A stretch of DNA of 64,000 nucleotides from Roseococcus sp. SDR (GTDB taxonomy: Bacteria; Pseudomonadota; Alphaproteobacteria; Acetobacterales; Acetobacteraceae): the NCBI RefSeq assembly GCF_019083995.1, contig NZ_JAHRCU010000017.1:1-64000 (forward strand). Reading direction: 5' to 3'. Both the position numbers and the translations under genes were made by a program. How positions within the stretch are numbered: the stretch's first letter is position 1; each line of letters starts with the position of its first letter. This document shows positions 1 to 64,000 of the stretch, one piece after another. Below the pieces are notes generated by a model. It was given only the letters and a program-made list of their open reading frames with translations. It had not been told where the DNA came from and searched no databases.

Positions 1-662
1 GGGCCAATGCCCTGGGCCCCGCGCTGCTGGCGAAGCTCTGCGCCGAGGCCGGCATCCCGCTGATCCAGATCAGCACGGATTATGTCTATGACGGGCTGAA
101 GGGCGCGCCCTATCTGGAGAGCGACCTGGCCAATCCGCTCGGTGCCTATGGCCGCACCAAGCTCGCGGGCGAATGGGCGGCCTTGGCCGGCAACCCGATG
201 ACGAGCGTGCTGCGCACCGCCTGGGTGTTCAGCCCGGTGGGCAAGAACTTCGTGCGCACCATGCTGGCGGTGGGGGCGACGCGGCCCGAGCTGCGCGTGG
301 TGGCGGACCAGCACGGCCACCCGACGGCGGCCCCGGACCTCGCGGATGCGATTGCCGGCGTCCTGGCGCGGATCCGGCAGACCGGCTGGCGGCCGGAGTA
401 TCGCGGCGTGTTCCACGCGCGGGCCGAGCAATCCACCCATTGGCACGGCTTTGCAGAGGCGATCTTCGCCGGTGCGGCGCCCTATGGCGGCCCGCAGCCG
501 CGCGTCGTCCCGATCGCCACGCACGAGTATCCAGTGAAGGCCGTGCGCCCGGCGGATGGGCGCATGGACGGCACGAAGCTCGCAGAGACCTTCGGCGTGA
601 CACTGCCGAGCTGGCAGGCCGGGCTCGCGAGGGTGCTCAAGGCCCTGCACGCGGGCGGCTGA
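1..662 (+). CDS. rmlD: dTDP-4-dehydrorhamnose reductase, 5' truncated by window edge
   Basis: NADPH-dependent last step of dTDP-L-rhamnose synthesis, supplying rhamnose for surface polysaccharide. The reading frame is open from base 3 to the TGA at 660-662, and the N-terminal Rossmann half lies outside the window. Visible are the short-chain-reductase signature ISTDYVYDG and, about 25 residues later, the catalytic YGRTK (Tyr-x-x-x-Lys), followed by a C-terminal substrate domain with VVADQHGHPT. The stop overlaps the ATG of the next gene by one base (TGATG), so the two are translationally coupled, which fits a rhamnan/O-antigen gene cluster extending to the left. Confidence 0.9.
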   Translation, partial: ANALGPALLAKLCAEAGIPLIQISTDYVYDGLKGAPYLESDLANPLGAYGRTKLAGEWAALAGNPMTSVLRTAWVFSPVGKNFVRTMLAVGATRPELRVVADQHGHPTAAPDLADAIAGVLARIRQTGWRPEYRGVFHARAEQSTHWHGFAEAIFAGAAPYGGPQPRVVPIATHEYPVKAVRPADGRMDGTKLAETFGVTLPSWQAGLARVLKALHAGG

Positions 663-1696
663 TGCTGCCCTATCGCCTCAGCGACCTCGCCACCCCGCAG
701 GGGGGTGCGCCCCGCGTGCTGCATGGCCTTGCCGCCCGCGCGCCGCTCACCTTCCTGCGCCGCGCGGCCGAAGTGGCCTTCGAGATCGCCCAGGCCGCCG
801 TGCTGGACCGCGTGGCACCGCTCAAGGCCGGTCTGCGTGAAGTCTCGCCCGGGCAGGCGCCGCGTCAGGGCCGCTCCCTTGCGCTCTACCTCCATTGGTC
901 GCCCGATGGGCGCGTCTCGCCGATGGTGCTGCGGCAATTGGCGCTTTGGCGGGAGGCGGGGTTCGACCTCGTCTTCGTCACCAATGCGCGGGACCGCCCG
1001 CCCGAAGCCGATTGGGCGGCCGTCGGCGCACAATGCCTGCTGCGCCTCCATCGCGAGAATGTCGGGCGCGATTTCGGTGGCTGGCGCGATGCGGCTGCGG
1101 TTGCGCTGGCCGAATTCGGCCCGCCGGAAGAATTGCTGCTGGCCAATGACAGCGTGCTCGGCCCCTTCCTGCCGCTGGGCCCGCTCGTGGAGGCCTGGCG
1201 CGCGGGCGGCGAGGGCCTCTTCGGCATGACCGAGAGCGAGGGGGGCGGGCCGCACCTGCAATCCTATGCCCTGCTGGCGCGCGGTGCGGCCGCCGTGAAC
1301 CTGCTCGCCACGCATCTGGCCGCCTTCCGGGACAGCCGCAGCAAGTGGCGCGTGGTGCAGCAGGGCGAGATCGGCCTCTCGCGGCGCGCGCGCGCGGCCG
1401 GCCTGCGCTGCGCCGCCCTCTTCGGCTATGCGCGCCTGACCGCGCAGGTGGATGACGCGACGCGCGCGAGCCTTGGGCCACGCTTCGCGAGCCCGGCGGC
1501 CTTTGCCCGCTATCCCCTCAACCCCTGCCATCACCTCTGGCGGGTGCTGGTGGAGCGGATGGGCTTCCCCTACCTCAAGACGGAACTCATCCGCCGCAAC
1601 CCAGGCCAGCTGCCCGGGGTGGAAGGCTGGCCCAAGCTCATGGGCGCGCAGGATGCGGCGCTGATCCGCGAGCATCTCGACATGATGGGCCCCTGA
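662..1696 (+). CDS. RgpF-family rhamnan synthesis protein
   Basis: 344 residues, predicted cytosolic. The sequence contains the RgpF-family hallmarks: a core beginning LALYLHWSPDG, then RENVGRDFGGW, LLLANDSVLGP and HLQSYALLA. The family assembles rhamnose-containing polysaccharides and is seen fused to or beside glycosyltransferases. I chose the ATG at 662 because it overlaps the rmlD stop by one base and keeps the first recognisable block near the N terminus; an upstream in-frame extension would run through rmlD. Its place between rmlD and a GT2 enzyme supports a role in transferring the rhamnose made by RmlD. Confidence 0.8.
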   Translation: MLPYRLSDLATPQGGAPRVLHGLAARAPLTFLRRAAEVAFEIAQAAVLDRVAPLKAGLREVSPGQAPRQGRSLALYLHWSPDGRVSPMVLRQLALWREAGFDLVFVTNARDRPPEADWAAVGAQCLLRLHRENVGRDFGGWRDAAAVALAEFGPPEELLLANDSVLGPFLPLGPLVEAWRAGGEGLFGMTESEGGGPHLQSYALLARGAAAVNLLATHLAAFRDSRSKWRVVQQGEIGLSRRARAAGLRCAALFGYARLTAQVDDATRASLGPRFASPAAFARYPLNPCHHLWRVLVERMGFPYLKTELIRRNPGQLPGVEGWPKLMGAQDAALIREHLDMMGP

Positions 1697-1794
1697 TCAA
1701 ATCGCATGCGGCTCGATTGACAGCGCCCATCCGGAGCGGCAGAGACGGGCGGCCCGCGCAGGCCCCCACCCCTTCCCGAAAGTTGTCGCGCTCC

Positions 1795-3531
1795 ATGGCT
1801 CCGCCGGATCAGGACCATCGCATTCATCCGCTGCGCCGCGCTGTCCGGCGCCTGCCCGGGGTGCGCAAGGTCCTTCTTACGGCGCTCAAGCCCGTCATGC
1901 CGCAAGTCGGCAACCTGGTCCGCTGGCTCGAGGCGGCCGAATACACCAGCTGGTTCGAACGCTGGCAGGCCAGCACCCCAGCCGATGACGCCGCCATCCT
2001 GGCGCTGCTCGGCCCGGCGCCCGCCTCCTTCCTGGTGACACTGCCCCGCGCCGACGCCACGACGCAGGCGAGCATCGCCGGCCAGATCGGCGTGGCGGCG
2101 GAGACGCTGGAGGGCGGCACGCTGGAGGCCGCGCAGGCGCTGCGGAGCCGCTTCGTGATGCATCTCCAGCCAGGCGACCTGCTGGTGCGTCACGCGCTGG
2201 CCGAATTCGCGATCGCCGCCCGGGCCGAGCCCGCGCCGCTGGTCCTCTTCGCGGACGAGGATGGGCAGGTGATCCGCGGTGCGCGCCGGGCACCCTGGCT
2301 GAAGACCGCCTTCGACCCCGACCTGCTGCTGCAGCAACCCGCCCTTGGGCGCGCCGTGGCCTATGACACAGGGCTGCTCGCGCGGCATGGGCTGCTCGGC
2401 CTGCGCGGCCATGCGCTGATGGTGGCAGCAACCCGCGCCGCGCTGGCCGAAGCCGGCCCAGCCGCGATCCGGCACATCCCCGGCATCCTGCTGCACCGCG
2501 CGGCTGGGTGCCTGCCCCCCTGGCGCGAAGAACTGGACGTGGCTGGCGTGTCCCAGATCCTCGCCGAGGCGGGCGAGCCCGTAACGCTGGAGCCGCCGCG
2601 CAGCGGCCGCCCCGTGCCGCGTGCGACCTGGCCCCTGCCCGACCCTGCGCCGCAGGTCACCATCATCATCCCGACGCGCAACGGCCTGGCGCTGATGGAG
2701 GCCTGCCTGGAAGGTCTCCTCGACCGCACCCACTACCCGGCCTTCGACATCATCGTCTGCGACAATGACAGCGACGACCCGGCGCTGCTGCGCCGCTTCG
2801 AGGAATGGTCCCGCGATCCGCGCTTTGCCGTGCTGCCCTGCCCGGGCCCCTTCAACTACTCGGTGATCAACAACCGCGCGGCGCGCGCGGCGAAGGGCGA
2901 AATCCTGCTCTTCCTCAACAACGACACGGAGATCCGCAACGCCGGCTGGCTGCGCGAGATGGTGAGCCACGCCGTGCGGCCCGAGATCGGCGCCGTGGGC
3001 GCGCGCCTGCTCTTCCCCAGCCTGCGCGTGCAGCATTCGGGCACGGTGCTGGGCCTCGCCGGCATCGCAGGCCACGACATGCTGCACACGCCGCAGAAGA
3101 GCCATGGCCCCTATGACCTGCTGCGGCTGACGCGCCGCGTCTCGGCGGTCACCGCCGCCTGCCTCGCGGTGCGGCGCGAGGCCTTCCTCGCCGTCGGCGG
3201 CTTCGACGAGGAGGGGCTGCGCGTCGCCTATAACGACGTGGATCTCTGCCTGAAGCTGCGCGCGGCGGGCCTGCACAACCTCGTCACGCCGCATGCGGAG
3301 CTGCTGCACAAGGAGAGTGCCACGCGCGGCGACGACATGTCGCCCGCGCACAAGGCGCGCTGGCTGACCGAGCGCGCCACCATGCGCGCGCGCTGGGGCG
3401 ATGCGCTGGTGACCGACCCCTATTACAGCCCGTTGCTCTCGCTTGATCCCCCGGCCCGCATCCTGACCTCCGCGCCGCGGCGCCTCGCGCCCTGGCGCGC
3501 ACCGGCCGAGCAGCCGCCACTGCCGGATTGA
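1795..3531 (+). CDS. GT2-family glycosyltransferase with N-terminal extension
   Basis: About 578 residues from the ATG at 1795; a TTG at 1717 in the same frame would add 26 low-complexity residues and is less likely. The first ~300 residues have no motif I recognise. The C-terminal half is a GT-A fold: VTIIIPTRNG nucleotide-binding start, DNDS, then FLNNDTEI (metal-binding acidic motif), and a late VGGFDEEG with a YNDVDLCLKLR block typical of rhamnosyl/galactofuranosyl GT2 enzymes. No membrane helix or signal peptide, so probably cytosolic, working on a lipid-linked acceptor. It follows the RgpF-like gene on the same strand and is likely the last gene of the polysaccharide locus. Confidence 0.85.
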   Translation: MAPPDQDHRIHPLRRAVRRLPGVRKVLLTALKPVMPQVGNLVRWLEAAEYTSWFERWQASTPADDAAILALLGPAPASFLVTLPRADATTQASIAGQIGVAAETLEGGTLEAAQALRSRFVMHLQPGDLLVRHALAEFAIAARAEPAPLVLFADEDGQVIRGARRAPWLKTAFDPDLLLQQPALGRAVAYDTGLLARHGLLGLRGHALMVAATRAALAEAGPAAIRHIPGILLHRAAGCLPPWREELDVAGVSQILAEAGEPVTLEPPRSGRPVPRATWPLPDPAPQVTIIIPTRNGLALMEACLEGLLDRTHYPAFDIIVCDNDSDDPALLRRFEEWSRDPRFAVLPCPGPFNYSVINNRAARAAKGEILLFLNNDTEIRNAGWLREMVSHAVRPEIGAVGARLLFPSLRVQHSGTVLGLAGIAGHDMLHTPQKSHGPYDLLRLTRRVSAVTAACLAVRREAFLAVGGFDEEGLRVAYNDVDLCLKLRAAGLHNLVTPHAELLHKESATRGDDMSPAHKARWLTERATMRARWGDALVTDPYYSPLLSLDPPARILTSAPRRLAPWRAPAEQPPLPD

Positions 3532-3684
3532 GCCAGGGCGCGCGCCCCAGGCGGGCCTGGCGGGAGCAGGAATTCACTTGCGCCTGCCGGCCGGCGCGCC
3601 CGATCCTGCGGGCTGCAGGCTCGCGGTCGCGCCACGGCATGACCCGCATGGTCCGCGGGCGGAGCATCAGGGAGGTGCCTCGCG

Positions 3685-5712
3685 ATGGCACAGGGCGTCA
3701 GCGACGCTTCGGAAGCCGAGGATTTCGACGGCTTCTACGAATTCGCCTGGCAGGTCCCGCAGGAGCTGACGGAGGAGGCTGCCGGCCCCTCCCCCTTCGT
3801 CACCTTCGGCTCGAAATGGGGAACCTCCCAGGCCGTCGGCACGCCGGGCGGGACCGTGACCTGGAGCCTGGTCGGCGCCGGGGTCACCACCACCTCCTTC
3901 GGCTTCTACGCCGGGGCCAGCGTCGCGCTCAGCGGCTTCCTGGGCTTTGACTTCGTCGGTGTCCTCAACCGCGCCTTCGCGGCCTGGTCGGCCATCGCGA
4001 ACATCAACTTCGTGCAGGTCTTCGATGGAGGCGGCGCGGTGGGCCGCGGCACCACGGGCAGCATCCGCATCGCGGGCGGCTATATCGACGGCGATTCCGA
4101 CACGCTCGCACAGGCCTTCTCCCCAGGCTCCAGCGCCATCAGCGGCGACATCGTGTTCGACAGTTCCGAGATCGATTTCTGGAATGCGGACAGCTTCCTC
4201 GCCGTGGCGACGCATGAGATCGGCCACGCGATCGGGCTGAACCACACCGCCATTCCCAACCAGCTGATGAACGCCTCCTACAACCCGGCGATCAGCACGC
4301 CCCAGTCGGACGACATCGCGGGGGCGCGCCACATCTACGGCGCGAGCGATCTCTCGGCCCGCATCAGCGACGTGACGATCACCGAGCCGGATGCGGGCGT
4401 CACCATCATGGCCTTCACGGTGACGCGGGCCTCGACCGCGCTCGAGGCGACGGTGGATTTCCGCAGCCATGACGGCAGCGCCAGCGCGGGGCGGGACTAT
4501 GTGGCCGTGAGCGGCACGCTCTCCTTCGCCATGAGCGAGGCCTCGCGACGCATCGAGGTGCAGATCCTGGGCGACACCGCCCATGAGCGGAACGAGTGGT
4601 TCACGATCGAACTCACCCGCGCGACGGGTGGGGCGACGATCGCGGATGCGGTGGGCATCGGTGTCATCACCGACAATGACCCGCCCTTCACCACCGCCAA
4701 TCTCTGGCTGGCCGGCTTCGGCACGCAGGGGAGCTGGGCCAGCAACAATCTGACGCCGCGCCGCCTCGCCGATGTGAATGGTGATGGCATGGCCGACATC
4801 GTGGGCTTCGCGCATGGCGGTGTCGTCGTCTCGCTCGCCGCCGGCGGGGGCACCTTCGGCCCGGCGCGGCGCGCCGTCGAGGGTTTCGGCGTGAATGGCG
4901 GCTGGCTCAGCGATTCCCTGACCCCGCGGCAGCTGGCCGATGTGGATGGTGACGGGCGGGCCGACATCGTGGGCTTCGCCCATGGCGGCGTCGTCGTCTC
5001 GCTGGCCGATGGCGCGGGCGGCTTCGGTGCGGCGCGGCTCGCCGTCGCGGGCTTCGGCGTGAATGGCGGCTGGGCCAATGACAACCTGACGCCGCGCCAC
5101 CTGGCCGACGTGAATGGCGACGGCATGGCCGACATCCTGGGGTTCGGCAGCGCGGGCGTCTATGTCTCGCTGGCGACCGGCGGCGGGGGCTTCGGCGCGG
5201 CGCGGCTGGCGGTGACGGGCTTTGGCCTCAATGGCGGCTGGTTGAGCGACGATGCCGCGCCGCGTCGCCTCGCCGATGTGAATGGCGATGGCATGGCCGA
5301 TATCCTGGGCTTCGGCGGTGCCGGGGTCTATGTCTCGCTCGCCACCGGGGGCGGGAGTTTCGGCGCGGCGTCGCTGCGCCTCGGCGCCTTCGGCTCGAAC
5401 CCGGCGGCGGGCGGCTGGACCTCGGATGACGCCACGCCGCGCGGGCTGGGCGATGTGAATGGCGACGGCATGGCCGACATCGTGGGCTTCGGCGGCGCCG
5501 GGGCCTTCGTCGCGCTGGCGAGCGGCGCGGGCGGCTTCGAGGCGGCGGAGCTGCGGCTCAGCGCCCTCGGCTCCGCCGCGGCGGCGGGCGGCTGGCGCAG
5601 CGACGACATCTTCCCGCGCTTCGTCGCCGACACCAATGGCGATGGCCTGGCCGACCTGCACGGCCTCGGCCATCTCGGCCTCTACAGCGCCTTTTCGAAC
5701 TATCCGCTCTGA
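3685..5712 (+). CDS. Matrixin-like metalloprotease with Calx-beta domain and VCBS/FG-GAP repeats
   Basis: 675 residues. The zinc site HEIGHAIGLNH places ligands at H177, H181 and H187 with E178 as catalytic base; LMNASY about 10 residues on is a plausible Met-turn, so this is a metzincin of the matrixin type. A Calx-beta domain follows (about residues 230-330, with SAGRDYVAVSGTL and ending ITDNDPP). The rest is six copies of a repeat containing DVNGDGMAD, with calcium-binding-style DxNxDGxxD loops. The repeat starts at 4771, 4939, 5107, 5275, 5452 and 5629, so the DNA period is 168,168,168,177,177 bp. There is no classical signal peptide and no GGxGxD nonapeptide tract, so export is presumably by a type I or other route (inference). 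The RBS is GGGAGG upstream of 3685. Confidence 0.8.
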   Translation: MAQGVSDASEAEDFDGFYEFAWQVPQELTEEAAGPSPFVTFGSKWGTSQAVGTPGGTVTWSLVGAGVTTTSFGFYAGASVALSGFLGFDFVGVLNRAFAAWSAIANINFVQVFDGGGAVGRGTTGSIRIAGGYIDGDSDTLAQAFSPGSSAISGDIVFDSSEIDFWNADSFLAVATHEIGHAIGLNHTAIPNQLMNASYNPAISTPQSDDIAGARHIYGASDLSARISDVTITEPDAGVTIMAFTVTRASTALEATVDFRSHDGSASAGRDYVAVSGTLSFAMSEASRRIEVQILGDTAHERNEWFTIELTRATGGATIADAVGIGVITDNDPPFTTANLWLAGFGTQGSWASNNLTPRRLADVNGDGMADIVGFAHGGVVVSLAAGGGTFGPARRAVEGFGVNGGWLSDSLTPRQLADVDGDGRADIVGFAHGGVVVSLADGAGGFGAARLAVAGFGVNGGWANDNLTPRHLADVNGDGMADILGFGSAGVYVSLATGGGGFGAARLAVTGFGLNGGWLSDDAAPRRLADVNGDGMADILGFGGAGVYVSLATGGGSFGAASLRLGAFGSNPAAGGWTSDDATPRGLGDVNGDGMADIVGFGGAGAFVALASGAGGFEAAELRLSALGSAAAAGGWRSDDIFPRFVADTNGDGLADLHGLGHLGLYSAFSNYPL

Positions 5713-5719
5713 TCGGCCG

Positions 5720-6922
5720 TCAGACGCCGAGTGCCGCCAGCGGGATCACCTCCACCGCCTCGCCCTTCGGCAAAGCGGGGGCGAAGGGGGCACGCAGGAT
5801 CAGGCCATCGGCCGAGGCGAGCACGGCCAGCATGGAACTGTCCTGCCGGTTCGCGGGCGTCGCGACCAAGCGGCCATCGGCGCCGGGCGCGAGGGTCGCG
5901 CGCAGATGGTCGGCGCGCTGGTCATTCTCCGGCAGGTCCACCCCGGCGATCGCCGGGACGGTCCGCGGCCCGGCATCGGGCAGGCCCTGCATGCGGGCGA
6001 GCGCGGGCAGCAGGAAGACCACGGCGCAGACGAGGGCCGAGACCGGATTGCCCGGCAGGCCCAGCACCGGCATGGCACCCAGCCGGCCCCAGATCAGCGG
6101 CTTGCCCGGGCGCATCGCGATCTTCCAGAAATCGAGCGCGAAGCCATCCTGGCCCAGCGCCTTCTGCACCAGGTCATGCTCGCCCACGCTGGCGCCGCCG
6201 GTCGTCACCAGCAGGTCATAGCCGCCGGAGCCGGCGAGTTCCGCGATGCTGCCCGCATCATCCGGCGCGATGGGCAGGATGCAGCCCTCGCCCCCGGCCG
6301 AGGCGATGACGGCGGCCAGCGCATGCGCGTTGGAACTGACGATGCCGCCCGGCGGCAGCGGCTCGCCCGGCAGCGCGATCTCATCGCCCGTGGCCAGGAT
6401 CGCGATGCGCGGGCGGCGATGCACGGTGAGCCAGGGGTGGTTGGCGGCGGCGGCGAGGCCGATGTCGCGCGCCGTGAGGCGCCGCCCGGCGGGCAGCAAT
6501 TCGCCACCCTCGGCGAAGTCGAGGCCACGGCGGCGGATCCAGCGGCCGGCGGCGACGCCCTCGGTGACGGTGAGGCGCGGCCCTTCCGCCTTGGCGTTTT
6601 CCTGGATCAGGATGGCGTCGGCACCGGCCGGCACGAAGCCGCCGGTGAAGATGCGCACCGCCTCGCCCGCGCCGACCTCGCCCGCGAAGGGGTGCCCCGC
6701 GGGGGCGGCGCCGGTGATGGTGAGCGTCGCACCCGTCACCGCATCGGCCGCGCGCACCGCATAGCCATCCATGGCCGAGACATCGGCGGGCGGCTGCGTC
6801 AGCCGCGCCACCACGGGGCGCGCCAGCACGCGGTTCCAGCCGCCGCCGAGCGGCACCGTCTCCGGCCCCGTGGGCCGGATGGCGGCGAGAATGCGCTGCC
6901 GGGCGTCCTCGAGCGGGATCAC
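5720..6922 (-). CDS. moeA: Molybdopterin molybdenumtransferase MoeA
   Basis: 400 residues, normal length. Inserts molybdenum into adenylylated molybdopterin in the last steps of molybdenum cofactor synthesis. Shows the N-terminal [10 protein letters not shown] block, the central [12 protein letters not shown] motif of the MoeA/MogA fold, the MRPGKP segment and the LPGNPVSA loop. The start overlaps the moaC stop by 4 nt, so the pair is one transcription unit, probably with trpD-trpC upstream on the same strand. Cytosolic. Confidence 0.95.
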
Positions 6923-7395
6923 GGCGCCGCTTCGAAGCGGCCCGACTTGCCGCCCTCCTTCAGGGCCAGGTGGATGCCCTCGATCCGCATGCCACGATCC
7001 ACCGCCTTCACCATGTCATAGACGGTGAGTGCTGCGACGCTGACCGCGGTCAGCGCCTCCATCTCCACGCCGGTGCGGCCGGTGACGCTGACCTGCGCCT
7101 CGATCTCGACCGTGTCGGGCTGCGCGATGGTGAGGTCCACGCGCACCTTGGTGAGCATGAGCGGATGGCAGAGGGGGATGAGGTCGCTGGTCTTCTTCGC
7201 CGCCATGATGCCGGCGAGGCGCGCGACGCCCAGCACATCGCCCTTCCCCGCCTTGCCTTCCGCGATCAGCGCCAGCGTCGCGGGCGCCATGACGATGCGC
7301 CCGCGCGCGATGGCGAGGCGCTCGGTCTCGGGCTTGCCCGCCACATCCACCATGGCGGCGCGGCCGGCTTCGTCGAAATGGGTGAGTGAAGACAT
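6919..7395 (-). CDS. moaC: Cyclic pyranopterin monophosphate synthase MoaC
   Basis: 158 residues. Together with MoaA it converts GTP to cyclic pyranopterin monophosphate, the first step of molybdenum cofactor synthesis. Recognisable blocks are [12 protein letters not shown] at the N terminus, LIPLCHPL and [20 protein letters not shown] (active-site and hexamer interface region). Ends in a 4-nt overlap with moeA. moaA is not in the window. Upstream lies a 166-bp gap containing a mosaic intergenic repeat. Confidence 0.95.
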
Positions 7396-7399
7396 TTTT

Positions 7400-7540
7400 A
7401 TGCCCTCAGACGCGTGGCTTGGCGCATGCCTGCGGCATGACGGGCGGCGGCTCCGCCGCCTTGCCTTCGCCGCGCGGCGGTTGCGCCAGGTTGAAAGGTC
7501 GGTTGGGCGGCGCCGGCCGCCTTCGCGGCCGGATTCTCCG
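7400..7540. repeat. Mosaic intergenic repeat, copy 1
   Basis: Lies between moaC and trpC. It opens with CCCTCAGACGC (7403-7413) and closes with GGTTGGGCGGCGCCGGCC... hairpin DNA (7501-7536). Both modules recur near 33.55 kb and/or 59.3 kb. In between are short stem-loops such as GCATGCCTGCGGCATG. The middle differs from the other two copies, so the element is modular rather than an intact duplication. Confidence 0.6.
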
Positions 7541-7561
7541 TGCCAGCGTCCGTGTTGCGGG

Positions 7562-8383
7562 TCACGGCCCGAGCAAGGCGCGCGTCGCTTCCGCCACGTC
7601 CGGCTGGCGCATCAGATGCTCGCCCACCAGCACGCAATAGGCGCCGGCGGCGGCCATGCGGCGGAGGTCGGCCGGCGTGCGCAGCCCGCTCTCGGCGACC
7701 GGGATGCGGTCGGCCGGGACCATGGGGATGAGCTCCTCGCTGGTCGCGAGGTCGGTGACGAGCGTCTTCAGGTTGCGGTTGTTCACGCCGATGAGGCGCG
7801 TCTGCAGGCCGAGCGCCCGCTCCATCTCGCGCGCATCATGCACCTCCGCCAGCACCGCCATGTCGAGGCTGCGGGCGATGTCCTCCAGCTCATGCGCCTG
7901 GTCGTCGCTGAGCGCCGCCATGATCAGCAGGATGGCGTCCGCGCCCATCGCCCGGGCCTCGAAGACCTGGAAGGGGTGGATCATGAAGTCCTTGCGCAGC
8001 ACGGGCAGCGCACAGGCGGCGCGGGCGGCCATCAGGTCCTCCGGGCGGCCCTGGAACCACTTGGCATCGGTCAGCACGGAGAGGCAGGCGGCACCCGCGC
8101 TCTCATAGGCCTGGGCCAGCGCCGCAGGCTCGAAGGGGTCGCGGATCAGGCCGCCGGAGGGCGAGGCGCGCTTGATCTCGGCGATCAGGCCGGTGCGGCC
8201 CTCGCCGATGCGGGCGCAGAGCGCGCCGGTGAAGTCGCGCGGCGCATCCTGGTCGAGCGCGCGCTTCTCCATCTCGGCGAGCGGCGTCGCGGCCATGCCG
8301 GCGGCAACCTCCTCCGCCTTGTCCCGCAGGATGCGGGCGAGGGTATCGGAGAGCCCCGCATCGGGGATCACATCAACAGTCAT
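7562..8383 (-). CDS. trpC: Indole-3-glycerol phosphate synthase TrpC
   Basis: 273 residues, monofunctional. Closes the indole ring of carboxyphenylamino-deoxyribulose phosphate in tryptophan synthesis. TIM-barrel motifs are present: [10 protein letters not shown] near the N terminus, [16 protein letters not shown] in the middle, and LIGVNNRNL (product-binding Asn). The start overlaps the trpD stop by 4 nt, so the two are coupled. No TrpF fusion. trpE, trpG and trpF are not in this window. Confidence 0.95.
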
Positions 8384-9402
8384 TCGGGAAGAGCCTCGGA
8401 GGTCGCACGGCGGAGACGGAGGAGAACATCCAGAGCGCGCCCGCTGTCAATGCTCTCGGCCGCCAGCGCCACGCCGGCGCGCAGCTCCGCCACGCGGCCG
8501 GCCACCAGGAGCGCGGCCGCGGCGTTGAGCAGCACCATGTCCCGGTAGGCGCCCGGCTGGCCTTCCAGCAGCGCCACCAGCGCGGCGGCATTCTCGGCCG
8601 GTTCGCCGCCCTTGATTGCCTCGATCGGCCAGAGAGGCAGGCCGGCCTCCGCCGGTGTCACGGTGAAACGGCGCGTCTTGCCGGCGAGAAGCTCCACCAC
8701 CTCAGAGGGGCCGGAGATCGCCAGTTCATCCATGCCCTGGCCGTGCACGACCCAGGCGGCCTCGGTGCCGAGGCGGCCCAGCGCCTCGGCCATGGGCTGC
8801 AGCCATTCGGCCGAGAAGGCGCCGGTCATCTGCCGCTTCACCCGGCCCGGATTCGCGAGCGGCCCCAGCAGGTTGAAGATGGTGCGCGTGCCAAGCTCCA
8901 CGCGCGCGCCACCGGCATGGCGCAGCGCCGAATGGTGGCGGGGCGCCAGCAGGAAGACCATGCCGGCCTCGCGGATCACGTCGGGCAGGCGCTCCAGCGG
9001 CACGTCGAGGTTCACGCCGAGCGCGCCCAGCGCATCCGCCGCACCGGATTTCGAGGAAAGCGCGCGGTTGCCGTGCTTCGCCACCGGCACGCCGGCGCCC
9101 GCCACCACCATGGAGGCGGTGGTGGAGATGTTCAGGCTGCCCGAGGCATCGCCGCCCGTGCCGACCACGTCGATCGCATCGTCCGGCACGTCCACCGGGA
9201 TCATGCGGGCGCGCATGGCGCGCACGGCGCCGGTCATTTCGGCCACCGTCTCGCCGCGCACGCGCATGGCCATGAGCATGCCCGCGATCTGCGCGGGAGT
9301 GGCCTCGCCCGCCATGATGATGCCAAAGGCGGCCTCGGCCTCGCTCTCGGCCAGGCGTTCCCCCGCGGCGAGGCGGGCCAATACGGGTTTGAGGCCGTTC
9401 AT
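8380..9402 (-). CDS. trpD: Anthranilate phosphoribosyltransferase TrpD
   Basis: 340 residues from the ATG at 9402, which begins [14 protein letters not shown], the expected family N terminus. The frame continues upstream to 9483, but those residues are unlike the family. Transfers phosphoribose from PRPP to anthranilate. Shows the [18 protein letters not shown] glycine-rich PRPP/anthranilate site and [15 protein letters not shown]. First gene of the coupled trpD-trpC pair, divergent from the TPR gene at 9606, so the promoter should lie at 9403-9605. Confidence 0.95.
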
Positions 9403-9605
9403 CCGGACTGTGTGACCTTTTCTTCCTGGCGCGATGCGTCCCTCCTTATAGGGCGCATGGCGGTCTGGCCCAAAATGGGCCATAGGAGGCCATGGCGTCG
9501 AATCCGCTTCCTGATGCGACGGGCAGCCCCCGTTCGCGCGGCGGTTTGTCGCGGCCTGCCTCCTGCGGCAGGGCGATTCCCACCGCCCCCCCTTTGCTGT
9601 AGGTT

Positions 9606-10454
9606 GTGTGCGTGCGGAACCTTATTCTGATCGGGCTGGGAGTGGCGGCGGCCGCGGGATTGGGTGGCGCCGCCTGGTGGGTGCGCGAACCCGCGCCGCA
9701 GGCCGTGGGCGTGGCCGCTGCACCGCCCCTGCCGGACAACCTGCCCCTGCCGCCCGAAATGCCGCGCCTGGCCGACGGGGCTGATTATGACCGCTGCCTC
9801 TCCCTTCTGCGGGACGACCCGGACGAGGCGATGCGCTTCGCCCAGGCCTGGGACGCGACGGGCGGCGGCGATGGTGCCCGGCATTGCATCGCCCTCGCCC
9901 TGCTCGGCCTGGGCGAGCCCGACCGCGCGGCCGACCGGCTGGAGCGCCTGGGCTCCTCAAGCCGCGCCAGCAGCCTCGCGCGCGCCGCCGTCTTCGGCCA
10001 GGCCTCCCAGGCCTGGATGATGGCGGGCGACCCGAACCGGGCCTTCGCGGCCGTCACCATCGCGCTGACGCTCGCGCCCCAGGATGTCGAGCTGCTGGTG
10101 GATCGCTCTGTGGTCCTGGCCTCGATGCAGCGCTATCGTGAGTCGATCGAGGATCTCGATTCCGCCCTGGCGCTGGAGCCAGACCGCGCCGAAGCCTGGG
10201 TGCTCCGCGCCGCGGCCCTTCGCCACCTGGAGCGCGTGGACCAGGCCTTCGTGGCCGTGGAGCGCGCCCTGGTGCTGACGCCCGACAACCCCGAGGCACT
10301 GCTGGAACGCGGCATCCTGCGCCAGTTGCGCGGCGACGTGACGGGCGCGCGCAACGACTGGCAGCGCGCCATCCAGCTGGCGCCGGACAGCATGGCGGCC
10401 GACCTTGCCGCGCAGAACATCCAGCTCAATGAACTGGGGCCGCAGCGGCGTTAG
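9606..10454 (+). CDS. Membrane-anchored TPR protein
   Basis: 282 residues from a GTG at 9606 (a second GTG at 9612 is possible). An N-terminal hydrophobic helix (about residues 5-25) suggests a single membrane anchor or uncleaved signal. The remainder is alpha-helical with at least three tetratricopeptide repeats between about residues 125 and 270, carrying the usual A-L-x-L-x-P-D/E spacing (ALALEPDRAEAW, ALVLTPDNPEAL, AIQLAPDS). Likely a periplasmic or membrane scaffold; no partner is indicated. Convergent with moaB, separated by 17 bp. Confidence 0.75.
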   Translation: MCVRNLILIGLGVAAAAGLGGAAWWVREPAPQAVGVAAAPPLPDNLPLPPEMPRLADGADYDRCLSLLRDDPDEAMRFAQAWDATGGGDGARHCIALALLGLGEPDRAADRLERLGSSSRASSLARAAVFGQASQAWMMAGDPNRAFAAVTIALTLAPQDVELLVDRSVVLASMQRYRESIEDLDSALALEPDRAEAWVLRAAALRHLERVDQAFVAVERALVLTPDNPEALLERGILRQLRGDVTGARNDWQRAIQLAPDSMAADLAAQNIQLNELGPQRR

Positions 10455-10471
10455 ACCCGCCGCCGATCGGA

Positions 10472-11008
10472 CTACTTCTCCATCAGCCGAGGCATCAGCT
10501 CGACGAGGTTGCAAGGCCGGTGCCGCGCATCGAGCTGCCAGACCAGGATGTCGTCCCAGGCGTCCTTGCAGGCGCCTGTGCTGCCCGGCAGCGCGAAGAT
10601 GTAGGTCCCCTGCGCCACGCCACCCAACGCGCGGGATTGCATGGTTGAGGTGCCGATCTTCTGGTAGCTTAGCATGCGGAAGAGCTCGCCGAAGCCCTCG
10701 ATTTCCTTCTCCATGACGCGCTTGAAGGCCTCGGGCGTCACGTCGCGGCCGGTGATGCCGGTGCCGCCCGTGGTGATCACGCAATCCACCATGGGGTCGG
10801 CGATCCAGGCGCGCAGTTGCGCCTCGATCAGGTCGGCTTCGTCGCGAAGGATCTCGCGCGCGATGCAGCGATGGCCCGCGGCCTCGATGCGCGATTGCAG
10901 GGTCTCGCCCGAACGGTCGGTGCTGAGGTCGCGCGTGTCGCTCACCGTCAGCACGGCGATGTTCACGGGGAGGAAGGTGCGGCTGGGGTCGATCGGCATG
11001 TCGATCAA
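10472..11008 (-). CDS. moaB: Molybdenum cofactor biosynthesis protein MoaB
   Basis: 178 residues. A MogA/MoaB-fold protein that adenylylates molybdopterin before MoeA acts. It has VLTVSDTR at the N terminus, VDCVITTGGTGITGRDVTPEA (nucleotide/molybdopterin-binding loop) and FALPGSTGACKDAW. With moeA and moaC 3-5 kb away, three Mo-cofactor genes sit in this segment. The start overlaps the stop of the upstream transglycosylase by 4 nt. Confidence 0.9.
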   Translation of the reverse strand: MIDMPIDPSRTFLPVNIAVLTVSDTRDLSTDRSGETLQSRIEAAGHRCIAREILRDEADLIEAQLRAWIADPMVDCVITTGGTGITGRDVTPEAFKRVMEKEIEGFGELFRMLSYQKIGTSTMQSRALGGVAQGTYIFALPGSTGACKDAWDDILVWQLDARHRPCNLVELMPRLMEK

Positions 11009-12816
11009 TTGGACCGGGCCGAGGTCATGCGCAACATGGCCGTGACCTCTTCGACGCTGGCGAAGCTCGGGAAGCCGCCGCCCGCGATCTGGTCGAGCGA
11101 GGGCGTGGGCAGGCCCAGGCGATGGGCGTAGATCCAGCTGAAGGTCAGCACGCGCGTGACGAAGCTGCGCGTCTCATGCACCGGGATGCTCTCGATGAAG
11201 AGCAGCGGGTCGGCGCGGCGCTGGGCGGCCGGCAGCCAGCGGTTGAGGTTGCCGGGGCCCGCATTGTAGGCGGCCAGCAGCCGGATCAGGTCACCCCGCA
11301 CCGCATCATGCCGCGCCAGGTAATGCACGTAGCGCTGGCCGAGCTCGAGGCTCAGCCCCGGATCATGCAGGCGCGTCACCGCCTCGCCGCGCAGCGAGGG
11401 GTCGTTGGCGACATAGCTGGCCGTCGCCGGCATGAGCTGCATGATGCCGCGCGCCCCGGCGCGGCTGACCGCGCTGGAATCGAAGCGGCTCTCCTGCAGC
11501 GCAAGCGCGTAGAGCAGCGAGGGGTCCATCCGGAAGCCGCCATTGGGCAGCAGCACGGGCAGCGGATAGCGCGCGCCATCCCGCGCGCGGCCATCCTCGA
11601 GCTGCGCGGCCGTCGCCACCTGGGCGGCGAGGCCCGGCATGTTGGCCTGCTGCGCGACGGCAAGGATGCCCTGCGTCACCGACGGGTTGTTGCGCGTGCG
11701 GCGCTGGAGCAGGCGAAGCTCGGCCTCGGCCCGCTCGCGCTGGCCGACCTGCAGGAGGGCCAGCGCACGCCAGCCGCCCGCTGTCTCGGCCAGCCCCTGG
11801 GCGCGGGCTTCGTTGGCCACGTCACGCTCCCAGACCAGTCCGGGCGGAAGGCCCAGGCTGCGGCGGGCGATCATGCCATGGAAGGTGCGTGGCTCCTGCG
11901 CGGCCTGGAGCATCCAGGGCACGTATTGCGCGGGGCGGCGGGCGCGGACGGCGGCGCGCGCGGTCCAGAAGGCGGCGGCGGCGCGCAGCGTGGGCGGCGC
12001 CTGCTCGTTGCGGGCCGCGCGCTCGAAGGCGTGGTAGGCGCTTTCGTAATTCTGCATGCCCCAGGCCGAAAGCCCGGCCTGGTAGGCGAGGGTCGCGTTC
12101 TGCGGCGCGAGGCGCAGCCCCTCCTGCGCGATGCTCCAGGCCTCGGCATCGCGCCCCTGGCGGAACAGGGATTGCGCGAGATCGGCCTTGAGATGGCCAA
12201 GATAGGCGTTGGACAGGCCGCGCCGGGCGCGGATCAGCGTCAGGGCGGCATCGAGATTGCCCTCGTTGATCCGCGCCTGGACAGCGCGTTCGAGGGCCGC
12301 GTCCCGCGTGAAGCTGGTCTCGGCCGGCGCGCGTTCCTCGGGCAGAAGATCCGCCATGGTTTCTGGCTGGCTGGGCGGCGGCGGAGCGGCTGCGCCGCGC
12401 GGCAGCAGGCGCAGCAGCGCCTCATGCAGCAGGGGCGCGTCGGGCAGGTCGGCGAAATCGGCGAGCCATGCCTGGAGTTCGTTGAGGCTGGGCTCGCCGC
12501 GATTGTAGCGGTCGGCCAGCAGGTGGCCCATCAGGCGGCGGTCATCCAGGCCCGCAGCCTCGCGGATGGCGGCCGGGATGTCGCCGCGGGCCTGGGCCTC
12601 GAAGGCCCGGCGCATGCGCGCGGCATCGGCCTGCCCCATGGGCTGTGGCAGGCCCACGGGCATGGCGGGACCCGGGGGCGTTCGTGTCCGCACCTGGAAA
12701 GGGGCGGTCTGGTCTTGGGCCCGCTGGGCGGTGGCCGGGCTGAACCCGGCGCCGAGGCAGAGAAGGCCGGCAATAACGCCGGGCAGGGTGCGGGCCATGG
12801 GGCGCAGCGCTCGCAT
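11005..12816 (-). CDS. slt: Soluble lytic murein transglycosylase
   Basis: 603 residues with a cleavable-type signal peptide (hydrophobic stretch ending ATAQRAQ, about residue 33). A long alpha-helical superhelical region (about 40-420) resembles the Slt70 U-shaped domain. A C-terminal SLT/lysozyme-like domain carries ALQESRFD with the catalytic Glu, GARGIMQLMP and LAAYNAGPGNL. It cleaves peptidoglycan glycan strands to 1,6-anhydro products in the periplasm. The 4-nt overlap with moaB makes them co-transcribed, though no functional link is known. Confidence 0.9.
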   Translation of the reverse strand: MRALRPMARTLPGVIAGLLCLGAGFSPATAQRAQDQTAPFQVRTRTPPGPAMPVGLPQPMGQADAARMRRAFEAQARGDIPAAIREAAGLDDRRLMGHLLADRYNRGEPSLNELQAWLADFADLPDAPLLHEALLRLLPRGAAAPPPPSQPETMADLLPEERAPAETSFTRDAALERAVQARINEGNLDAALTLIRARRGLSNAYLGHLKADLAQSLFRQGRDAEAWSIAQEGLRLAPQNATLAYQAGLSAWGMQNYESAYHAFERAARNEQAPPTLRAAAAFWTARAAVRARRPAQYVPWMLQAAQEPRTFHGMIARRSLGLPPGLVWERDVANEARAQGLAETAGGWRALALLQVGQRERAEAELRLLQRRTRNNPSVTQGILAVAQQANMPGLAAQVATAAQLEDGRARDGARYPLPVLLPNGGFRMDPSLLYALALQESRFDSSAVSRAGARGIMQLMPATASYVANDPSLRGEAVTRLHDPGLSLELGQRYVHYLARHDAVRGDLIRLLAAYNAGPGNLNRWLPAAQRRADPLLFIESIPVHETRSFVTRVLTFSWIYAHRLGLPTPSLDQIAGGGFPSFASVEEVTAMLRMTSARSN

Positions 12817-12908
12817 GACGAGGCACCCCTAACCCAAGCTCCGCCGGTAAAGCAAGTGTTGATTTTCCAGGACGCCCTTTATCGGCTTCGTACGGGACAA
12901 TCCTGACG

Positions 12909-13730
12909 TTAAGGTTTTTCCTTTGCCCCAATGCCGCCATCATTCATGGCGCGCTGCAACATCAGCAGATCCGCCCACGCATCACGCTTGGCGATGGGGT
13001 TGCGGAGGAGATAGGCTGGATGAAGGGTCGGCATCGCCATCAATACTTTATCTCCAAGTATTGATACTTGGTGCCAGCGGCCACGCAGGCGGGTGATGCC
13101 CTCCCGCGACTGAAGAATCCCCTTGGCCGCGACACCGCCCGCCAGCACCAGCAGGCGCGGCCGGGCCAGCGCGACATGGCGCAGCACGAAGGGCAGGAAA
13201 AGCGAGATCTCGGCATCGGTCGGCGTGCGGTTGCCGGGCGGGCGGAAGGGCAGGATGTTGGTGATGTAGAGGCTCTCGGCACGGTTCAGCCCGATGCTCG
13301 CGAACATGCGGTCCAGCAGCTGGCCGGAGGCGCCGACGAAAGGCTTGCCCTGACGGTCTTCCTCGGCGCCCGGCGCCTCGCCGATCACCATGACCGGCGC
13401 GCCGGGGATGCCGTCGCCGAAGACGAGATTCGTCGCGGTCTCGCGCAGCGGGCTGCCGGTGAAGCCGGCCATCGCGTCGCGAAGTTCGTCGAGCGTGCTG
13501 GCCTTCTCGGCCAGCGCGGCGGCCGCCTCGCCATGCGGGGTGGCCTTGCGCGCGACCGGAGCGGCCGCGCCGCGCACAGGCTCGGGCCCGCGTTCGGGCG
13601 CGGGTGCCGGCGGCGGTGCGGTGCGGCGCGCGCGCGGCGCCGCCTCCTCCAGGATCGCCTCATCGGCGCCCATGGCGATCTGCCATCGGAGGCTGGCCAG
13701 CAGCGCGTGATGCTCGGAATGAGACGCCAT
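12909..13730 (-). CDS. Family-4-type uracil-DNA glycosylase without cysteines
   Basis: 273 residues. The family-4 UDG core starts near residue 80: GEAPGAEED (118-126), [13 protein letters not shown] (128-140), [14 protein letters not shown] (157-170) and the C-terminal HPAYLLR (237-243). It would remove uracil from DNA. The usual family-4 cysteines that hold a [4Fe-4S] cluster are absent: the CRPP cysteine is Phe162 and the later one is Phe178, and the whole translated protein has no Cys. The first ~75 residues are Ala/Pro-rich and probably flexible. Divergent from the ETF-QO gene. Confidence 0.85.
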
Positions 13731-13821
13731 GCTGTCTTTCTACCGTGTCATGCGGGTTCCGCGAAACGGGCGCCTCGTCTAGGTTCGCGCCTCACGGAAT
13801 TTGCCGCGAAGGGTGGTCGGG

Positions 13822-15426
13822 ATGAGCGAAGAACGCGAAGCGATGGAATTCGATGTGCTGATCATCGGCGCCGGCCCGGCGGGCCTGGCCGCCGCGATCC
13901 GCCTGAAGCAGCTCAACCCCGAGATGAGCGTCTGCGTCGTCGAGAAGGGCGGCGAGGTCGGCGCCCATATCCTCTCGGGCGCCGTGCTCGAGCCCCGCGC
14001 GCTGGACGAGCTGATCCCCGACTGGCGCGAGGACCCGCCGGCCCTCGCCACCCCCGCCGGCGAGGACCGCTTCATGCTGCTGACGGAGACCAAGGCCTTC
14101 AAGCTGCCGACGCCGCCGCAGATGCACAATGAGGGCAACTACATCGTCTCGCTTGGCAATGTGGCGCGCTGGCTGGGGGCCAAGGCCGAGGCGCTCGGCG
14201 TGGAGATCTATCCGGGCTTCGCGGCGTCGGAGACCATCATCGAAGAAGGTGTGGTCAAGGGCGTCGTCGCCGGCGTCATGGGCATCGTGAAGGACGGCAC
14301 CAAGGGCCCCGACTACCAGCCGGGCATGGAGCTGCGCGCGACCACGACGCTGTTTGCCGAGGGCTGCCGCGGCAGCCTGACCAAGAAGCTCTTCGAAACC
14401 TTCAACCTCCGTGCCGACTGCCAGCCGCAGACCTATGCCATCGGCATCAAGGAGCTGTGGGAGATCCCGAAGGAGAACCACACGCCCGGCCTGATCTGGC
14501 ACAGCGCAGGCTGGCCGCTGCCCAGCGACACCTATGGCGGCTCCTGGCTCTACATGTTCGGCGAGAACCTGGTGAGCGTGGGCTTCGTGGTCGGCCTCGA
14601 CTATCCGAACCCCTGGCTCTCCCCTTTCGAGGAGTTCCAGCGCTTCAAGCACCACCCGGCCGTCGCTCCCATGCTGAAGGGCGGCAAGCGCATCGCCTAT
14701 GGCGCGCGTGCGCTGAACGAGGGTGGCTTCCAGTCCATCCCGAAGCTGACCTTCCCGGGCGGCGCGCTGATCGGCGACACGGCGGGCTTCCTCAACGTGC
14801 CCAAGATCAAGGGCACGCATCTCGCGATGAAGTCCGGCATGGTGGCGGCCGAGGCGATCGCGGGCGAAGGGATCGAGGCCTATCCCGACCTGCTGCGGCA
14901 ATCCTGGCTCTGGTCCGAGCTCGAGGGCGTGCGCAACATCCGCCCCGGCTTCGCCAAGTTCGGCTTCTGGGGCGGCATGGTGAATGCGGCGCTCGACACC
15001 TACGTCTTCAAGGGCAAGGCGCCGTGGACGATGGGGCACCACCATGACCACAGCCAACTCAAGGCCGCGGCGGACGCGCCGCGCATCGCCTACCCCAAGC
15101 CGGATGGCGTGCTGAGCTTCGACCGCCTCTCCTCGGTGTTCCTCTCGAACACCAACCACGAGGAGAACCAGCCCGCGCACCTGGTCCTGCGCGACCCGGG
15201 CAAGTGGCTGGGCGAGAACTGGGAGCGCTTCGCGAGCCCGGAGAGCCGCTACTGCCCGGCCGGCGTCTATGAGGCGGTCGGCATCGAGGAGGGCAAGCCC
15301 GCTCTTGTCATCAACGCTCAAAATTGCGTCCATTGCAAAACCTGCGACATCAAGGACCCGTCGCAGAACATCGACTGGAAGACGCCCGAGGGGGGTGGCG
15401 GCCCCAATTATCCCGGAGGGATGTAG
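13822..15426 (+). CDS. Electron transfer flavoprotein-ubiquinone oxidoreductase
   Basis: 534 residues from the ATG at 13822 (MSEEREAMEF), preferred over a TTG at 13801. Inner-membrane-associated enzyme passing electrons from ETF (fatty-acid and amino-acid dehydrogenases) to quinone. N-terminal FAD motif IIGAGPAGLAAAIRL, VVEKGGEVGAHILSGAV, and a C-terminal [4Fe-4S] ferredoxin-like site made by SRYCPAG and NCVHCKTCDIKDP. Full length for the family. Followed after 3 bp by a small zinc-ribbon-like gene and DoxX. Confidence 0.95.
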   Translation: MSEEREAMEFDVLIIGAGPAGLAAAIRLKQLNPEMSVCVVEKGGEVGAHILSGAVLEPRALDELIPDWREDPPALATPAGEDRFMLLTETKAFKLPTPPQMHNEGNYIVSLGNVARWLGAKAEALGVEIYPGFAASETIIEEGVVKGVVAGVMGIVKDGTKGPDYQPGMELRATTTLFAEGCRGSLTKKLFETFNLRADCQPQTYAIGIKELWEIPKENHTPGLIWHSAGWPLPSDTYGGSWLYMFGENLVSVGFVVGLDYPNPWLSPFEEFQRFKHHPAVAPMLKGGKRIAYGARALNEGGFQSIPKLTFPGGALIGDTAGFLNVPKIKGTHLAMKSGMVAAEAIAGEGIEAYPDLLRQSWLWSELEGVRNIRPGFAKFGFWGGMVNAALDTYVFKGKAPWTMGHHHDHSQLKAAADAPRIAYPKPDGVLSFDRLSSVFLSNTNHEENQPAHLVLRDPGKWLGENWERFASPESRYCPAGVYEAVGIEEGKPALVINAQNCVHCKTCDIKDPSQNIDWKTPEGGGGPNYPGGM

Positions 15427-15429
15427 CGC

Positions 15430-15705
15430 ATGGCCGATGCCAAGACGGACGCACGCAGCGACGCGGAGAAGATCAACGCCTTCCTGCCCAAGCGCGGCGC
15501 GCAGGGCCCCTGCTCCGCTTGCGGGCAGAATGCCTGGACGCTGGTGGGCGGGGCCGGATGGTCCGTCACCCTGCCGATGATCGACGAGGCGGGGACCATC
15601 CCTTCCGCGCCGCCGCATGTGCCGGTCTATGCACTGGTCTGCAACAATTGCGGCAACCTCCGCCTGCACGCGCAGCGCGTGGTGGATGCCGAGGAGGGAT
15701 CCTGA
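15430..15705 (+). CDS. Small protein with two CxxC pairs (zinc-ribbon-like)
   Basis: 91 residues, function unknown. Two CxxC pairs (GPCSACGQN near residue 30 and VCNNCGN near residue 73) are spaced as in a zinc ribbon. Hydrophobic strands between them fit a small beta domain. It starts 3 bp after the ETF-QO stop, and its TGA shares one base with the ATG of the DoxX gene, so the three genes form a tight operon. A role in redox or metal handling is only a contextual guess. Confidence 0.7.
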   Translation: MADAKTDARSDAEKINAFLPKRGAQGPCSACGQNAWTLVGGAGWSVTLPMIDEAGTIPSAPPHVPVYALVCNNCGNLRLHAQRVVDAEEGS

Positions 15706-16085
15706 TGCTCGACCGTTTCGCGCCCTATGGGCTCAGTGTGCTGCGCATCGTGGCGGGGCTGCTGTTCTTCCTGCACGGGCCGCAGAAGCTGATCGGCTTC
15801 CCGCCCTCGCCGCGCCCCTCGCCGGACCTCTTCTCCATGCTGGGTGCTGCGGCGACGCTCGAGACGATCGGCGGCGCGCTGCTCATCATCGGCCTCTTCA
15901 CCCGGCCCGTCGCCTTCGTCATGTCGGGGCTGATGGCCTTCGCCTACTTCATCGGCCATGCGCCGCGCAGCTTCTGGCCGACGAGCAATGGCGGGGATGC
16001 GGCGATCCTCTTCTGCTTCCTCTTCCTCTATCTCGTCTTCGCCGGCCCCGGCCCCTGGAGCCTGGACGCGCGCCGCAAGTCATGA
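15705..16085 (+). CDS. DoxX-family membrane protein
   Basis: 126 residues with four predicted transmembrane helices. Family features: LRIVAGLLFFLHGPQKL near the N terminus, TIGGALLIIGLFTRP in the middle, and FIGHAPRSFWP. DoxX-like proteins are poorly characterised inner-membrane proteins linked to thiol/redox stress. The start ATG overlaps the preceding stop (TGATG). Confidence 0.85.
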   Translation: MLDRFAPYGLSVLRIVAGLLFFLHGPQKLIGFPPSPRPSPDLFSMLGAAATLETIGGALLIIGLFTRPVAFVMSGLMAFAYFIGHAPRSFWPTSNGGDAAILFCFLFLYLVFAGPGPWSLDARRKS

Positions 16086-16095
16086 CCCTCCCGGC

Positions 16096-16290
16096 ATGAG
16101 CCTGATCTCCCTCCTGAGGCAGGGCATGGTGCTCTCGCTCGGCTGGGTGGTCTGCGCCGCCATGGCGCTGACGCATTACGGCTTCCTCTGGGCGCTGCTG
16201 CTGCTCATCCTCTGGGCCGCGCTGCTGGTTCGATTCCAGCGCAGCACGGTCGAGCACGCCAAGGCCATCGCCGCCAAGCTTGAAGGTTAG
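16096..16290 (+). CDS. Small two-helix membrane protein
   Basis: 64 residues starting MSLISLLRQG at 16096, 10 bp after the DoxX stop. Two hydrophobic segments (about residues 10-25 and 27-43) are followed by a basic, amphipathic C-terminal tail. The reading frame could be extended upstream inside doxX but the internal ATG is better placed. No family recognised. Likely co-transcribed with DoxX and the GST. Confidence 0.55.
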   Translation: MSLISLLRQGMVLSLGWVVCAAMALTHYGFLWALLLLILWAALLVRFQRSTVEHAKAIAAKLEG

Positions 16291-16295
16291 AAGCC

Positions 16296-16907
16296 ATGAT
16301 CCGCATCCACGGCACCCCCAAATCCCGCGCCTTCCGCTGCATCTGGGCGGCGGAGGAAGCCGGCCAGCCCTATGAGGTGGTGCCCACCGGCTTCGGGCCC
16401 GGCATCAAGTCGCCCGCGCATCTCAGGGTGAACCCGAACGGCAAGATCCCGGCGATGGAGGATGGCGCGCTGGTGCTCTTCGAGAGCCTGGCCATCAACC
16501 TGCACATCGCCGCCAAGGCCGGCGCGCCCCTCATGCCCGCGGGCGATGATGCGAGCCGCGCGCTGCAATGGACGCTCTGGGCCGCGACCGAGGCCGAGCC
16601 GGCCGCGATGCAATGGGCCTACAACACCTATATCCGCCCGCCCGAAGAGCGAGACCCCGGCCAGGCCGCAGCCGGCGCGGCCGGGCTGAACGCGCGGCTC
16701 GACGTGCTGGAGGGCCAGCTCGGGGCCAATCCCTGGCTGCTGGGCGAGGCCTTCACCATCGCCGACTGCAACCTGGGCGGCGTGCTCTACGGCGCCTGGG
16801 CGAACAAGTTCGATTTCGGCGGCCACACCCGCGTGAAGGCTTGGCTCGAGCGCTGCTTCAACCGGCCCGCGGCGCTGGCCGCGCGCGCCTTGCGCGACGC
16901 GGCGTGA
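16296..16907 (+). CDS. Glutathione S-transferase family protein
   Basis: 203 residues. An N-terminal thioredoxin-fold domain (MIRIHGTPKSRAFRC, then NPNGKIPAMEDG with the cis-Pro and ESLAINLHIA glutathione-binding segment) is followed by an all-helical C-terminal domain (about 90-200) including NPWLLGEAFTIADC, the GST N-capping motif. Substrate unknown. Its TGA overlaps the GTG of the aldolase-like gene. Confidence 0.9.
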   Translation: MIRIHGTPKSRAFRCIWAAEEAGQPYEVVPTGFGPGIKSPAHLRVNPNGKIPAMEDGALVLFESLAINLHIAAKAGAPLMPAGDDASRALQWTLWAATEAEPAAMQWAYNTYIRPPEERDPGQAAAGAAGLNARLDVLEGQLGANPWLLGEAFTIADCNLGGVLYGAWANKFDFGGHTRVKAWLERCFNRPAALAARALRDAA

Positions 16908-17527
16908 GCATCATCGAGACGGCCCGGCGCCTCGATGCGCTGGGCTTCATGCCGAGCAAGTCCGGCAATGTCTCGACGCGGATCGAGGGCGGCTTCCGCA
17001 TCACCCCCTCGGGCCTGCCCTATGCCGCACTGACCGAGTCGGACCTCGTGGAGGTGGCGCCGGACGGAAGCGTCCTGGCAGGCACGCGGCGCCCCTCCTC
17101 CGAATGGCGCCTGCATGCCGAGATCTACGCGGCGCGGCCCGAGGCCATGGCCATCGTCCACACGCACAGCCCCCGCGCCACGGCGCTCTCCTGCGCGCGG
17201 CGCGGCCTGCCGCCTTTCCACTACATGATCGCACTGGCCGGCGGTGACGATATCCGCTGCGCGGCCTATGCCACCTTCGGCACGGCGGAGCTGGCACTCT
17301 CCGCGATCCCTGCCCTGGCGGGCCGGCGTGCCTGCCTGCTCGCCAATCACGGCGTGGTGGCGCTGGGCACCTCGCTCGCCGCGGCCGAGACACTGGCGCG
17401 CGAGGTCGAGAATCTGGCCGGCGAATATCTCGACCTGCTGGCAGCGCGGCTTGATCCCGTGCTGCTGACGGCGGAGGAGATGGCGGCGGTCACCGCGCAA
17501 TTCGGGGGCTATGGGCGGCTGCGCTGA
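16904..17527 (+). CDS. Class II aldolase/adducin-family protein
   Basis: 207 residues starting at GTG 16904, which overlaps the GST stop by 4 nt (GTGA); the alternative in-frame starts lie far inside GST. Zinc ligands of the class II aldolase fold are visible as HTHS (His-x-His) and ANHG, with the GNVSTRI and ITPSGLPYAAL phosphate-binding segments and a Glu in EWRLHAEIY. Members act as L-fuculose-phosphate-type aldolases or methylthioribulose-phosphate dehydratases; I cannot tell which. Confidence 0.85.
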   Translation: MSIIETARRLDALGFMPSKSGNVSTRIEGGFRITPSGLPYAALTESDLVEVAPDGSVLAGTRRPSSEWRLHAEIYAARPEAMAIVHTHSPRATALSCARRGLPPFHYMIALAGGDDIRCAAYATFGTAELALSAIPALAGRRACLLANHGVVALGTSLAAAETLAREVENLAGEYLDLLAARLDPVLLTAEEMAAVTAQFGGYGRLR

Positions 17528-17529
17528 GG

Positions 17530-17629
17530 CCGAATGAATTACGCGCAATAAATGAAAGAGAGCTTGCTTTTGCGTTTCGTGGATTGAGAATTTCTCTTGT
17601 TTTTGACGTCCACGACAACGGAAAAAAGC
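17530..17629 (+). promoter_or_regulatory. AT-rich leader with nested inverted repeats
   Basis: This gap is much more AT-rich than its surroundings. It contains the perfect palindrome GAGAATTTCTC (17586-17596) nested inside a TCGTGGA/TCCACGA inverted repeat (17577-17583 and 17609-17615). It directly precedes the first of two duplicated small secreted-protein genes and looks like a promoter/operator region. No clean -35/-10 pair can be assigned. Confidence 0.45.
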
Positions 17630-17968
17630 ATGACCCTGCGTCGCCTCCTCCTCGCCACCCTCCTCACCACCGGCATCGCCGGCGCCGCCAGCGCGCAATG
17701 CGACACCAGCTTCACCCTGATCAACCGCTCGGGCTCCACCGTGCAGGAGTTCTATTTCGGCAGCAGCGCCCAGCGTGAATGGGGCGTGGACCAGCTCGGC
17801 ACCAATGTGCTGGTGAACGGCCAGAGCATGCGCTTCCGCGCGCGCAACGCCGGCGCCAACGACTTCAAGATCGTCTGGGCCAATGGCGACACGGCCGAGC
17901 TGATGCGGATCGACATCTGCGTCACCAGCGAGATCATCGCCACGCGCCGCGGCATCGAGGCGCGCTGA
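17630..17968 (+). CDS. Small secreted protein, tandem paralog A
   Basis: 112 residues, function unknown. Signal peptide MTLRRLLLATLLTTGIAGAA ending near SAQ-C. The mature part has two Cys (QCD near the N terminus and IDIC near the C terminus), likely disulfide-bonded in the periplasm. It shares FGSSAQREWGVDQLG, NDFKIVWANG and TAELM-x-IDIC with the next gene, with the same length, so the two arose by tandem duplication. The start at 17630 is set by the signal peptide and the AAAAAAGC leader. It looks like a beta-rich domain. Confidence 0.7.
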   Translation: MTLRRLLLATLLTTGIAGAASAQCDTSFTLINRSGSTVQEFYFGSSAQREWGVDQLGTNVLVNGQSMRFRARNAGANDFKIVWANGDTAELMRIDICVTSEIIATRRGIEAR

Positions 17969-18074
17969 ACATGACCGCGGCCCGCCTTGCGTGGCGGGTC
18001 GCGGCTCCCTTCCCGAAACGGCCGCTTCGCGGGGCGCGCAGCGCCATTCCCGCGGCCACTCCGAAAGAACCCCC

Positions 18075-18413
18075 ATGTCCCTCCGCCGCCTCTTCCTCGC
18101 CGTCGCGCTCGCCGGGGGCGTCAGCTCCGTGGCCCAGGCCCAGTGCGACCGGCGCTTCACGCTGGTCAATCAATCGGGCTCCACCATCAACCAGTTCTTC
18201 TTCGGCTCCAGCGCCCAGCGCAACTGGGGTGTGGATCAGCTCGGCTCCAACGTCCTGCCGAGCGGCCGAAGCATCCGCTACGAGACGCGCCACAGCGGCC
18301 GCAACGACTTCAAGGTCGTCTGGGCCAATGGCGCCACGGCGGAGCTCATGAACATCGACATCTGCGCGACCAGCGAGATCGTGGCCACGCAGCGCGGCAT
18401 CGTCGCGCGCTGA
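18075..18413 (+). CDS. Small secreted protein, tandem paralog B
   Basis: 112 residues, same length and architecture as the preceding gene: signal peptide ending VAQAQ, Cys just after the cleavage site, NQSGSTINQFFFGSSAQRNW, DFKVVWANG and the C-terminal IDIC. Roughly two-thirds of positions match its neighbour. The 106-bp spacer holds a GC-rich stem (GCGGCCCGCC/GGCGGGTCGC), perhaps attenuating transcription between the copies. Function unknown. Confidence 0.7.
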   Translation: MSLRRLFLAVALAGGVSSVAQAQCDRRFTLVNQSGSTINQFFFGSSAQRNWGVDQLGSNVLPSGRSIRYETRHSGRNDFKVVWANGATAELMNIDICATSEIVATQRGIVAR

Positions 18414-18422
18414 GGCAAGTGC

Positions 18423-18450
18423 GGGCGCGCGGCGACAAGGCCGCGCGCCC
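18423..18450. terminator. Perfect 11-bp stem-loop between convergent genes
   Basis: GGGCGCGCGGC at 18423-18433 pairs with GCCGCGCGCCC at 18440-18450 around a 6-nt loop. It lies between a plus-strand stop (18413) and a minus-strand stop (18457), where a bidirectional terminator is expected. There is no T tract, so efficiency is uncertain. Confidence 0.45.
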
Positions 18451-18456
18451 AGCCCC

Positions 18457-19539
18457 TCAATAGCCTTCCTTCAGCAGCGGGAAGGCGCTGTGCACATTCG
18501 GGAAGACCACCGGCGGCGCGCCGATATGCACATGGCCCCGCGTGAGCTGGCCGAAATTATTCACCCCCGTCAGCCCCAGCGCCTTGATCACCTCATCCTC
18601 CAGGATCTCGAGCAGCCGCTCGATCCCGTCCGCGCCCTCGGCGGCGAGGCCGTAGAGATAGAGACGGCCGAGCCCCACCCAATCGGCCCCCAGCGCCACC
18701 GCCTTCACGATGTCCGTGCCGCGGCTGAAGCTGCCATCCACCATGATCTTCGCACGGCCGGCCACGGCCTCCACCACCTCGGGCAGCACGTCGAGCGAGC
18801 CGCGCCCGCCATCGAGCTGCCGCCCGCCATGGTTGGAGACGTAGATCACATCCACGCCGTGCTCGCAGGCGATCGCCGCGTCCTCACCCGTGCCGATGCC
18901 CTTCAGGATCAGCGGGATCTTGTGCTTCTCCTTGAAGCGCGCGACCTCGCGCCAGGACAGCGCCGCCTGGTGGTCCATGCCGGTATTGGCCGCGCGCCAG
19001 GTCTTCACGAAGCGCTTGGCGATGTCGCGCTCGCGGCGTGAGTAATGCGCCGTGTCCACCGTCATGCAGAAGGCGTCATAGCCGCTGTCCACCACGCGGC
19101 GCACATAGTCATCCACGAAGGCGTCGTCGCCGCGCACATAGAGCTGAAACACCTTGGGGCCCTTCGACGCCTCGGCGCAGGCCTCGAGACCCGGCTGGCT
19201 GACGCTGCTCAGCATATAGGGCACGCCGAAGGCGCCCGAGCCCTTGGCGACGCTGACGCCACCGCCCGGCTCGAAGCTCTCGAGCGAACCCACTGGCGCG
19301 CAGAAGACCGGCAGGCGGATGCGGTGCCCAAAGAAATCCACGCTCGGGTCCACCTTGGAGACATCGTTCAGCACGCGCGGGCGCAGCGCCACGGTGTCGA
19401 TCGCCATGCGGTTGCGCGCCAGCGTCGTCTCGGTCTCGGTGGCGCCCACCAGATAGTCCCAGACATTGTGATTCAGCTTGATCTTCGCCGCCTTCACGAA
19501 TTCGTGCAGGACCTGATAGCGTTCCTCGAAATTGCGCAT
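18457..19539 (-). CDS. FMN-dependent alpha-hydroxy-acid dehydrogenase
   Basis: 360 residues from the ATG at 19539 (MRNFEERYQ). TIM-barrel flavoenzyme of the glycolate/lactate oxidase family. FMN and catalytic features: QLYVRGDD, TVDTAHYSRRERD, LILKGIGTGEDA (FMN Lys), VSNHGGRQLDGG with the catalytic His and substrate Arg, and DGSFSRGTDIVKA. Oxidises a 2-hydroxy acid to a 2-oxo acid; the electron acceptor is not evident. Divergent from the PEP-mutase-fold lyase at 19654, so the two may belong to one oxo-acid pathway (inference). Confidence 0.9.
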   Translation of the reverse strand: MRNFEERYQVLHEFVKAAKIKLNHNVWDYLVGATETETTLARNRMAIDTVALRPRVLNDVSKVDPSVDFFGHRIRLPVFCAPVGSLESFEPGGGVSVAKGSGAFGVPYMLSSVSQPGLEACAEASKGPKVFQLYVRGDDAFVDDYVRRVVDSGYDAFCMTVDTAHYSRRERDIAKRFVKTWRAANTGMDHQAALSWREVARFKEKHKIPLILKGIGTGEDAAIACEHGVDVIYVSNHGGRQLDGGRGSLDVLPEVVEAVAGRAKIMVDGSFSRGTDIVKAVALGADWVGLGRLYLYGLAAEGADGIERLLEILEDEVIKALGLTGVNNFGQLTRGHVHIGAPPVVFPNVHSAFPLLKEGY

Positions 19540-19653
19540 GGTTTTGCTCTCCGCCTTTGGCGCAAACCTAGCTTGTGCGGATGAATTCGGAACCCCCCCT
19601 CTCCCGCTTCGCCGCATCCGGCGCGACAATCGCGGCAACAGAGGGAAGCCTTG

Positions 19654-20511
19654 ATGAACGCCACCGAACGCCGCCTCCGCGCCCGCGCCATCCTCGACGG
19701 GACGGCCTGCATCCACCCCGCCTCCGTGCATGATCCGCTCTCGGCCCGCATCGCCGAGGAGCTGGGCTTCGAGCTCGGCATGTTCGCCGGCTCCACGGCG
19801 TCGCTCGCCATCCTGGGTGCGCCGGACCACATCCTCATCACGCTGACGGAATTCGCGACCCAGGCCCGCCGCATCACCCGGGCCGGCACGCTGCCCCTCG
19901 TGGTGGATGCCGACCATGGCTACGGCAATGCGCTCAATGTGAGCCGCACGGTGGAGGAGCTGGAGGTGGCCGGCATCGCCGCCATGTCCATCGAGGATAC
20001 GGACCTCCCCCGCCCCTTCGGCGCCGCGAAGCCACGGCTGATCTCCATCGAGGAAGGTGTCGGCAAGATGCGCGCCGCCGTCGCCGCGCGCGTGGATCAG
20101 AGCCTCTGCATCTTCGCGCGCACGGGGGCGATGAACGTCACCAGCCGAGACGACTGCCTGGCCCGCATCAAGGCCTATAATGACTGCGGCACGGACGGCA
20201 TCTTCCTGACGGGTGTGACCACCCGCGCCGAACTGGATGCGGCGGCGGAGGTCGCGAAGCAGCCCCTCATCCTGGGCACGCTCAGCCCCGAGATCACCGA
20301 CCGCGAATACCTGGCGAGCCGCGGCGTGCGCATCGCACTCCAGGGCCATGCGCCGAGCCAGGCGGCGGCCCAGGCCATCCATGCGACGCTGAAGGCCTTG
20401 CGGGAGGGGGTGCAGCCCGCCGACCTCAAGGGCCTGCCGGAGAAAGGCGCGATGGCCCGCTGGACGCGCGAGGCGCCCTATGCCGAGGCCATGAAGCGCT
20501 TCCTGGATTGA
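19654..20511 (+). CDS. Isocitrate lyase/PEP mutase-fold protein, oxaloacetate decarboxylase-like
   Basis: 285 residues; ATG 19654 follows GAGGGAAG at good spacing. The family core is VVDADHGYGNALNV (metal-binding Asp), AAMSIEDTDLPRPFG and IFARTGAM. It lacks the KKCGH catalytic loop of true isocitrate lyases, and the length and sequence style match the oxaloacetate decarboxylase group of the superfamily. Predicted Mg2+-dependent cytosolic enzyme acting on a 2-oxo dicarboxylic acid. Substrate not provable from sequence. Confidence 0.8.
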   Translation: MNATERRLRARAILDGTACIHPASVHDPLSARIAEELGFELGMFAGSTASLAILGAPDHILITLTEFATQARRITRAGTLPLVVDADHGYGNALNVSRTVEELEVAGIAAMSIEDTDLPRPFGAAKPRLISIEEGVGKMRAAVAARVDQSLCIFARTGAMNVTSRDDCLARIKAYNDCGTDGIFLTGVTTRAELDAAAEVAKQPLILGTLSPEITDREYLASRGVRIALQGHAPSQAAAQAIHATLKALREGVQPADLKGLPEKGAMARWTREAPYAEAMKRFLD

Positions 20512-20614
20512 TCGCGATCGAGCCCGCCGATCCGTGGGATCGGCGCATTCCGGTCGCGCCCGGATGCCGGTGCCCGCTATCCTTCCTTCGGCCAATGCGG
20601 AGGGCTTGGATGTG

Positions 20615-20875
20615 ATGACGAAACGGCGTTGCGGCTCCTTCATCGCCGGTGCGGCGGCGGGCGCCATCCTGGCGGGCGGGTTCGCCCTCGCCCAAGGCCA
20701 GCAGGTGCTGCAGGGGCAGAATTACGGACTCGCGCGCGGCAACACCGCGACGCTCTTCTGCCTGACCTCGAACGGCGCGCCGCAGCCGCGCGGCACACCG
20801 CTCGTCCAGCAGGCCCGCATCGCGGTCGGCACCACCGCGAATGTCGCGGTGGTGCACGTCACCTGCTTCGACTGA
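20615..20875 (+). CDS. Small secreted hypothetical protein
   Basis: 86 residues from the ATG at 20615. N-terminal signal-like region MTKRRCGSFIAGAAAGAIL ending near ALAQG. The mature part has two Cys (LFCLTS and VTCFD at the very end), probably a disulfide. No family recognised. It ends 5 bp before the convergent solute-binding gene. The arrangement (signal peptide, two Cys, C-terminal strand) loosely resembles the protein at 55244. Confidence 0.55.
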   Translation: MTKRRCGSFIAGAAAGAILAGGFALAQGQQVLQGQNYGLARGNTATLFCLTSNGAPQPRGTPLVQQARIAVGTTANVAVVHVTCFD

Positions 20876-20880
20876 CGGCC

Positions 20881-22491
20881 TCAGCCACGCCGGATGTTCC
20901 AGAAGAGCGGCGGCTGGCCCTTCAGCAACCCGGTCAGGTTCCGGCGGATCGCCGTCGGCTGGTAGTACATGCCGGTCGGCACATAGGGCACCTCCTCGAA
21001 GGCGATGCGCTGCATCTCCGTCGTCGCCGCCTTCTCCGCCGCCTCGTTCGGCGCGTTGAACCAGGCGTCGCGCTGCGCCTCGATCGCCGGGATCGTCGGC
21101 CAGCCGGGCCAGGCATTCTCGCCATTGCCGCGGATCGAGGCGTGGTTCGCCGGGTTCCAGTGGTCCACGCCCGACCAGAAGGTGAAGAAGCCCGACCAGC
21201 CGCCCTGCTCCAGCGGGTTGCGGCTGGCGCGGCGGGCCACCAGCGTGCCCCAGTCCGTGCTCACCAGATCCACGTTGAAGCCCATCCGGCGGAACAGGTC
21301 CGCCCCCACCAGCGTCGCCGCATTGATCGAGGAGAGGTCCGTCGCGTTCAGCAGGACGAGGCGCGCACCCATCGCACCCGCCGCCTGCAGCTCGGCGCGG
21401 GCCGCATCCACGCTCTTGCGCATCCGTTCCATGCTGACATTGCTGGCCGACGGGCTTTCCGGCGCGAAATAGCCGATGCCCTCGCGCCGCAGATCGGGCC
21501 GGCCCTCGATGCCCGAGGTGCCGATCACCGCCGTCATGAAGTCGGTCTGGTTGATGGCCGTCAGCACGGCGCGGCGCACGGCCGGGTTGTTGAAGGGCGC
21601 CGTCAGGTGGTTCGGGCGGAAGATGCCGATGAGGCCCGTGCCGTTGATGATGTCCACCCGCACATTGCGCGCGGCGGCACCCCGCAGGAAGAGCGGAAAC
21701 AGGTCCGCTGTCGGCTGCTCCCACCAATCGATCTCACCCGATTGCAGCGCGGCCGAGGCCGTTGCCGGGTCCGGCATGATGTGCCACTCGACGCGGTCGA
21801 AATGCGTGACCTTGCCGCCCGCCGTCATCGAGGCATTGCCCTGGCGCGGCACGTAATCCGCGTTGCGCGAATAGGCCAGGCGCGAGCCCGGCACCCATTC
21901 GTTCTGGATGAAGCGGTACGGCCCGCTGCCCACGGCTTCGGTGATGTTCGTGAACGGGTCCACATTCGCCAGCCGCTCGGGCATGATGAAGAGGCAGGAC
22001 GTCGTCACCTTGCTGATGCATTCCAGCATCTTGGGGAATGGCGTGTTCAGCCGGATGGTGAAGACGCGGTCGCTCACCTCCGTCATGTCGGCCACACGGC
22101 TCATCAGCACCTGGCCGAAGGCGTCGCGCCGGCCCCAGCGGCGGATGGAGGCGATGCAGTCGCGGCCGCGCACCGGCGTGCCATCATGGAACTTGAGGTT
22201 CTCACGCAGCGTGAAGCGCCAGAGCAGGCCGTCATTCTCCACCACATGGCCTTCGGCCATCTGCGACTGCGGGCGGAAATTCTCGTCCATGCCGTAGAGC
22301 TGGTCATAGACCAGGAAGGCATGGTCACGCGCCACGAAGGCGGTGTTGGTGAAGGGGTCGATATTCGGCAGGTTGGCATGCGGCACATAGCGCAGCACGC
22401 GGTTCTGCGCCGGCTGCGCCATGGCTGGGGCAGCCAGCGATGCGGCCGGCAGGGCCGCCGCGCCGGCCAGGATCTGGCGACGTTGGATCAT
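20881..22491 (-). CDS. ABC transporter solute-binding protein, family 5 (peptide/nickel type)
   Basis: 536 residues from ATG 22491. Signal peptide MIQRRQILAGAAALPA... ending AMAQP. Periplasmic receptor of the DppA/OppA class: LRENLKFHDGTPVRGRD is the family signature, then AVGSGPYRF, and INQTDFMTAVIG. It normally delivers peptides or similar ligands to an ABC importer, but no permease or ATPase gene adjoins it here, so it is an orphan receptor in this window. Confidence 0.9.
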   Translation of the reverse strand: MIQRRQILAGAAALPAASLAAPAMAQPAQNRVLRYVPHANLPNIDPFTNTAFVARDHAFLVYDQLYGMDENFRPQSQMAEGHVVENDGLLWRFTLRENLKFHDGTPVRGRDCIASIRRWGRRDAFGQVLMSRVADMTEVSDRVFTIRLNTPFPKMLECISKVTTSCLFIMPERLANVDPFTNITEAVGSGPYRFIQNEWVPGSRLAYSRNADYVPRQGNASMTAGGKVTHFDRVEWHIMPDPATASAALQSGEIDWWEQPTADLFPLFLRGAAARNVRVDIINGTGLIGIFRPNHLTAPFNNPAVRRAVLTAINQTDFMTAVIGTSGIEGRPDLRREGIGYFAPESPSASNVSMERMRKSVDAARAELQAAGAMGARLVLLNATDLSSINAATLVGADLFRRMGFNVDLVSTDWGTLVARRASRNPLEQGGWSGFFTFWSGVDHWNPANHASIRGNGENAWPGWPTIPAIEAQRDAWFNAPNEAAEKAATTEMQRIAFEEVPYVPTGMYYQPTAIRRNLTGLLKGQPPLFWNIRRG

Positions 22492-22870
22492 GGAGTGTCT
22501 CCCGAAAATTGGTGGCGGGAGCCTAGCAGGGGTTTCGGCCCTGTCTCTAGCCGGAGCGCGTGCCTTTTCAGGGATTCCGCCGTAGCACCCCTTCCCCGCC
22601 GAAACGGCCGCGCGGCGTTTCCGATGCGATGCGCGGTTTCGGACAAATGCGCATCGCGGCCCCAAGGCGCCTTCCCTGGCGCCCCAGGGGCCGCAGCTGA
22701 ATGTTCCGCCCAGCAAATGATGCGCGCAAGCGCGGCTTCCAGGCGCGGAAGGGGCGGGTTTGGGCGGCAAGGGATCGGGGCGGGGCCTGGGTTCATTCTA
22801 GGAAATTATACCTTATCCTCCAGAAAGGCAAAGCTTTTGTGCCGCCGCAATTACGCCATGCGGCGGCGCG
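22492..22870. other. Divergent intergenic region with nested palindromes
   Basis: 379 bp between the minus-strand receptor gene and plus-strand gtrA-like gene. Contains GAAACG/CGTTTC, the inverted repeat GCGATGCGC (22626-22634)/GCGCATCGC (22649-22657), and a two-tier stem: GCGGCCCC (22656-22663) with GGGGCCGC (22687-22694) enclosing GGCGCC/GGCGCC. A short AT-rich block at about 22800-22850 is the likely gtrA promoter area. No ORF or RNA family recognised. Confidence 0.5.
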
Positions 22871-23281
22871 ATGAGGCCGCCCATGCGCGCGATGATCGAA
22901 CAATTCCTGCGCTTCGGCGTGGTGGGCACGGTGGGCTTCGTGGTGGATTCCGCGGTGCTGCTGGGCATGATGGCACTTGGCCTCGGCCCCTATGCGGGGC
23001 GCGTCATCTCCTACCTTGCCGCCGCCAGCACCACCTTCGCCCTCAATCGCGCCTGGACCTTCCGGGCGGCGCGGCGTGATGCGCCGGTGGCCGCGCAATG
23101 GGGCCGCTTCGTGCTGCTGAACCTGGCCGGCTTCGCCGCCAATTACGGCACCTATGCAGCCCTCATCGCGGGCGTGCCCCTGGTGGCCGCCAACCCGGTG
23201 CTCGGCGTGGCCGCGGGCTCGCTCGCCGGCATGTTCATCAATTTCGGGCTGTCACGCCGCTTCGTCTTCCAGGGCGGCTGA
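22871..23281 (+). CDS. GtrA-family membrane protein
   Basis: 136 residues, four transmembrane helices. Family marks: FLRFGVVGTVGFVVDSAVL at the N terminus and ALNRAWTFR in the middle, closing with FGLSRRFVF. GtrA proteins are thought to help move polyprenyl-linked sugars across the inner membrane for glycosylation of surface polymers. Standing alone here, away from the glycosyltransferases at the left end. A second ATG at 22883 is possible. Confidence 0.85.
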   Translation: MRPPMRAMIEQFLRFGVVGTVGFVVDSAVLLGMMALGLGPYAGRVISYLAAASTTFALNRAWTFRAARRDAPVAAQWGRFVLLNLAGFAANYGTYAALIAGVPLVAANPVLGVAAGSLAGMFINFGLSRRFVFQGG

Positions 23282-23450
23282 GACCGGCGCCAAAGGGCCC
23301 CTGACCGCGCGGCCACGGCGGGTTCCGCGCGGGCCTGCCGGACCGCAATCTAGCGTTTGGCTTCCGCTGCATACAGGCGTATCGTCCTTGCCGATGGATG
23401 GACCCTCGGTTCGCCCACCGAAACGACCTGCCGACAAGCAAAGGAGCGCC

Positions 23451-24296
23451 GTGACCGAAGCCACCACCCGCCGCGCCCTGGCCGGCCTTGCCCTTGCGGC
23501 CGCCCCCGCGGGAATGGCTGCGGCGCAGCCCGCACCGCTGCAATTCGGCGTCATGCCCAATGTCAGCGCCCGCATCCTGCTGGGCCAGTACCAGCCCTTC
23601 CGCAGCTTCCTGGAGCAGGAGCTGGGCCGCCCCGTCGAGGTGGTGACCGCCCCCGGCCTCTCGGCCTTCCAGGAACGCAGCGTCGCCGGCGCCTTCGGCC
23701 TCGTCGTCACCGCCGCCAATCTCGGCCGCGTGGCGCAGCTCGATGCCGGGCTCACACCCATCGCCATCTATGAGCCGCGCATCCCGGGCACCATCGTCAC
23801 CCTGCGCGAGCGCCCGCTGACCGCGGCGGCCGAGCTGCGCGGCACCACCATCGCGATGACCAACCCGCAATCGCTGGTCGCGCTGAAGTTCATCCATTGG
23901 GCCCGCGCCCAGGGCGTCCAGATCGGCCGTGACGCGCAGGCGACCCATGCCCGCAACGAGGACAGCCTCGCCCAGCTGCTCAACACGGCCGAGACGCGCG
24001 CCGCGGTGATGAGCCAGGGCGAGTTCAACGCCATCCGCCAGGACATCCGCGAGAACCTGGTCGTCTGGCAGGTCTTCATCCGCGTGCCGGGCTTCCTCGT
24101 CCTGCTCGCCGCCCGCACGCCGGAGGCCGATGCCGCGCGCATCACGGCCGCCCTGGGCCGCTTCCCCGGCAGCGCCCAGGGGCGCGAATTCTTCGCCGCC
24201 ACCGGCTTCAACGGCATCCGCCCCGTCACCCCGGCCGACCTGGCCGAACTGGACGACGTGGTGGAGGAGACGCGCGCCTTCCTGCGCGGCGCCTGA
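23451..24296 (+). CDS. PhnD-like phosphate/phosphonate-type solute-binding protein
   Basis: 281 residues from the GTG at 23451, preceded by AAGGAG at 6-nt spacing; upstream ATGs in frame lack such a site. Signal peptide with TRRALAGLALAAAPAGMAAA. Shows the PhnD-type core FGVMPNVSARILLGQYQPF (residues about 26-45), LVVTAANLGR and a late hinge helix. A periplasmic binding protein for a small oxyanion or similar ligand. Its stop is immediately followed by the GTG of a histidine kinase, suggesting a sensing rather than transport role. Confidence 0.8.
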   Translation: MTEATTRRALAGLALAAAPAGMAAAQPAPLQFGVMPNVSARILLGQYQPFRSFLEQELGRPVEVVTAPGLSAFQERSVAGAFGLVVTAANLGRVAQLDAGLTPIAIYEPRIPGTIVTLRERPLTAAAELRGTTIAMTNPQSLVALKFIHWARAQGVQIGRDAQATHARNEDSLAQLLNTAETRAAVMSQGEFNAIRQDIRENLVVWQVFIRVPGFLVLLAARTPEADAARITAALGRFPGSAQGREFFAATGFNGIRPVTPADLAELDDVVEETRAFLRGA

Positions 24297-25796
24297 GTGC
24301 TCGCCCGGTCCGGACTGATGCGCATCTCCCTCCGGATCAAGCTCTTCGCGCTCGCCGCCTCGGCGCTGCTGCTTCTGGCCGGCGTCCTCACCTTCATGCA
24401 GGACCGCCTGGTGCTGCGCGCGCTGGAGGCCGAGCTGCACGCCCGCGCCATCGCCGTCTGCCCCATCCTCGAGGCGGCGCTCGCCACCCCGCTCGCCGAG
24501 CGCGACTACGCGACCGCCCAGGCCGTGCTGCGCGAGGGCGTGGCCTCGGGCAGCTTCGCCCACATGGTGCTGGTGGATGCGCGCGGCCAGCTCATCTCCA
24601 GCGAGGGCTGGTCCTTCGGCGACGGCATGCCCCAGCCCGGCCGCTTCCTCATGGCGGATGGCGAGGAGCGGCAGCTCTACACCGTGCCCATCGTGCTCGC
24701 CGGCCAGGCGCTCGGCACGCTGCATTTCGGCCTCTCGCGCGAGCCGCTCCAGGCAGCCCACCGGGCGCTGCTCCGGGGTGCCGTGATCGTGGGCCTCATC
24801 TCGCTCGCGCTCCTGGTCCCCCTGGTCGAGCTCGGCAACCGCATGCTCTTCCTGCCGATGCGCCGGCTGGAAGCCGCGGCCGCGCGCATCCGTGACGGCG
24901 ACTACGACATCACGCTCAAGCCCCAGGGCCAGGATGAGGTGGCGCGCCTCACGCTCGCCTTCAGCGAGATGGCGGACGCGATGCGCGCCCGCCTGCGCGC
25001 GCTGATGGCGAGCGAGGCTGCCCAGGCCGTGCTGCTGGAGAATGCGCGCATCCGCGAAATCGATCTGCGCGAGGCGCGCGACAAGGCCGAGGTCGCCAAC
25101 CGCGCGAAGAGCGAGTTCCTGGCCAATATGAGCCATGAGCTCCGCACGCCGCTCAACGGCATCCTCGGCATGGCGCAGGTGCTGGAGGATCCGGACCGCC
25201 CGGAGGCGGACCGCGAGGCCATCGCCGCCATCCTCGAATCCGGGCAGCAGCTGCTGCGCCTCATCAATGACGTGCTGGAGCTCTCGCTCTTCGAGACGGG
25301 CGGCACGGTGCTGCGCCCGGTCATGGTGCCCGCACGCGGCCTCTTCGCACCCGCCCTGGCGCCGGCCGCCGCCGCCGCGCGCCGCAAGGGCCTCACCTGG
25401 AACCTCGATATCGCGCCCGAGCTGCCGCAGACCCTGCGCGCCGACCCCGCGCGCATCACGCAGCTGCTGGGCCACCTGGCCGACAACGCCGTGAAGTTCA
25501 CGGAAGAGGGCGAGATCTGCGTGAAGGTAGGCTGGACCCAGCGCGAGGCCACGCGCGGCATGCTGCGCGTCGAGCTGCGGGACACGGGCATCGGCATCGC
25601 CCCCGCGCTTCGCCCGCGCCTCTTCCTCCGCTTCAGCCAGGCCGAGAGCAGCAGCACGCGGCGCTATGGCGGCATCGGCCTGGGGCTGGCCATCTGCCGG
25701 CACCTGACGGAATTGATGGATGGCGTGATCGGCTTCGACAGCACACCCGGCCAGGGCAGCGTCTTCTGGTTCGAGATCCCGCTGCAGACCGCGTGA
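24297..25796 (+). CDS. Membrane sensor histidine kinase
   Basis: 499 residues; the GTG abuts the PhnD-like stop, and an ATG at 24318 is an alternative start. Order: TM1 (about residues 12-35), periplasmic sensor of about 125 residues, TM2 (about 160-180), HAMP ([19 protein letters not shown]), coiled coil, HisKA with the phospho-accepting [11 protein letters not shown], then HATPase with [11 protein letters not shown] (N box), DTGIGI (G1) and [12 protein letters not shown] (G2). No receiver domain and no adjacent response regulator. Probably couples ligand occupancy of the PhnD-like protein to phosphorelay. Confidence 0.9.
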
Positions 25797-25822
25797 CCGA
25801 TGGGATGCCATGAGGAGGAAGA

Positions 25823-25899
25823 TGGTCGGAGTGAGAGGATTCGAACCTCCGGCCCCCGCGTCCCGAACACGGTGCTCTACCAGGCTGAGCTACACTCCG
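25823..25899 (-). tRNA. tRNA-Pro (anticodon CGG)
   Basis: 77 nt with encoded CCA at 25823-25825. Acceptor stem CGGAGTG/CACTCCG plus discriminator A, D-arm GCTC...GAGC, anticodon stem CCGTG/CGCGG with loop TTCGGGA (anticodon CGG at loop positions 3-5), T-loop TTCGAAT. Reads CCG, a heavily used proline codon in this GC-rich genome. Confidence 0.95.
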
Positions 25900-25914
25900 A
25901 CGCCTGTGCAGCGC

Positions 25915-25943
25915 GTCATAGCGGCAGGACGCCGTCTCGGCAA
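25915..25943 (-). promoter_or_regulatory. Promoter of tRNA-Pro
   Basis: On the minus strand, TTGCCG (25938-25943) and TATGAC (25915-25920) are separated by 17 nt and end 15 nt before the mature tRNA 5' end, fitting a sigma-70 promoter. Confidence 0.55.
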
Positions 25944-26008
25944 GCCAGGGCCTTGCAGAAGACGTGAAACAAGAATCTTATATTTTCCTACTCGTTGGGA
26001 GATATCGC

Positions 26009-26470
26009 ATGAAGCATTGGTTGGCCGGTCTTGGAGCCGTGGCGCTGATGGGCGCCGCCCCCGTGCTGGAGGCGATGGCGCAGCCCAGCCCCGCCGCGGT
26101 CGTCACGCAGCGTCGCGAGGGCTTCAAGGCCGCGGGCGACAACATGACCGCCGTCGCCGCCGTCGCCCGCGCCGGCGGGGACCCGCGCGGCACGGTGGAG
26201 CGCATCGCCGCCATCCAGGCCTGGTTCGCCACGGCGGGCACCATGTTCCCGGCCGGCACGCAGCAGGGCGCGCCGGGCCTCGACACCCGCGCCCTGCCCG
26301 CGATCTGGACGGACCGCGCCGGCTTCGACGCCGCCATGGCCGCGATGCAGCCGCGCCTCGTGGCCCTTCGGGAGGCCGCGGCCTCGGGCAATGTCGCGAA
26401 TTTCCAGGCGGCCGTGCAGGCGACGGGTGCCGCCTGCGGCGATTGCCACCGCCCCTACCGGGCGCGCTGA
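26009..26470 (+). CDS. Cytochrome c' / c-556 type cytochrome
   Basis: 153 residues from ATG 26009. Signal peptide (MKHWLAGLGAVALMGA...) ending near AMAQP. Mature four-helix bundle with the heme motif CGDCH at residues 143-147, six residues from the C terminus, as in class II cytochromes c. The N-terminal VVTQRREGFKAAGDNM segment is the usual start of the family. Periplasmic; members bind NO or transfer electrons. The 3' end overlaps the convergent FkbM gene by 16 bp. Confidence 0.9.
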   Translation: MKHWLAGLGAVALMGAAPVLEAMAQPSPAAVVTQRREGFKAAGDNMTAVAAVARAGGDPRGTVERIAAIQAWFATAGTMFPAGTQQGAPGLDTRALPAIWTDRAGFDAAMAAMQPRLVALREAAASGNVANFQAAVQATGAACGDCHRPYRAR

Positions 26471-27183
26471 AGCTGCTCTGACAGCCGGCCCGCCATCTCG
26501 GTGGGCAGGAAGAAGAAGCTGAAGATATAGGGGTCCGACGCCGCGAAGACCGCGGGGTCGGGGCTCGCCACCTGCATGGTCGCGGCATCGAACTCGGCCA
26601 GCGGCCGCAGCGCCCCCGCGTGCCAGAAGAAGCCCGCATAGCCCAGCGCGTGCAGCAGCGCCGGCACGTCGCGCGTGCTGCCGGGCCGGTGCCGTTCCTC
26701 GATCTCGATGGAGAGCACGGGGCGTGAGGTGGTGAGCGTCCGGCGCGCGCCCTCCAGCACCTCCTGCTCGGCCCCCTCCGCATCGAGCTTGATGGCGGTC
26801 ACCTCCCGCAGCTCGAGGCTGTCGAGCGGGAGGACGCGGACGCGATGCGCCTCGGTCGTCACACTCGCATGCTCGGCGTAGTCCTTGCTGATGCTGGCCC
26901 ATTGCTCCTGCGCCACGCCCTCCAGCACGGGCAGGGTCAGCACCGCCTCGCCCGCCGCGGCACCCAGCGCCACGTCATGCAGCGTGACATGCGGCGGGAT
27001 GGCGGCGAATTCGGCCGTGAGCGCCGCGCGCAGCCGTGCCATGGCGGAGGGCAAGGGCTCGAAGGCATGGACCCTGCTGCCCGGCAGCCGCGCGAAGGGG
27101 ATGGTCAGCAGCCCGTCATGCGCGCCGATATCCAGCAGCACGCCCGGCCGGTGCAGGGCGCGGTGGAAATCGAGCTCCTCCAT
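26455..27183 (-). CDS. FkbM-family methyltransferase
   Basis: 242 residues from ATG 27183, which shares one base with the PhzF stop. SAM-binding LLDIGAHDGLLTIPFAR, the HAFEPLPSAMARLR acidic loop, LHDVALGAAAG, and IKLDAEGAEQEVLEGA, the FkbM hallmark. Methylates a hydroxyl group, often on a glycan; the substrate here is unknown. The downstream gene is convergent. Confidence 0.85.
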   Translation of the reverse strand: MEELDFHRALHRPGVLLDIGAHDGLLTIPFARLPGSRVHAFEPLPSAMARLRAALTAEFAAIPPHVTLHDVALGAAAGEAVLTLPVLEGVAQEQWASISKDYAEHASVTTEAHRVRVLPLDSLELREVTAIKLDAEGAEQEVLEGARRTLTTSRPVLSIEIEERHRPGSTRDVPALLHALGYAGFFWHAGALRPLAEFDAATMQVASPDPAVFAASDPYIFSFFFLPTEMAGRLSEQLQRAR

Positions 27184-28070
27184 CAGAGGCTCATCACGCC
27201 CCGCGAGACCGGCACCACGCCGCCGCCGACCCGCACGCGGATCGTGCCATCCAGCTCCCGCCGCGCGGCCAGCACCAGCAGGCTCGGCCGGCCGAGATCC
27301 GCCCCCTGCTCCACCTCCAGCGCCAGGGCCGAGCCGCCGGCCAGCTGCAGCAGCAGGCCCGCCAGCGCGACATTGGCGCCGCCCGTCGCCGGGTCTTCCA
27401 CGATTCCGTTCAGGGGCGCGAACATGCGAACGCGGCGGCGGCCCACGCCAAGCGGCGTGTGCAGCAGCAGGCCCACGGGCGGGCTGGCCAGCGGGCCGAA
27501 ACATTGCCGCATGGCGGGGATGTCGGGTGTCGCGGCGGCCAGCAGCTCCACATCCTCCACCTCGGCGATGGCGAAGGGCGCGCCGCATCCGGCCATCAGC
27601 GGCGGATGCGCGTTCACATGGATCGCCTCCATCGGCAGCGCCGCGCAGGCGGCGATGGCCGTGCGGTCGAAGGTGGCGCCGACCGTCAGCGGCCGTGGCG
27701 CCTCGATCTCAGCGGCCACCGGCAGCCCGCCTGCACCGCGTGTGAGCCAGGCCGTGACATGCCCGGCCGGCTGCTCGAGCACGAGCTGATCCCCCTCATG
27801 GCCGATGCGGCGCGCGATCATCACGGCGGCGCCCACATTGGGGTGGCCCGCGAAGGGCAGCTCCATGCCCGGCGTGAAGATGCGCAAGCGAACATCGGCG
27901 GGCTCACGCTCGGGCGGCAGGACGAAGACGGTCTCGGAGAGGTTGAATTCGCGCGCGATCGCCTGCAGCGCCGCGTCCTCCAGCCCGTCCGCGCCATAGA
28001 CGAGGGCCAGCGGATTGCCGCCGAAGCGGGCGGTGGTGAAGACGTCGCAGGTTTCGAATTCAACGTCCAT
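27183..28070 (-). CDS. PhzF-family isomerase
   Basis: 295 residues. Diaminopimelate-epimerase-like fold with [20 protein letters not shown] (Glu46, the catalytic position of PhzF) and [19 protein letters not shown]. Members isomerise small metabolites; no phenazine genes are near, so the substrate is unknown. The start overlaps thiE by 11 bp, giving a thiE-phzF-fkbM operon on the minus strand. Confidence 0.85.
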
Positions 28071-28695
28071 CGAGCGCGTCCCTGATCGCCTGGTTCATGC
28101 GGCGCACCCCGGCGGCGGCCCCCTCGGGATGGTTCCACACCGCGCCAACCACCGCCAGGAAATCCGCCCCCGCCCGCACCAGCGGCGCGCAATTCTCCGC
28201 CGTGATCCCGCCGATGGCGACGGAGGGCACCTCCATCAGCTCGCTCCACCATTCGAGCAGTTCGGTGTCGGCCACATGCTGCGTCGCCTTCGTGTTCGTC
28301 GGGAAGAAGGCGCCGAAGGCGACGTAATCCGCGCCCATCTCGCCAGCCGTCATGGCGAGGTGACGCGAGGCATGGCAGGTGATGCCGAGGATCCTGCCCG
28401 AGAGCAGCATGCGCGCGCCGGCATGGTCGCCATCGGACTGCCCGAGATGCGCGCCGTCGCAGCCCATCTCGGCGGCCAATGGCGCGTCATCATTCAGCAG
28501 GAAGGCCACGTCGCGCTTCTGGGCGATGGGCATGAGGCGCGCGATGGCGCGCTTCACCTCATCGCGCGGCGCATCCTTCAGGCGCAGCTGCAGGCAGGCG
28601 ACATCACCCCCATCGAGGGCGGCGGCGAGGTGATCCTCGAAGCCGGCGGGCAGGACGGGGGGCGTGATGAGGTAGAGGCGGCAACGGTCATCCAT
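28060..28695 (-). CDS. thiE: Thiamine phosphate synthase
   Basis: 211 residues from ATG 28695. Joins the thiazole and pyrimidine phosphates into thiamine monophosphate. TIM-barrel with [13 protein letters not shown] (diphosphate site), [20 protein letters not shown] and [14 protein letters not shown]. The frame stays open upstream to 29028, but that part reads through a 26-bp tandem repeat and is not protein-like. No TPP riboswitch is recognisable in the leader; instead the repeat array sits 15-145 bp before the start. Confidence 0.85.
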
Positions 28696-28710
28696 GCCCT
28701 CTGTGTCGCG

Positions 28711-28840
28711 CGACGGCGCGCTTTTGGAAAGCTTCGCGGCGGCGCGCTTTTGGAAAGCTTCGCGGCGGCGCGCTTTTGGAAAGCGTTGCGACGGCGCGCT
28801 TTTGGAAAGCTCGGCGACGGCGCGCTTCTGGAACGCAGGC
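28711..28840. repeat. 26-bp tandem repeat array upstream of thiE
   Basis: Five units begin at 28715, 28741, 28767, 28793 and 28819, an exact 26-bp period. Each contains GGCGCGCTTTTGGAAAGC, in which GCTTT/AAAGC forms a small stem; units 1-3 are near identical, 4 and 5 diverge. There are no spacers. It fills the gap between the DUF4345-like gene and thiE, so it lies in the thiE leader or promoter. Confidence 0.85.
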
Positions 28841-28844
28841 GTGA

Positions 28845-29195
28845 TCAGCGCCGCGCCGCCAGCCACAGCGCCGGCACCACGCCCAGTTCCATCCCGAGCG
28901 CCAGGAGATGCGGCCAGGGCGGCAGGCCCTCGATCATGAGGCCGAGCGCCCGCGCCATGCCCCCCAGCACGAAGATCGCGCAGAGCGCCGAGAAGATCGC
29001 GCCGCGCCGCCGCAGATCGCCCGCGCACCAGAAGGTGCCAAGCCCCATGCCCAGCAGCAGGCCCGAAAGGTAGCGCAGATGGCTGCCCGTCGCGGCCCCG
29101 CCCACCTCGCCCAGCGCCGCCACGCCGAAGACCGCGCCCGCCCCACCCCCCAGGATGGGAACGAGGCTGGCAAGGCGGATGGCGAGCGGGAGCAT
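28845..29195 (-). CDS. DUF4345-like small membrane protein
   Basis: 116 residues with four predicted hydrophobic helices. The pattern [18 protein letters not shown] in the second helix and [17 protein letters not shown] in the third resembles DUF4345 proteins. Function unknown. Same strand as thiE downstream and the TPR gene upstream. Confidence 0.65.
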
Positions 29196-29234
29196 GCCGG
29201 CGTTACGCCCGGCGCCGGCCTGCGGATGCAGCTT

Positions 29235-29723
29235 CTATTCCGAGAGCCAGGGCCCGAAATCCTGCCTCAGCGCCTCCATCACGCGCGGCGGCACCGGCGG
29301 CCCGCCCTGCCGTGCGGCGACCAGGGCGGTGAGTGCCGCGGCGCGCGCATCGCCCGGCACGCGGCGCCGCGCCTCGGCCAGATCCGCCGTCGCATCCCGG
29401 TTGGCCAGCAAGGCGAGGCCGGCCCGCGCGGTGAAGGGTGCCGCGTCGCGCGGCCCGGCGGCAGCGATGGCGCGGGCCAGCTCCGCCTCCGCCCGCTGCA
29501 ACTCGCCGATGCGGTGCAGCACCAGCGCGCGCTCGGCCAGCAGGTCGGCGCGGCCCGGCGCCTCGCGCAGCCCGGCCTCATAGGCGGTGAGTGCCGCGCC
29601 GAATTCATCCAGCGCGCGCCAGGCATTGCCGGCGGCGAGCTGCGCGGCCGGATCGGCCAGCGCGGGGCCTGCCCGAAGCAACGCGGCACAGCAGAGCAAC
29701 GCGGCACAGAGGATGCGGCGCAT
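29235..29723 (-). CDS. Secreted TPR-like protein
   Basis: 162 residues from ATG 29723, with GGGAGG just upstream on the minus strand. Signal peptide MRRILCAALLCCAALLRAGP ending ALADP. Mature part is helical with TPR-like repeats (AGNAWRALDEFGAALTAYEAG, then GELQRAEAELARAIAAAG). Periplasmic, partner unknown. Confidence 0.7.
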   Translation of the reverse strand: MRRILCAALLCCAALLRAGPALADPAAQLAAGNAWRALDEFGAALTAYEAGLREAPGRADLLAERALVLHRIGELQRAEAELARAIAAAGPRDAAPFTARAGLALLANRDATADLAEARRRVPGDARAAALTALVAARQGGPPVPPRVMEALRQDFGPWLSE

Positions 29724-29761
29724 GAGGAACCTCCCTGCCCCGCATCCTGCCGAAGCGCGCC

Positions 29762-30490
29762 TCACCCGCGCAAGGCGATCCCGCCGCCCAGCAGCAAGAG
29801 CCCCGCGAAGAAGACGCGCTTGAACATCGCCTCCGAAAGCCGTCCGCGCAGCGCCGTGCCCAGCGCCTGCCCGGCCAGCGCCGGCAGCAGCGCCAGCGCC
29901 GAGGTCAGCAGCTGCGCACGCTCCAGCGCGCCGCTGCCGCCGAGCAGGACCCCCAGCGCGAGCGTCGAGACCAGGAAGGCCAGCCCCAGCGCCCGCACCA
30001 GCTCATCCCGCGCGAGGCCGATGCCCTGCAGCCAGGGCACCGCCGGAATGACGAAGACGCCGGTGGCCGCCGTCAGCGCCCCGGTCAGCGTGCCGATGAG
30101 CCCGCCCGCGCGCTCCGGCCAGCGCGGCCGCCACGCGAAAAGCCCGAGCGCGCCATAGGCCGCCAGCGCCACGCCCAGCAGCACCGCGCCATACCGCCCG
30201 CCGAAACCGCCCCAGGCCAGGCCGCCCAGCGCCGTGCCCAGCACGACACCCGCCAGCATGGGCCAGAGCCGGCGCGCCAGCCGCCAGGCCTCGCGCGCGG
30301 GCGCGATCTGCACGAGGTTGGTGACGAAGCTCGGCAGCAGCAGCAGGGCCGCCGCCTCGGCCGGCGGGCCCAGCAGGCTCAACAGCGCCATGGCGATGGT
30401 CGGCAGGCCGAGGCCGATCAGCCCCTTGCTGAAGCCGGCCAGCAGGAAGACGAGCGCAACGGCCGTGAGATGGAGGGCTGAATCGAACAT
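29762..30490 (-). CDS. TauE/SafE-family membrane exporter
   Basis: 242 residues, seven to eight hydrophobic helices. Starts with VFLLAGFSKGLIGLGLPTI, the conserved first repeat of the family, and has a second half-repeat around GGLIGTLTGALTAATGVFV with VIPAVPWLQGIG. Family members move sulfite, sulfoacetate or related anions. No sulfur-metabolism gene adjoins it, so the substrate is open. Confidence 0.85.
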   Translation of the reverse strand: MFDSALHLTAVALVFLLAGFSKGLIGLGLPTIAMALLSLLGPPAEAAALLLLPSFVTNLVQIAPAREAWRLARRLWPMLAGVVLGTALGGLAWGGFGGRYGAVLLGVALAAYGALGLFAWRPRWPERAGGLIGTLTGALTAATGVFVIPAVPWLQGIGLARDELVRALGLAFLVSTLALGVLLGGSGALERAQLLTSALALLPALAGQALGTALRGRLSEAMFKRVFFAGLLLLGGGIALRG

Positions 30491-30543
30491 GGCCCGAGGC
30501 TAGCGCCCCGGGCCATGCAAAGCTTCGGAAAGGCCCGAAGCGA

Positions 30544-31464
30544 TCAGACTTTCGTCTTGTAGATGTCGATGATGTCGGAGAGCAGCTTCAGCGCCTCCGC
30601 CTTCGGACGCTGGAAGGCGTTGCGGCCGACGATGGAGCCATTGCCGCCACCGGCATGGATGGCGCGCACCTCGTTCAGCAGCGCATCCGCACCCTTGGCC
30701 TCACCGCCCGAGAACACCACGAGGCGACGGCCGGCGAAGCAGGCCTGCACGATATGCGCGATGCGGGCCGCGGCATCCTTCACATCCACCGGATGCGACT
30801 GGTAGGTCTTCTTCGCCGCATCCAGGAAGATCGCGTCGGAGGGCGGCTTCACCTTGATGATGTGCGCGCCGGTCAGCGCCGCGATGTGCGCGGCATAGGC
30901 CGCGATGTCGAGCGCCGTCTCACCCACCTTGTCCAGCATCGGGCCACGCGGATAGGACCAGGTGACGACGGCGAGGCCGACCGCCTTCGCCTCGGCGGAG
31001 AGCTCGCGCAGCTCCTCCATCATCTCGAACTGGTACTCGGAGCCCGGATAGATGGTGAAGCCGATGGCCGAGCAACCCAGGCGCAGCGCGTCCTGCACCG
31101 TCGCCGTCACGGCCTGGTCCTTCGTCGTGGACAGGCTGTTGCTGCTGTTGACCTTGAGGATGGTCGGGATGCAGCCGGCGTAGGAACCGGCCGCGGCCTC
31201 GAGCGCGCCCAGCGGCGCCGCATAGGCGTTCAGCCCCGCCTCGATCGCCAGCTCGAAATGGTAGCGCGGATCATAGGCGGGCGGGTTCGGCGCGAAGCTG
31301 CGGGCCGGGCCGTGCTCGAAGCCCTGGTCCACCGGCAGGATCACCATGCGGCCCGTGCCGCCCAGCTTGCCCGTCATCAGGATGCGGGCGAGGTTGCCCT
31401 TCGTGCCGGGGTTGTCGCTCTCGTACCACGAGAGGATGTCCTTGACCTTGCGCGTGAGCCGCAT
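30544..31464 (-). CDS. Class I (DhnA/archaeal-type) fructose-bisphosphate aldolase
   Basis: 306 residues from ATG 31464 (MRLTRKVKDIL). Features are GRMVILPVDQGFEHGP near the N terminus, YPRGPMLD, AHIIKVKPPSD with the presumptive Schiff-base Lys, VFSGGEAKG and GNGSIVGRNAFQRP (phosphate binding). Cleaves fructose-1,6-bisphosphate in glycolysis/gluconeogenesis. A small unknown gene precedes it on the same strand by 40 bp. Confidence 0.9.
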   Translation of the reverse strand: MRLTRKVKDILSWYESDNPGTKGNLARILMTGKLGGTGRMVILPVDQGFEHGPARSFAPNPPAYDPRYHFELAIEAGLNAYAAPLGALEAAAGSYAGCIPTILKVNSSNSLSTTKDQAVTATVQDALRLGCSAIGFTIYPGSEYQFEMMEELRELSAEAKAVGLAVVTWSYPRGPMLDKVGETALDIAAYAAHIAALTGAHIIKVKPPSDAIFLDAAKKTYQSHPVDVKDAAARIAHIVQACFAGRRLVVFSGGEAKGADALLNEVRAIHAGGGNGSIVGRNAFQRPKAEALKLLSDIIDIYKTKV

Positions 31465-31504
31465 CGGGCGCTTCCTTTCCAAAGGGTCGAAATTTGGACG
31501 TGGT

Positions 31505-31927
31505 CTAGGGCAGATCGAGCCAGCGTGCCAGATGCATCCGGCCCTGGGCCTTGTGGAAATCCACGCGCGCGAGGTCGAGCGCGGGCGGTGCAGCGGGCAG
31601 CAGCGCGGCGCCCATCGCCCCGGCCAGTTCGGCGAGCGCGGCGAAGGCCGGTACCCTCTGCGCCAGCACCACGCGCGGCACACCGGCGCGTAGCGCGGCC
31701 AGCGCATGGCCGGGTGCCGCCGCCGCATCGAGAATCGCGAGCGGCAGCGCGCCATGCGGCGCGAGCAGCGCGAGAAACCCCGCGACACCCAGATAGCCCG
31801 CCGCCCCCGGCGCGGAGAGCAAGGCGATCGGCCGGCCTGCCGCCACCTCCAGCGCGAAGGCCACGTCCCGCGCGCCATGGATGATCACGGCTGGCGCTTC
31901 TCTCGGTTGACCCTGAACCGGCTGCAT
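31505..31927 (-). CDS. Hypothetical protein upstream of aldolase
   Basis: 140 residues, unknown function. Hydrophobic patches and an alternating alpha/beta pattern (APAVIIHGARDVAFALE, IALLSAPGAAGYLG, LPLAILDAAAAPGHALAALR) suggest a small Rossmann-like cytosolic domain without a recognisable motif. Ends 40 bp before the aldolase start and is probably co-transcribed. Codon use fits the genome, which argues for a real gene. Confidence 0.6.
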   Translation of the reverse strand: MQPVQGQPREAPAVIIHGARDVAFALEVAAGRPIALLSAPGAAGYLGVAGFLALLAPHGALPLAILDAAAAPGHALAALRAGVPRVVLAQRVPAFAALAELAGAMGAALLPAAPPALDLARVDFHKAQGRMHLARWLDLP

Positions 31928-31941
31928 GCCAACGCTTTCCC

Positions 31942-32253
31942 ATGCAGAGCGCTGGCAGGTCCAGCACCCGGGAGCAGGCCTTGGACGCGAACGATATCAC
32001 CCTTCTCGCCGCGGACCGGCTGGAAGCGGCCCTGGAGCGGTTGGCCGAAGCCCTGGAAGCGCGCGAACGCCGGCACCTCGAAGCCCGGGAAGCCGCCGTC
32101 CAGGCCGCGCTCGCCGAGGCCCGCGCCACCGCCGCCGGCCCGCCGGCCGACATGGTCTCCCGTGCCGAGATCGAGCGCCTCTCGGCCAGGCTGGACGAGG
32201 CGCTGGGCAAGCTGCGCGCCCTGGTTGGCGACGAATCCGGCGCGGAAATCTGA
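31942..32253 (+). CDS. Small coiled-coil protein preceding zapA
   Basis: 103 residues if the ATG at 31942 is used, or 90 from a TTG at 31981 that has GGAGCAGG just upstream and is my second choice. Nearly all helical: LEAALERLAEALEARERRH and EIERLSARLDEALGKLRALV are heptad-like coiled coils. It sits 11 bp before zapA, in a position where alphaproteobacteria carry a DUF4164-like coiled-coil gene. A cell-division helper role is inferred from position only. Confidence 0.6.
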   Translation: MQSAGRSSTREQALDANDITLLAADRLEAALERLAEALEARERRHLEAREAAVQAALAEARATAAGPPADMVSRAEIERLSARLDEALGKLRALVGDESGAEI

Positions 32254-32264
32254 GGAGCACGCCC

Positions 32265-32603
32265 ATGGGCCAGGTGAACATCCGCGTGAACGGCTACAGC
32301 CACACCATCGGCTGCAAGGATGGCGAGGAGCAGCACGTCCAGGACCTCGTCGGCCAGATCGAGGAGAAGGTGCGCGTCATCCGCTCCATGGGCGGCCAGT
32401 TCAGCGAATCGCGCATGCTGCTGCATGTGGCGCTCCTCTTCGCCGATGAGGCGAATGACCTGCGGATCGACCTCGCGCGCCTGCGCAGCCAGGGCGGCGT
32501 CGCCACCACGGCCGCCCCCGCCACCGACCCTCGCCTGGCCGAGCGTCTCTCGCGCATCGCCGAACGGATCGAAGGCATCGCGAGCGCGATCGAGAAGCCG
32601 TAA
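32265..32603 (+). CDS. zapA: Cell division protein ZapA
   Basis: 112 residues. N-terminal MGQVNIRVNGYSHTIGCKDG followed by LVGQIEEKVRVIR is the ZapA globular head; the C-terminal half is a helix suited to coiled-coil dimers. ZapA crosslinks FtsZ filaments at the division ring. In alphaproteobacteria zapA is followed by the 6S RNA gene and fau; here a BLUF gene on the opposite strand lies between. Confidence 0.85.
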   Translation: MGQVNIRVNGYSHTIGCKDGEEQHVQDLVGQIEEKVRVIRSMGGQFSESRMLLHVALLFADEANDLRIDLARLRSQGGVATTAAPATDPRLAERLSRIAERIEGIASAIEKP

Positions 32604-32610
32604 CGCTTCC

Positions 32611-33216
32611 TCAGGCGAGGCGCAGCCGCGCTCGCAGCGTCGCCATCAACTCCCTGAGCGCGGCCGTCGCCGCCGCCGTCTCGCCCAGCCCGCTCAGGCC
32701 GCGGCGGATCATCTGCTCGGGCACCTGCCCGGCATGCACCATGGACCAGCGGGAGAAGACGCGGCGCGCAGCGGGGTGCAGCGCCAGCAGCGTCACGTCC
32801 CGGTGGCGCTCATCGCGCATGATGCGGGCATAGAGCGCCTCGAGCGCACCGCGCTCGCCCTCCAGCACCTGCGCGAACCAGCGGCGGCTGTGCAGCAGCG
32901 CGCCGGTCAGCCCGGCCTCGGCATTGTGGCGGCGCGCCACCTCGAGGATGGCGGCGAGGTGCTTCGCCGATTCCGCCCCGCTCGCCGCTGTCGCCCGGCT
33001 GACATAGGCCAGGCGATGCAGGCCGGTCGCGATGGGCGGCAGGATGCGCTCCTCGGCGATCAGCGCCTCGCCCGCCACACGCAGCAGCAGCGCGGCGCGC
33101 GGCTGCCCCGAGGCCGAAGCCACCCGCGCCATCCCGAGAAGCGAGGCGCCGAGCGGCAGCCCGCCCGCGGGTTGGGGCGATGGGGCGGCGATCGCAAGAC
33201 TCTCCGGGCCGGACAT
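32611..33216 (-). CDS. BLUF-domain blue-light photoreceptor
   Basis: 201 residues. A BLUF domain occupies about 66-160 after a 65-residue N-terminal extension without a recognised fold. The flavin-switch residues line up with AppA: Tyr71 (LHRLAYVSRA), Asn98, Gln116 (FAQVLEG), Trp157 and Met159 (FSRWSM). Spacings Asn-to-Gln (18), Gln-to-Trp (41) and Trp-to-Met (2) equal AppA; Tyr-to-Gln is three longer. The C terminus adds only short helices, so output must be through protein contacts. Convergent with zapA by 7 bp, and its 5' end faces the 6S RNA promoter. Confidence 0.9.
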   Translation of the reverse strand: MSGPESLAIAAPSPQPAGGLPLGASLLGMARVASASGQPRAALLLRVAGEALIAEERILPPIATGLHRLAYVSRATAASGAESAKHLAAILEVARRHNAEAGLTGALLHSRRWFAQVLEGERGALEALYARIMRDERHRDVTLLALHPAARRVFSRWSMVHAGQVPEQMIRRGLSGLGETAAATAALRELMATLRARLRLA

Positions 33217-33289
33217 TTATTTTGAACTCGTTTTGATCGGGGCAGCTTGCGCCCTTCCTGGCCCGGGCGCCAGCACGATCTCGCTTTCC

Positions 33290-33318
33290 TTGCCTTTCGC
33301 CCCCCCAGGGCCTACCTC
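33290..33318 (+). promoter_or_regulatory. ssrS: Candidate promoter of 6S RNA
   Basis: TTGCCT (33290-33295) and TACCTC (33313-33318) with 17-nt spacing, ending just before the base-paired RNA begins. The -10 is a weak match. Confidence 0.4.
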
Positions 33319-33319
33319 T

Positions 33320-33480
33320 GACGGGCGAGGCTGCCCGGTGCGTCAGGTACAGACATCCCCAGGGCCAATACGCAACTCCCGGGAACTGGCGCTGGCCGGG
33401 CCGAGGTCCGGCTATCTGGTGCCCACCTGCTTATGGCAGGCCTTGGGAGGATGCAGACGCCAACGGCCAGGGCGGCTTCG
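33320..33480 (+). ncRNA. ssrS: 6S RNA (probable)
   Basis: About 160 nt, ends approximate. It can fold as one long rod with an open centre, as 6S RNA does. GAGGCTGCCC (33327-33336) pairs with GGGCGGCTTC (33470-33479); GCGTC (33340-33344) with GACGC (33456-33460); CATCC with GGATG; CCAGGGCC with GGCCTTGGG. The distal part has a GCCGG...CCGGC hairpin. Location between zapA and fau is the conserved alphaproteobacterial position of ssrS. 6S RNA binds sigma-70 RNA polymerase in stationary phase. Confidence 0.72.
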
Positions 33481-33542
33481 CACTCACGCCCCGCCGGGGG
33501 GCTCGCAAGGCGAGCCCCCCGGCGGGGCGTGAGTGCATTTTT
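33481..33542 (+). terminator. Rho-independent terminator with 26-bp perfect stem
   Basis: Left arm 33481-33506 and right arm 33510-33535 are perfectly complementary over 26 bp around a 3-nt AAG loop, followed by CATTTTT. It directly follows the 6S RNA and should end its transcript. Confidence 0.85.
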
Positions 33543-33547
33543 AGCGG

Positions 33548-33630
33548 CCCTCAGACGCCGGGCGCGCGCTCCGCGCGCTTGGCTTCGGGATGCTGAAGCA
33601 TCCCGCCGGGCCTATTCGGCCCGGATTCTC
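33548..33630. repeat. Mosaic intergenic repeat, copy 2
   Basis: Begins CCCTCAGACGCC and contains the GGGCGCGCGCTCCGCGCGC stem. Positions 33548-33587 are identical over 40 bp to 59288-59327. A GGGATGCTGAAGCATCCC hairpin and a CCGGGCCTATTCGGCCCGG hairpin follow, ending GGATTCTC as in copy 1. Lies between the 6S terminator and fau. Confidence 0.65.
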
Positions 33631-33709
33631 GCAGGGCGGCGCAGAACTTGCGCAGGTCGCGCCGCCGCACCGGACTCGCCTTCGTTTCGGCTTGCGCTAC
33701 ATCTGCGAC

Positions 33710-34264
33710 ATGACCGAAGCCCCGCTCCTCGCCGCCAAGGCCGAACTTCGCCGCGCGGCTCTGGCGGCGCGGCGCGCCTCGCCCGAAGCGGGCGTGATGC
33801 TGCGCGACGTGATCCTGCGCGAGGCGCCGCCGAACCCCGGCGCCGTCATCGGCGGCTTCTGGTCGATGGGCAGCGAGATCCCGACGCGCCCGCTCCTCGA
33901 AGCCCTGCACATGCGCGGCCACGTCATCGCCCTGCCTGTCACGCCGCCGCGCGGCAACCCGCTCTTCTTCCGGCCCTGGTCGCCCGCCACGCCCATGGCG
34001 CGCGGCCCCATGGGCACGCAGCACCCGGCGGAGGGCGAGACCGTGACACCCACCTGGCTCCTCGTGCCGCTGCTCGCCTTTGACCGCAGCGGCGCGCGGC
34101 TCGGCTATGGCGGGGGGTATTACGACCGGACGCTCGCCCTGCTACGCGGCGCCACGGCCATGGGCGTCGCCTATGCCGCGCAGGAGATCGCCCAGGTGCC
34201 CACCGGCCCGCATGATGCCCGCCTCACCGCCATCGCCACCGAGCAGGGCGTGATCCGCCCGTGA
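33710..34264 (+). CDS. fau: 5-formyltetrahydrofolate cyclo-ligase
   Basis: 184 residues from ATG 33710. Converts 5-formyl-THF to 5,10-methenyl-THF using ATP, salvaging folate. Shows the N-terminal KAELRRAALAARR, central FWSMGSEIPTRPLL, LLVPLLAFDRSGARLGYGGGYYDR (the family signature) and MGVAYAAQE. Companion of zapA/ssrS in many proteobacteria. The stop overlaps the GTG start of ymdB by 4 nt. Confidence 0.9.
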   Translation: MTEAPLLAAKAELRRAALAARRASPEAGVMLRDVILREAPPNPGAVIGGFWSMGSEIPTRPLLEALHMRGHVIALPVTPPRGNPLFFRPWSPATPMARGPMGTQHPAEGETVTPTWLLVPLLAFDRSGARLGYGGGYYDRTLALLRGATAMGVAYAAQEIAQVPTGPHDARLTAIATEQGVIRP

Positions 34265-35070
34265 GGATTCTCTTCCTGGGCGACATCGTCGGCCGCGCGG
34301 GCCGTGATGCCCTCACCCAGCGCCTGCCCGCGCTGCGCGAACAGCTCGATCTCGACCTCGTGGTCGTGAATGGCGAGAACGCCAGCCACGGCTTCGGCCT
34401 CGCGCCCGACATGGCGCGCGCCTTCTTCGCCGCCGGCACCGATGTCATCACGCTGGGCAACCACGCCTGGGACCGGCGCGAGATCATCCCCTTCCTCGCC
34501 GAGGAAAAGCGCGTCATCCGCCCCGCCAATTTCCCGCCCGGCACGCCCGGCGCCGGCGCCGTGGTGGTCGAGGTCCGCGGCGGGCGGCGCGCGCTGGTCA
34601 TGAACGTCATGGGGCGCCTCTTCATGGACCCGCTGGACGACCCCTTCCGCGCCGTCCAGGCCGAGCTGCAGCGCCATACGCTCGGCCGCACCATCCAGGC
34701 CGCCATCCTCGACGTGCATGCCGAGGCGAGCAGCGAGAAGCAGGCCTTCGGCCACAGCTTCGACGGCCTGCTGAGCCTGGTCATCGGCACCCACACCCAT
34801 GTGCCGACGGCCGATCACCAGATCCTGCCCGGCGGCACCGCCTACCAGACCGATGCCGGCATGTGCGGCGATTATGACAGCGTGATCGGCATGCAGAAGG
34901 GCGGCGCGGCACTCCGCTTCTGGAAGAAGATGCCGGGCGAGAAGCTGGCCCCGGCCGAGGGCGAGGCCACGCTCTGCGGCCTCTACCTCGAGACCGATGA
35001 CGCGACCGGGCTTGCGACCCGCGTGGCGCCGCTCCGCCAGGGCGGCCGCCTCAGCCCGGTGATGCCGTAG
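34261..35070 (+). CDS. YmdB-family metallophosphoesterase
   Basis: 269 residues from GTG 34261 (GTGA overlap with fau). Dinuclear-metal phosphodiesterase of the TIGR00282/YmdB family: MRILFLGDIVGRAGRDAL, VVVNGENASHGFGL, VITLGNHAWDRRE, DVHAEASSEKQAFG and GTHTHVPTADHQIL supply the metal ligands. Bacillus YmdB hydrolyses cyclic nucleotides in vitro; the role here is unknown. Confidence 0.9.
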   Translation: MRILFLGDIVGRAGRDALTQRLPALREQLDLDLVVVNGENASHGFGLAPDMARAFFAAGTDVITLGNHAWDRREIIPFLAEEKRVIRPANFPPGTPGAGAVVVEVRGGRRALVMNVMGRLFMDPLDDPFRAVQAELQRHTLGRTIQAAILDVHAEASSEKQAFGHSFDGLLSLVIGTHTHVPTADHQILPGGTAYQTDAGMCGDYDSVIGMQKGGAALRFWKKMPGEKLAPAEGEATLCGLYLETDDATGLATRVAPLRQGGRLSPVMP

Positions 35071-35071
35071 C

Positions 35072-35087
35072 GCGACCGACGCGACAG
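35072..35087. promoter_or_regulatory. TGTCGC direct-repeat motif, site 1
   Basis: The minus strand reads CTGTCGCGTCGGTCGC, one mismatch from the 15-mer TGTCGCGTCTGTCGC found at 44.6 and 52.4 kb. Lies between ymdB and the NGV-repeat gene. A further GCGACAG occurs about 30 bp downstream. Possible operator. Confidence 0.4.
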
Positions 35088-35188
35088 AAGCCCCGCCGCC
35101 GCGCGATCATCCCGCGACAGAGCGCGTTCATTCTCCCTCTCACGGCGCCGGAACATCCCGGCCCGCCCCGAGATCCAGGAGAACCGCC

Positions 35189-35428
35189 ATGATCCGCCTC
35201 ACCGCCCTCGCCGCCGCCCTCGTCAGCGCCAGCCTCGCCATGCCCGCGCAGGCGGGGTGGAGCAATGGCGTGAACCTGAACGGCGTCAGCATCAACGGCG
35301 TCAAATCGAACGGCGTGAAGGAGAACGGCACCAAGAACAACGGCGTCCAGCAGCATGGCGCCGCCGCCGCGACCGGCGCGCTGCTCCAGGGCCTCACCCT
35401 GCCCAACGGCGTGACCATCGCGCGCTGA
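35189..35428 (+). CDS. Small secreted NGVxx pentapeptide-repeat protein
   Basis: 79 residues; ATG 35189 follows AGGAG at good spacing. Signal peptide ends PAQA-GW near residue 22. The mature part begins with Asn-Gly at residues 26, 31, 36, 41, 46 and 51, an exact five-residue period (NGVNL, NGVSI, NGVKS, NGVKE, NGTKN, NGVQQ), then a short tail. Five-residue periods with a small or hydrophobic centre build a right-handed quadrilateral beta-helix in pentapeptide-repeat proteins, so a tiny solenoid is plausible (inference). No Cys. Located 28 bp before an ADYC-domain gene, likely one operon. Confidence 0.75.
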   Translation: MIRLTALAAALVSASLAMPAQAGWSNGVNLNGVSINGVKSNGVKENGTKNNGVQQHGAAAATGALLQGLTLPNGVTIAR

Positions 35429-35456
35429 GCGCCCCGGCCGGCCAGGAGGCCCCCCA

Positions 35457-36275
35457 ATGATCCGCGTGATCCTGATCTTCTGGGCCCTGCTCGCCCTCCT
35501 GGTCGCCCCCGCTTTGGCCCAGGGGGGCGGCGCGCCCCTCACGCTCACGCGCTTCGGCGCCGAGGGCGGCGATTTCCGCGCCGAGCTCTCCGATGGCCGC
35601 ATCCTGCGCGGCGCGGATCTCATCGGCGCCGAGCTGAACATGACCGAGGCCGGCACCCCCTACCGCCTCCGGATCGCCACGGCCGAGCCCGAGGCGGGCG
35701 GCTTCGCCCCCGATCTCTGGCTCTTTCACCTCATCCTCATCGCCCCCGACGGCACCGCCCGCGACCATTGCGAGCCCGACCCCGAGGGCCGTTCGCTCGC
35801 CATTCCCTACCCGGCGCCCGATCAGCCTCTCGGCTTCACCCTCACCTGCACATCCGGCGCCGTCGGCAAGTGCATGCGCGCGGGGTATCGCCCCTGGGCC
35901 CTCGCCGCCGACGGCATCACCCCCCTCGCGCCCTATCACGCGGCCTGCGTGAACCTGTTTCGCGCCGCCTATGGCGGCCCGGACCAGCCCTGGACCCGCG
36001 ACGGCATGCGCATCGACCTCTATGACCGCATCGGCATCCAGCAACCGGACCGCATGGAGGGCCAGAGCTTCGAGGCCGGCTGGACGCCCGAGGGCGCGGT
36101 CTGCCTGGCGCACCCCCGCGTGCCGGAGAACGGCTCGCTCGAGGAGATCGCCGCCGCCATTCCGCGCCTCATCGGCCGGACCGGGCCGGAGTTCTGCACC
36201 GAGGCGCGCGCCGCGGCGCTTGGCGCCCTGGTCTTCAACCGCTCCGACGCGCCGCGTCAGGGCATGACGCGTTGA
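35457..36275 (+). CDS. Secreted ADYC-domain protein
   Basis: 272 residues with signal peptide (MIRVILIFWALLALLVAPAL, cleaved near AQG). Then RFGAEGGDFRAELSDGRIL, RGADLIGAEL, TCTSGAVGKCMRAGYRPW, and TRDGMRIDLYDRIGIQ, the conserved core of ADYC proteins. The naming motif A-D-Y-C appears here as AAYGG, so two signature residues differ. Six to seven Cys suggest disulfides outside the cytoplasm. I recall ADYC domains downstream of NG-repeat tracts in myxobacterial proteins; here the same modules appear as two adjacent genes. Confidence 0.65.
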   Translation: MIRVILIFWALLALLVAPALAQGGGAPLTLTRFGAEGGDFRAELSDGRILRGADLIGAELNMTEAGTPYRLRIATAEPEAGGFAPDLWLFHLILIAPDGTARDHCEPDPEGRSLAIPYPAPDQPLGFTLTCTSGAVGKCMRAGYRPWALAADGITPLAPYHAACVNLFRAAYGGPDQPWTRDGMRIDLYDRIGIQQPDRMEGQSFEAGWTPEGAVCLAHPRVPENGSLEEIAAAIPRLIGRTGPEFCTEARAAALGALVFNRSDAPRQGMTR

Positions 36276-36361
36276 GGCGGAATCGCCGAGGCGCTGAATC
36301 AGATGCTCGGCAAGCGGAGTGAGCGCGTGTCAACGCAGCGACCGCCCAGCCCGACGCGAGG

Positions 36362-36391
36362 TTGACGCCAGCGCCCCACCCTCCCTATACA
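36362..36391 (+). promoter_or_regulatory. rpmH promoter
   Basis: TTGACG (36362-36367), 18-nt spacer, TATACA (36386-36391), predicting a start near 36398 and an ~80-nt leader before rpmH. The best sigma-70-type match in the window. Confidence 0.6.
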
Positions 36392-36478
36392 GCCGCACGC
36401 CCGGGTTGGAGCTTCCTTCGCCGGCCATGCCTTTTTGACCCCAAGCTTGTCTTTCGTTGAGATTCTCAGGAGCCTGCC

Positions 36479-36613
36479 GTGAAGCGCACCTATCAGCCCT
36501 CCAAGCTCGTCCGGAAGCGCCGGCACGGTTTCCGCGCCCGCACCGCCACCGTGGGTGGCCGCAAGGTGCTGGCCAACCGCCGCTCCAAGGGCCGCGCCAA
36601 GCTCTCCGCCTGA
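36479..36613 (+). CDS. rpmH: 50S ribosomal protein L34
   Basis: 44 residues from a GTG start at 36479, the standard L34 length: [20 protein letters not shown] then ...[19 protein letters not shown]. Very basic. AGGAG sits upstream at 36468. First gene of the conserved rpmH-rnpA-yidD-yidC-engB cluster. Confidence 0.97.
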
Positions 36614-36650
36614 TCCATTGACCCCCGCGGCGCGAGAGGGAGGGCCAGCC

Positions 36651-36989
36651 ATGCTCGGTCGCCTCAAGCGCCGCGCGGAATTCGTTCGGGCCGCCAAGGC
36701 CGGGCGCAAGGCGGCAAGGGATACCCTGGTCCTCCAGGCCCTGCCCCGCACGGATGACGAGACCCGGCTGGGTTTTACCGCCACCAAGAAGATCGGCAAT
36801 GCGGTGGCCCGCAACCGGGCGAAGCGCCGCCTGCGCGCCGCCGCCCGGCTGCATCTCACGGCCCACCCGGCACCCGGGCACGATCTGGTATTGATCGCCC
36901 GCGACAGCACCGGCTCCTGCCCCTTCCCGGCGCTGATGGCCGATCTCCAATCCGCGCTCCGCAAGGCCGGCGTGCCCCCCCAGCGATGA
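36651..36989 (+). CDS. rnpA: Ribonuclease P protein component
   Basis: 112 residues from ATG 36651 with GAGGGAGGG upstream. Protein subunit of RNase P, which trims tRNA 5' leaders. Shows [39 protein letters not shown] (the RNR motif) and [10 protein letters not shown] longer in-frame start inside rpmH is rejected. Follows rpmH by 37 bp. Confidence 0.95.
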
Positions 36990-36999
36990 GCGCCCTCCC

Positions 37000-37257
37000 A
37001 TGAATCCGGGAACCGCCGTGCTCAAGGGCGCCGTCATCGCCTATCAATGGACCCTGCGGCCCATCCTGGGCTGCAATTGCCGCTTCTACCCCTCCTGCTC
37101 CTCCTTCGCCGTCGAGGCGCTGACCGAGCACGGGGCGATCCGCGGCTCCTGGCTCTCCGCCCGGCGCGTCCTGCGCTGCAACCCCTGGCATCCGGGCGGC
37201 TACGACCCGGTCCCGCCCTCCCTGAATCGGCTGGCCGCGCGCGGCCCCGAAACCTGA
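37000..37257 (+). CDS. yidD: Membrane protein insertion efficiency factor YidD
   Basis: 85 residues. Characteristic [30 protein letters not shown], then [19 protein letters not shown] small, Cys-rich, membrane-associated protein that aids Sec/YidC insertion. 10 bp after rnpA and 9 bp before yidC, the usual order. Confidence 0.95.
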
Positions 37258-37266
37258 TCGAGACCC

Positions 37267-39048
37267 ATGGACCAGAAGCGCCTCCTCGCCGCGATCGCCC
37301 TTTCGATCGGCATCCTGCTGACCTTCGAGGTCTATAACCGCTCGCAGAACCCGGCCCCGGTCACGCCGCCGCCGGCCGCCAGCACGGCCGCCGTGCCGCT
37401 GCCCAGCACGCCCGCCACGCCGGGCGGCGCGGCGGCACCGGCCGCCGTCACCGCCGCACCCGCGGCAGCCCCCGCCCAGATGGTCGCCGTCGAGAATCCG
37501 CGCGTGCAGGGCCGCATCTCCGCCCGCGGCCTGATGCTCGAATCCCTGATCCTCAAGGATTACCGCGAGACGATCGAGCGCAACTCGCCCCTCGTCACCC
37601 TGCTCGCCCCGCGCAACACGCCCGAGGGCTATTTCGCGCAATGGGGCTGGACCGCCGCCGATGGCCGCACCCGCGTGCCCGACAACGACACCGACTGGAC
37701 CGTCACCGGCGGGCCGCTCACGGCCACCAACCCCGTCACCTTCACCTGGGACAATGGCCAGGGCCAGGTCTTCCAGGCGCTGCTGAGCCTCGACGCCAAC
37801 TACATGTTCCACATGCAGCAGCGCGTGGTGAACAACGCGGCGGAACCCGTGCAACTCCTCCCCTGGGCCCGCATCCGCCGCGAGCGCACGCCGCAGGTCG
37901 CCGGCTTCTTCATCCTGCATGAGGGCTTCATCGCCGTGCAGGATGGCCGCCTGACCGAGATCACCTACAGCGACGGCAAGAAGGAACAGACCGGCCCTCG
38001 CCGCGCCCAGGGCTCCGCCTGGGACAATGAGGCCGCCGAGGGCTGGGCCGGCCTCTCCGACAAATACTGGCTGACGGCGCTGACCCGCGCCGATGACGGC
38101 ACGCGCCTGCGCTCCGCCTTCCGCCACATCCAGGATGGCCCGGTGGATCGCTGGCAGGTGGATGTCGCGCCGCCCGCCCCCGTCACCATCGCGCCCAATG
38201 CCACCGATGTGCTGGCCACCCGCCTCTTCGCCGGCGCCAAGGAAGTCCGCCTGCTCGACGACTACGCGACGCGCCTGCGCATCCAGGACTTCGACAAGGC
38301 GATCGATTTCGGCTGGTTCTACTTCATCACCAAGCCCTTCTTCTACGGGCTGGACTGGCTCTTCCTGCTGACCGGCAACATGGGTGTGGCGATCATCATC
38401 TTCACCCTGGTGCTGAAGATCGCCTTCTTCCCGCTGGCCAACAAGGCCTACAAGAGCATGAGCCGGATGCGCCTGCTCGCGCCCAAGATGACCGAGATCC
38501 GTGAGCGCTACAAAGAAGATCCGCAGAAGATGCAGGCGGAGATGATGGCGCTCTACAAGACCGAGAAGATCAACCCGGCCTCGGGCTGCCTGCCCATCCT
38601 GATCCAGATCCCGGTCTTCTTCGCGCTCTACAAGGTGCTCTTCGTCACCATCGAGATGCGCCATGCGCCCTTCTTCGGCTGGATCCGGGATCTCTCGGCG
38701 CCCGATCCGACCAATTTCTTCAACCTCTTCGGCCTGATCCCCTTCGATCCGCCGACCTTCCTGCACCTGCCGGCCTGGGCCATCGCCATGGGCCTGACCA
38801 TGTACTTCCAGCAGAAGCTGAACCCGCAGCCGCCCGATCCGATCCAGCAGAAGATCTTCCAGTGGATGCCGGTGATCTTCACCTTCATGCTGGCGAGCTT
38901 CCCGGCGGGCCTGGTCATCTACTGGACCTGGAACAACCTGCTCTCCATCGGCCAGCAGTGGTACATCATGCGCCTCGACGCCAAGGCCCAGGCGGCCAAG
39001 CCGCCGAGCCAGGGTGGCACCGGCGGCGCCGTGGCCGCGAAGAAATGA
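37267..39048 (+). CDS. yidC: Membrane protein insertase YidC
   Basis: 593 residues, typical of Gram-negative YidC. TM1 at about residues 5-22, a Pro/Ala-rich linker, a periplasmic beta-supersandwich (about 70-360), then the conserved five-helix insertase core with YFITKPFFYGLDWLF, the cytosolic KMTEIRERYKEDPQKMQAEM hairpin and SGCLPILIQIPVFFALYKVL. Inserts and folds inner-membrane proteins. The stop overlaps the engB ATG by 4 nt. Confidence 0.97.
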   Translation: MDQKRLLAAIALSIGILLTFEVYNRSQNPAPVTPPPAASTAAVPLPSTPATPGGAAAPAAVTAAPAAAPAQMVAVENPRVQGRISARGLMLESLILKDYRETIERNSPLVTLLAPRNTPEGYFAQWGWTAADGRTRVPDNDTDWTVTGGPLTATNPVTFTWDNGQGQVFQALLSLDANYMFHMQQRVVNNAAEPVQLLPWARIRRERTPQVAGFFILHEGFIAVQDGRLTEITYSDGKKEQTGPRRAQGSAWDNEAAEGWAGLSDKYWLTALTRADDGTRLRSAFRHIQDGPVDRWQVDVAPPAPVTIAPNATDVLATRLFAGAKEVRLLDDYATRLRIQDFDKAIDFGWFYFITKPFFYGLDWLFLLTGNMGVAIIIFTLVLKIAFFPLANKAYKSMSRMRLLAPKMTEIRERYKEDPQKMQAEMMALYKTEKINPASGCLPILIQIPVFFALYKVLFVTIEMRHAPFFGWIRDLSAPDPTNFFNLFGLIPFDPPTFLHLPAWAIAMGLTMYFQQKLNPQPPDPIQQKIFQWMPVIFTFMLASFPAGLVIYWTWNNLLSIGQQWYIMRLDAKAQAAKPPSQGGTGGAVAAKK

Positions 39049-39776
39049 GCCCGTCCGATCGGCAGAGGGGCGAAGGCCCCGGCGCCGTGAATCGGCCGGG
39101 GGGCCATGAGCTCCCCGCGGGCGGTCTCATCGAAGCGCAGGACGAGGAGCAGCGCGCGGCCCTGATCGAGGCCGGGCGTCTGCTCTTCGCCCGCCCCTGC
39201 ACCTTCTTCACCGCCGCCCAGGGCCTCGACCACCTCCCGCCCCCGGAAGGGATCGAAGTCGCGCTCGCCGGCCGTTCCAATGTCGGCAAATCCTCGCTGA
39301 TGAACGCGCTGACGGGGCAGAAGGCGCTGGCCCGCGTCTCGGTCACGCCTGGCCGCACCAAGCAGCTCAACTTCTTCCATCTGGATGACGGCCGTCTGAC
39401 CCTCGTGGACATGCCGGGCTATGGCTACGCCAAGGCCTCCAAATCCGTGAAGGAGGATTGGCAGGGGCTGATGTTCGACTACCTGCGCGGCCGCCCCAAC
39501 CTCCGCCGCGTGCTGCTCCTGATGGACAGCCGCATCGAGACCAAATCCTCCGACACCGCCGTGATGGACTTGCTGGATCGCGCCGCCGTGCCCTTCCAGC
39601 TCGTGCTCACCAAGGCGGATGGCGTGAAGCCCGCGCAGCTCAAGACCCGCCAGGCCGAGATCCAGGCACTCGCCCGCAAGCATCCGGCCGGGCACCCGCT
39701 GATCCTCACCACGAGCAGCGAGACCGGCTTCGGCATGGAGGATCTCCGCGCCGAACTGGCCGCGCTCGCGGCTTGA
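39045..39776 (+). CDS. engB: Ribosome biogenesis GTPase EngB/YsxC
   Basis: 243 residues, with an extended ~45-residue N terminus before the G domain. GTP-binding motifs: GRSNVGKSSLMN (G1), TPGRTKQLNFF (G2), DMPGYGYAKAS (G3), LTKADGVK (G4), TTSSETGFG (G5). Needed for 50S assembly. Translationally coupled to yidC; argB follows after 52 bp. Confidence 0.95.
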   Translation: MSPSDRQRGEGPGAVNRPGGHELPAGGLIEAQDEEQRAALIEAGRLLFARPCTFFTAAQGLDHLPPPEGIEVALAGRSNVGKSSLMNALTGQKALARVSVTPGRTKQLNFFHLDDGRLTLVDMPGYGYAKASKSVKEDWQGLMFDYLRGRPNLRRVLLLMDSRIETKSSDTAVMDLLDRAAVPFQLVLTKADGVKPAQLKTRQAEIQALARKHPAGHPLILTTSSETGFGMEDLRAELAALAA

Positions 39777-39828
39777 CGCATCGCGGCACGCGGCCGATAG
39801 CCGAGGCAAGAAATCGAGGACCAGCCCC

Positions 39829-40710
39829 ATGGATGACGCCATCGCTCAGATGCAGACGATGATCGGCGCCCTGCCCTATCTGAAGCGCTATGATGACCAG
39901 ATCGTCGTCGTGAAATACGGCGGCCATGCGATGGGCGAGGAGGAGACCGCGCTGCGCTTCGGCCGCGACATCGCGCTGCTGGAACAGGTCGGCGTGAACC
40001 CCGTCGTCGTCCATGGCGGCGGGCCGCAGATCAACGCCATGCTGGCCCGCCTCGGCGTGAAATCCACCTTCGTGCAGGGCCTGCGCGTGACCGACCAGCA
40101 GATGGTCGAGGTGGTCGAAATGGTCCTCTGCGGCACCGTCAACAAGCAGGTGGCGGAGAGCATCACCCGCGCCGGTGCGCTCGCCGTCGGCATCTCGGGC
40201 AAGGATGGCGGCCTCGTCACCGCGCGGCGCGCGACGCGCGTCGTGAAGAACCCGGAGACGAACCAGGAGGAGGTGCTCGACCTCGGCCTGGTGGGCGAGC
40301 CCGAGAGCGTGGACACCCGCGTGCTCGAACTCCTGATGGGCGCCGACATCGTCCCCGTCATCGCCCCCCTCGGCGTGGGCCGGGACGGCCAGACTTATAA
40401 TATAAATGCCGACACCGTCTCCGGCGCGATCGCCGGTGCGCTGAAGGCGGAGCGCATGCTGATGCTGACGGACGTCGCCGGCGTGATGGACGCGAACAAG
40501 ACGTTCATCCCCGAGATGACAGTGGCCGAGGCACGCGCCGGCATCGCCGCGGGCTGGATCGCGGGCGGCATGATCCCCAAGGTCGAGACCTGCATCTATG
40601 CGGTGGAACGCGGCGTGAAAGGCGCGGTCATCCTGGATGGCCGTGTTCCGCATGCCGTCCTGCGCGAACTCTTCACCGATGGTGGTGCGGGCACGCTGAT
40701 CAAGCCCTGA
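39829..40710 (+). CDS. argB: Acetylglutamate kinase
   Basis: 293 residues. Second step of arginine synthesis, phosphorylating N-acetylglutamate. Shows VVVKYGGHAMG (N-terminal Lys), VVHGGGPQINAML, RVTDQQMVEVVEM and the C-terminal GGMIPKVETCIYAVERGVKGA. That region and the N-terminal helix before the kinase core suggest an arginine-inhibitable hexamer (inference). Last gene of the rpmH cluster. Confidence 0.96.
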   Translation: MDDAIAQMQTMIGALPYLKRYDDQIVVVKYGGHAMGEEETALRFGRDIALLEQVGVNPVVVHGGGPQINAMLARLGVKSTFVQGLRVTDQQMVEVVEMVLCGTVNKQVAESITRAGALAVGISGKDGGLVTARRATRVVKNPETNQEEVLDLGLVGEPESVDTRVLELLMGADIVPVIAPLGVGRDGQTYNINADTVSGAIAGALKAERMLMLTDVAGVMDANKTFIPEMTVAEARAGIAAGWIAGGMIPKVETCIYAVERGVKGAVILDGRVPHAVLRELFTDGGAGTLIKP

Positions 40711-40794
40711 CGGCCGGCACGGCCCGGTCGGCATCCGCGCCCGGGTTCCCGGCAACGCCGCGCCGCCGCCCCCGTGCCCCCGGGGGAGCCACCG

Positions 40795-40830
40795 CCCCCC
40801 CCCCCGCGCCTCCGCGCCTCCGCGCCTCCG
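40795..40830. repeat. Poly-C11 tract plus 8-bp repeats before a sensor kinase
   Basis: A run of 11 C (40795-40805) is followed by three copies of GCGCCTCC and then GAGGGG, the likely ribosome-binding site of the hybrid kinase starting at 40847. Simple repeats of this sort can slip during replication. Confidence 0.6.
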
Positions 40831-40846
40831 CGCGAGGGGCTGCAAC

Positions 40847-43753
40847 ATGCGCGGTGTTGTGTTAAGCAATTCCCGCATAGGTAGCATGGCCGGTTCCGGC
40901 CATGCCCCGCACGGGAAAAGGCAGCGCGTGGCAATCGGGCGCGAGGACAGCTCAGGCGAAGGGCGCGCGGCAGCGCAGGTCCGCCGTTGGTGGGTCGTTC
41001 CCGCGCGCGCCGTGCCGGCGCTCATCCTCGCCGCCAGCTTCATCATCCTCATGTCGCTCGCCATCAGCACGGCGCGCAATCTCTCGCGCGGAGAGGCGCT
41101 GGCCGTCTCAGGCGCCGAGGCGGCCATCTCGCGCGCCGTCGCCGTCGCGCAATCCGTGCTGGACCGTCATTTCCTCCAGGTGGACGGCCAGGTCTCGGGC
41201 CTCGCCGAATGGCTGGAGCACGGCTTCATCTCGCCCGACGACCCCCAGCGCGCGAGCCTGGCACTCGAGCAGCTTGCCGCCCACAGCTACACCCATCGCA
41301 ACCTGATGCTGACCGATGCGCGGGGCGAGGTCTGGGCCTCGGCCATCGCCGCGCGGATCGGCCAGTCCCTGCCGCTGCCGCGGGGCGTGCTGGATGCGGC
41401 GACCTCGAGCGGCCCGGCCGTGCTGCACGGCCCTCTGCGCAACATGGAGACCGGCCTCTCCATGCTGCTGCTGCTCCGCCGCGTCGGCCAGGATGCCGAG
41501 GGGCGGCCGATCCTGGCCGTGGCCGAAATCCCGAACGCCATGGTCAGCGGCGTCCTCGCCCCCATGGTCAACCCGCCCGAGATGCGCGTGCGCCTCGAGA
41601 ACCGGGAGGGGCTGGTGCTGGCGGCCGGCCCCGGCCAGACCTTCCTGGTCGGCCAGGTGCTCCGCGCGCCGGAGACCGAGCAGCGCGACGGCCGGGTGAG
41701 CCGCCGCGAGTCCCGGCAGGGCCAGGGCGACGTCTTCGCCGCGGCGCGGCCCGTCATGTTGCCCGGCCTCTACGCCGTGGTCAGCCTGCCCGAGGCTGCG
41801 GCGCTGGCCGGCTGGCCCCGGCTGCGGCTCAGCATCCTGGTGGGCTCGGGCATCGCCGCCCTGCTCGTCGTCGCGCTGGCGGCCGCCCTCTTCTTCGCCA
41901 GCTGGAACAGCCAGCGCGCCACGCGTGAGCGCGAGATGGCCGATTCCAGGCTGCGCGCGGCGATCGACAGCCTGCCGGACGGCTTCGTGCTCTGGGATGC
42001 CGAGGACCGGCTGGTGGTCTGCAACTCCCGCTACCGGGACATCCATGGGCCGGTGGCGCAGATGCTGGAGCCGGGCCTGCCCTTCATCGAGCTGGCGCGC
42101 GCCTGGGTGAAGGAGGACCTGCTGGCACCCCATGGCCGTTCGCCCGAGGCGATGGTGGAGGAACTCCTGACCCGCCACCGCACCGCGGCGGGCCAGCCCG
42201 AGCGGGAATTGCGGGACGGCCGCTGGCTGCGCATCGCGCCCCGCCGCATGTCCGATGGCGGGCTCGTCGTCGTCGTCACCGAGATCACCGAGCTGAAGCA
42301 GGCGATGGGCGCGCTGGCCGCCGCGCGCGACGCTGCCGACCAGGCGACGACCGCCAAATCCGCCCTGCTCGCCCATGTCAGCCATGAGCTGCGCACGCCG
42401 TTGGCGAGCCTGCTGCGCCTCGCCGACGCGCTGCAGCGCCAGGCCGGCCTCTCGGCCACCAACCGCCACCAGGCGGGCCTGGTGGGTGCGACGGCGCGTC
42501 ACCTGCTGGCACTCGCCAATGAGGTGCTGGACCTGGCGGCGATGGAGGCGCAGAGCCTCACCCTCCACCCCGAGGTCGCGGCCACGCAGGAGATCTTCCT
42601 CGACGCCGTCGCCATGGTGCGCCCGCTCGCCGAGGCGAAGGACGTGGCGCTGCGCTTCACCTCGGACAGCCTGCCCTCCCATATGCGCGTGGACGCGACG
42701 CGCCTCAGGCAGATGGTGCTGAACCTGCTCTCCAACGCCGTGAAGTTCACGCCGGAAGGCAGCGAAGTGCGGCTCGCCGCCCGCGCAGAGCCCGGGCGCC
42801 CGCTCGACACCCTCGTCTTCGATGTCTCGGATCAGGGCGCCGGCGTGCCGGAGGCGGAGCGGGGGCGTCTGTTCCGCGACTTCACCCGCCTCGCCTCCAG
42901 CCTCCCCGAGGGCACGGGCCTCGGCCTGTCCATCACCGCGCGGCTGACGGCGCTGATGGGCGGGCGGATCACTTGCGCCGATGCGGAGCCCGGCCCCGGC
43001 GCCCGCTTCCGGATCGAGCTGCCGCTGCAGCCCGCCCCCGCCCCCGAGGCCGCGGCAGACCCCGCGCCACCTCGCCGCCTGCGCGTGCTGGCGGTGGACG
43101 ACGCGCCCTCCAATCTCTCGGTGCTGCGCGCCCTGCTGGCGCAGAGCGAGATCGACCTCGAGACCGTGACGGAGGGCCGCGCGGCGCTGGAGGCGGTGGA
43201 GGTCGCAGCCCGCGAGGGACGGCCTTTCGACGTCGTGCTGATGGACGTGATGATGCCGGGCATGGACGGCAAGGAGACGACGCGGCGCCTGCGCGCCCTG
43301 CCGGGCACCATCGGCCGCATGCCCATCATCGCCGTCACCGCCAGCGCCTTCCCCGAGGACATCGCCGAGACGCGGGCGGCCGGGATGGACAGCCACGTCA
43401 TCAAGCCGGTGGATCGCAACCTGCTGCTCAAGGCGCTCTCCGCCGCCACCGCCCTCCCCACCACGTCGGAGCCGGCGGCCGCGCCGGTGGAGGCGCTGCG
43501 GCCCATGCTCCTGGCCGAGCTCAACCTCCGCCTGACCCAGCTCGACATCGCGCTGCGCGAAGGAACGGCCGCCATTCCCATCGTGCATGCGCTGGCCGGC
43601 ACCATCGGCCATCTCGGCGCGCCGCAGCAGGTGACGCGCACGCGCCGCGTGCTCCAGGCCCTGCGCGAGGAGGACCCGGCGGCGCTGAAGCTGGCCCGCG
43701 CCCTGCTCGATGAGCTGCGCTTCAGCTTCCCCGAAGCCACCGCCGCCGCCTGA
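40847..43753 (+). CDS. Hybrid histidine kinase (sensor-PAS-HisKA-HATPase-REC-Hpt-like)
   Basis: 968 residues. TM1 about 50-73, a ~250-residue periplasmic sensor, TM2 about 325-352, a PAS_7-type domain (LPDGFVLWDAEDRLVVCNSRY), HisKA with phospho-acceptor His513 ([12 protein letters not shown]), HATPase with SNAVKFTPEGS, DQGAGV and GTGLGLSI, then a receiver domain with Asp800 (VVLMDVMMPGMDGKE) and Lys in HVIKPVDR. The C-terminal VHALAGTIGHLGA resembles an Hpt motif. Start ATG 40847 has GAGGGG upstream. It should run an intramolecular phosphorelay; no partner regulator is adjacent. Confidence 0.9.
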   Translation: MRGVVLSNSRIGSMAGSGHAPHGKRQRVAIGREDSSGEGRAAAQVRRWWVVPARAVPALILAASFIILMSLAISTARNLSRGEALAVSGAEAAISRAVAVAQSVLDRHFLQVDGQVSGLAEWLEHGFISPDDPQRASLALEQLAAHSYTHRNLMLTDARGEVWASAIAARIGQSLPLPRGVLDAATSSGPAVLHGPLRNMETGLSMLLLLRRVGQDAEGRPILAVAEIPNAMVSGVLAPMVNPPEMRVRLENREGLVLAAGPGQTFLVGQVLRAPETEQRDGRVSRRESRQGQGDVFAAARPVMLPGLYAVVSLPEAAALAGWPRLRLSILVGSGIAALLVVALAAALFFASWNSQRATREREMADSRLRAAIDSLPDGFVLWDAEDRLVVCNSRYRDIHGPVAQMLEPGLPFIELARAWVKEDLLAPHGRSPEAMVEELLTRHRTAAGQPERELRDGRWLRIAPRRMSDGGLVVVVTEITELKQAMGALAAARDAADQATTAKSALLAHVSHELRTPLASLLRLADALQRQAGLSATNRHQAGLVGATARHLLALANEVLDLAAMEAQSLTLHPEVAATQEIFLDAVAMVRPLAEAKDVALRFTSDSLPSHMRVDATRLRQMVLNLLSNAVKFTPEGSEVRLAARAEPGRPLDTLVFDVSDQGAGVPEAERGRLFRDFTRLASSLPEGTGLGLSITARLTALMGGRITCADAEPGPGARFRIELPLQPAPAPEAAADPAPPRRLRVLAVDDAPSNLSVLRALLAQSEIDLETVTEGRAALEAVEVAAREGRPFDVVLMDVMMPGMDGKETTRRLRALPGTIGRMPIIAVTASAFPEDIAETRAAGMDSHVIKPVDRNLLLKALSAATALPTTSEPAAAPVEALRPMLLAELNLRLTQLDIALREGTAAIPIVHALAGTIGHLGAPQQVTRTRRVLQALREEDPAALKLARALLDELRFSFPEATAAA

Positions 43754-43773
43754 CGCGAAGCGCGCGACACACG

Positions 43774-43798
43774 AAAAAGGGCGGCCTCGCGGCCGCCC
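43774..43798 (-). terminator. Rho-independent terminator of the DUF4189 gene
   Basis: GGGCGGCC (43779-43786), loop TCGC, GGCCGCCC (43791-43798). On the minus strand the stem is followed by TTTTT (43778-43774), so it ends minus-strand transcription 28 bp after the stop at 43826. Confidence 0.75.
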
Positions 43799-43825
43799 CA
43801 TCGAAACCCACCGAAGAGCGGCAGC

Positions 43826-44479
43826 TCACCCCTGGCTGCGGCACTGGACCGCGGCGATGCGGCAGGTGGCGTGCCCATCGCGCGACCGGCACTCGGCCAG
43901 CGCGTCCCGCTCCGCCGCTTCGCGCGTCTCGCCGGTGCCGGCATGGGCCGAGAGCACCTCGAAGGTCGAGGCGTCGGAGGTCATCAGGAAGGCCGAACGA
44001 TGCCGGCGCACCGCCTGGGCCACCGCGCCGCAGGAGGTGGTGAACTCGGCGACGATGCGGCAACCCGGGCCCGCCTGGGTGCAGCGCGCCTCGGCATTGC
44101 GGAAGGCGGCCAGCCGGTCGCGCTCGCCCACCACCAGGCCGAAGGCGGCCGAGGGGCTGCGCGCCGCGAAGATCACGCCATGGGTCGCCGGCGCCACCTG
44201 ATGCACCACGAGCAGGCCCGCGGCCGGCGCCGGGTTGCGCTGCTGCTGCTGCGAATAGGCCTGGCCCGCGCCGCAGCGCACATGGCAGGCCTGGGCGGCG
44301 GAGGGATGCGCGCCCGGCCGCGCCGCCTGCTGCAGGCAATCAGCCCGGCACGCGGCGGAGAGATCGGCCTGCATGCGGCTCATCCGGTCCGGCTGGGCGC
44401 GGCTCGCGGCACCCGGCGCGGCGGCGGCGGGGCCCAGCGTGGCCAGGGAGAGGAGGGCGGTGAGGATCAGGCGGCGCAT
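43826..44479 (-). CDS. Secreted DUF4189-domain protein
   Basis: 217 residues from ATG 44479. Signal peptide MRRLILTALLSLATLGPAAA. A Cys-rich region (CRADCLQQAARPG, CHVRCGAG) with a QQQQ stretch is followed by a DUF4189 domain: FGLVVGERDRLAAFRNAEARC, CRIVAEFTTSCGAV, and a second half with ALAECRSRDGHATC. About nine Cys, so likely disulfide-rich and periplasmic. Lies between two hybrid kinases and is divergent from the second; could be co-regulated with it, but no function is known. Confidence 0.7.
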   Translation of the reverse strand: MRRLILTALLSLATLGPAAAAPGAASRAQPDRMSRMQADLSAACRADCLQQAARPGAHPSAAQACHVRCGAGQAYSQQQQRNPAPAAGLLVVHQVAPATHGVIFAARSPSAAFGLVVGERDRLAAFRNAEARCTQAGPGCRIVAEFTTSCGAVAQAVRRHRSAFLMTSDASTFEVLSAHAGTGETREAAERDALAECRSRDGHATCRIAAVQCRSQG

Positions 44480-44532
44480 GGGGTGGTCTCCGGGAAGCGG
44501 TGCGTTTCGATGCCCCCAATCTGACGGCCCTC

Positions 44533-44614
44533 TGTCGCGGCAGGATCGCGCGCAGCGCCCCGCTTCGTCGCATCTGTCGCGCGGGACGGAGCCGCCGCGC
44601 GACAGACGCGACAG
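44533..44614. promoter_or_regulatory. Cluster of TGTCGC sites in divergent promoter region, site 2
   Basis: TGTCGC occurs at 44533-44538 and 44575-44580 and in inverse orientation at 44599-44604 and 44608-44613. The inverse pair reads TGTCGCGTCTGTCGC on the minus strand. The segments around 44567-44584 and 44595-44613 form a long inverted repeat (GTCGCATCTGTCGCGCGG against the 15-mer). Placed between the DUF4189 gene and the large PAS kinase. Confidence 0.5.
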
Positions 44615-44646
44615 AAGCCGCGACGGAAGCATGACATAACCGCCCC

Positions 44647-47600
44647 ATGCCCGATGACGCCTTCCCCATGGGCGCGCCCGACCATGATGTGGCGCTGCTC
44701 GACGCCCTCTTCGCCCTGCCCGACGCCGCCTTCCTCGACCTGGACGGAGAGGGCCGAATCCGCCGCCTCGCGCCCGGCTTCGCGAGCCTGCTGCGTGCCC
44801 CACCCGCCGCCCCGGGCGCGTCACTGGCCGATTGGCTGGAGGGGCTGCTGGCGGCCGGCCTCTTCGCCATGCCCCTGGCGCTGCCGCACCTGCTGGCGCC
44901 CTTCCAGGCACCGGCGGGCGGCACCGCCCGCTGGGCCCGCGCCGATGGTCGCGCGATGCACCTCACCGTCCAGGCGCTGCCGGGCGGCGGGCGCCTCGCC
45001 CGGCTCGCGCAGATCAGGGCCGACGAGGAGTCGGCGCATGAGCTGCTGCGCAGCGCCTATCTGCTGGAGAACGTGACCGATGCCGTCGTGCTGATGGACG
45101 CCGATGGCACCATCCTCGACAACTCCACCGGCCGCGGCGACCTGCTGGGCCTGCCGGACGAACTGGTGAAGCCCGGCCATACCCACCAGGACATCCTGCG
45201 CTTCATGCACCGGCGGGGCGATTACGGCTTCGAGCAGAGCGAGGACGAGTTCGTGGCCCAGCGCCGCGCCATGATCCTCGCCGCCGGCCGCTTCACCCTG
45301 CCGAGCCGCATGCCCGACGGCCGCTGGGCCGAATACAATTTCCGCCCGCTGCCCAATGGCGACCTCCTGATCCTGGTGCGTGACGTGACCGAGCTGCGCA
45401 ACGCCCTGGCCGCGCTGGAGGCCGAGCGCGCCGAGCGCGAGGAGGAACGCCGCCGCGCCACGCTGCTGCTGGAGAGCACCGAGGACGCCATCCTGCTCTT
45501 CGATGCGAAGGGCGTGCTGCTCGAGACCTCGCGCAACGTGGATGACCTCTACGACCTGCCGCCCGAGCTCTTCGCGCGCGGTGCCACGCATGAGGGGCTG
45601 CTGCGCGCCGTCCATCGCCGCGGCGACCACGGCTTCGAGGAGACGGAGGAGCAGTTCGTCGGCCGCATCCGCCACGTCGTCTCCAAGCCCGGCCGCCGCC
45701 AGGTGGTGCGCGTGCTGCCAAATGGCCGCTGGGTCGAAGTCACGATGGACACGCGGCCAGACCTCTCGCTGCTCATCAATGTGCGCGACGTCACCGGGCT
45801 CAAGAAGGTGCAGCTCGCCCTCGAATCGGAGCAGCAGAAGCTGCGCCGCGTCATGGACAACATGCGCGACGGCGTCATGCTCTTCGACGACGAGCTCCGC
45901 TGGACCCTGGTCAGCGAGCCGATCAAGCGCTTCTTCGACCTGCCCGCGCATTACGGCGTGGGCACCAGCCTGCGCGAGGTGACGCGCTTCCAGACCCTGC
46001 GCGGCGATTTCGGCCCGGTGCCCGAGACGGAGGAGGCGCTGGCCGAGGCCATCGAAGGCCGCATCAGCGGCCTGCTCGACCCCGGCGGCCGGCGCTATGT
46101 CCGCAAGACGGCCAATGGCTACTGGCTCGACATCCGCATGCAGCCGCTGCCCGATGGCGGGCTGCTCGCCTTCTACCGCGACGTGACCCTGCTGAAGCAG
46201 CAGGAGGAGCAGGTGGAGGCCGAGCGGCATCTCCTGCTCGAGATCCTGAACGGCCTGGATGAGGCGGTGGTCCTGCTGGGGCCGGACCAGTCCATCCTCG
46301 CGAGCAATGCGCGCGGCTCGGACTTCCTGCCGGAACGGCCAGAGCTGCTGGCCCCTGGCGGCAGCATGCGCGAGGTGCTGCGCCACCTCCATCGCCGCGG
46401 CGAATACGGCACGGATCTCGACGAGGAGGCGCGCATCACCGAGCGCCTCGCCTTCATCACCGACCCCGCCGGCCAGCGCTACACCCGCCCCTCCACCGAT
46501 GGGCGCTGGGTGGAGTTCCAGTACACGCCGCTCTCCGGCGGGCGCACGCTCATGCAGGCGCGCGACGTGACACCGCTGAAGCGCGGCGAGGCGGAGGTGG
46601 AGGAGCAGCGCGCCCTGCTGGCCGAGGTGCTGAACTCCATGGACGCCATGGTCGTCCTGCTCGATTCCACCTCGCGCGTCATCATGTCGAACGGGCGCGG
46701 GCGGAACCTGCTCGATATCCCGGCCGAGCTGGTGGATGAGGGCGGCTCGCTGCGCGAATCCATGCGCTACATGTACCGCCGCGGCGATTTCGGCTTCGAC
46801 CAGCCGGAGGAGCATTGGGTGGATGGCCGCGTGAACGCCGTCCTCGCCGGCAAGCCCGTGCGCTTCACCCGCCCCGCGCCGGGCGATCGCTGGCTCGAAT
46901 TCAGCTACAGCCCGATCGGCAAGGGCCGCATCATCGCGCAAGGCCGCGACGTGACGGCGCTCAAGGCCAGCGAACAGGCGGCGATCGCGGCGAAGGAGGC
47001 GGCGGAGGCGGCAGCACTCGCCAAGTCCAGCTTCCTCGCCGCCATGAGCCACGAGATCCGCACGCCGATGAACGGCGTGCTCGGCATGCTCGAAGTGCTC
47101 GGCCGCTCCGAGCTGAAGCCCGAGCAGGCGCGCAGCGTCACCGTGATGCGCGAGAGTGCCCATTCCCTGCTGCGCATCATCGACGACGTGCTGGACTTCT
47201 CGAAGATCGAGGCCGGGCGGCTCGATGTGGAGAGCATGCCCTTCAGCCTGCGCGCCATGGTGGAAGGCACGATCGAGACGCTGACCCCCGAAGCGAAGCG
47301 CCGTGGCCTCGCCCTCTTCGCCGATGCCCAGGGCCCGGGACCGGACTGGCTCGAGGGGGACCCGACGCGCGTGCGGCAGATCCTCTTCAACCTGGTCGGC
47401 AATGCGCTGAAATTCACCGAGCGCGGCTTCGTGCGCATCTCGGCCCAGGCGGAGGCGCAGGCCAAGGGTGCCCTGCTGACGCTGATCGTGGAGGATAGCG
47501 GCCTCGGCATGGACGAGCCGACGCTCGCGCGCCTCTTCCAGCCCTTCACCCAGGCCGACAGCTCCACCACGCGGCGCTTCGGCGGCACGGGCCTCGGCCT

Positions 47601-48504
47601 CTCCATCGTCCGCCGCCTGGCCGAGCTCATGGGCGGCGAGGTGCGTGCCGAGAGCCAGCCCGGTCGCGGCAGCCGCTTTACGGTCACGCTGCTTCTCGGC
47701 ATCGCGGCCGCGCCCGAGGTGCTGAGCGCCATTGCCCGCAGCGCGGCCCCCGCGCCCGCCCCCACGCCCGGGGGCGCGGGCGGCGTGCTGGTGGTGGATG
47801 ACCACCCGGTCAACCGCGAGGTGATGCTGCGCCAGCTTGAGCTGCTCGGCCTCACCGCGCAGACGGCGGTGGACGGCGCGGATGCCCTGGCCCGCTGGCG
47901 GGAGGAGCGGCAATCCATCGTGCTGCTCGACATCCACATGCCGGTGATGGACGGCTTCGAGCTGGCGCGCGCCATCCGCGCCGAGGAGCAGCGCGCGGGG
48001 CTCTCGCGCACCACGCTCATCGCCGTCACCGCCAATGCGCTGAAGGGCGAGGCGGAGCGCTGCTACGCGGCTGGCATGGACGGCTTCCTGGCCAAGCCGC
48101 TGCACCTCGATGGCCTCTCCCGCGCGCTCTCGCGCTTCGTGCCGGCGCTGACGACCGAAGGCGCCGCGCAGGGCGGCGCGCTGTTTGACCCCGAGGCGCT
48201 GCGCGGCCTCTTCGGCCAGGATCGCGCGCGGCTTTCCAGCATCCTGGAGAGCTTCGCCGAGCAGGCGCGCCACGACATCTCGGCGATGCAGGGCGCGGAG
48301 ACGGCCGCACTTGGCCAGGCGGCGCATCGCCTGAAGGGTGCCGCCCGCATGGTGGGCGCCCGCCTCTTGGCCGAGCAGGCCCAGGCGGTGGAAAGCGCGG
48401 TGAAGGCCGGGGAGGAGGAGACGGCCCGCGCCGCCGCCGCGACACTGGAGCGCCTGCTGGGCGAGACGCTGGAGGTGGCGCGCCCGCTGCTCGACGCCAC
48501 CTAG
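44647..48504 (+). CDS. Hybrid histidine kinase with five tandem PAS_7-type domains
   Basis: 1285 residues, no membrane helix, so cytosolic. After a divergent N-terminal PAS-like segment (1-130), five related PAS repeats start near residues 132, 272, 397, 528 and 657; four carry HRRGDxGF-type blocks. HisKA follows with His802 (MSHEIRTPMNG), then HATPase (GNALKFTERG, EDSGLGMDE, GTGLGLSIVRRL), a receiver with Asp1095 (IVLLDIHMPVMDG), and an Hpt domain with HRLKGAARMVGA. The TAG stop overlaps the first base of a 196-bp repeat element. Complete phosphorelay in one chain; the ligand is unknown. Confidence 0.9.
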   Translation: MPDDAFPMGAPDHDVALLDALFALPDAAFLDLDGEGRIRRLAPGFASLLRAPPAAPGASLADWLEGLLAAGLFAMPLALPHLLAPFQAPAGGTARWARADGRAMHLTVQALPGGGRLARLAQIRADEESAHELLRSAYLLENVTDAVVLMDADGTILDNSTGRGDLLGLPDELVKPGHTHQDILRFMHRRGDYGFEQSEDEFVAQRRAMILAAGRFTLPSRMPDGRWAEYNFRPLPNGDLLILVRDVTELRNALAALEAERAEREEERRRATLLLESTEDAILLFDAKGVLLETSRNVDDLYDLPPELFARGATHEGLLRAVHRRGDHGFEETEEQFVGRIRHVVSKPGRRQVVRVLPNGRWVEVTMDTRPDLSLLINVRDVTGLKKVQLALESEQQKLRRVMDNMRDGVMLFDDELRWTLVSEPIKRFFDLPAHYGVGTSLREVTRFQTLRGDFGPVPETEEALAEAIEGRISGLLDPGGRRYVRKTANGYWLDIRMQPLPDGGLLAFYRDVTLLKQQEEQVEAERHLLLEILNGLDEAVVLLGPDQSILASNARGSDFLPERPELLAPGGSMREVLRHLHRRGEYGTDLDEEARITERLAFITDPAGQRYTRPSTDGRWVEFQYTPLSGGRTLMQARDVTPLKRGEAEVEEQRALLAEVLNSMDAMVVLLDSTSRVIMSNGRGRNLLDIPAELVDEGGSLRESMRYMYRRGDFGFDQPEEHWVDGRVNAVLAGKPVRFTRPAPGDRWLEFSYSPIGKGRIIAQGRDVTALKASEQAAIAAKEAAEAAALAKSSFLAAMSHEIRTPMNGVLGMLEVLGRSELKPEQARSVTVMRESAHSLLRIIDDVLDFSKIEAGRLDVESMPFSLRAMVEGTIETLTPEAKRRGLALFADAQGPGPDWLEGDPTRVRQILFNLVGNALKFTERGFVRISAQAEAQAKGALLTLIVEDSGLGMDEPTLARLFQPFTQADSSTTRRFGGTGLGLSIVRRLAELMGGEVRAESQPGRGSRFTVTLLLGIAAAPEVLSAIARSAAPAPAPTPGGAGGVLVVDDHPVNREVMLRQLELLGLTAQTAVDGADALARWREERQSIVLLDIHMPVMDGFELARAIRAEEQRAGLSRTTLIAVTANALKGEAERCYAAGMDGFLAKPLHLDGLSRALSRFVPALTTEGAAQGGALFDPEALRGLFGQDRARLSSILESFAEQARHDISAMQGAETAALGQAAHRLKGAARMVGARLLAEQAQAVESAVKAGEEETARAAAATLERLLGETLEVARPLLDAT

Positions 48505-48699
48505 CAGGCTGCTGAAAAACTCCGCGGTGGGACCGAGGGGCCAGCCCCTCGGACACCCCGGCAAGAACCTCAGCTTCTTGCATCTCCGATAAGTATTTGA
48601 TTTAATTTAACAATTGAAGATCCAAGAAACTGAGTTTCTTGGCGGGAGAGTACGAGAGGGCGGAGCCCTTTCGTCTTTTGGCCTTTTTCAGCAGCCGGG
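48504..48699. mobile_element. 196-bp MITE-like element, copy A
   Basis: Begins GCAGGCTGCTGAAAAA and ends TTTTTCAGCAGCCGGG; the right terminal repeat has two mismatches. Flanked by CTA at 48501-48503 and 48700-48702 (CTAG on both sides), a target duplication like those of IS5-type elements. Internal stems: CCGAGGGG/CCCCTCGG (48533-48552) and CCAAGAAAC/GTTTCTTGG (48622-48642). The AT-rich core (TTTGATTTAATTTAAC) stands out. No coding capacity. Differs from copy B at three positions. Confidence 0.85.
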
Positions 48700-48703
48700 C
48701 TAG

Positions 48704-48850
48704 AGCCTTTTCCGTTCACCTCGGCTCGCTGCAAAGGCTCCAGGCATCTGTATTCGCCAGCATCTTCACCCGATCAGATGACGCCATCTGATCGGGATCT
48801 GCTCTGGAGTCTGATCGCCTTTGGTGCGTTCACCGACGCGGTGAACCATC
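48704..48850. other. Palindrome-rich intergenic segment
   Basis: Three separate stems follow copy A: GAGCCTTT (48704-48711)/AAAGGCTC (48733-48740), CCCGATCAGATG (48769-48780)/CATCTGATCGGG (48785-48796, 12 bp perfect, 4-nt loop), and GTTCACC (48828-48834)/GGTGAAC (48840-48846). No ORF of note. It may be a structured RNA, a repeat or terminator DNA. The gap continues to 48920 without further signals. Confidence 0.5.
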
Positions 48851-48920
48851 CTCTCGGCACGGGGCTGGCGCGTGCGGGCTGAACGCCGGTGAAGGCTGAG
48901 CGCCCCGGGCGGGCTCCGGC

Positions 48921-49388
<468 letters not shown>

Positions 49389-49495
49389 GCGATCATTCCC
49401 TTGCTGCTGCTGCCCTGGAAGATGCGTCGCTGACGCGCCGCTTCAAGCACCCGGCCGCGTCTGATCGTCCTTGGTGGGATCACCAGGAACGTGAA

Positions 49496-50134
49496 TCAGC
49501 CGCCCAGCATGCGGCGCAGTTTCCGCACCGCGCTGCCCGGTGTGGAAAACACCGGCTTGCCCGTCGCCTGCTCCACCATCGGCGCCACATGCGCCAGGCT
49601 GAACTGGCCAAGCGCGATGGCATCGCAATCGGCAAGGCGGCGCGAAGCCTCGACGGCCAGCCGATCATGCTCCGCCACATTCCCCGCATCGAGCGCGGCG
49701 AGCGCGCCCTCGGCGAGGCAGGGCACCACCTCGATGCCGGCCGGGAATTCCGGCGGCATGGAAGTCAGCGTGCCCGGGAAGGTCGCGAGCAGCCCCACGC
49801 GCTTCGCACCCGAGGCCAGGATCTCCTCGATCATCGCCTCATTGGGCTTGAGCACCGGCATGGACGCATGATCCGCCGCCACCGCCTCGATGCAGGGCCC
49901 GAAGGCCGAGCAGGTGAAGAGGATGGCGTCCGAGCCCGTGCCCGCGGCATAGCGCCCCAGCGTGCGGAAGCGCTCGGTCATCCCGGGCGTCAGCTTGCCT
50001 TCGCGGGCGAGATCGGCCGAGAGGCTGTCATCCATCAGGTTCATCAGCGTCTGGCCGGGCCAGAGCGCGGCGAAGGCGGCCTCGATGGGTGGCGGCGAAT
50101 GCCGCAGCGCATGGATCAGGGTGATGCGGGCCAT
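49496..50134 (-). CDS. Asp/Glu racemase-superfamily protein lacking the second Cys
   Basis: 212 residues. Two-domain fold with ILFTCSAFGP (Cys75, the first catalytic position) and LLATFPGTL. The second active-site Cys, normally in a LGCT-like strand, is replaced: AIALGQFSLAHV has Gln177. This argues against a simple two-base racemase and towards the decarboxylase/isomerase-like members of the superfamily (inference). Stop-to-start gap with the upstream secreted-protein gene is 2 bp, so co-transcribed. Confidence 0.75.
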   Translation of the reverse strand: MARITLIHALRHSPPPIEAAFAALWPGQTLMNLMDDSLSADLAREGKLTPGMTERFRTLGRYAAGTGSDAILFTCSAFGPCIEAVAADHASMPVLKPNEAMIEEILASGAKRVGLLATFPGTLTSMPPEFPAGIEVVPCLAEGALAALDAGNVAEHDRLAVEASRRLADCDAIALGQFSLAHVAPMVEQATGKPVFSTPGSAVRKLRRMLGG

Positions 50135-50136
50135 GC

Positions 50137-50583
50137 TCAGCTCGTCTTGCAGCGGCGCAGCGCGCCGGGGAATTCCACGCAGCCCGGCAGCAGCACCTCA
50201 TCCGGCCCGCGGCGGGAGACGCGCAGCAGGTTCGGGTTGCCGTCGCAGCCGAAGCCGATCTCGGGCATCGGGCGGCCGGGCACGGGAACCAGGCGGAATT
50301 CCAGCCCGTCCGGCGTCACCGCCACCGTCTCGATGGCGCGCTGGCGATAGGCGTAGTCCAGGCTGGAGACGCGCATGATGAGGTCCCGCATCACGATCAG
50401 CGCGACATTGCCGAAGCAGCCCGGGCCTTCCGTGTCCACCGCCGGGAAGATGCCGCCGGTCCAGCTGCCGAACATCCATTCATGCGGCGGCCCCTGGCGC
50501 GGCTGGGCGAGCGCGGGGGTGATGATGGCGGGCGTGGCCAGAAGGCCGGTCAGGCCCGGCAGGAAGGAACGGCGGCGCAGCAT
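50137..50583 (-). CDS. Secreted hypothetical protein
   Basis: 148 residues with an N-terminal export signal (RRRSFLPGLTGLLATPA, double Arg, possibly Tat) ending PALAQP. Mature part is beta-rich with HEWMFGSWTGGIFP near its start and three Cys (GPGCFGN, GFGCDGN, LPGCVE). The W-x-GSWTGG pattern recalls small lipocalin-like domains but is not decisive. Likely operon with the racemase-like gene and, 21 bp upstream, the MFS gene. Confidence 0.6.
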   Translation of the reverse strand: MLRRRSFLPGLTGLLATPAIITPALAQPRQGPPHEWMFGSWTGGIFPAVDTEGPGCFGNVALIVMRDLIMRVSSLDYAYRQRAIETVAVTPDGLEFRLVPVPGRPMPEIGFGCDGNPNLLRVSRRGPDEVLLPGCVEFPGALRRCKTS

Positions 50584-50604
50584 GATGGCTCCCGGAGAAA
50601 TGCC

Positions 50605-51852
50605 TCAACCCGTTGTAGCGGCTCGCGGCGGCGGCGTCATTCCCGGTGCTTTCGGACCCGGATCAACGGCCTTGGGCCCATCCTGGACGGGGATGTGCAT
50701 GAGTGCCGCGAAGGCGGCGGCCGCGATGCAGATGCTCCACATCAGGTCGTAGCTCCCCGTGCGGTCGAAGATCCATCCGCCGAGCCAGGCGCCGGCGAAG
50801 CCGCCCAGCTGATGGCCGACATAGACGAGGCCGAACATGGTGGCCAACCAGCGCGTGCCGAAATTGCGCGCCATCAGCGCCACGGTGGGCGGGATGGTGG
50901 AGAGCCAGAGGATGCCCATGACCGCCGAGAAGATGAGCACATTCGTCGTCGTCTTGTCGGCCAGGAGGAAGAGCGTCATCAGCACGCCGCGCCCGGCATA
51001 GATGATGATCAGCAACTCCCGCCGCTTCCAGCGCTGCGACAATTCGCCCGAGATGAGCGACCCCGCCACGTTGAACAGCCCGATCAGCGCGATGGCCGCC
51101 GCACCCACGCTGGCCGGCAGATGGCAGCTCGCCACGAAGCCCGGCAGATGGACGGCGAGGAAGCTCACATGCAGCCCGCAGACCGAGAAGCCGAAGAAGA
51201 TGTACCAGAAGGTGGGCGTCCTCAGGCCAAGCTTCAGCGCCTGCATCGCCGTCTGGTCATCCTGCCCCGGCTTGGGCGGGGCCGGGCGGCCATCGAGCGG
51301 CATGGCCAGCGGGATCATCAGCAGCGCCGCACCCGCCAGCAGGAAGAGCGCGCCCTCCCAGCCGGCCAGGTTGATGCCGAGCTGCGCCAGCGGCACCACC
51401 GCGAATTGCCCGAAGCTGGAGCCCGCCGTACCCAGACCGACGGCGCGGCCGCGCAGGTTCTCCGGCAGGAGGCGCGTCAGGCTCGCATTGATGACGGGCA
51501 TGCCGGCGGCCGAGACCGCGATGCCCATGACGATGCCGGCGAAGAAGGTGAACATCGGCAGGCCCTGGCTCAGCGCCATGCCCAGGATGCCGATGGAATA
51601 GAGCGCGGCGCCGCCCATCACCACGGTCCGCCCGCCGATGCGATCCGCCACCTGGCCCACCAGCGGCTGGGCGAAGCCGTTCAGCAGCACCTGAAGCGCG
51701 ATGGCGAAGGCGAAACCCGAGCTGGACCAGCCGAGCGTCGTGGTCATCGGCGCGAGGAAGAGACCGAAGCTCTGGCGCAGCCCGGTCGCCAGCGCAGCGC
51801 AGAGGACAGCCCCCGCGATGAGCAGGGTGGCGCCGCGCGGATGGGCGAGCAT
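50605..51852 (-). CDS. Major facilitator superfamily transporter
   Basis: 415 residues, 12 predicted membrane helices. Family signs: GLRQSFGLFLAPMTTTLGW near TM1 and the TM2-3 loop GQVADRIGGRTV (motif A). Resembles monocarboxylate/oxalate-formate-type MFS members. Substrate not evident. First gene of a minus-strand run ending with the racemase-like gene. Confidence 0.9.
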   Translation of the reverse strand: MLAHPRGATLLIAGAVLCAALATGLRQSFGLFLAPMTTTLGWSSSGFAFAIALQVLLNGFAQPLVGQVADRIGGRTVVMGGAALYSIGILGMALSQGLPMFTFFAGIVMGIAVSAAGMPVINASLTRLLPENLRGRAVGLGTAGSSFGQFAVVPLAQLGINLAGWEGALFLLAGAALLMIPLAMPLDGRPAPPKPGQDDQTAMQALKLGLRTPTFWYIFFGFSVCGLHVSFLAVHLPGFVASCHLPASVGAAAIALIGLFNVAGSLISGELSQRWKRRELLIIIYAGRGVLMTLFLLADKTTTNVLIFSAVMGILWLSTIPPTVALMARNFGTRWLATMFGLVYVGHQLGGFAGAWLGGWIFDRTGSYDLMWSICIAAAAFAALMHIPVQDGPKAVDPGPKAPGMTPPPRAATTG

Positions 51853-51946
51853 GGGGGTGACCTCCTGGACAGAGTGTCAGTGTTTCACGCCCCCATATGC
51901 CGCGGCAAACGCGCCCCACGCATGGCGGGGCGCGATTTCATGCAAC

Positions 51947-52369
51947 CTACGCGGCCCTCCGGCTATAGGCCGCGTCCATCATCACATCGGCCAGCACGGC
52001 GAAGGCCTCGGCCCAGGCATCCTCCACCTCGGGCGTGAAGCCCTCGCCCAGGCCCTGGCGCAGCGTCCAGAGCAGGGCGGCCCCGACGCTGGCGTAATGG
52101 TGACGCTCCACGCCATAGCCCACATGGCGGCGGGCCATGTCGCGCAGCTTGGGGATCAGCACATCCGGCCGCTCCAGCGAGGAGACGGCCATGGCGAGCG
52201 CCTGCATGAGCTTGCTCCCCTGCGCCGCCATGTCGGTCTGGGCAAAGAGGGGGCGGGTGCTGGGGTCGATCTCCATGAGCCGCTGGTAGAACAGGGCTGC
52301 GGCGGGCCCGGCGATGGGCAGCACGCGGTCGAAGCTGCTGCGGAGCAGGGCGATGCGGTGCATTTCCAT
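51947..52369 (-). CDS. Single-domain bacterial globin
   Basis: 140 residues from ATG 52369, which has AAGGAG 8 nt upstream on the minus strand; a GTG at 52399 in frame lacks this. Globin fold with Phe42 (CD1), Gln50 (E7, AAQGSKLM) and proximal His82 (RHVGYGV), the set seen in Vitreoscilla-type haemoglobin and the haem domain of flavohaemoglobin. No reductase domain. Likely binds O2 or NO. The divergent gap to queA holds a TGTCGC motif. Confidence 0.85.
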   Translation of the reverse strand: MEMHRIALLRSSFDRVLPIAGPAAALFYQRLMEIDPSTRPLFAQTDMAAQGSKLMQALAMAVSSLERPDVLIPKLRDMARRHVGYGVERHHYASVGAALLWTLRQGLGEGFTPEVEDAWAEAFAVLADVMMDAAYSRRAA

Positions 52370-52445
52370 GGTCTCGTTCTCCTTTGCGAACAAGACCACG
52401 CTAGGCCCCCATCATGTCCGGATGATCGTGCGATCATGGCGAAAT

Positions 52446-52460
52446 TGTCGCGTCTGTCGC
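52446..52460. promoter_or_regulatory. TGTCGC direct-repeat motif, site 3
   Basis: TGTCGCGTCTGTCGC on the plus strand, identical to the 15-mer at 44.6 kb. Situated between the divergent globin gene (start 52369) and queA (start 52520), so it could regulate either. Confidence 0.45.
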
Positions 52461-52519
52461 GCCGGCGGCGTTGCGCGGGGGCGGCGCCCGCGCTACCGCC
52501 CCGGCCCATGTGCCCGCCT

Positions 52520-55151
<2,632 letters not shown>

Positions 55152-55243
55152 TAGCCGAGGCCGATCGGCCTGATCGTGGCCGCCGTCTTGCCCGTCGGCC
55201 GCAGGATTGGTGAAGCTGGCCGCGCCCCTGAAGGAACAGCCCC

Positions 55244-55633
55244 ATGCGTCGCCTCTGCGTCCTGGCCCTCCTCGCGATCGGCGCGCCGGCCGCGGCGCAG
55301 CCCAGCTTCTCGCCCGCCCCGGGGCCGGCCTACCCGAACACGATCTGCGTCGTGAACAGCGTACCGGATGAGTTCTGGGCGGCCTTCGACACCCTCGCCC
55401 CGGGCCAGAACTGGGCGCCGGCCGTGGCGCTCAGGATCATCGGGCCGATGGCGCCCCAATGCATGTCCTTCGCCCCGGGGATCGCGGTCCGCCTGCGGGT
55501 GACGGTGGCGGTGCGTGCGGGCTCCGGGGCTTCCAGCTTCAACACGGTCTGCGTGCAGGTGCTGCAGCCGGCCCGCAGCGCGACGGTGAACATCACGGGC
55601 GCCCCGCAAGCAGCGGCCTGTTCCTTGTCCTAG
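55244..55633 (+). CDS. Secreted hypothetical protein ending in a MITE-like element
   Basis: 129 residues. Signal peptide MRRLCVLALLAIGAPAAAQP. Mature part is beta-rich, with four Cys (NTICVVN, APQCMSF, NTVCVQV, AAACSLS), probably two disulfides, and an Ala/Val repeat-like strand pattern. No family recognised. The final TAG uses T and A of the flanking DNA and G of the 196-bp element, so the native C terminus may have been altered by the insertion. Confidence 0.6.
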   Translation: MRRLCVLALLAIGAPAAAQPSFSPAPGPAYPNTICVVNSVPDEFWAAFDTLAPGQNWAPAVALRIIGPMAPQCMSFAPGIAVRLRVTVAVRAGSGASSFNTVCVQVLQPARSATVNITGAPQAAACSLS

Positions 55634-55828
55634 CAGGCTGCTGAAAAACTCCGCTGTGGGACCGAGGGGCCAGCCCCTCGGACACCCCGGCAAGAACCTC
55701 AGCTTCTTGCATCTCCGATAAGTATTTGATTTAATTTAACAATTGAAGATCCAAGAAACTGAGTTTCTTGGCGGGAGAGTACGAGAGGGCGGAGCCCTTT
55801 CGTCTTTTGGCCTTTTTCAGCAGCCTGC
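55633..55828. mobile_element. 196-bp MITE-like element, copy B
   Basis: Same length and orientation as copy A (48504-48699) and identical except for three bases. The terminal inverted repeats are perfect over 16 bp: GCAGGCTGCTGAAAAA and its complement at 55813-55828. CTA flanks the left end; the right flank is CAG, so a target duplication is not seen here. It sits between convergent genes and could also end transcription from both sides, since it carries AGGGC/GCCCT followed by TTTCGTCTTTT. Confidence 0.85.
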
Positions 55829-55841
55829 CAGGGCGGGCGGC

Positions 55842-56531
55842 TCAGCCGCCCGACGCCCGGCGATAGGCGTTCTCCACCTCGCTGATCAGCGCCTGGGATT
55901 GGCCCAGGACCAGCCCCTCCGGGCCGGGTGCCGCCAGCCCCTCGCGCGCCAGCGCGCCCAGGATGCGCGTCACCACCTCGCGCCGCGTGCCGATCCGCGC
56001 GGCCAGCTCGTGATGCGGGCGCGCGGGTGCGACGACCAGCCCCCCGCCCTCGGCCGGCCGGCTCATGCGCAGCAGCAGCGCGATCAGGCGCGGCCGGACG
56101 GGCAGCAGCATCAGCTCCATCAGCCGCGCCTCCCGCTCGCGCAATTGTGCGGCGAGCATCCGCATCACCTCATGCGAGGCTTCGGGCGTGGACAGCGCCG
56201 CCGCCAGGAAGGACGCCGCCGGCACCACGCAGACCCGCGCCGGCGTCAGCGCGACGAGGCCCAGCGTCGAAGGCCCGCCATCCAGCGCCGCCGCCTCGCC
56301 GAAGAACTCGCCATGGCGCAGCTCGTTCAGGATGATCTCGCGCCCCGCGGCGCCGTGCAGGATGATCCGCGCCACGCCGTCGGCGATGAAGACCACCTCC
56401 CGCGCGGGGGCGCCCGGCTCCACCAGCACCTCCCCCGGCTCGGCCTGCCGCCAATGGGCGGCGGCGGCGAGGGCGGCCAGCGCCTCGGCCGTCAGGGGCC
56501 GGAAAAGGGGGAAACGGGCCAGATCATCCAT
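55842..56531 (-). CDS. Crp/Fnr-family transcriptional regulator
   Basis: 229 residues. N-terminal cyclic-nucleotide-binding-fold domain (ARFPLFRPLTAEAL, ELRHGEFFGEAAALDGGPS), a dimer helix (about 115-145), and a C-terminal winged helix-turn-helix with HHELAARIGTRREVVTRILGAL. No Cys cluster for an Fe-S centre, so not an oxygen-sensing Fnr. Effector unknown. Divergent from parE. Confidence 0.88.
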   Translation of the reverse strand: MDDLARFPLFRPLTAEALAALAAAAHWRQAEPGEVLVEPGAPAREVVFIADGVARIILHGAAGREIILNELRHGEFFGEAAALDGGPSTLGLVALTPARVCVVPAASFLAAALSTPEASHEVMRMLAAQLREREARLMELMLLPVRPRLIALLLRMSRPAEGGGLVVAPARPHHELAARIGTRREVVTRILGALAREGLAAPGPEGLVLGQSQALISEVENAYRRASGG

Positions 56532-56665
56532 GCGGCGGACCTCATCGGAGGAAGGTGTCCAGGCCAGTCTGGCACGGCGGCGGCGGGGCGTCGCGTGCCA
56601 CGCCCAAGGTTGCGGAAGACTCGTCCCGCCCTGTATGGTCCGGCTTCAGGGACAGCGAACACATC

Positions 56666-58636
56666 ATGAACGACCTCTTCGCGGGGCGCGGCGGCAAACC
56701 CGCCGCCTCCAGCTACAACGCCGCCGACATCGAGGTTCTGGAAGGGCTGGAGCCCGTCCGGCGCCGCCCGGGGATGTATATCGGCGGCACGGATGAGAAC
56801 GCGCTGCACCACCTCGCGGCCGAAATCATCGACAACGCGATGGATGAGGCGGTGGCCGGCCATGCCGACCGCATCGAGGTGGTGCTCGAGACCGGCAACT
56901 GGATTTCCGTGCGCGACAATGGCCGCGGCATTCCCGTGGACCCGCACCCCAAATTCCCGAAATTGTCGGCCCTTGAGGTCATCCTCACCACGCTGCATTC
57001 GGGCGGCAAATTCTCCGGCAAATCCTACGAGACCTCGGGCGGCCTGCATGGCGTGGGCAGTTCCGTCGTGAACGCGCTGGCCGAGGGGCTGGAGGTCGAG
57101 GTCGCGCGCGGCGGCGAGCTGTTCCGCCAGACCTATGCGCGCGGCAAGCCCACCAGCAAGCTCAAGCGCGAGGGCGAGGTCCGCAACCGCCGCGGCACCA
57201 TGATCCGCTTCAAGCCCGACCCCGAGATCTTCGGCGGGCTGATGTTCAAGGCGGAGCGCCTGTTCCGCCTCTGCCGCTCCAAGGCCTATCTCTATCGCGG
57301 CGTCGAGATCCGCTGGAAATGCGACCCCTCGCTCATCACGGGCGAGACGCCGGCCGAATCCGTGCTGCATTTCCCGGGCGGCCTCTCGGACTTCCTGGCC
57401 ACCGCCATCGAGGGCCGCAGCGCCGTCGTCCCCACCCCCTTCGCCGACACGGCCGAATTCCCGGATGGCGCGGGGCGCTGCGAATACGCCATCACCTGGC
57501 TCGAACAGGGCGACGGCTTCCTCTCCACCTACGCCAACACCATCCCGACGCCGCAGGGCGGCACGCATGAGGCGGGGCTGCGCGCGGCGCTGCTCAAGGG
57601 CCTGCGTGCCTATGGCGAGATGAAGAAGGAGAAGCGCGCGGCGAGTGTGACGGCCGAGGACCTGCTGACCGGCCTCGCCGGCATGCTCAGCGTCTTCATC
57701 CGCGACCCGCATTTCCAGGGCCAGACCAAGGACAAGCTGACCAATGCCGATGCCCAGCGCCTGACCGAGAACGCGCTGCGCGACCGCTTCGACCACTGGC
57801 TGGCGGCCGACCCCGCAAGTGCCGACAACCTCCTCGCCTTTGCCATCGAGCGCGCGGAGGAGCGCCTGCGCCGCCGCGCGGAGAAGGAGACGCCGCGCAA
57901 ATCCGCGACCCGCAAGCTGCGCCTGCCCGGCAAGCTCACCGATTGCTCGCGCGAGACGCCGGAGGGGACCGAGATCTTCCTCGTCGAAGGCGACAGCGCC
58001 GGCGGCTCCGCCAAGCAGGCGCGCGACCGCGAGACCCAGGCCGTGCTGCCCTTGCGCGGCAAGATCCTGAACGTGGCCAGCGCGAGTGCCGAGAAGCTGC
58101 GCGGCAACCAGGAGCTGAAGGATCTGATCGAGGCGCTGGGCTGCGGCGTCGGCGAGAAATTCGACCTCAACCGCCTGCGCTATGGCCGCGTCATCATCAT
58201 GACGGATGCCGATGTGGACGGCGCGCATATCGCCGCCCTGCTCATGACCTTCTTCTACAAGGAGACGCCGGAGCTGGTGCGCCAGGGCCGTCTGTATCTC
58301 GCGCAGCCCCCGCTCTTCCGCCTGCAGGCCGGCGGCAAGAGCGTCTATGCGATGGATGACCGCGACCGCGAGCGGCAGTTGAAGAAGCACTTCAAGGCCA
58401 ACCAGAAGGTCGAGGTCAGCCGCTTCAAGGGCCTGGGCGAAATGCCCGCCCAGGTGCTGAAGGACACCACCATGGGTGCGAAGAACCGCGTCCTGCTCAA
58501 GGTGGTGCTGCCGCCCGAGGAACGCGCGAAGACGGCCGAGCTCATGGAAGCGCTGATGGGCCGCAAGCCCGAGCTGCGCTTCAAGTTCATCCAGGACAAT
58601 GCCGCGAGCCTGGACGAGGAGGCGGTGGACGCCTGA
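56666..58636 (+). CDS. parE: DNA topoisomerase IV subunit B
   Basis: 656 residues from ATG 56666, full length for alphaproteobacterial ParE. GHKL ATPase: EIIDNAMDEAVAG, VRDNGRGIPVD, GGLHGVGSSVVNAL. TOPRIM: LVEGDSAGGSAKQARDRE and MTDADVDGAHIAALL. Starts with MNDLFAGRGGK and carries RRPGMYIGGT, with no GyrB-type insertion seen. Decatenates replicated chromosomes with ParC. Confidence 0.95.
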   Translation: MNDLFAGRGGKPAASSYNAADIEVLEGLEPVRRRPGMYIGGTDENALHHLAAEIIDNAMDEAVAGHADRIEVVLETGNWISVRDNGRGIPVDPHPKFPKLSALEVILTTLHSGGKFSGKSYETSGGLHGVGSSVVNALAEGLEVEVARGGELFRQTYARGKPTSKLKREGEVRNRRGTMIRFKPDPEIFGGLMFKAERLFRLCRSKAYLYRGVEIRWKCDPSLITGETPAESVLHFPGGLSDFLATAIEGRSAVVPTPFADTAEFPDGAGRCEYAITWLEQGDGFLSTYANTIPTPQGGTHEAGLRAALLKGLRAYGEMKKEKRAASVTAEDLLTGLAGMLSVFIRDPHFQGQTKDKLTNADAQRLTENALRDRFDHWLAADPASADNLLAFAIERAEERLRRRAEKETPRKSATRKLRLPGKLTDCSRETPEGTEIFLVEGDSAGGSAKQARDRETQAVLPLRGKILNVASASAEKLRGNQELKDLIEALGCGVGEKFDLNRLRYGRVIIMTDADVDGAHIAALLMTFFYKETPELVRQGRLYLAQPPLFRLQAGGKSVYAMDDRDRERQLKKHFKANQKVEVSRFKGLGEMPAQVLKDTTMGAKNRVLLKVVLPPEERAKTAELMEALMGRKPELRFKFIQDNAASLDEEAVDA

Positions 58637-58639
58637 GGC

Positions 58640-58846
58640 TCAGAGCGGCTTCTGGGCCCGCTCCAGCAGGCGGGTGAAGAAGCCGGGCTTCTTGGGTGGC
58701 TCGGGGGCGGCGACCTTCGCCGCCTCGGCCTCGGCCTTGGCGCGCTTCTCCTTTTCGCGCAGCCAGGCCTCCAGCGTCATGCCGGCCTTGGCGGCCCGCT
58801 TCGCCTCATAGGCCCGCTGGCCTTCCGTCAGCTGCTTCGCGTCCAT
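58640..58846 (-). CDS. Small charged hypothetical protein
   Basis: 68 residues. Lys/Ala/Glu-rich helix (GMTLEAWLREKEKRAKAEAE) with an N-terminal QLTEGQRAYEAKRAAKAG and a C-terminal PKKPGFFTRLLERAQKP tail. Cytosolic, unknown function. Ends 3 bp from the parE stop, convergent. Confidence 0.6.
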   Translation of the reverse strand: MDAKQLTEGQRAYEAKRAAKAGMTLEAWLREKEKRAKAEAEAAKVAAPEPPKKPGFFTRLLERAQKPL

Positions 58847-58934
58847 CTGGTTCCGCTCCGGGAGAAACTCTTCCCCCTAAATGCCCAGGCGCGGGGCTTG
58901 CGGCAAGGGAGCGCGGGCGCTTAACGCAACGCCC

Positions 58935-59267
58935 ATGGATGCGAAGGTGAAGGCGCATATCTGGGTCGCCATGGCGATCCGGATGTCGGACATGGCGGGC
59001 CGCCCGGCGGCGGTGCTGCGGCGGGGCGATCCGGATTCGGGCGGCCTGCTCTGCGTGCTGAACGGCCGCGACGGCCAGGTGGTGCTGGCCCAGGCGCGCG
59101 ACGCCGAAAGCCGCCCCGCCTGGGTGCGCGGCACGGGCGCCGCGCCCGTCCCGGGTGACGTGGCGGACGCCTATGTGGAGCGCCAGGTGAAACGCGACCC
59201 CGACCTCTGGGTCATCGAGTTCGAGGCCCCGGACTACCTCCCGCCCTTCGAGGCGAGAATGATTTAG
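58935..59267 (+). CDS. DUF1491-family protein
   Basis: 110 residues from ATG 58935 (MDAKVKAHIWVAMAIRMSDM). Other blocks: AVLRRGDPDSGGLLCVLN, VERQVKRDPDLWVIEFE. Matches the alphaproteobacterial DUF1491 family in length and pattern. Function unknown. A longer start at 58881 is less like the family. Confidence 0.75.
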   Translation: MDAKVKAHIWVAMAIRMSDMAGRPAAVLRRGDPDSGGLLCVLNGRDGQVVLAQARDAESRPAWVRGTGAAPVPGDVADAYVERQVKRDPDLWVIEFEAPDYLPPFEARMI

Positions 59268-59287
59268 CCGCCCAAGAGTAGTTGATG

Positions 59288-59395
59288 CCCTCAGACGCCG
59301 GGCGCGCGCTCCGCGCGCTTGGCTTCGCCGCGCCACGGGCGCGATGGGCCACACGTCCGGTTGGGCGGCGCCGGCCGCGTTGCGGCCGGATGGGT
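59288..59395. repeat. Mosaic intergenic repeat, copy 3
   Basis: Positions 59288-59327 match copy 2 over 40 bp; 59359-59390 carry the GGTTGGGCGGCGCCGGCCGC hairpin module shared with copy 1. So this copy joins a module from each of the others. Between the DUF1491 gene and a convergent Bug-receptor gene. Confidence 0.65.
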
Positions 59396-59429
59396 CTGGG
59401 AGGTTCGGCGGCCGCTGCCTGTCGGTCGG

Positions 59430-60395
59430 TCAATCCGGCCGGATGTCGTTCTCGCGGATCACGCGGCCCCAGGTCTCGATCTGGCGGTCCAGGAAGGCGC
59501 CGAAGGCCGCACCACCCTCATTGCGCAGCTCGATGCCCATGATGTTCACCAGCCGCTCGCGCACCTCAGGCACCTCCGTCGCACGGCGGGCGGCGGCCTC
59601 GACGCGGGTGATCACGGCGGGGGGCGTGCCCGCCGGCGCCAGGATACCCCAGAAGGCCTCCGCCTCCACGCCCGGCAGCCCGGCCTCGGTCATGGTCGGC
59701 ACATCGGGCAGGCCCTGGCGCCGGCGCGGGCCCAGCACCGCCAGCGGCCGCAGCACGCCCTGGCGCAGATGCTCGACGAAGATGGTCCCCGTCGCCGCCG
59801 CCAGATCCGTCTCGCCCGCCATGGCCGAGGTGGCGAGCGGCCCGCCGCCGCGATAGGGCACATGGGTCAACTGGATATTCGCCGCGCGCTGCATCAGCAC
59901 CATGCCAAGATGCGCGAGTGAGCCATTGCCGATCGTGCCGTAGCTGATCGCATCGGGCCGCGCACGGGCGGCCGCCACCAGCTCCGCCACGTTCTGCCAG
60001 GGCCGGCTGCGGTGCACCATCAGCATGTTGGGCGCGGTGCCGATCAGCAGCACCGGTGCCAAATCCCGCCGCGTGTCGAAGCCCATGTTGGGGATCAGCG
60101 TCGGGTTCGTCGCATGCGTGTCGAAGACGAGCACGAAGGTCTGCCCATCGGGCGCGGCGCGCGCCACCTGCGCCGTGCCGAGCGAGCCCGAGGCGCCGCC
60201 CCGATTCTCCACGATCACCGGCACGCCCAGCTCCGCCGAAAGCGGCTGCTGGATGAGGCGCGAGACGGTGTCCACGCTGCCGCCCGGCGGAAAGGGCGCC
60301 ACGATGCGGATCGGCCCATTCGGCCAGGCGGGTTGCGCGATGGCGGGCGCGGCCAAGGGGGCAGCCAGCAGCGGCAGGGCGCGGCGGGTGATCAT
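59430..60395 (-). CDS. Bug-family tripartite tricarboxylate receptor
   Basis: 321 residues. Signal peptide MITRRALPLLAAPLAAPAIA. Bug signature: PIRIVAPFPPGGSVDTVSRL at the N terminus of the mature protein, VIVENRGGASG, and HVPYRGGGPL. Periplasmic receptor for a carboxylate. No TctA/TctB membrane genes are in the window, so it is an orphan or supplies a transporter elsewhere. Followed on the same strand by a second Bug gene. Confidence 0.9.
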   Translation of the reverse strand: MITRRALPLLAAPLAAPAIAQPAWPNGPIRIVAPFPPGGSVDTVSRLIQQPLSAELGVPVIVENRGGASGSLGTAQVARAAPDGQTFVLVFDTHATNPTLIPNMGFDTRRDLAPVLLIGTAPNMLMVHRSRPWQNVAELVAAARARPDAISYGTIGNGSLAHLGMVLMQRAANIQLTHVPYRGGGPLATSAMAGETDLAAATGTIFVEHLRQGVLRPLAVLGPRRRQGLPDVPTMTEAGLPGVEAEAFWGILAPAGTPPAVITRVEAAARRATEVPEVRERLVNIMGIELRNEGGAAFGAFLDRQIETWGRVIRENDIRPD

Positions 60396-60503
60396 GCGTT
60401 TTCCTCCGGGGTTTTCCGGCTTCTACCGCAAAGCCCGAAACAGGGTCCAGGGAGCCCGCTCCCTGGCGGGTGGTGCTGGCGCGGGCGGCGGAGCCCTTGC
60501 CTT

Positions 60504-61496
60504 CTACCGCGCAACCGGCGCCGCCGCCCGTGCCATCACGCCCCGCCAGCGCTCCATCTCGGCCTGGATATGCGCCCGGAACTCCAAGGGCGAGGAGCCG
60601 ATCGGCGGCGCGCCCATCTCCGAGATCCGCCGCGCCACACCCGGCTCGGCCAGCGCGCCCGTGGCCGCCAGGTGATAGGCGCGGATCGCCTCCTCCGGCA
60701 CGCCGGCGGGCGTCAGCAGCCCGTACCAGCCGCCGGCCGAGAAGCCGGGGAAGCCCTGTTCGGCCAGCGTCGGCACATCGGGCATCAGCGGCGCGCGCGC
60801 GAGGCTCGTCACCCCCAGCGCGCGCAAGCTGCCCGCCTGCACATGGGGTGCCACGAGGACGAGGTTCTCGATGGTGAAGGGAAACTCGCCCGCGATCACC
60901 GCCAGCACGGCGGGCGCGCTGCCCTGGTAATGCACGGGGGCGGCCGGGAAGCCCGCCGCCTGGCGGAAGGCCTCCTGCGCCAGCAATTGCGGCGAGCCGA
61001 CGCCCGGCGTGGGATACAGCACCTCCCGCCCCTCGCGCTTCAGGCCAGCGACCAGCCCCGCCACATCCCGGTGCGGCGAGGCCTGGCGCACCACCAGCAC
61101 CAGCGGCGTCGCGTTCAGCAGGGTGATGGGGATGAGGTCATTCAGCGGATCATAGCCCAGCTGCGCCTCGGTGATGGGCGAGACGGCGAGCGGCCCCGTG
61201 CTGCCCACCAGGATCACATGCGCATCGCCGCGCGCCCGCGCCGCCATGGCGGTACCGACATTGCCGCCGGCGCCGGGCCGGTTCTCCACGATGATCGGCT
61301 GGCCCAGGCGCTGGCCCATGGGCTCGGCCAGCAGGCGCGCGAGCTGGTCCAGGATGCCGGCGGGCGCGAAGGGGACGATCATCCGGATCGGCCGCTGCGG
61401 CGCCCAGGAGGGTCCTCCCCCTTGGGCGCGCGCCAGCGAGGGCGCGGCCAGACCGGTGGCCAGCCCCGCGGCCAGCAGAGCGCGGCGACGCATCAT
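60504..61496 (-). CDS. Bug-family tripartite tricarboxylate receptor
   Basis: 330 residues from ATG 61496, with GAGAGGGG upstream on the minus strand. Signal peptide MMRRRALLAAGLATGLAAPS. Contains PIRMIVPFAPAGILDQLARLL, IIVENRPGAGGNVG and VHYQGSAPAVLAV. Paralogous to the gene downstream, with clear divergence. Starts 15 bp after the dioxygenase stop, so dioxygenase and receptor are probably one operon. Confidence 0.9.
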   Translation of the reverse strand: MMRRRALLAAGLATGLAAPSLARAQGGGPSWAPQRPIRMIVPFAPAGILDQLARLLAEPMGQRLGQPIIVENRPGAGGNVGTAMAARARGDAHVILVGSTGPLAVSPITEAQLGYDPLNDLIPITLLNATPLVLVVRQASPHRDVAGLVAGLKREGREVLYPTPGVGSPQLLAQEAFRQAAGFPAAPVHYQGSAPAVLAVIAGEFPFTIENLVLVAPHVQAGSLRALGVTSLARAPLMPDVPTLAEQGFPGFSAGGWYGLLTPAGVPEEAIRAYHLAATGALAEPGVARRISEMGAPPIGSSPLEFRAHIQAEMERWRGVMARAAAPVAR

Positions 61497-61510
61497 GCGG
61501 GTGACCCCTC

Positions 61511-62560
61511 TCATACGGGTTCCAAGGTGAAGCGCAGCACCGTGTCCTTCACGACGATGCCGCCCCGGTTGCCCACGGTGATGTCGCCATAGCGCTGCGC
61601 ATAGACGGGCGGCAGCACCCGGGCCTGCCGCGGCGCCAGCCAGAGGCGCAGCAGGTGGCGGCGGCGCTCGGGCTCGGGCCAATCCTCGAAATCGGTGCGG
61701 CTGTGCAGGATCTGGTGGTTGTGGATGAACTGCATGTCGCCGGGGCGGAATTCCATCTCGACCGACATCTCGGCCGCCAGCTCATCCAGCCGGTCGATCG
61801 CGGCACGCTCATCGGGTGTCAGCCGCCGCGCCTCGGGGAAATTCGCCTGGGCGGAGCGGATATACTGCCCCGAATAGATGGTGCTCAGCTCGCCCTGGAA
61901 CCAGTTGAACACCGGGATCTCGAACCAGGGCAGCATGCCGGGCGGGATCTCGCCGCGCCGGTCCGTCGGCATCGGGTTGAACAGCGCGCGCCAGAGATGG
62001 GGCGTCTCCCGCATCATCCGGTCATGGATCGCGACGGAGGAGACGATCTTCGAGCCGCCGCCCGACTTCGCCGTCTTCAGGCAGATCAGGCCCACAATGT
62101 CGCAGGAATCCGTGTGGAACTCCAATTCCTTGTTGGTCTGGTAGTAGCGGACCTTGGGGTTCTGGATATCGAGGCCGAGATCCTTCACATGGCCCAGCAG
62201 ATGCCCCTTGGCATTCTGCGACCGGAAGCCGCCGAGATGCGCGCCGATGCCCAGATAGGCGATGGCGCTTTCCTCGATGTCACGGCCCGCCACCTCGAAG
62301 CCGCGCAGCAGCACGAAGCCGCGCCCGTGCTGGATGTCGTTCAGGATGCGCGCGAGGCGTGGGGCGAGCCTCGGCAGGCGGAAGGTCTCGGGCGTGATCT
62401 CGCCCATGGCACGGCCGGAATTCAGATGCTCCGCGACCGCGGCGTCGATCTCGGCCAGCTCGGCCGGGGTGAGGGTCTCCACCCAGTCGGTGCGCCTGGC
62501 CATGTCCGCGCCGAGCCAGGCGGCCGGGCCGCCGATTGGCGCCTTCGGATATTCCATCAT
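61511..62560 (-). CDS. TauD/TfdA-family Fe(II)/2-oxoglutarate dioxygenase
   Basis: 349 residues. Metal-binding H149-x-D151 in LEFHTDSCD and distal His286 in HNHQILHSR, with Arg305 in RHLLRLWLA for 2-oxoglutarate. Also GRGFVLLRGF near the start of the fold. Such enzymes hydroxylate taurine, sulfonates, phenoxyacids or related carboxylates. Lying beside two Bug receptors suggests uptake and oxidation of the same compound (inference). MM at the start leaves the exact N terminus unsure by one residue. Confidence 0.88.
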   Translation of the reverse strand: MMEYPKAPIGGPAAWLGADMARRTDWVETLTPAELAEIDAAVAEHLNSGRAMGEITPETFRLPRLAPRLARILNDIQHGRGFVLLRGFEVAGRDIEESAIAYLGIGAHLGGFRSQNAKGHLLGHVKDLGLDIQNPKVRYYQTNKELEFHTDSCDIVGLICLKTAKSGGGSKIVSSVAIHDRMMRETPHLWRALFNPMPTDRRGEIPPGMLPWFEIPVFNWFQGELSTIYSGQYIRSAQANFPEARRLTPDERAAIDRLDELAAEMSVEMEFRPGDMQFIHNHQILHSRTDFEDWPEPERRRHLLRLWLAPRQARVLPPVYAQRYGDITVGNRGGIVVKDTVLRFTLEPV

Positions 62561-62668
62561 GTCCTCCCCTATTCTGGTTCAGGGGAGCTTTCGCCGTTTG
62601 TCCGGACCTGTCCAGCCATATCCGCTTCACGGGGGCGATGAGCCCCCGCCCGGCCTGATCGCGCGGCC

Positions 62669-63361
62669 TCAGGCCGAGGCGGCGGCCAGGATCGCGCCAT
62701 CCGCGCCCTGGACCAGCACCGCCACCCGTTCCCCCGCCCCGCGCGGCACCGCCTGGCGCGGCCGCGCGCCCAGTTGCAGCGGCAGCGAGGTGAGGCTGCG
62801 CACCACATGGCCGTAGGCGAGCCGCCTTCCGCCATTCTCGCCCGCGCGGATTTCCGTCTCGTGCCGCGCATCGAAGCCGATGAGCCAGGCCGTGGCGCCG
62901 CCGGGGCCGATCTCCACCACCGCCTCGCTGGCATGCGCCTCCAGCACCAGCGCCACGCCGGCCGCGGCGGGTGCGGCGCGCAGCTCGGCCAGCACCGCCG
63001 CGCGATCGGAGCCCACGGCGTCCCGCTGGCCCTGGATCACCATCTGCGGCGTATAGACCTGCCCGGGATAGCGCCCCTCGCGCAGCTGGGCCGCATAGCG
63101 GCGCTGCCGCTCGGTCGCCGCGCGCAGCGAGAAACGGTCCTTCCAGCCGAGGCGATCCCAATAGGTGACGTGGAAGGAGAGCGCCAGCACGTCCGGTTGG
63201 TCGCGGATCAGCTCCAGCAGCAGCGCATCGGCGGGCGGGCAGGAATTGCAGGATTGCGAGGTGAAAAGCTCGGCCACCACCGGGTGCGGCCGGGCGCGGG
63301 CGGCGCGGCTGCGCCAGATGGCGGCGGCCGGCAGGCCAGCGAGGAGGAGGCGGCGTTGCAT
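62669..63361 (-). CDS. DUF1223 thioredoxin-like secreted protein
   Basis: 230 residues from ATG 63361. N-terminal export signal (MQRRLLLAGLPAAAIWRS). VAELFTSQSCNSCPPADALL carries the CxxC (CNSC) of a thioredoxin-like fold, then ALSFHVTYWDRLGWKDRFS and VYTPQMVIQGQ (cis-Pro). Typical DUF1223. Periplasmic, possibly thiol-redox; activity not established for the family. Confidence 0.85.
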   Translation of the reverse strand: MQRRLLLAGLPAAAIWRSRAARARPHPVVAELFTSQSCNSCPPADALLLELIRDQPDVLALSFHVTYWDRLGWKDRFSLRAATERQRRYAAQLREGRYPGQVYTPQMVIQGQRDAVGSDRAAVLAELRAAPAAAGVALVLEAHASEAVVEIGPGGATAWLIGFDARHETEIRAGENGGRRLAYGHVVRSLTSLPLQLGARPRQAVPRGAGERVAVLVQGADGAILAAASA

Positions 63362-63418
63362 GGGCATTCTCCGGGCGGTGCTGCCACACACTTCGCCCCG
63401 GCAACGCCGCCGGTTAGC

Positions 63419-64000
63419 TCAGCCCTCCATCGCCGGCACGGCGCGGGCCAGGCCGCCATGCAGGTCCAGCAGCCGCTCCCGCCAGGCAAACACCGCGTCA
63501 TCCGGCGCCAGCAGCGCCAGCGGGCTCACGATCCGCGCCCACATGAAGCTGCCGAAGACGATGTAGTCGGCGTAGTCCGGCGCCGCGCCGCCCAGGAAGG
63601 GCTGCTGCGTCAGCGTCCGCCGCAGCGGGCCGAGGCTCGCGCGGAATTCCGGCAGCCGCGCCTCCCGCCCCGCCGTCACCTCGGCGAGCGGCATGCCGAA
63701 GCGCTTCTCCCGGCTCTCGGTGAAATAGGCGGCCTCCTTCGGCCCCAGCAGGCCCACGATGTCCGAGACGATGAGCCGCGCCACCCCGGCGCTCAGCACC
63801 GTGTCGGTCCAGGCGGTGACGAAGCGATAGGTTTCGGCCGGGCCCTGGAAGAGCGCGGGCGCGTCCGGATAGGTGCGCTCCAGGTGCAGCGCGATGTCCC
63901 AGCTGTCGGTGAGCGTGGCCTCGCCATCCAGCAGGATGGGCACGGTCTTGCCGCCATGCGCGGCCAGGCGCTCATTCTCGGTGAAGCGCCAGGGGATGAT
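63419..64000 (-). CDS. Glutathione S-transferase family protein, 5' end outside window
   Basis: The open frame continues to the window edge (about 193 residues visible; those near the edge read WRFTENERLAAHGGKTVPILL). VPILLDGEATLTDSWDIALHLE is the end of the thioredoxin-like domain, with the glutathione-binding Asp-Ser. The rest is the helical domain, with FLGGAAPDYADYIVFGSF. A GTG at 63943 is in frame but cuts the fold, so the true start lies beyond 64000. Confidence 0.85.
   Translation of the reverse strand: MIPWRFTENERLAAHGGKTVPILLDGEATLTDSWDIALHLERTYPDAPALFQGPAETYRFVTAWTDTVLSAGVARLIVSDIVGLLGPKEAAYFTESREKRFGMPLAEVTAGREARLPEFRASLGPLRRTLTQQPFLGGAAPDYADYIVFGSFMWARIVSPLALLAPDDAVFAWRERLLDLHGGLARAVPAMEG

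Follow-up and report, generated by a model that had tools for sequence, protein, structure and literature searches.

The window, a stretch of 64,000 nucleotides of Roseococcus sp. SDR, carries two near-identical copies of a short element which, with a probability of roughly 0.87, belong to a non-autonomous MITE family bearing IS5-family ends, most probably those of the IS5 group, and were moved in trans into YTAR targets. It is a real IS5-type MITE family, recognised in outline by the original prediction. Its novelty lies in the interior, which holds a pair of hairpin units; this cargo is worth further study.

Copy A (48505-48699, 195 bp) and copy B (55634-55827, 194 bp, with perfect 15-bp ends) both lie on the forward strand, with the element boundaries CAGGCTGCTGAAAAA...TTTTTCAGCAGCCTG as given by the comparison of all copies. 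In the 196-bp coordinates of the original prediction the two copies have, as it stated, the same orientation and 193 of 196 identical bases, with mismatches at offsets 23, 194 and 196. The inverted repeats of copy B are perfect, as claimed, with a length of 15 bp in place of the 16 bp proposed, since the G and C at the outer edges are part of the duplicated target. In copy A the left terminal inverted repeat CAGGCTGCTGAAAAA is found at 48505-48519 on the forward strand and the right one, with one mismatch, at 48684-48698 on the reverse strand; this right end, described before as carrying two mismatches, is indeed imperfect, but through one substitution and one extra base. The expected target duplication of copy A is present and perfect, with CTAG at 48501-48504 and again at 48700-48703 (both forward strand), the left one including the TAG stop (48502-48504) of the gene at 44647-48504. 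For copy B the left CTAG (55630-55633, forward strand) includes the TAG stop (55631-55633) of an upstream ORF at 55244-55633, which encodes 129 amino acids and has no Pfam match, and the right duplication (55828-55831, forward strand) has decayed to CCAG with one mismatch. The element had been thought to start inside the stop codon and to complete it with its own G; a TAG stop is present at both copies, but the element starts one base later than claimed, both stops lie wholly within the left duplication and the element gives zero bases to either. Facing the copies on the reverse strand are convergent genes, an AhpC/TSA family gene (48921-49388) for copy A and a candidate Crp/Fnr regulator, identified by eye, for copy B (55842-56531). 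The interior, reported as AT-rich, is so relative to the host only (53% G+C in the element versus 70.7% in the host). The stable hairpins are confirmed by the RNA fold of copy B, with -100.5 kcal/mol and a z-score of -9.0 reached by none of 200 shuffles, much of this whole-strand strength being due to the element consisting of an inverted pair. A separate repeat of about 106 bp (window 48700-48806), starting with CTAGAGCC..., adjoins copy A, beginning at its right-hand CTAG, and has 87-88% identical copies at G000 C7:216152, C16:45272 and C5:164716 and 75-78% matches in the genus genomes G007, G008 and G012.

The host assembly that was searched has 5.0 Mb in 62 contigs, one of which ends inside a MITE copy. 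Ten copies (L001-L010) were found, nine near full-length and one partial, L010, which is cut off by the end of contig C18; a further locus, L011, was left out of the count as an 83% partial match without recognisable ends. The copies are 194-212 bp long, have no coding content, and share 92-100% pairwise identity in two subfamilies, one of which (L007-L009) has a common 18-bp hairpin insertion in arm 2. This near identity would imply recent movement. A perfect 4-bp YTAR duplication is present in six of the nine copies having both flanks, namely CTAG in L002, L004, L006 and L008, CTAA in L003 and TTAG in L005, and the other three (L001, L007 and L009) have a duplication with one mismatch, which in L009, whose left end is decayed, was read by eye. 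All 18 matches to the 15-bp end in the host genome, allowing up to one mismatch, fall inside MITE copies, and the same search with the 15-mer written backwards gave 0 matches. The alternative that the copies are a segmental duplication or a passive repeat, and not a mobile element, would suit the position of copies A and B 7.1 kb apart on one strand, but its chance is minute given ten copies that occur on both strands and over five contigs, duplications of 4 bp at unrelated flanks and matching insertion sequences; the original prediction, which would have accepted such a duplication for only two copies with no insertion sequence, was right to prefer mobility. A 2-bp TA target duplication is the mark of IS630-type elements; it was ruled out by CTAA/CTAA in L003 and TTAG/TTAG in L005, where all four bases are duplicated. 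A blastn search of the MITE against the plasmids of PLSDB gave no match.

The exact 15-mer is present in seven of 21 genomes of the genus. Several of these matches are cut off where their contigs end; in one such case, L083, a reading frame can be seen by eye to start beyond the match. The first 117 bp of the L083 element were matched in 6 of 249 genomes of the family. Complete insertion sequences were found in L088 (1330 bp, flanked by CTAG/CTAA, its left end differing at one base) and in L091 (about 1306 bp, flanked by ATAG/ATAG provided that the last base of the right end is taken as mutated), and the 1500 bp element L094, from the genome G017 of the same genus, is flanked by CTAG/CTAG and has the first 13 bases of the end identical. 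L091 and the contig-end fragments L083, L092 and L093 agree with the MITE end over at least 15 bp. The transposases carry the domains DUF772 and DDE_Tnp_1 and score against NF033581 (IS5 family, cut-off 140) with 262.7 bits for L091, 263.0 for L088 and 269.7 for the frame of L094; they also match the IS1182 model at 176-202 bits, below its cut-off of 270. An IS5-type transposase gene bounded by such ends, as had been foreseen, is found in L088, L091 and L094, and the view that the non-coding element needs a transposase in trans is supported by the ten copies, the YTAR duplications and these IS5-family elements, whose ends equal or closely match those of the MITE. The host assembly itself gave 0 matches to the partner transposase protein and 0 to NF033581, an absence which is weak evidence either way in an assembly broken into 62 contigs, and G017 holds both the L094 transposase and a MITE copy with a decayed left end.

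Within the IS5 family the partner is provisionally assigned to the IS5 group from its YTAR target and its size only. In PMC5493358 the IS5 target is given as Py-T-A-Pu, mostly CTAG, and in PMC3281130 at least three IS5/IS5 elements of 1282-1485 bp are listed with ends of 16-18 bp and repeats of 4 bp in two and 6 bp in one, together with an IS427-group element with 4-bp repeats. The MITE shares with the IS5 group this 4-bp Py-T-A-Pu duplication, mostly CTAG, and its partners share the 1.3-1.5 kb size and the NF033581 transposase; unlike IS5 elements the MITE has 194-212 bp and encodes nothing. The pair MITEAba12 and ISAba12, as described in PMC6382973, is similar in that the MITE is non-coding, has its ends in common with the insertion sequence and shows duplications of the type of that insertion sequence. 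There, however, the insertion sequence is co-resident and the duplications are of 9 bp, whereas here they are of 4 bp with no insertion sequence in the host assembly, and here the interior is a pair of hairpin units which also exist alone. A literature search with subscription journals mostly outside its scope found no published description of the MITE, and for its end sequence no transposon paper by title.

An IS5-type DDE transposase acting in trans would recognise the 15-bp ends, move or copy the segment of 194-212 bp, and insert it at YTAR with duplication of the YTAR. We infer from ends and duplications that such a transposase probably moved the host copies. An insertion at a stop codon would leave a stop on each side and should be harmless, so that it would be kept. 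The MITE was most likely born when IS5-type ends bracketed a pair of hairpin units, which it would now spread.

A flanking stop used inside the duplication was found, from gene calls, Pfam matches and reading frames, in eight of the ten copies (L001, L003, L004, L005, L007, L008, L009 and L010), with L001 counted on the basis of the 129-amino-acid ORF without Pfam match and L007 placed by Pfam through RibF on the left and a weak, below cut-off match on the right. In three of nine copies (L005, L007 and L009) a single YTAR is common to the stops of two convergent genes, and after insertion each gene retains its own stop; the right duplication copy of L009 is now TCAG. The exceptions, L002 and L006, lie at the CTAG edge of other intergenic palindromes, which are long and of the form CTAGAGC...GCTCTAG. 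In five of nine copies the right flank starts with AGC directly after the duplication. The placement on stop codons is mainly explained by the YTAR target, since YTAR contains TAA or TAG on both strands and its duplication restores a stop on either side. A separate mechanism of stop-codon seeking is unneeded given this target.

YTAR is rare in the G+C-rich host, with 424 sites in the 864 kb read, of which 71 are at called stops, 217 intergenic, 134 coding and 2 at edges; these 424 include the sites at MITE copies, which are omitted from the set of 251 non-coding sites used as a null, 60 of which are stops by strict gene calls. Whether stops are enriched beyond the target preference depends on the null chosen. 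With the same caller for copies and null, 6 of 10 copies are on stops (P 0.016), and the Pfam-aided reading of the copies (8/10) against the strict-call null gives P 0.0003; with a permissive null of ORFs of at least 100 codons, where 157 of 304 non-coding YTAR sites are on stops, the same 8/10 gives P 0.067 and the 3/9 shared stops P 0.035. In other taxa, among the matches listed and with up to three mismatches allowed in the ends, ORF stops hold 19 of 35 same-ended MITEs versus 333 of 1050 non-coding sites (P 0.005), while stops of both strands hold four of 35 versus 25 of 1050 (P 0.009). This sample is biased, as it covers the matches listed and GAGRGG was required near the end; 6 of the 41 were left out for their short flanks, and identical left flanks were counted once. 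We read the placement as the outcome of target choice and of tolerance, any further bias being modest at most. A testable rule for transposons gathering at gene ends would follow, in which a target that is a stop on both strands, and is duplicated, allows a scarless landing.

The loci orthologous to that of copy A in the sister species G015 and G019 gave no clean empty site. In both the orthologue of the gene upstream of copy A ends in TGA and the MITE is absent; G015 has 16 bp between the aligned flanks, with about 215 bp beyond the element missing too, and G019 has other DNA at the site. The left gene of copy B had no match in the sister genomes. This comparison is one of absence of the element and not of a clean empty site.

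The original prediction also saw in the element a terminator-like tract and, in its transport, a portable terminator. In a scan for intrinsic terminators, defined as a G+C-rich stem directly followed by a T tract, the tract is at chance level: one site came up, on the forward strand only, where shuffles give 0.7 (sd 1.1) and 0.5 (sd 0.8). A portable bidirectional terminator, which would owe its retention mainly to hairpins that end transcription between convergent genes, with copies selected at gene ends on that account, is doubtful. The eight copies on a flanking stop are in its favour, as are the three copies splitting a YTAR shared by two convergent stops, and by Pfam-aided reading convergent genes border seven of the nine copies having both flanks, versus 58 of 251 non-coding YTAR sites (P 0.0008). 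However, this null comes from a simple caller, with which five of nine copies are convergent (P 0.036), the convergent L001 and L007 each have one flanking gene with no or a weak Pfam match, L003 and L006 lie between co-directional genes, the permissive ORF null weakens both stop counts as given above, and convergent gaps tolerate insertions without any benefit; the terminator scan, with its one site on the forward strand only, stays at shuffle level. A precedent is offered by pneumococcus, where SPRITE, RUP and BOX are short interspersed repeats over-represented between convergent genes and SPRITE is terminator-like and near 3' ends, and is read likewise (PMC3049150); the likeness is by description, and the ends and duplications of the MITE point, unlike these repeats, to the IS5 family. 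A mobile bidirectional gene-end role, terminator-like in kind, is plausible from position only, and we infer for the cargo a possible effect as a terminator or on mRNA 3' ends. More speculative still, and improbable on present evidence, is a mobile gene-end kit in which the ends would target the shared stops of convergent genes, the duplication would give each gene a stop and the hairpins, in a pair of units typical of the genus, would supply a bidirectional transcript end; if it were true, the cargo would supply the transcript end that overlapping gene pairs lack.

Inside the MITE a covarying two-hairpin unit is present twice, once in each orientation, at 48527-48590 (arm 1, forward strand) and 48611-48677 (arm 2, inverted, reverse strand) in copy A and at 55656-55719 (forward) and 55740-55806 (inverted, reverse) in copy B. 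Both hairpins find support in 54 aligned units, where 96.2% of cells pair versus 83.2% in shuffles, with 137 doubly changed cells versus 49.5 and a covariation of 0.335 versus 0.133, none of these values being reached in 500 shuffles; since the units are paralogous and spread by copying, the covariation figures overstate selection. Two of the five measures are weaker, hardly or no better than shuffles, namely two-sided change in 10 pairs versus 8.4 (reached by 8/500) and 16 further pair types versus 17.6 (reached by 499/500). A covariance model of the unit has matches in all 21 genomes of the genus, from at least 1 to at least 143 per genome, the counts being lower bounds from the 150 candidates scored in each genome, with MITE arms included; the host genome has at least 88 matches, arms again included, and G006 at least 143. 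Rfam searches gave no match to the units in the window, where they found only a 6S RNA gene (33325-33482, forward strand) and a tRNA gene (25826-25899, reverse strand) elsewhere, and 0 matches over six loci with MITEs or bare units.

Units outside MITEs also gather at gene ends. In a non-random set of 41 bare clusters, which are loci similar to the MITE from several genomes and include L048 with its decayed ends, 23 are within 20 nt of a called stop and two more overlap a called gene end, versus 8.0% for positions placed at random in the called gaps of the host genome, which again favours the portable terminator. Among the 40 clusters that have both neighbours, divergent genes flank three, versus 129 of 518 gaps (P 0.005). 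These bare units may be decayed MITEs which have lost their ends, and not older repeats captured by the MITE. For such decay speak G006, which has an intact copy together with several partial matches of MITE length, and L048 in the same genome, which retains traces of both degenerate ends. This origin is nevertheless unlikely for the units in general, as they occur in 21/21 genus genomes and the exact end 15-mer, counting exact ends only, in 7/21, leaving 14/21 with unit matches and no exact 15-mer, and as the 23 of 41 bare clusters begin within 20 nt of the stop, whereas the MITE has about 28 bp from its target to the first hairpin. Some bare units could be MITE remnants, and the order of events is unproven.

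REP and BIME elements consist of palindromic units which stand in inverted pairs where genes end. The paired palindromic units at gene ends described here resemble BIMEs, but the reading as a classical REP/BIME, mobilised by a Y1 tyrosine transposase (RAYT), is highly improbable given the DDE-type ends and target duplications found instead. RAYT mobilisation was rejected on finding no PF01797 match in the host genome; this domain also had no match in 20 of the 21 genus genomes, the unit-rich G006 included, and matched in one. With an IS5-type MITE as the preferred reading, the element would link IS5-type MITEs with REP-like gene-end hairpins, repeats which in our impression are usually treated separately.

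Among the matches listed, Chloroflexi, Paracoccus, Deferrisomatales and others have MITEs of 141-249 bp which end in the same 15-mer and mostly show YTAR duplications. The 118 loci L193-L310, again among the matches listed, hold at least 41 MITEs that differ in their left flank, two of them in viral contigs, and the end-plus-stem pattern occurs in phages in two IMG/VR stretches. The interiors of these same-ended MITEs differ between several phyla and are often hairpin-rich (among the matches listed). The occurrence of the same 15-bp ends in several phyla would make the stop-target rule testable widely. By blastn of the window MITE against the 118 listed loci, similarity was found in two only: L257, with 48 bp similar at the end, and L276, a metagenome-assembled Rhodovarius crocodyli with the hairpin pair at 73-208 (76% over 138 bp) and, 5.5 kb from it, at 5687 onward, the same 15-bp end followed by the first hairpin. 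L276 is the sole named genome met with clear similarity to the MITE interior, and it suggests the Acetobacteraceae as the family of the host. In L193, a Terracidiphilus MAG, there are pairs with TAAA duplications instead of YTAR.

Two further observations concern the units themselves. The bare units L022 and L026 of the host and L039 of G015 are cut at the identical point of the first stem and all continue into one common foreign sequence, with GGTATAGTAAAGACCAGCCCCTC at the junction; the ORF lists of L022 and L039 show no obvious encoded protein explaining it. An extra hairpin GTGAAAACC..GGTTTTCAC is found inside the second unit stem in L007, L008, L009, L015, L032 and L048, with one variant base in L048. 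It recurs in the host genome and in G006, as a module that is gained and lost would.
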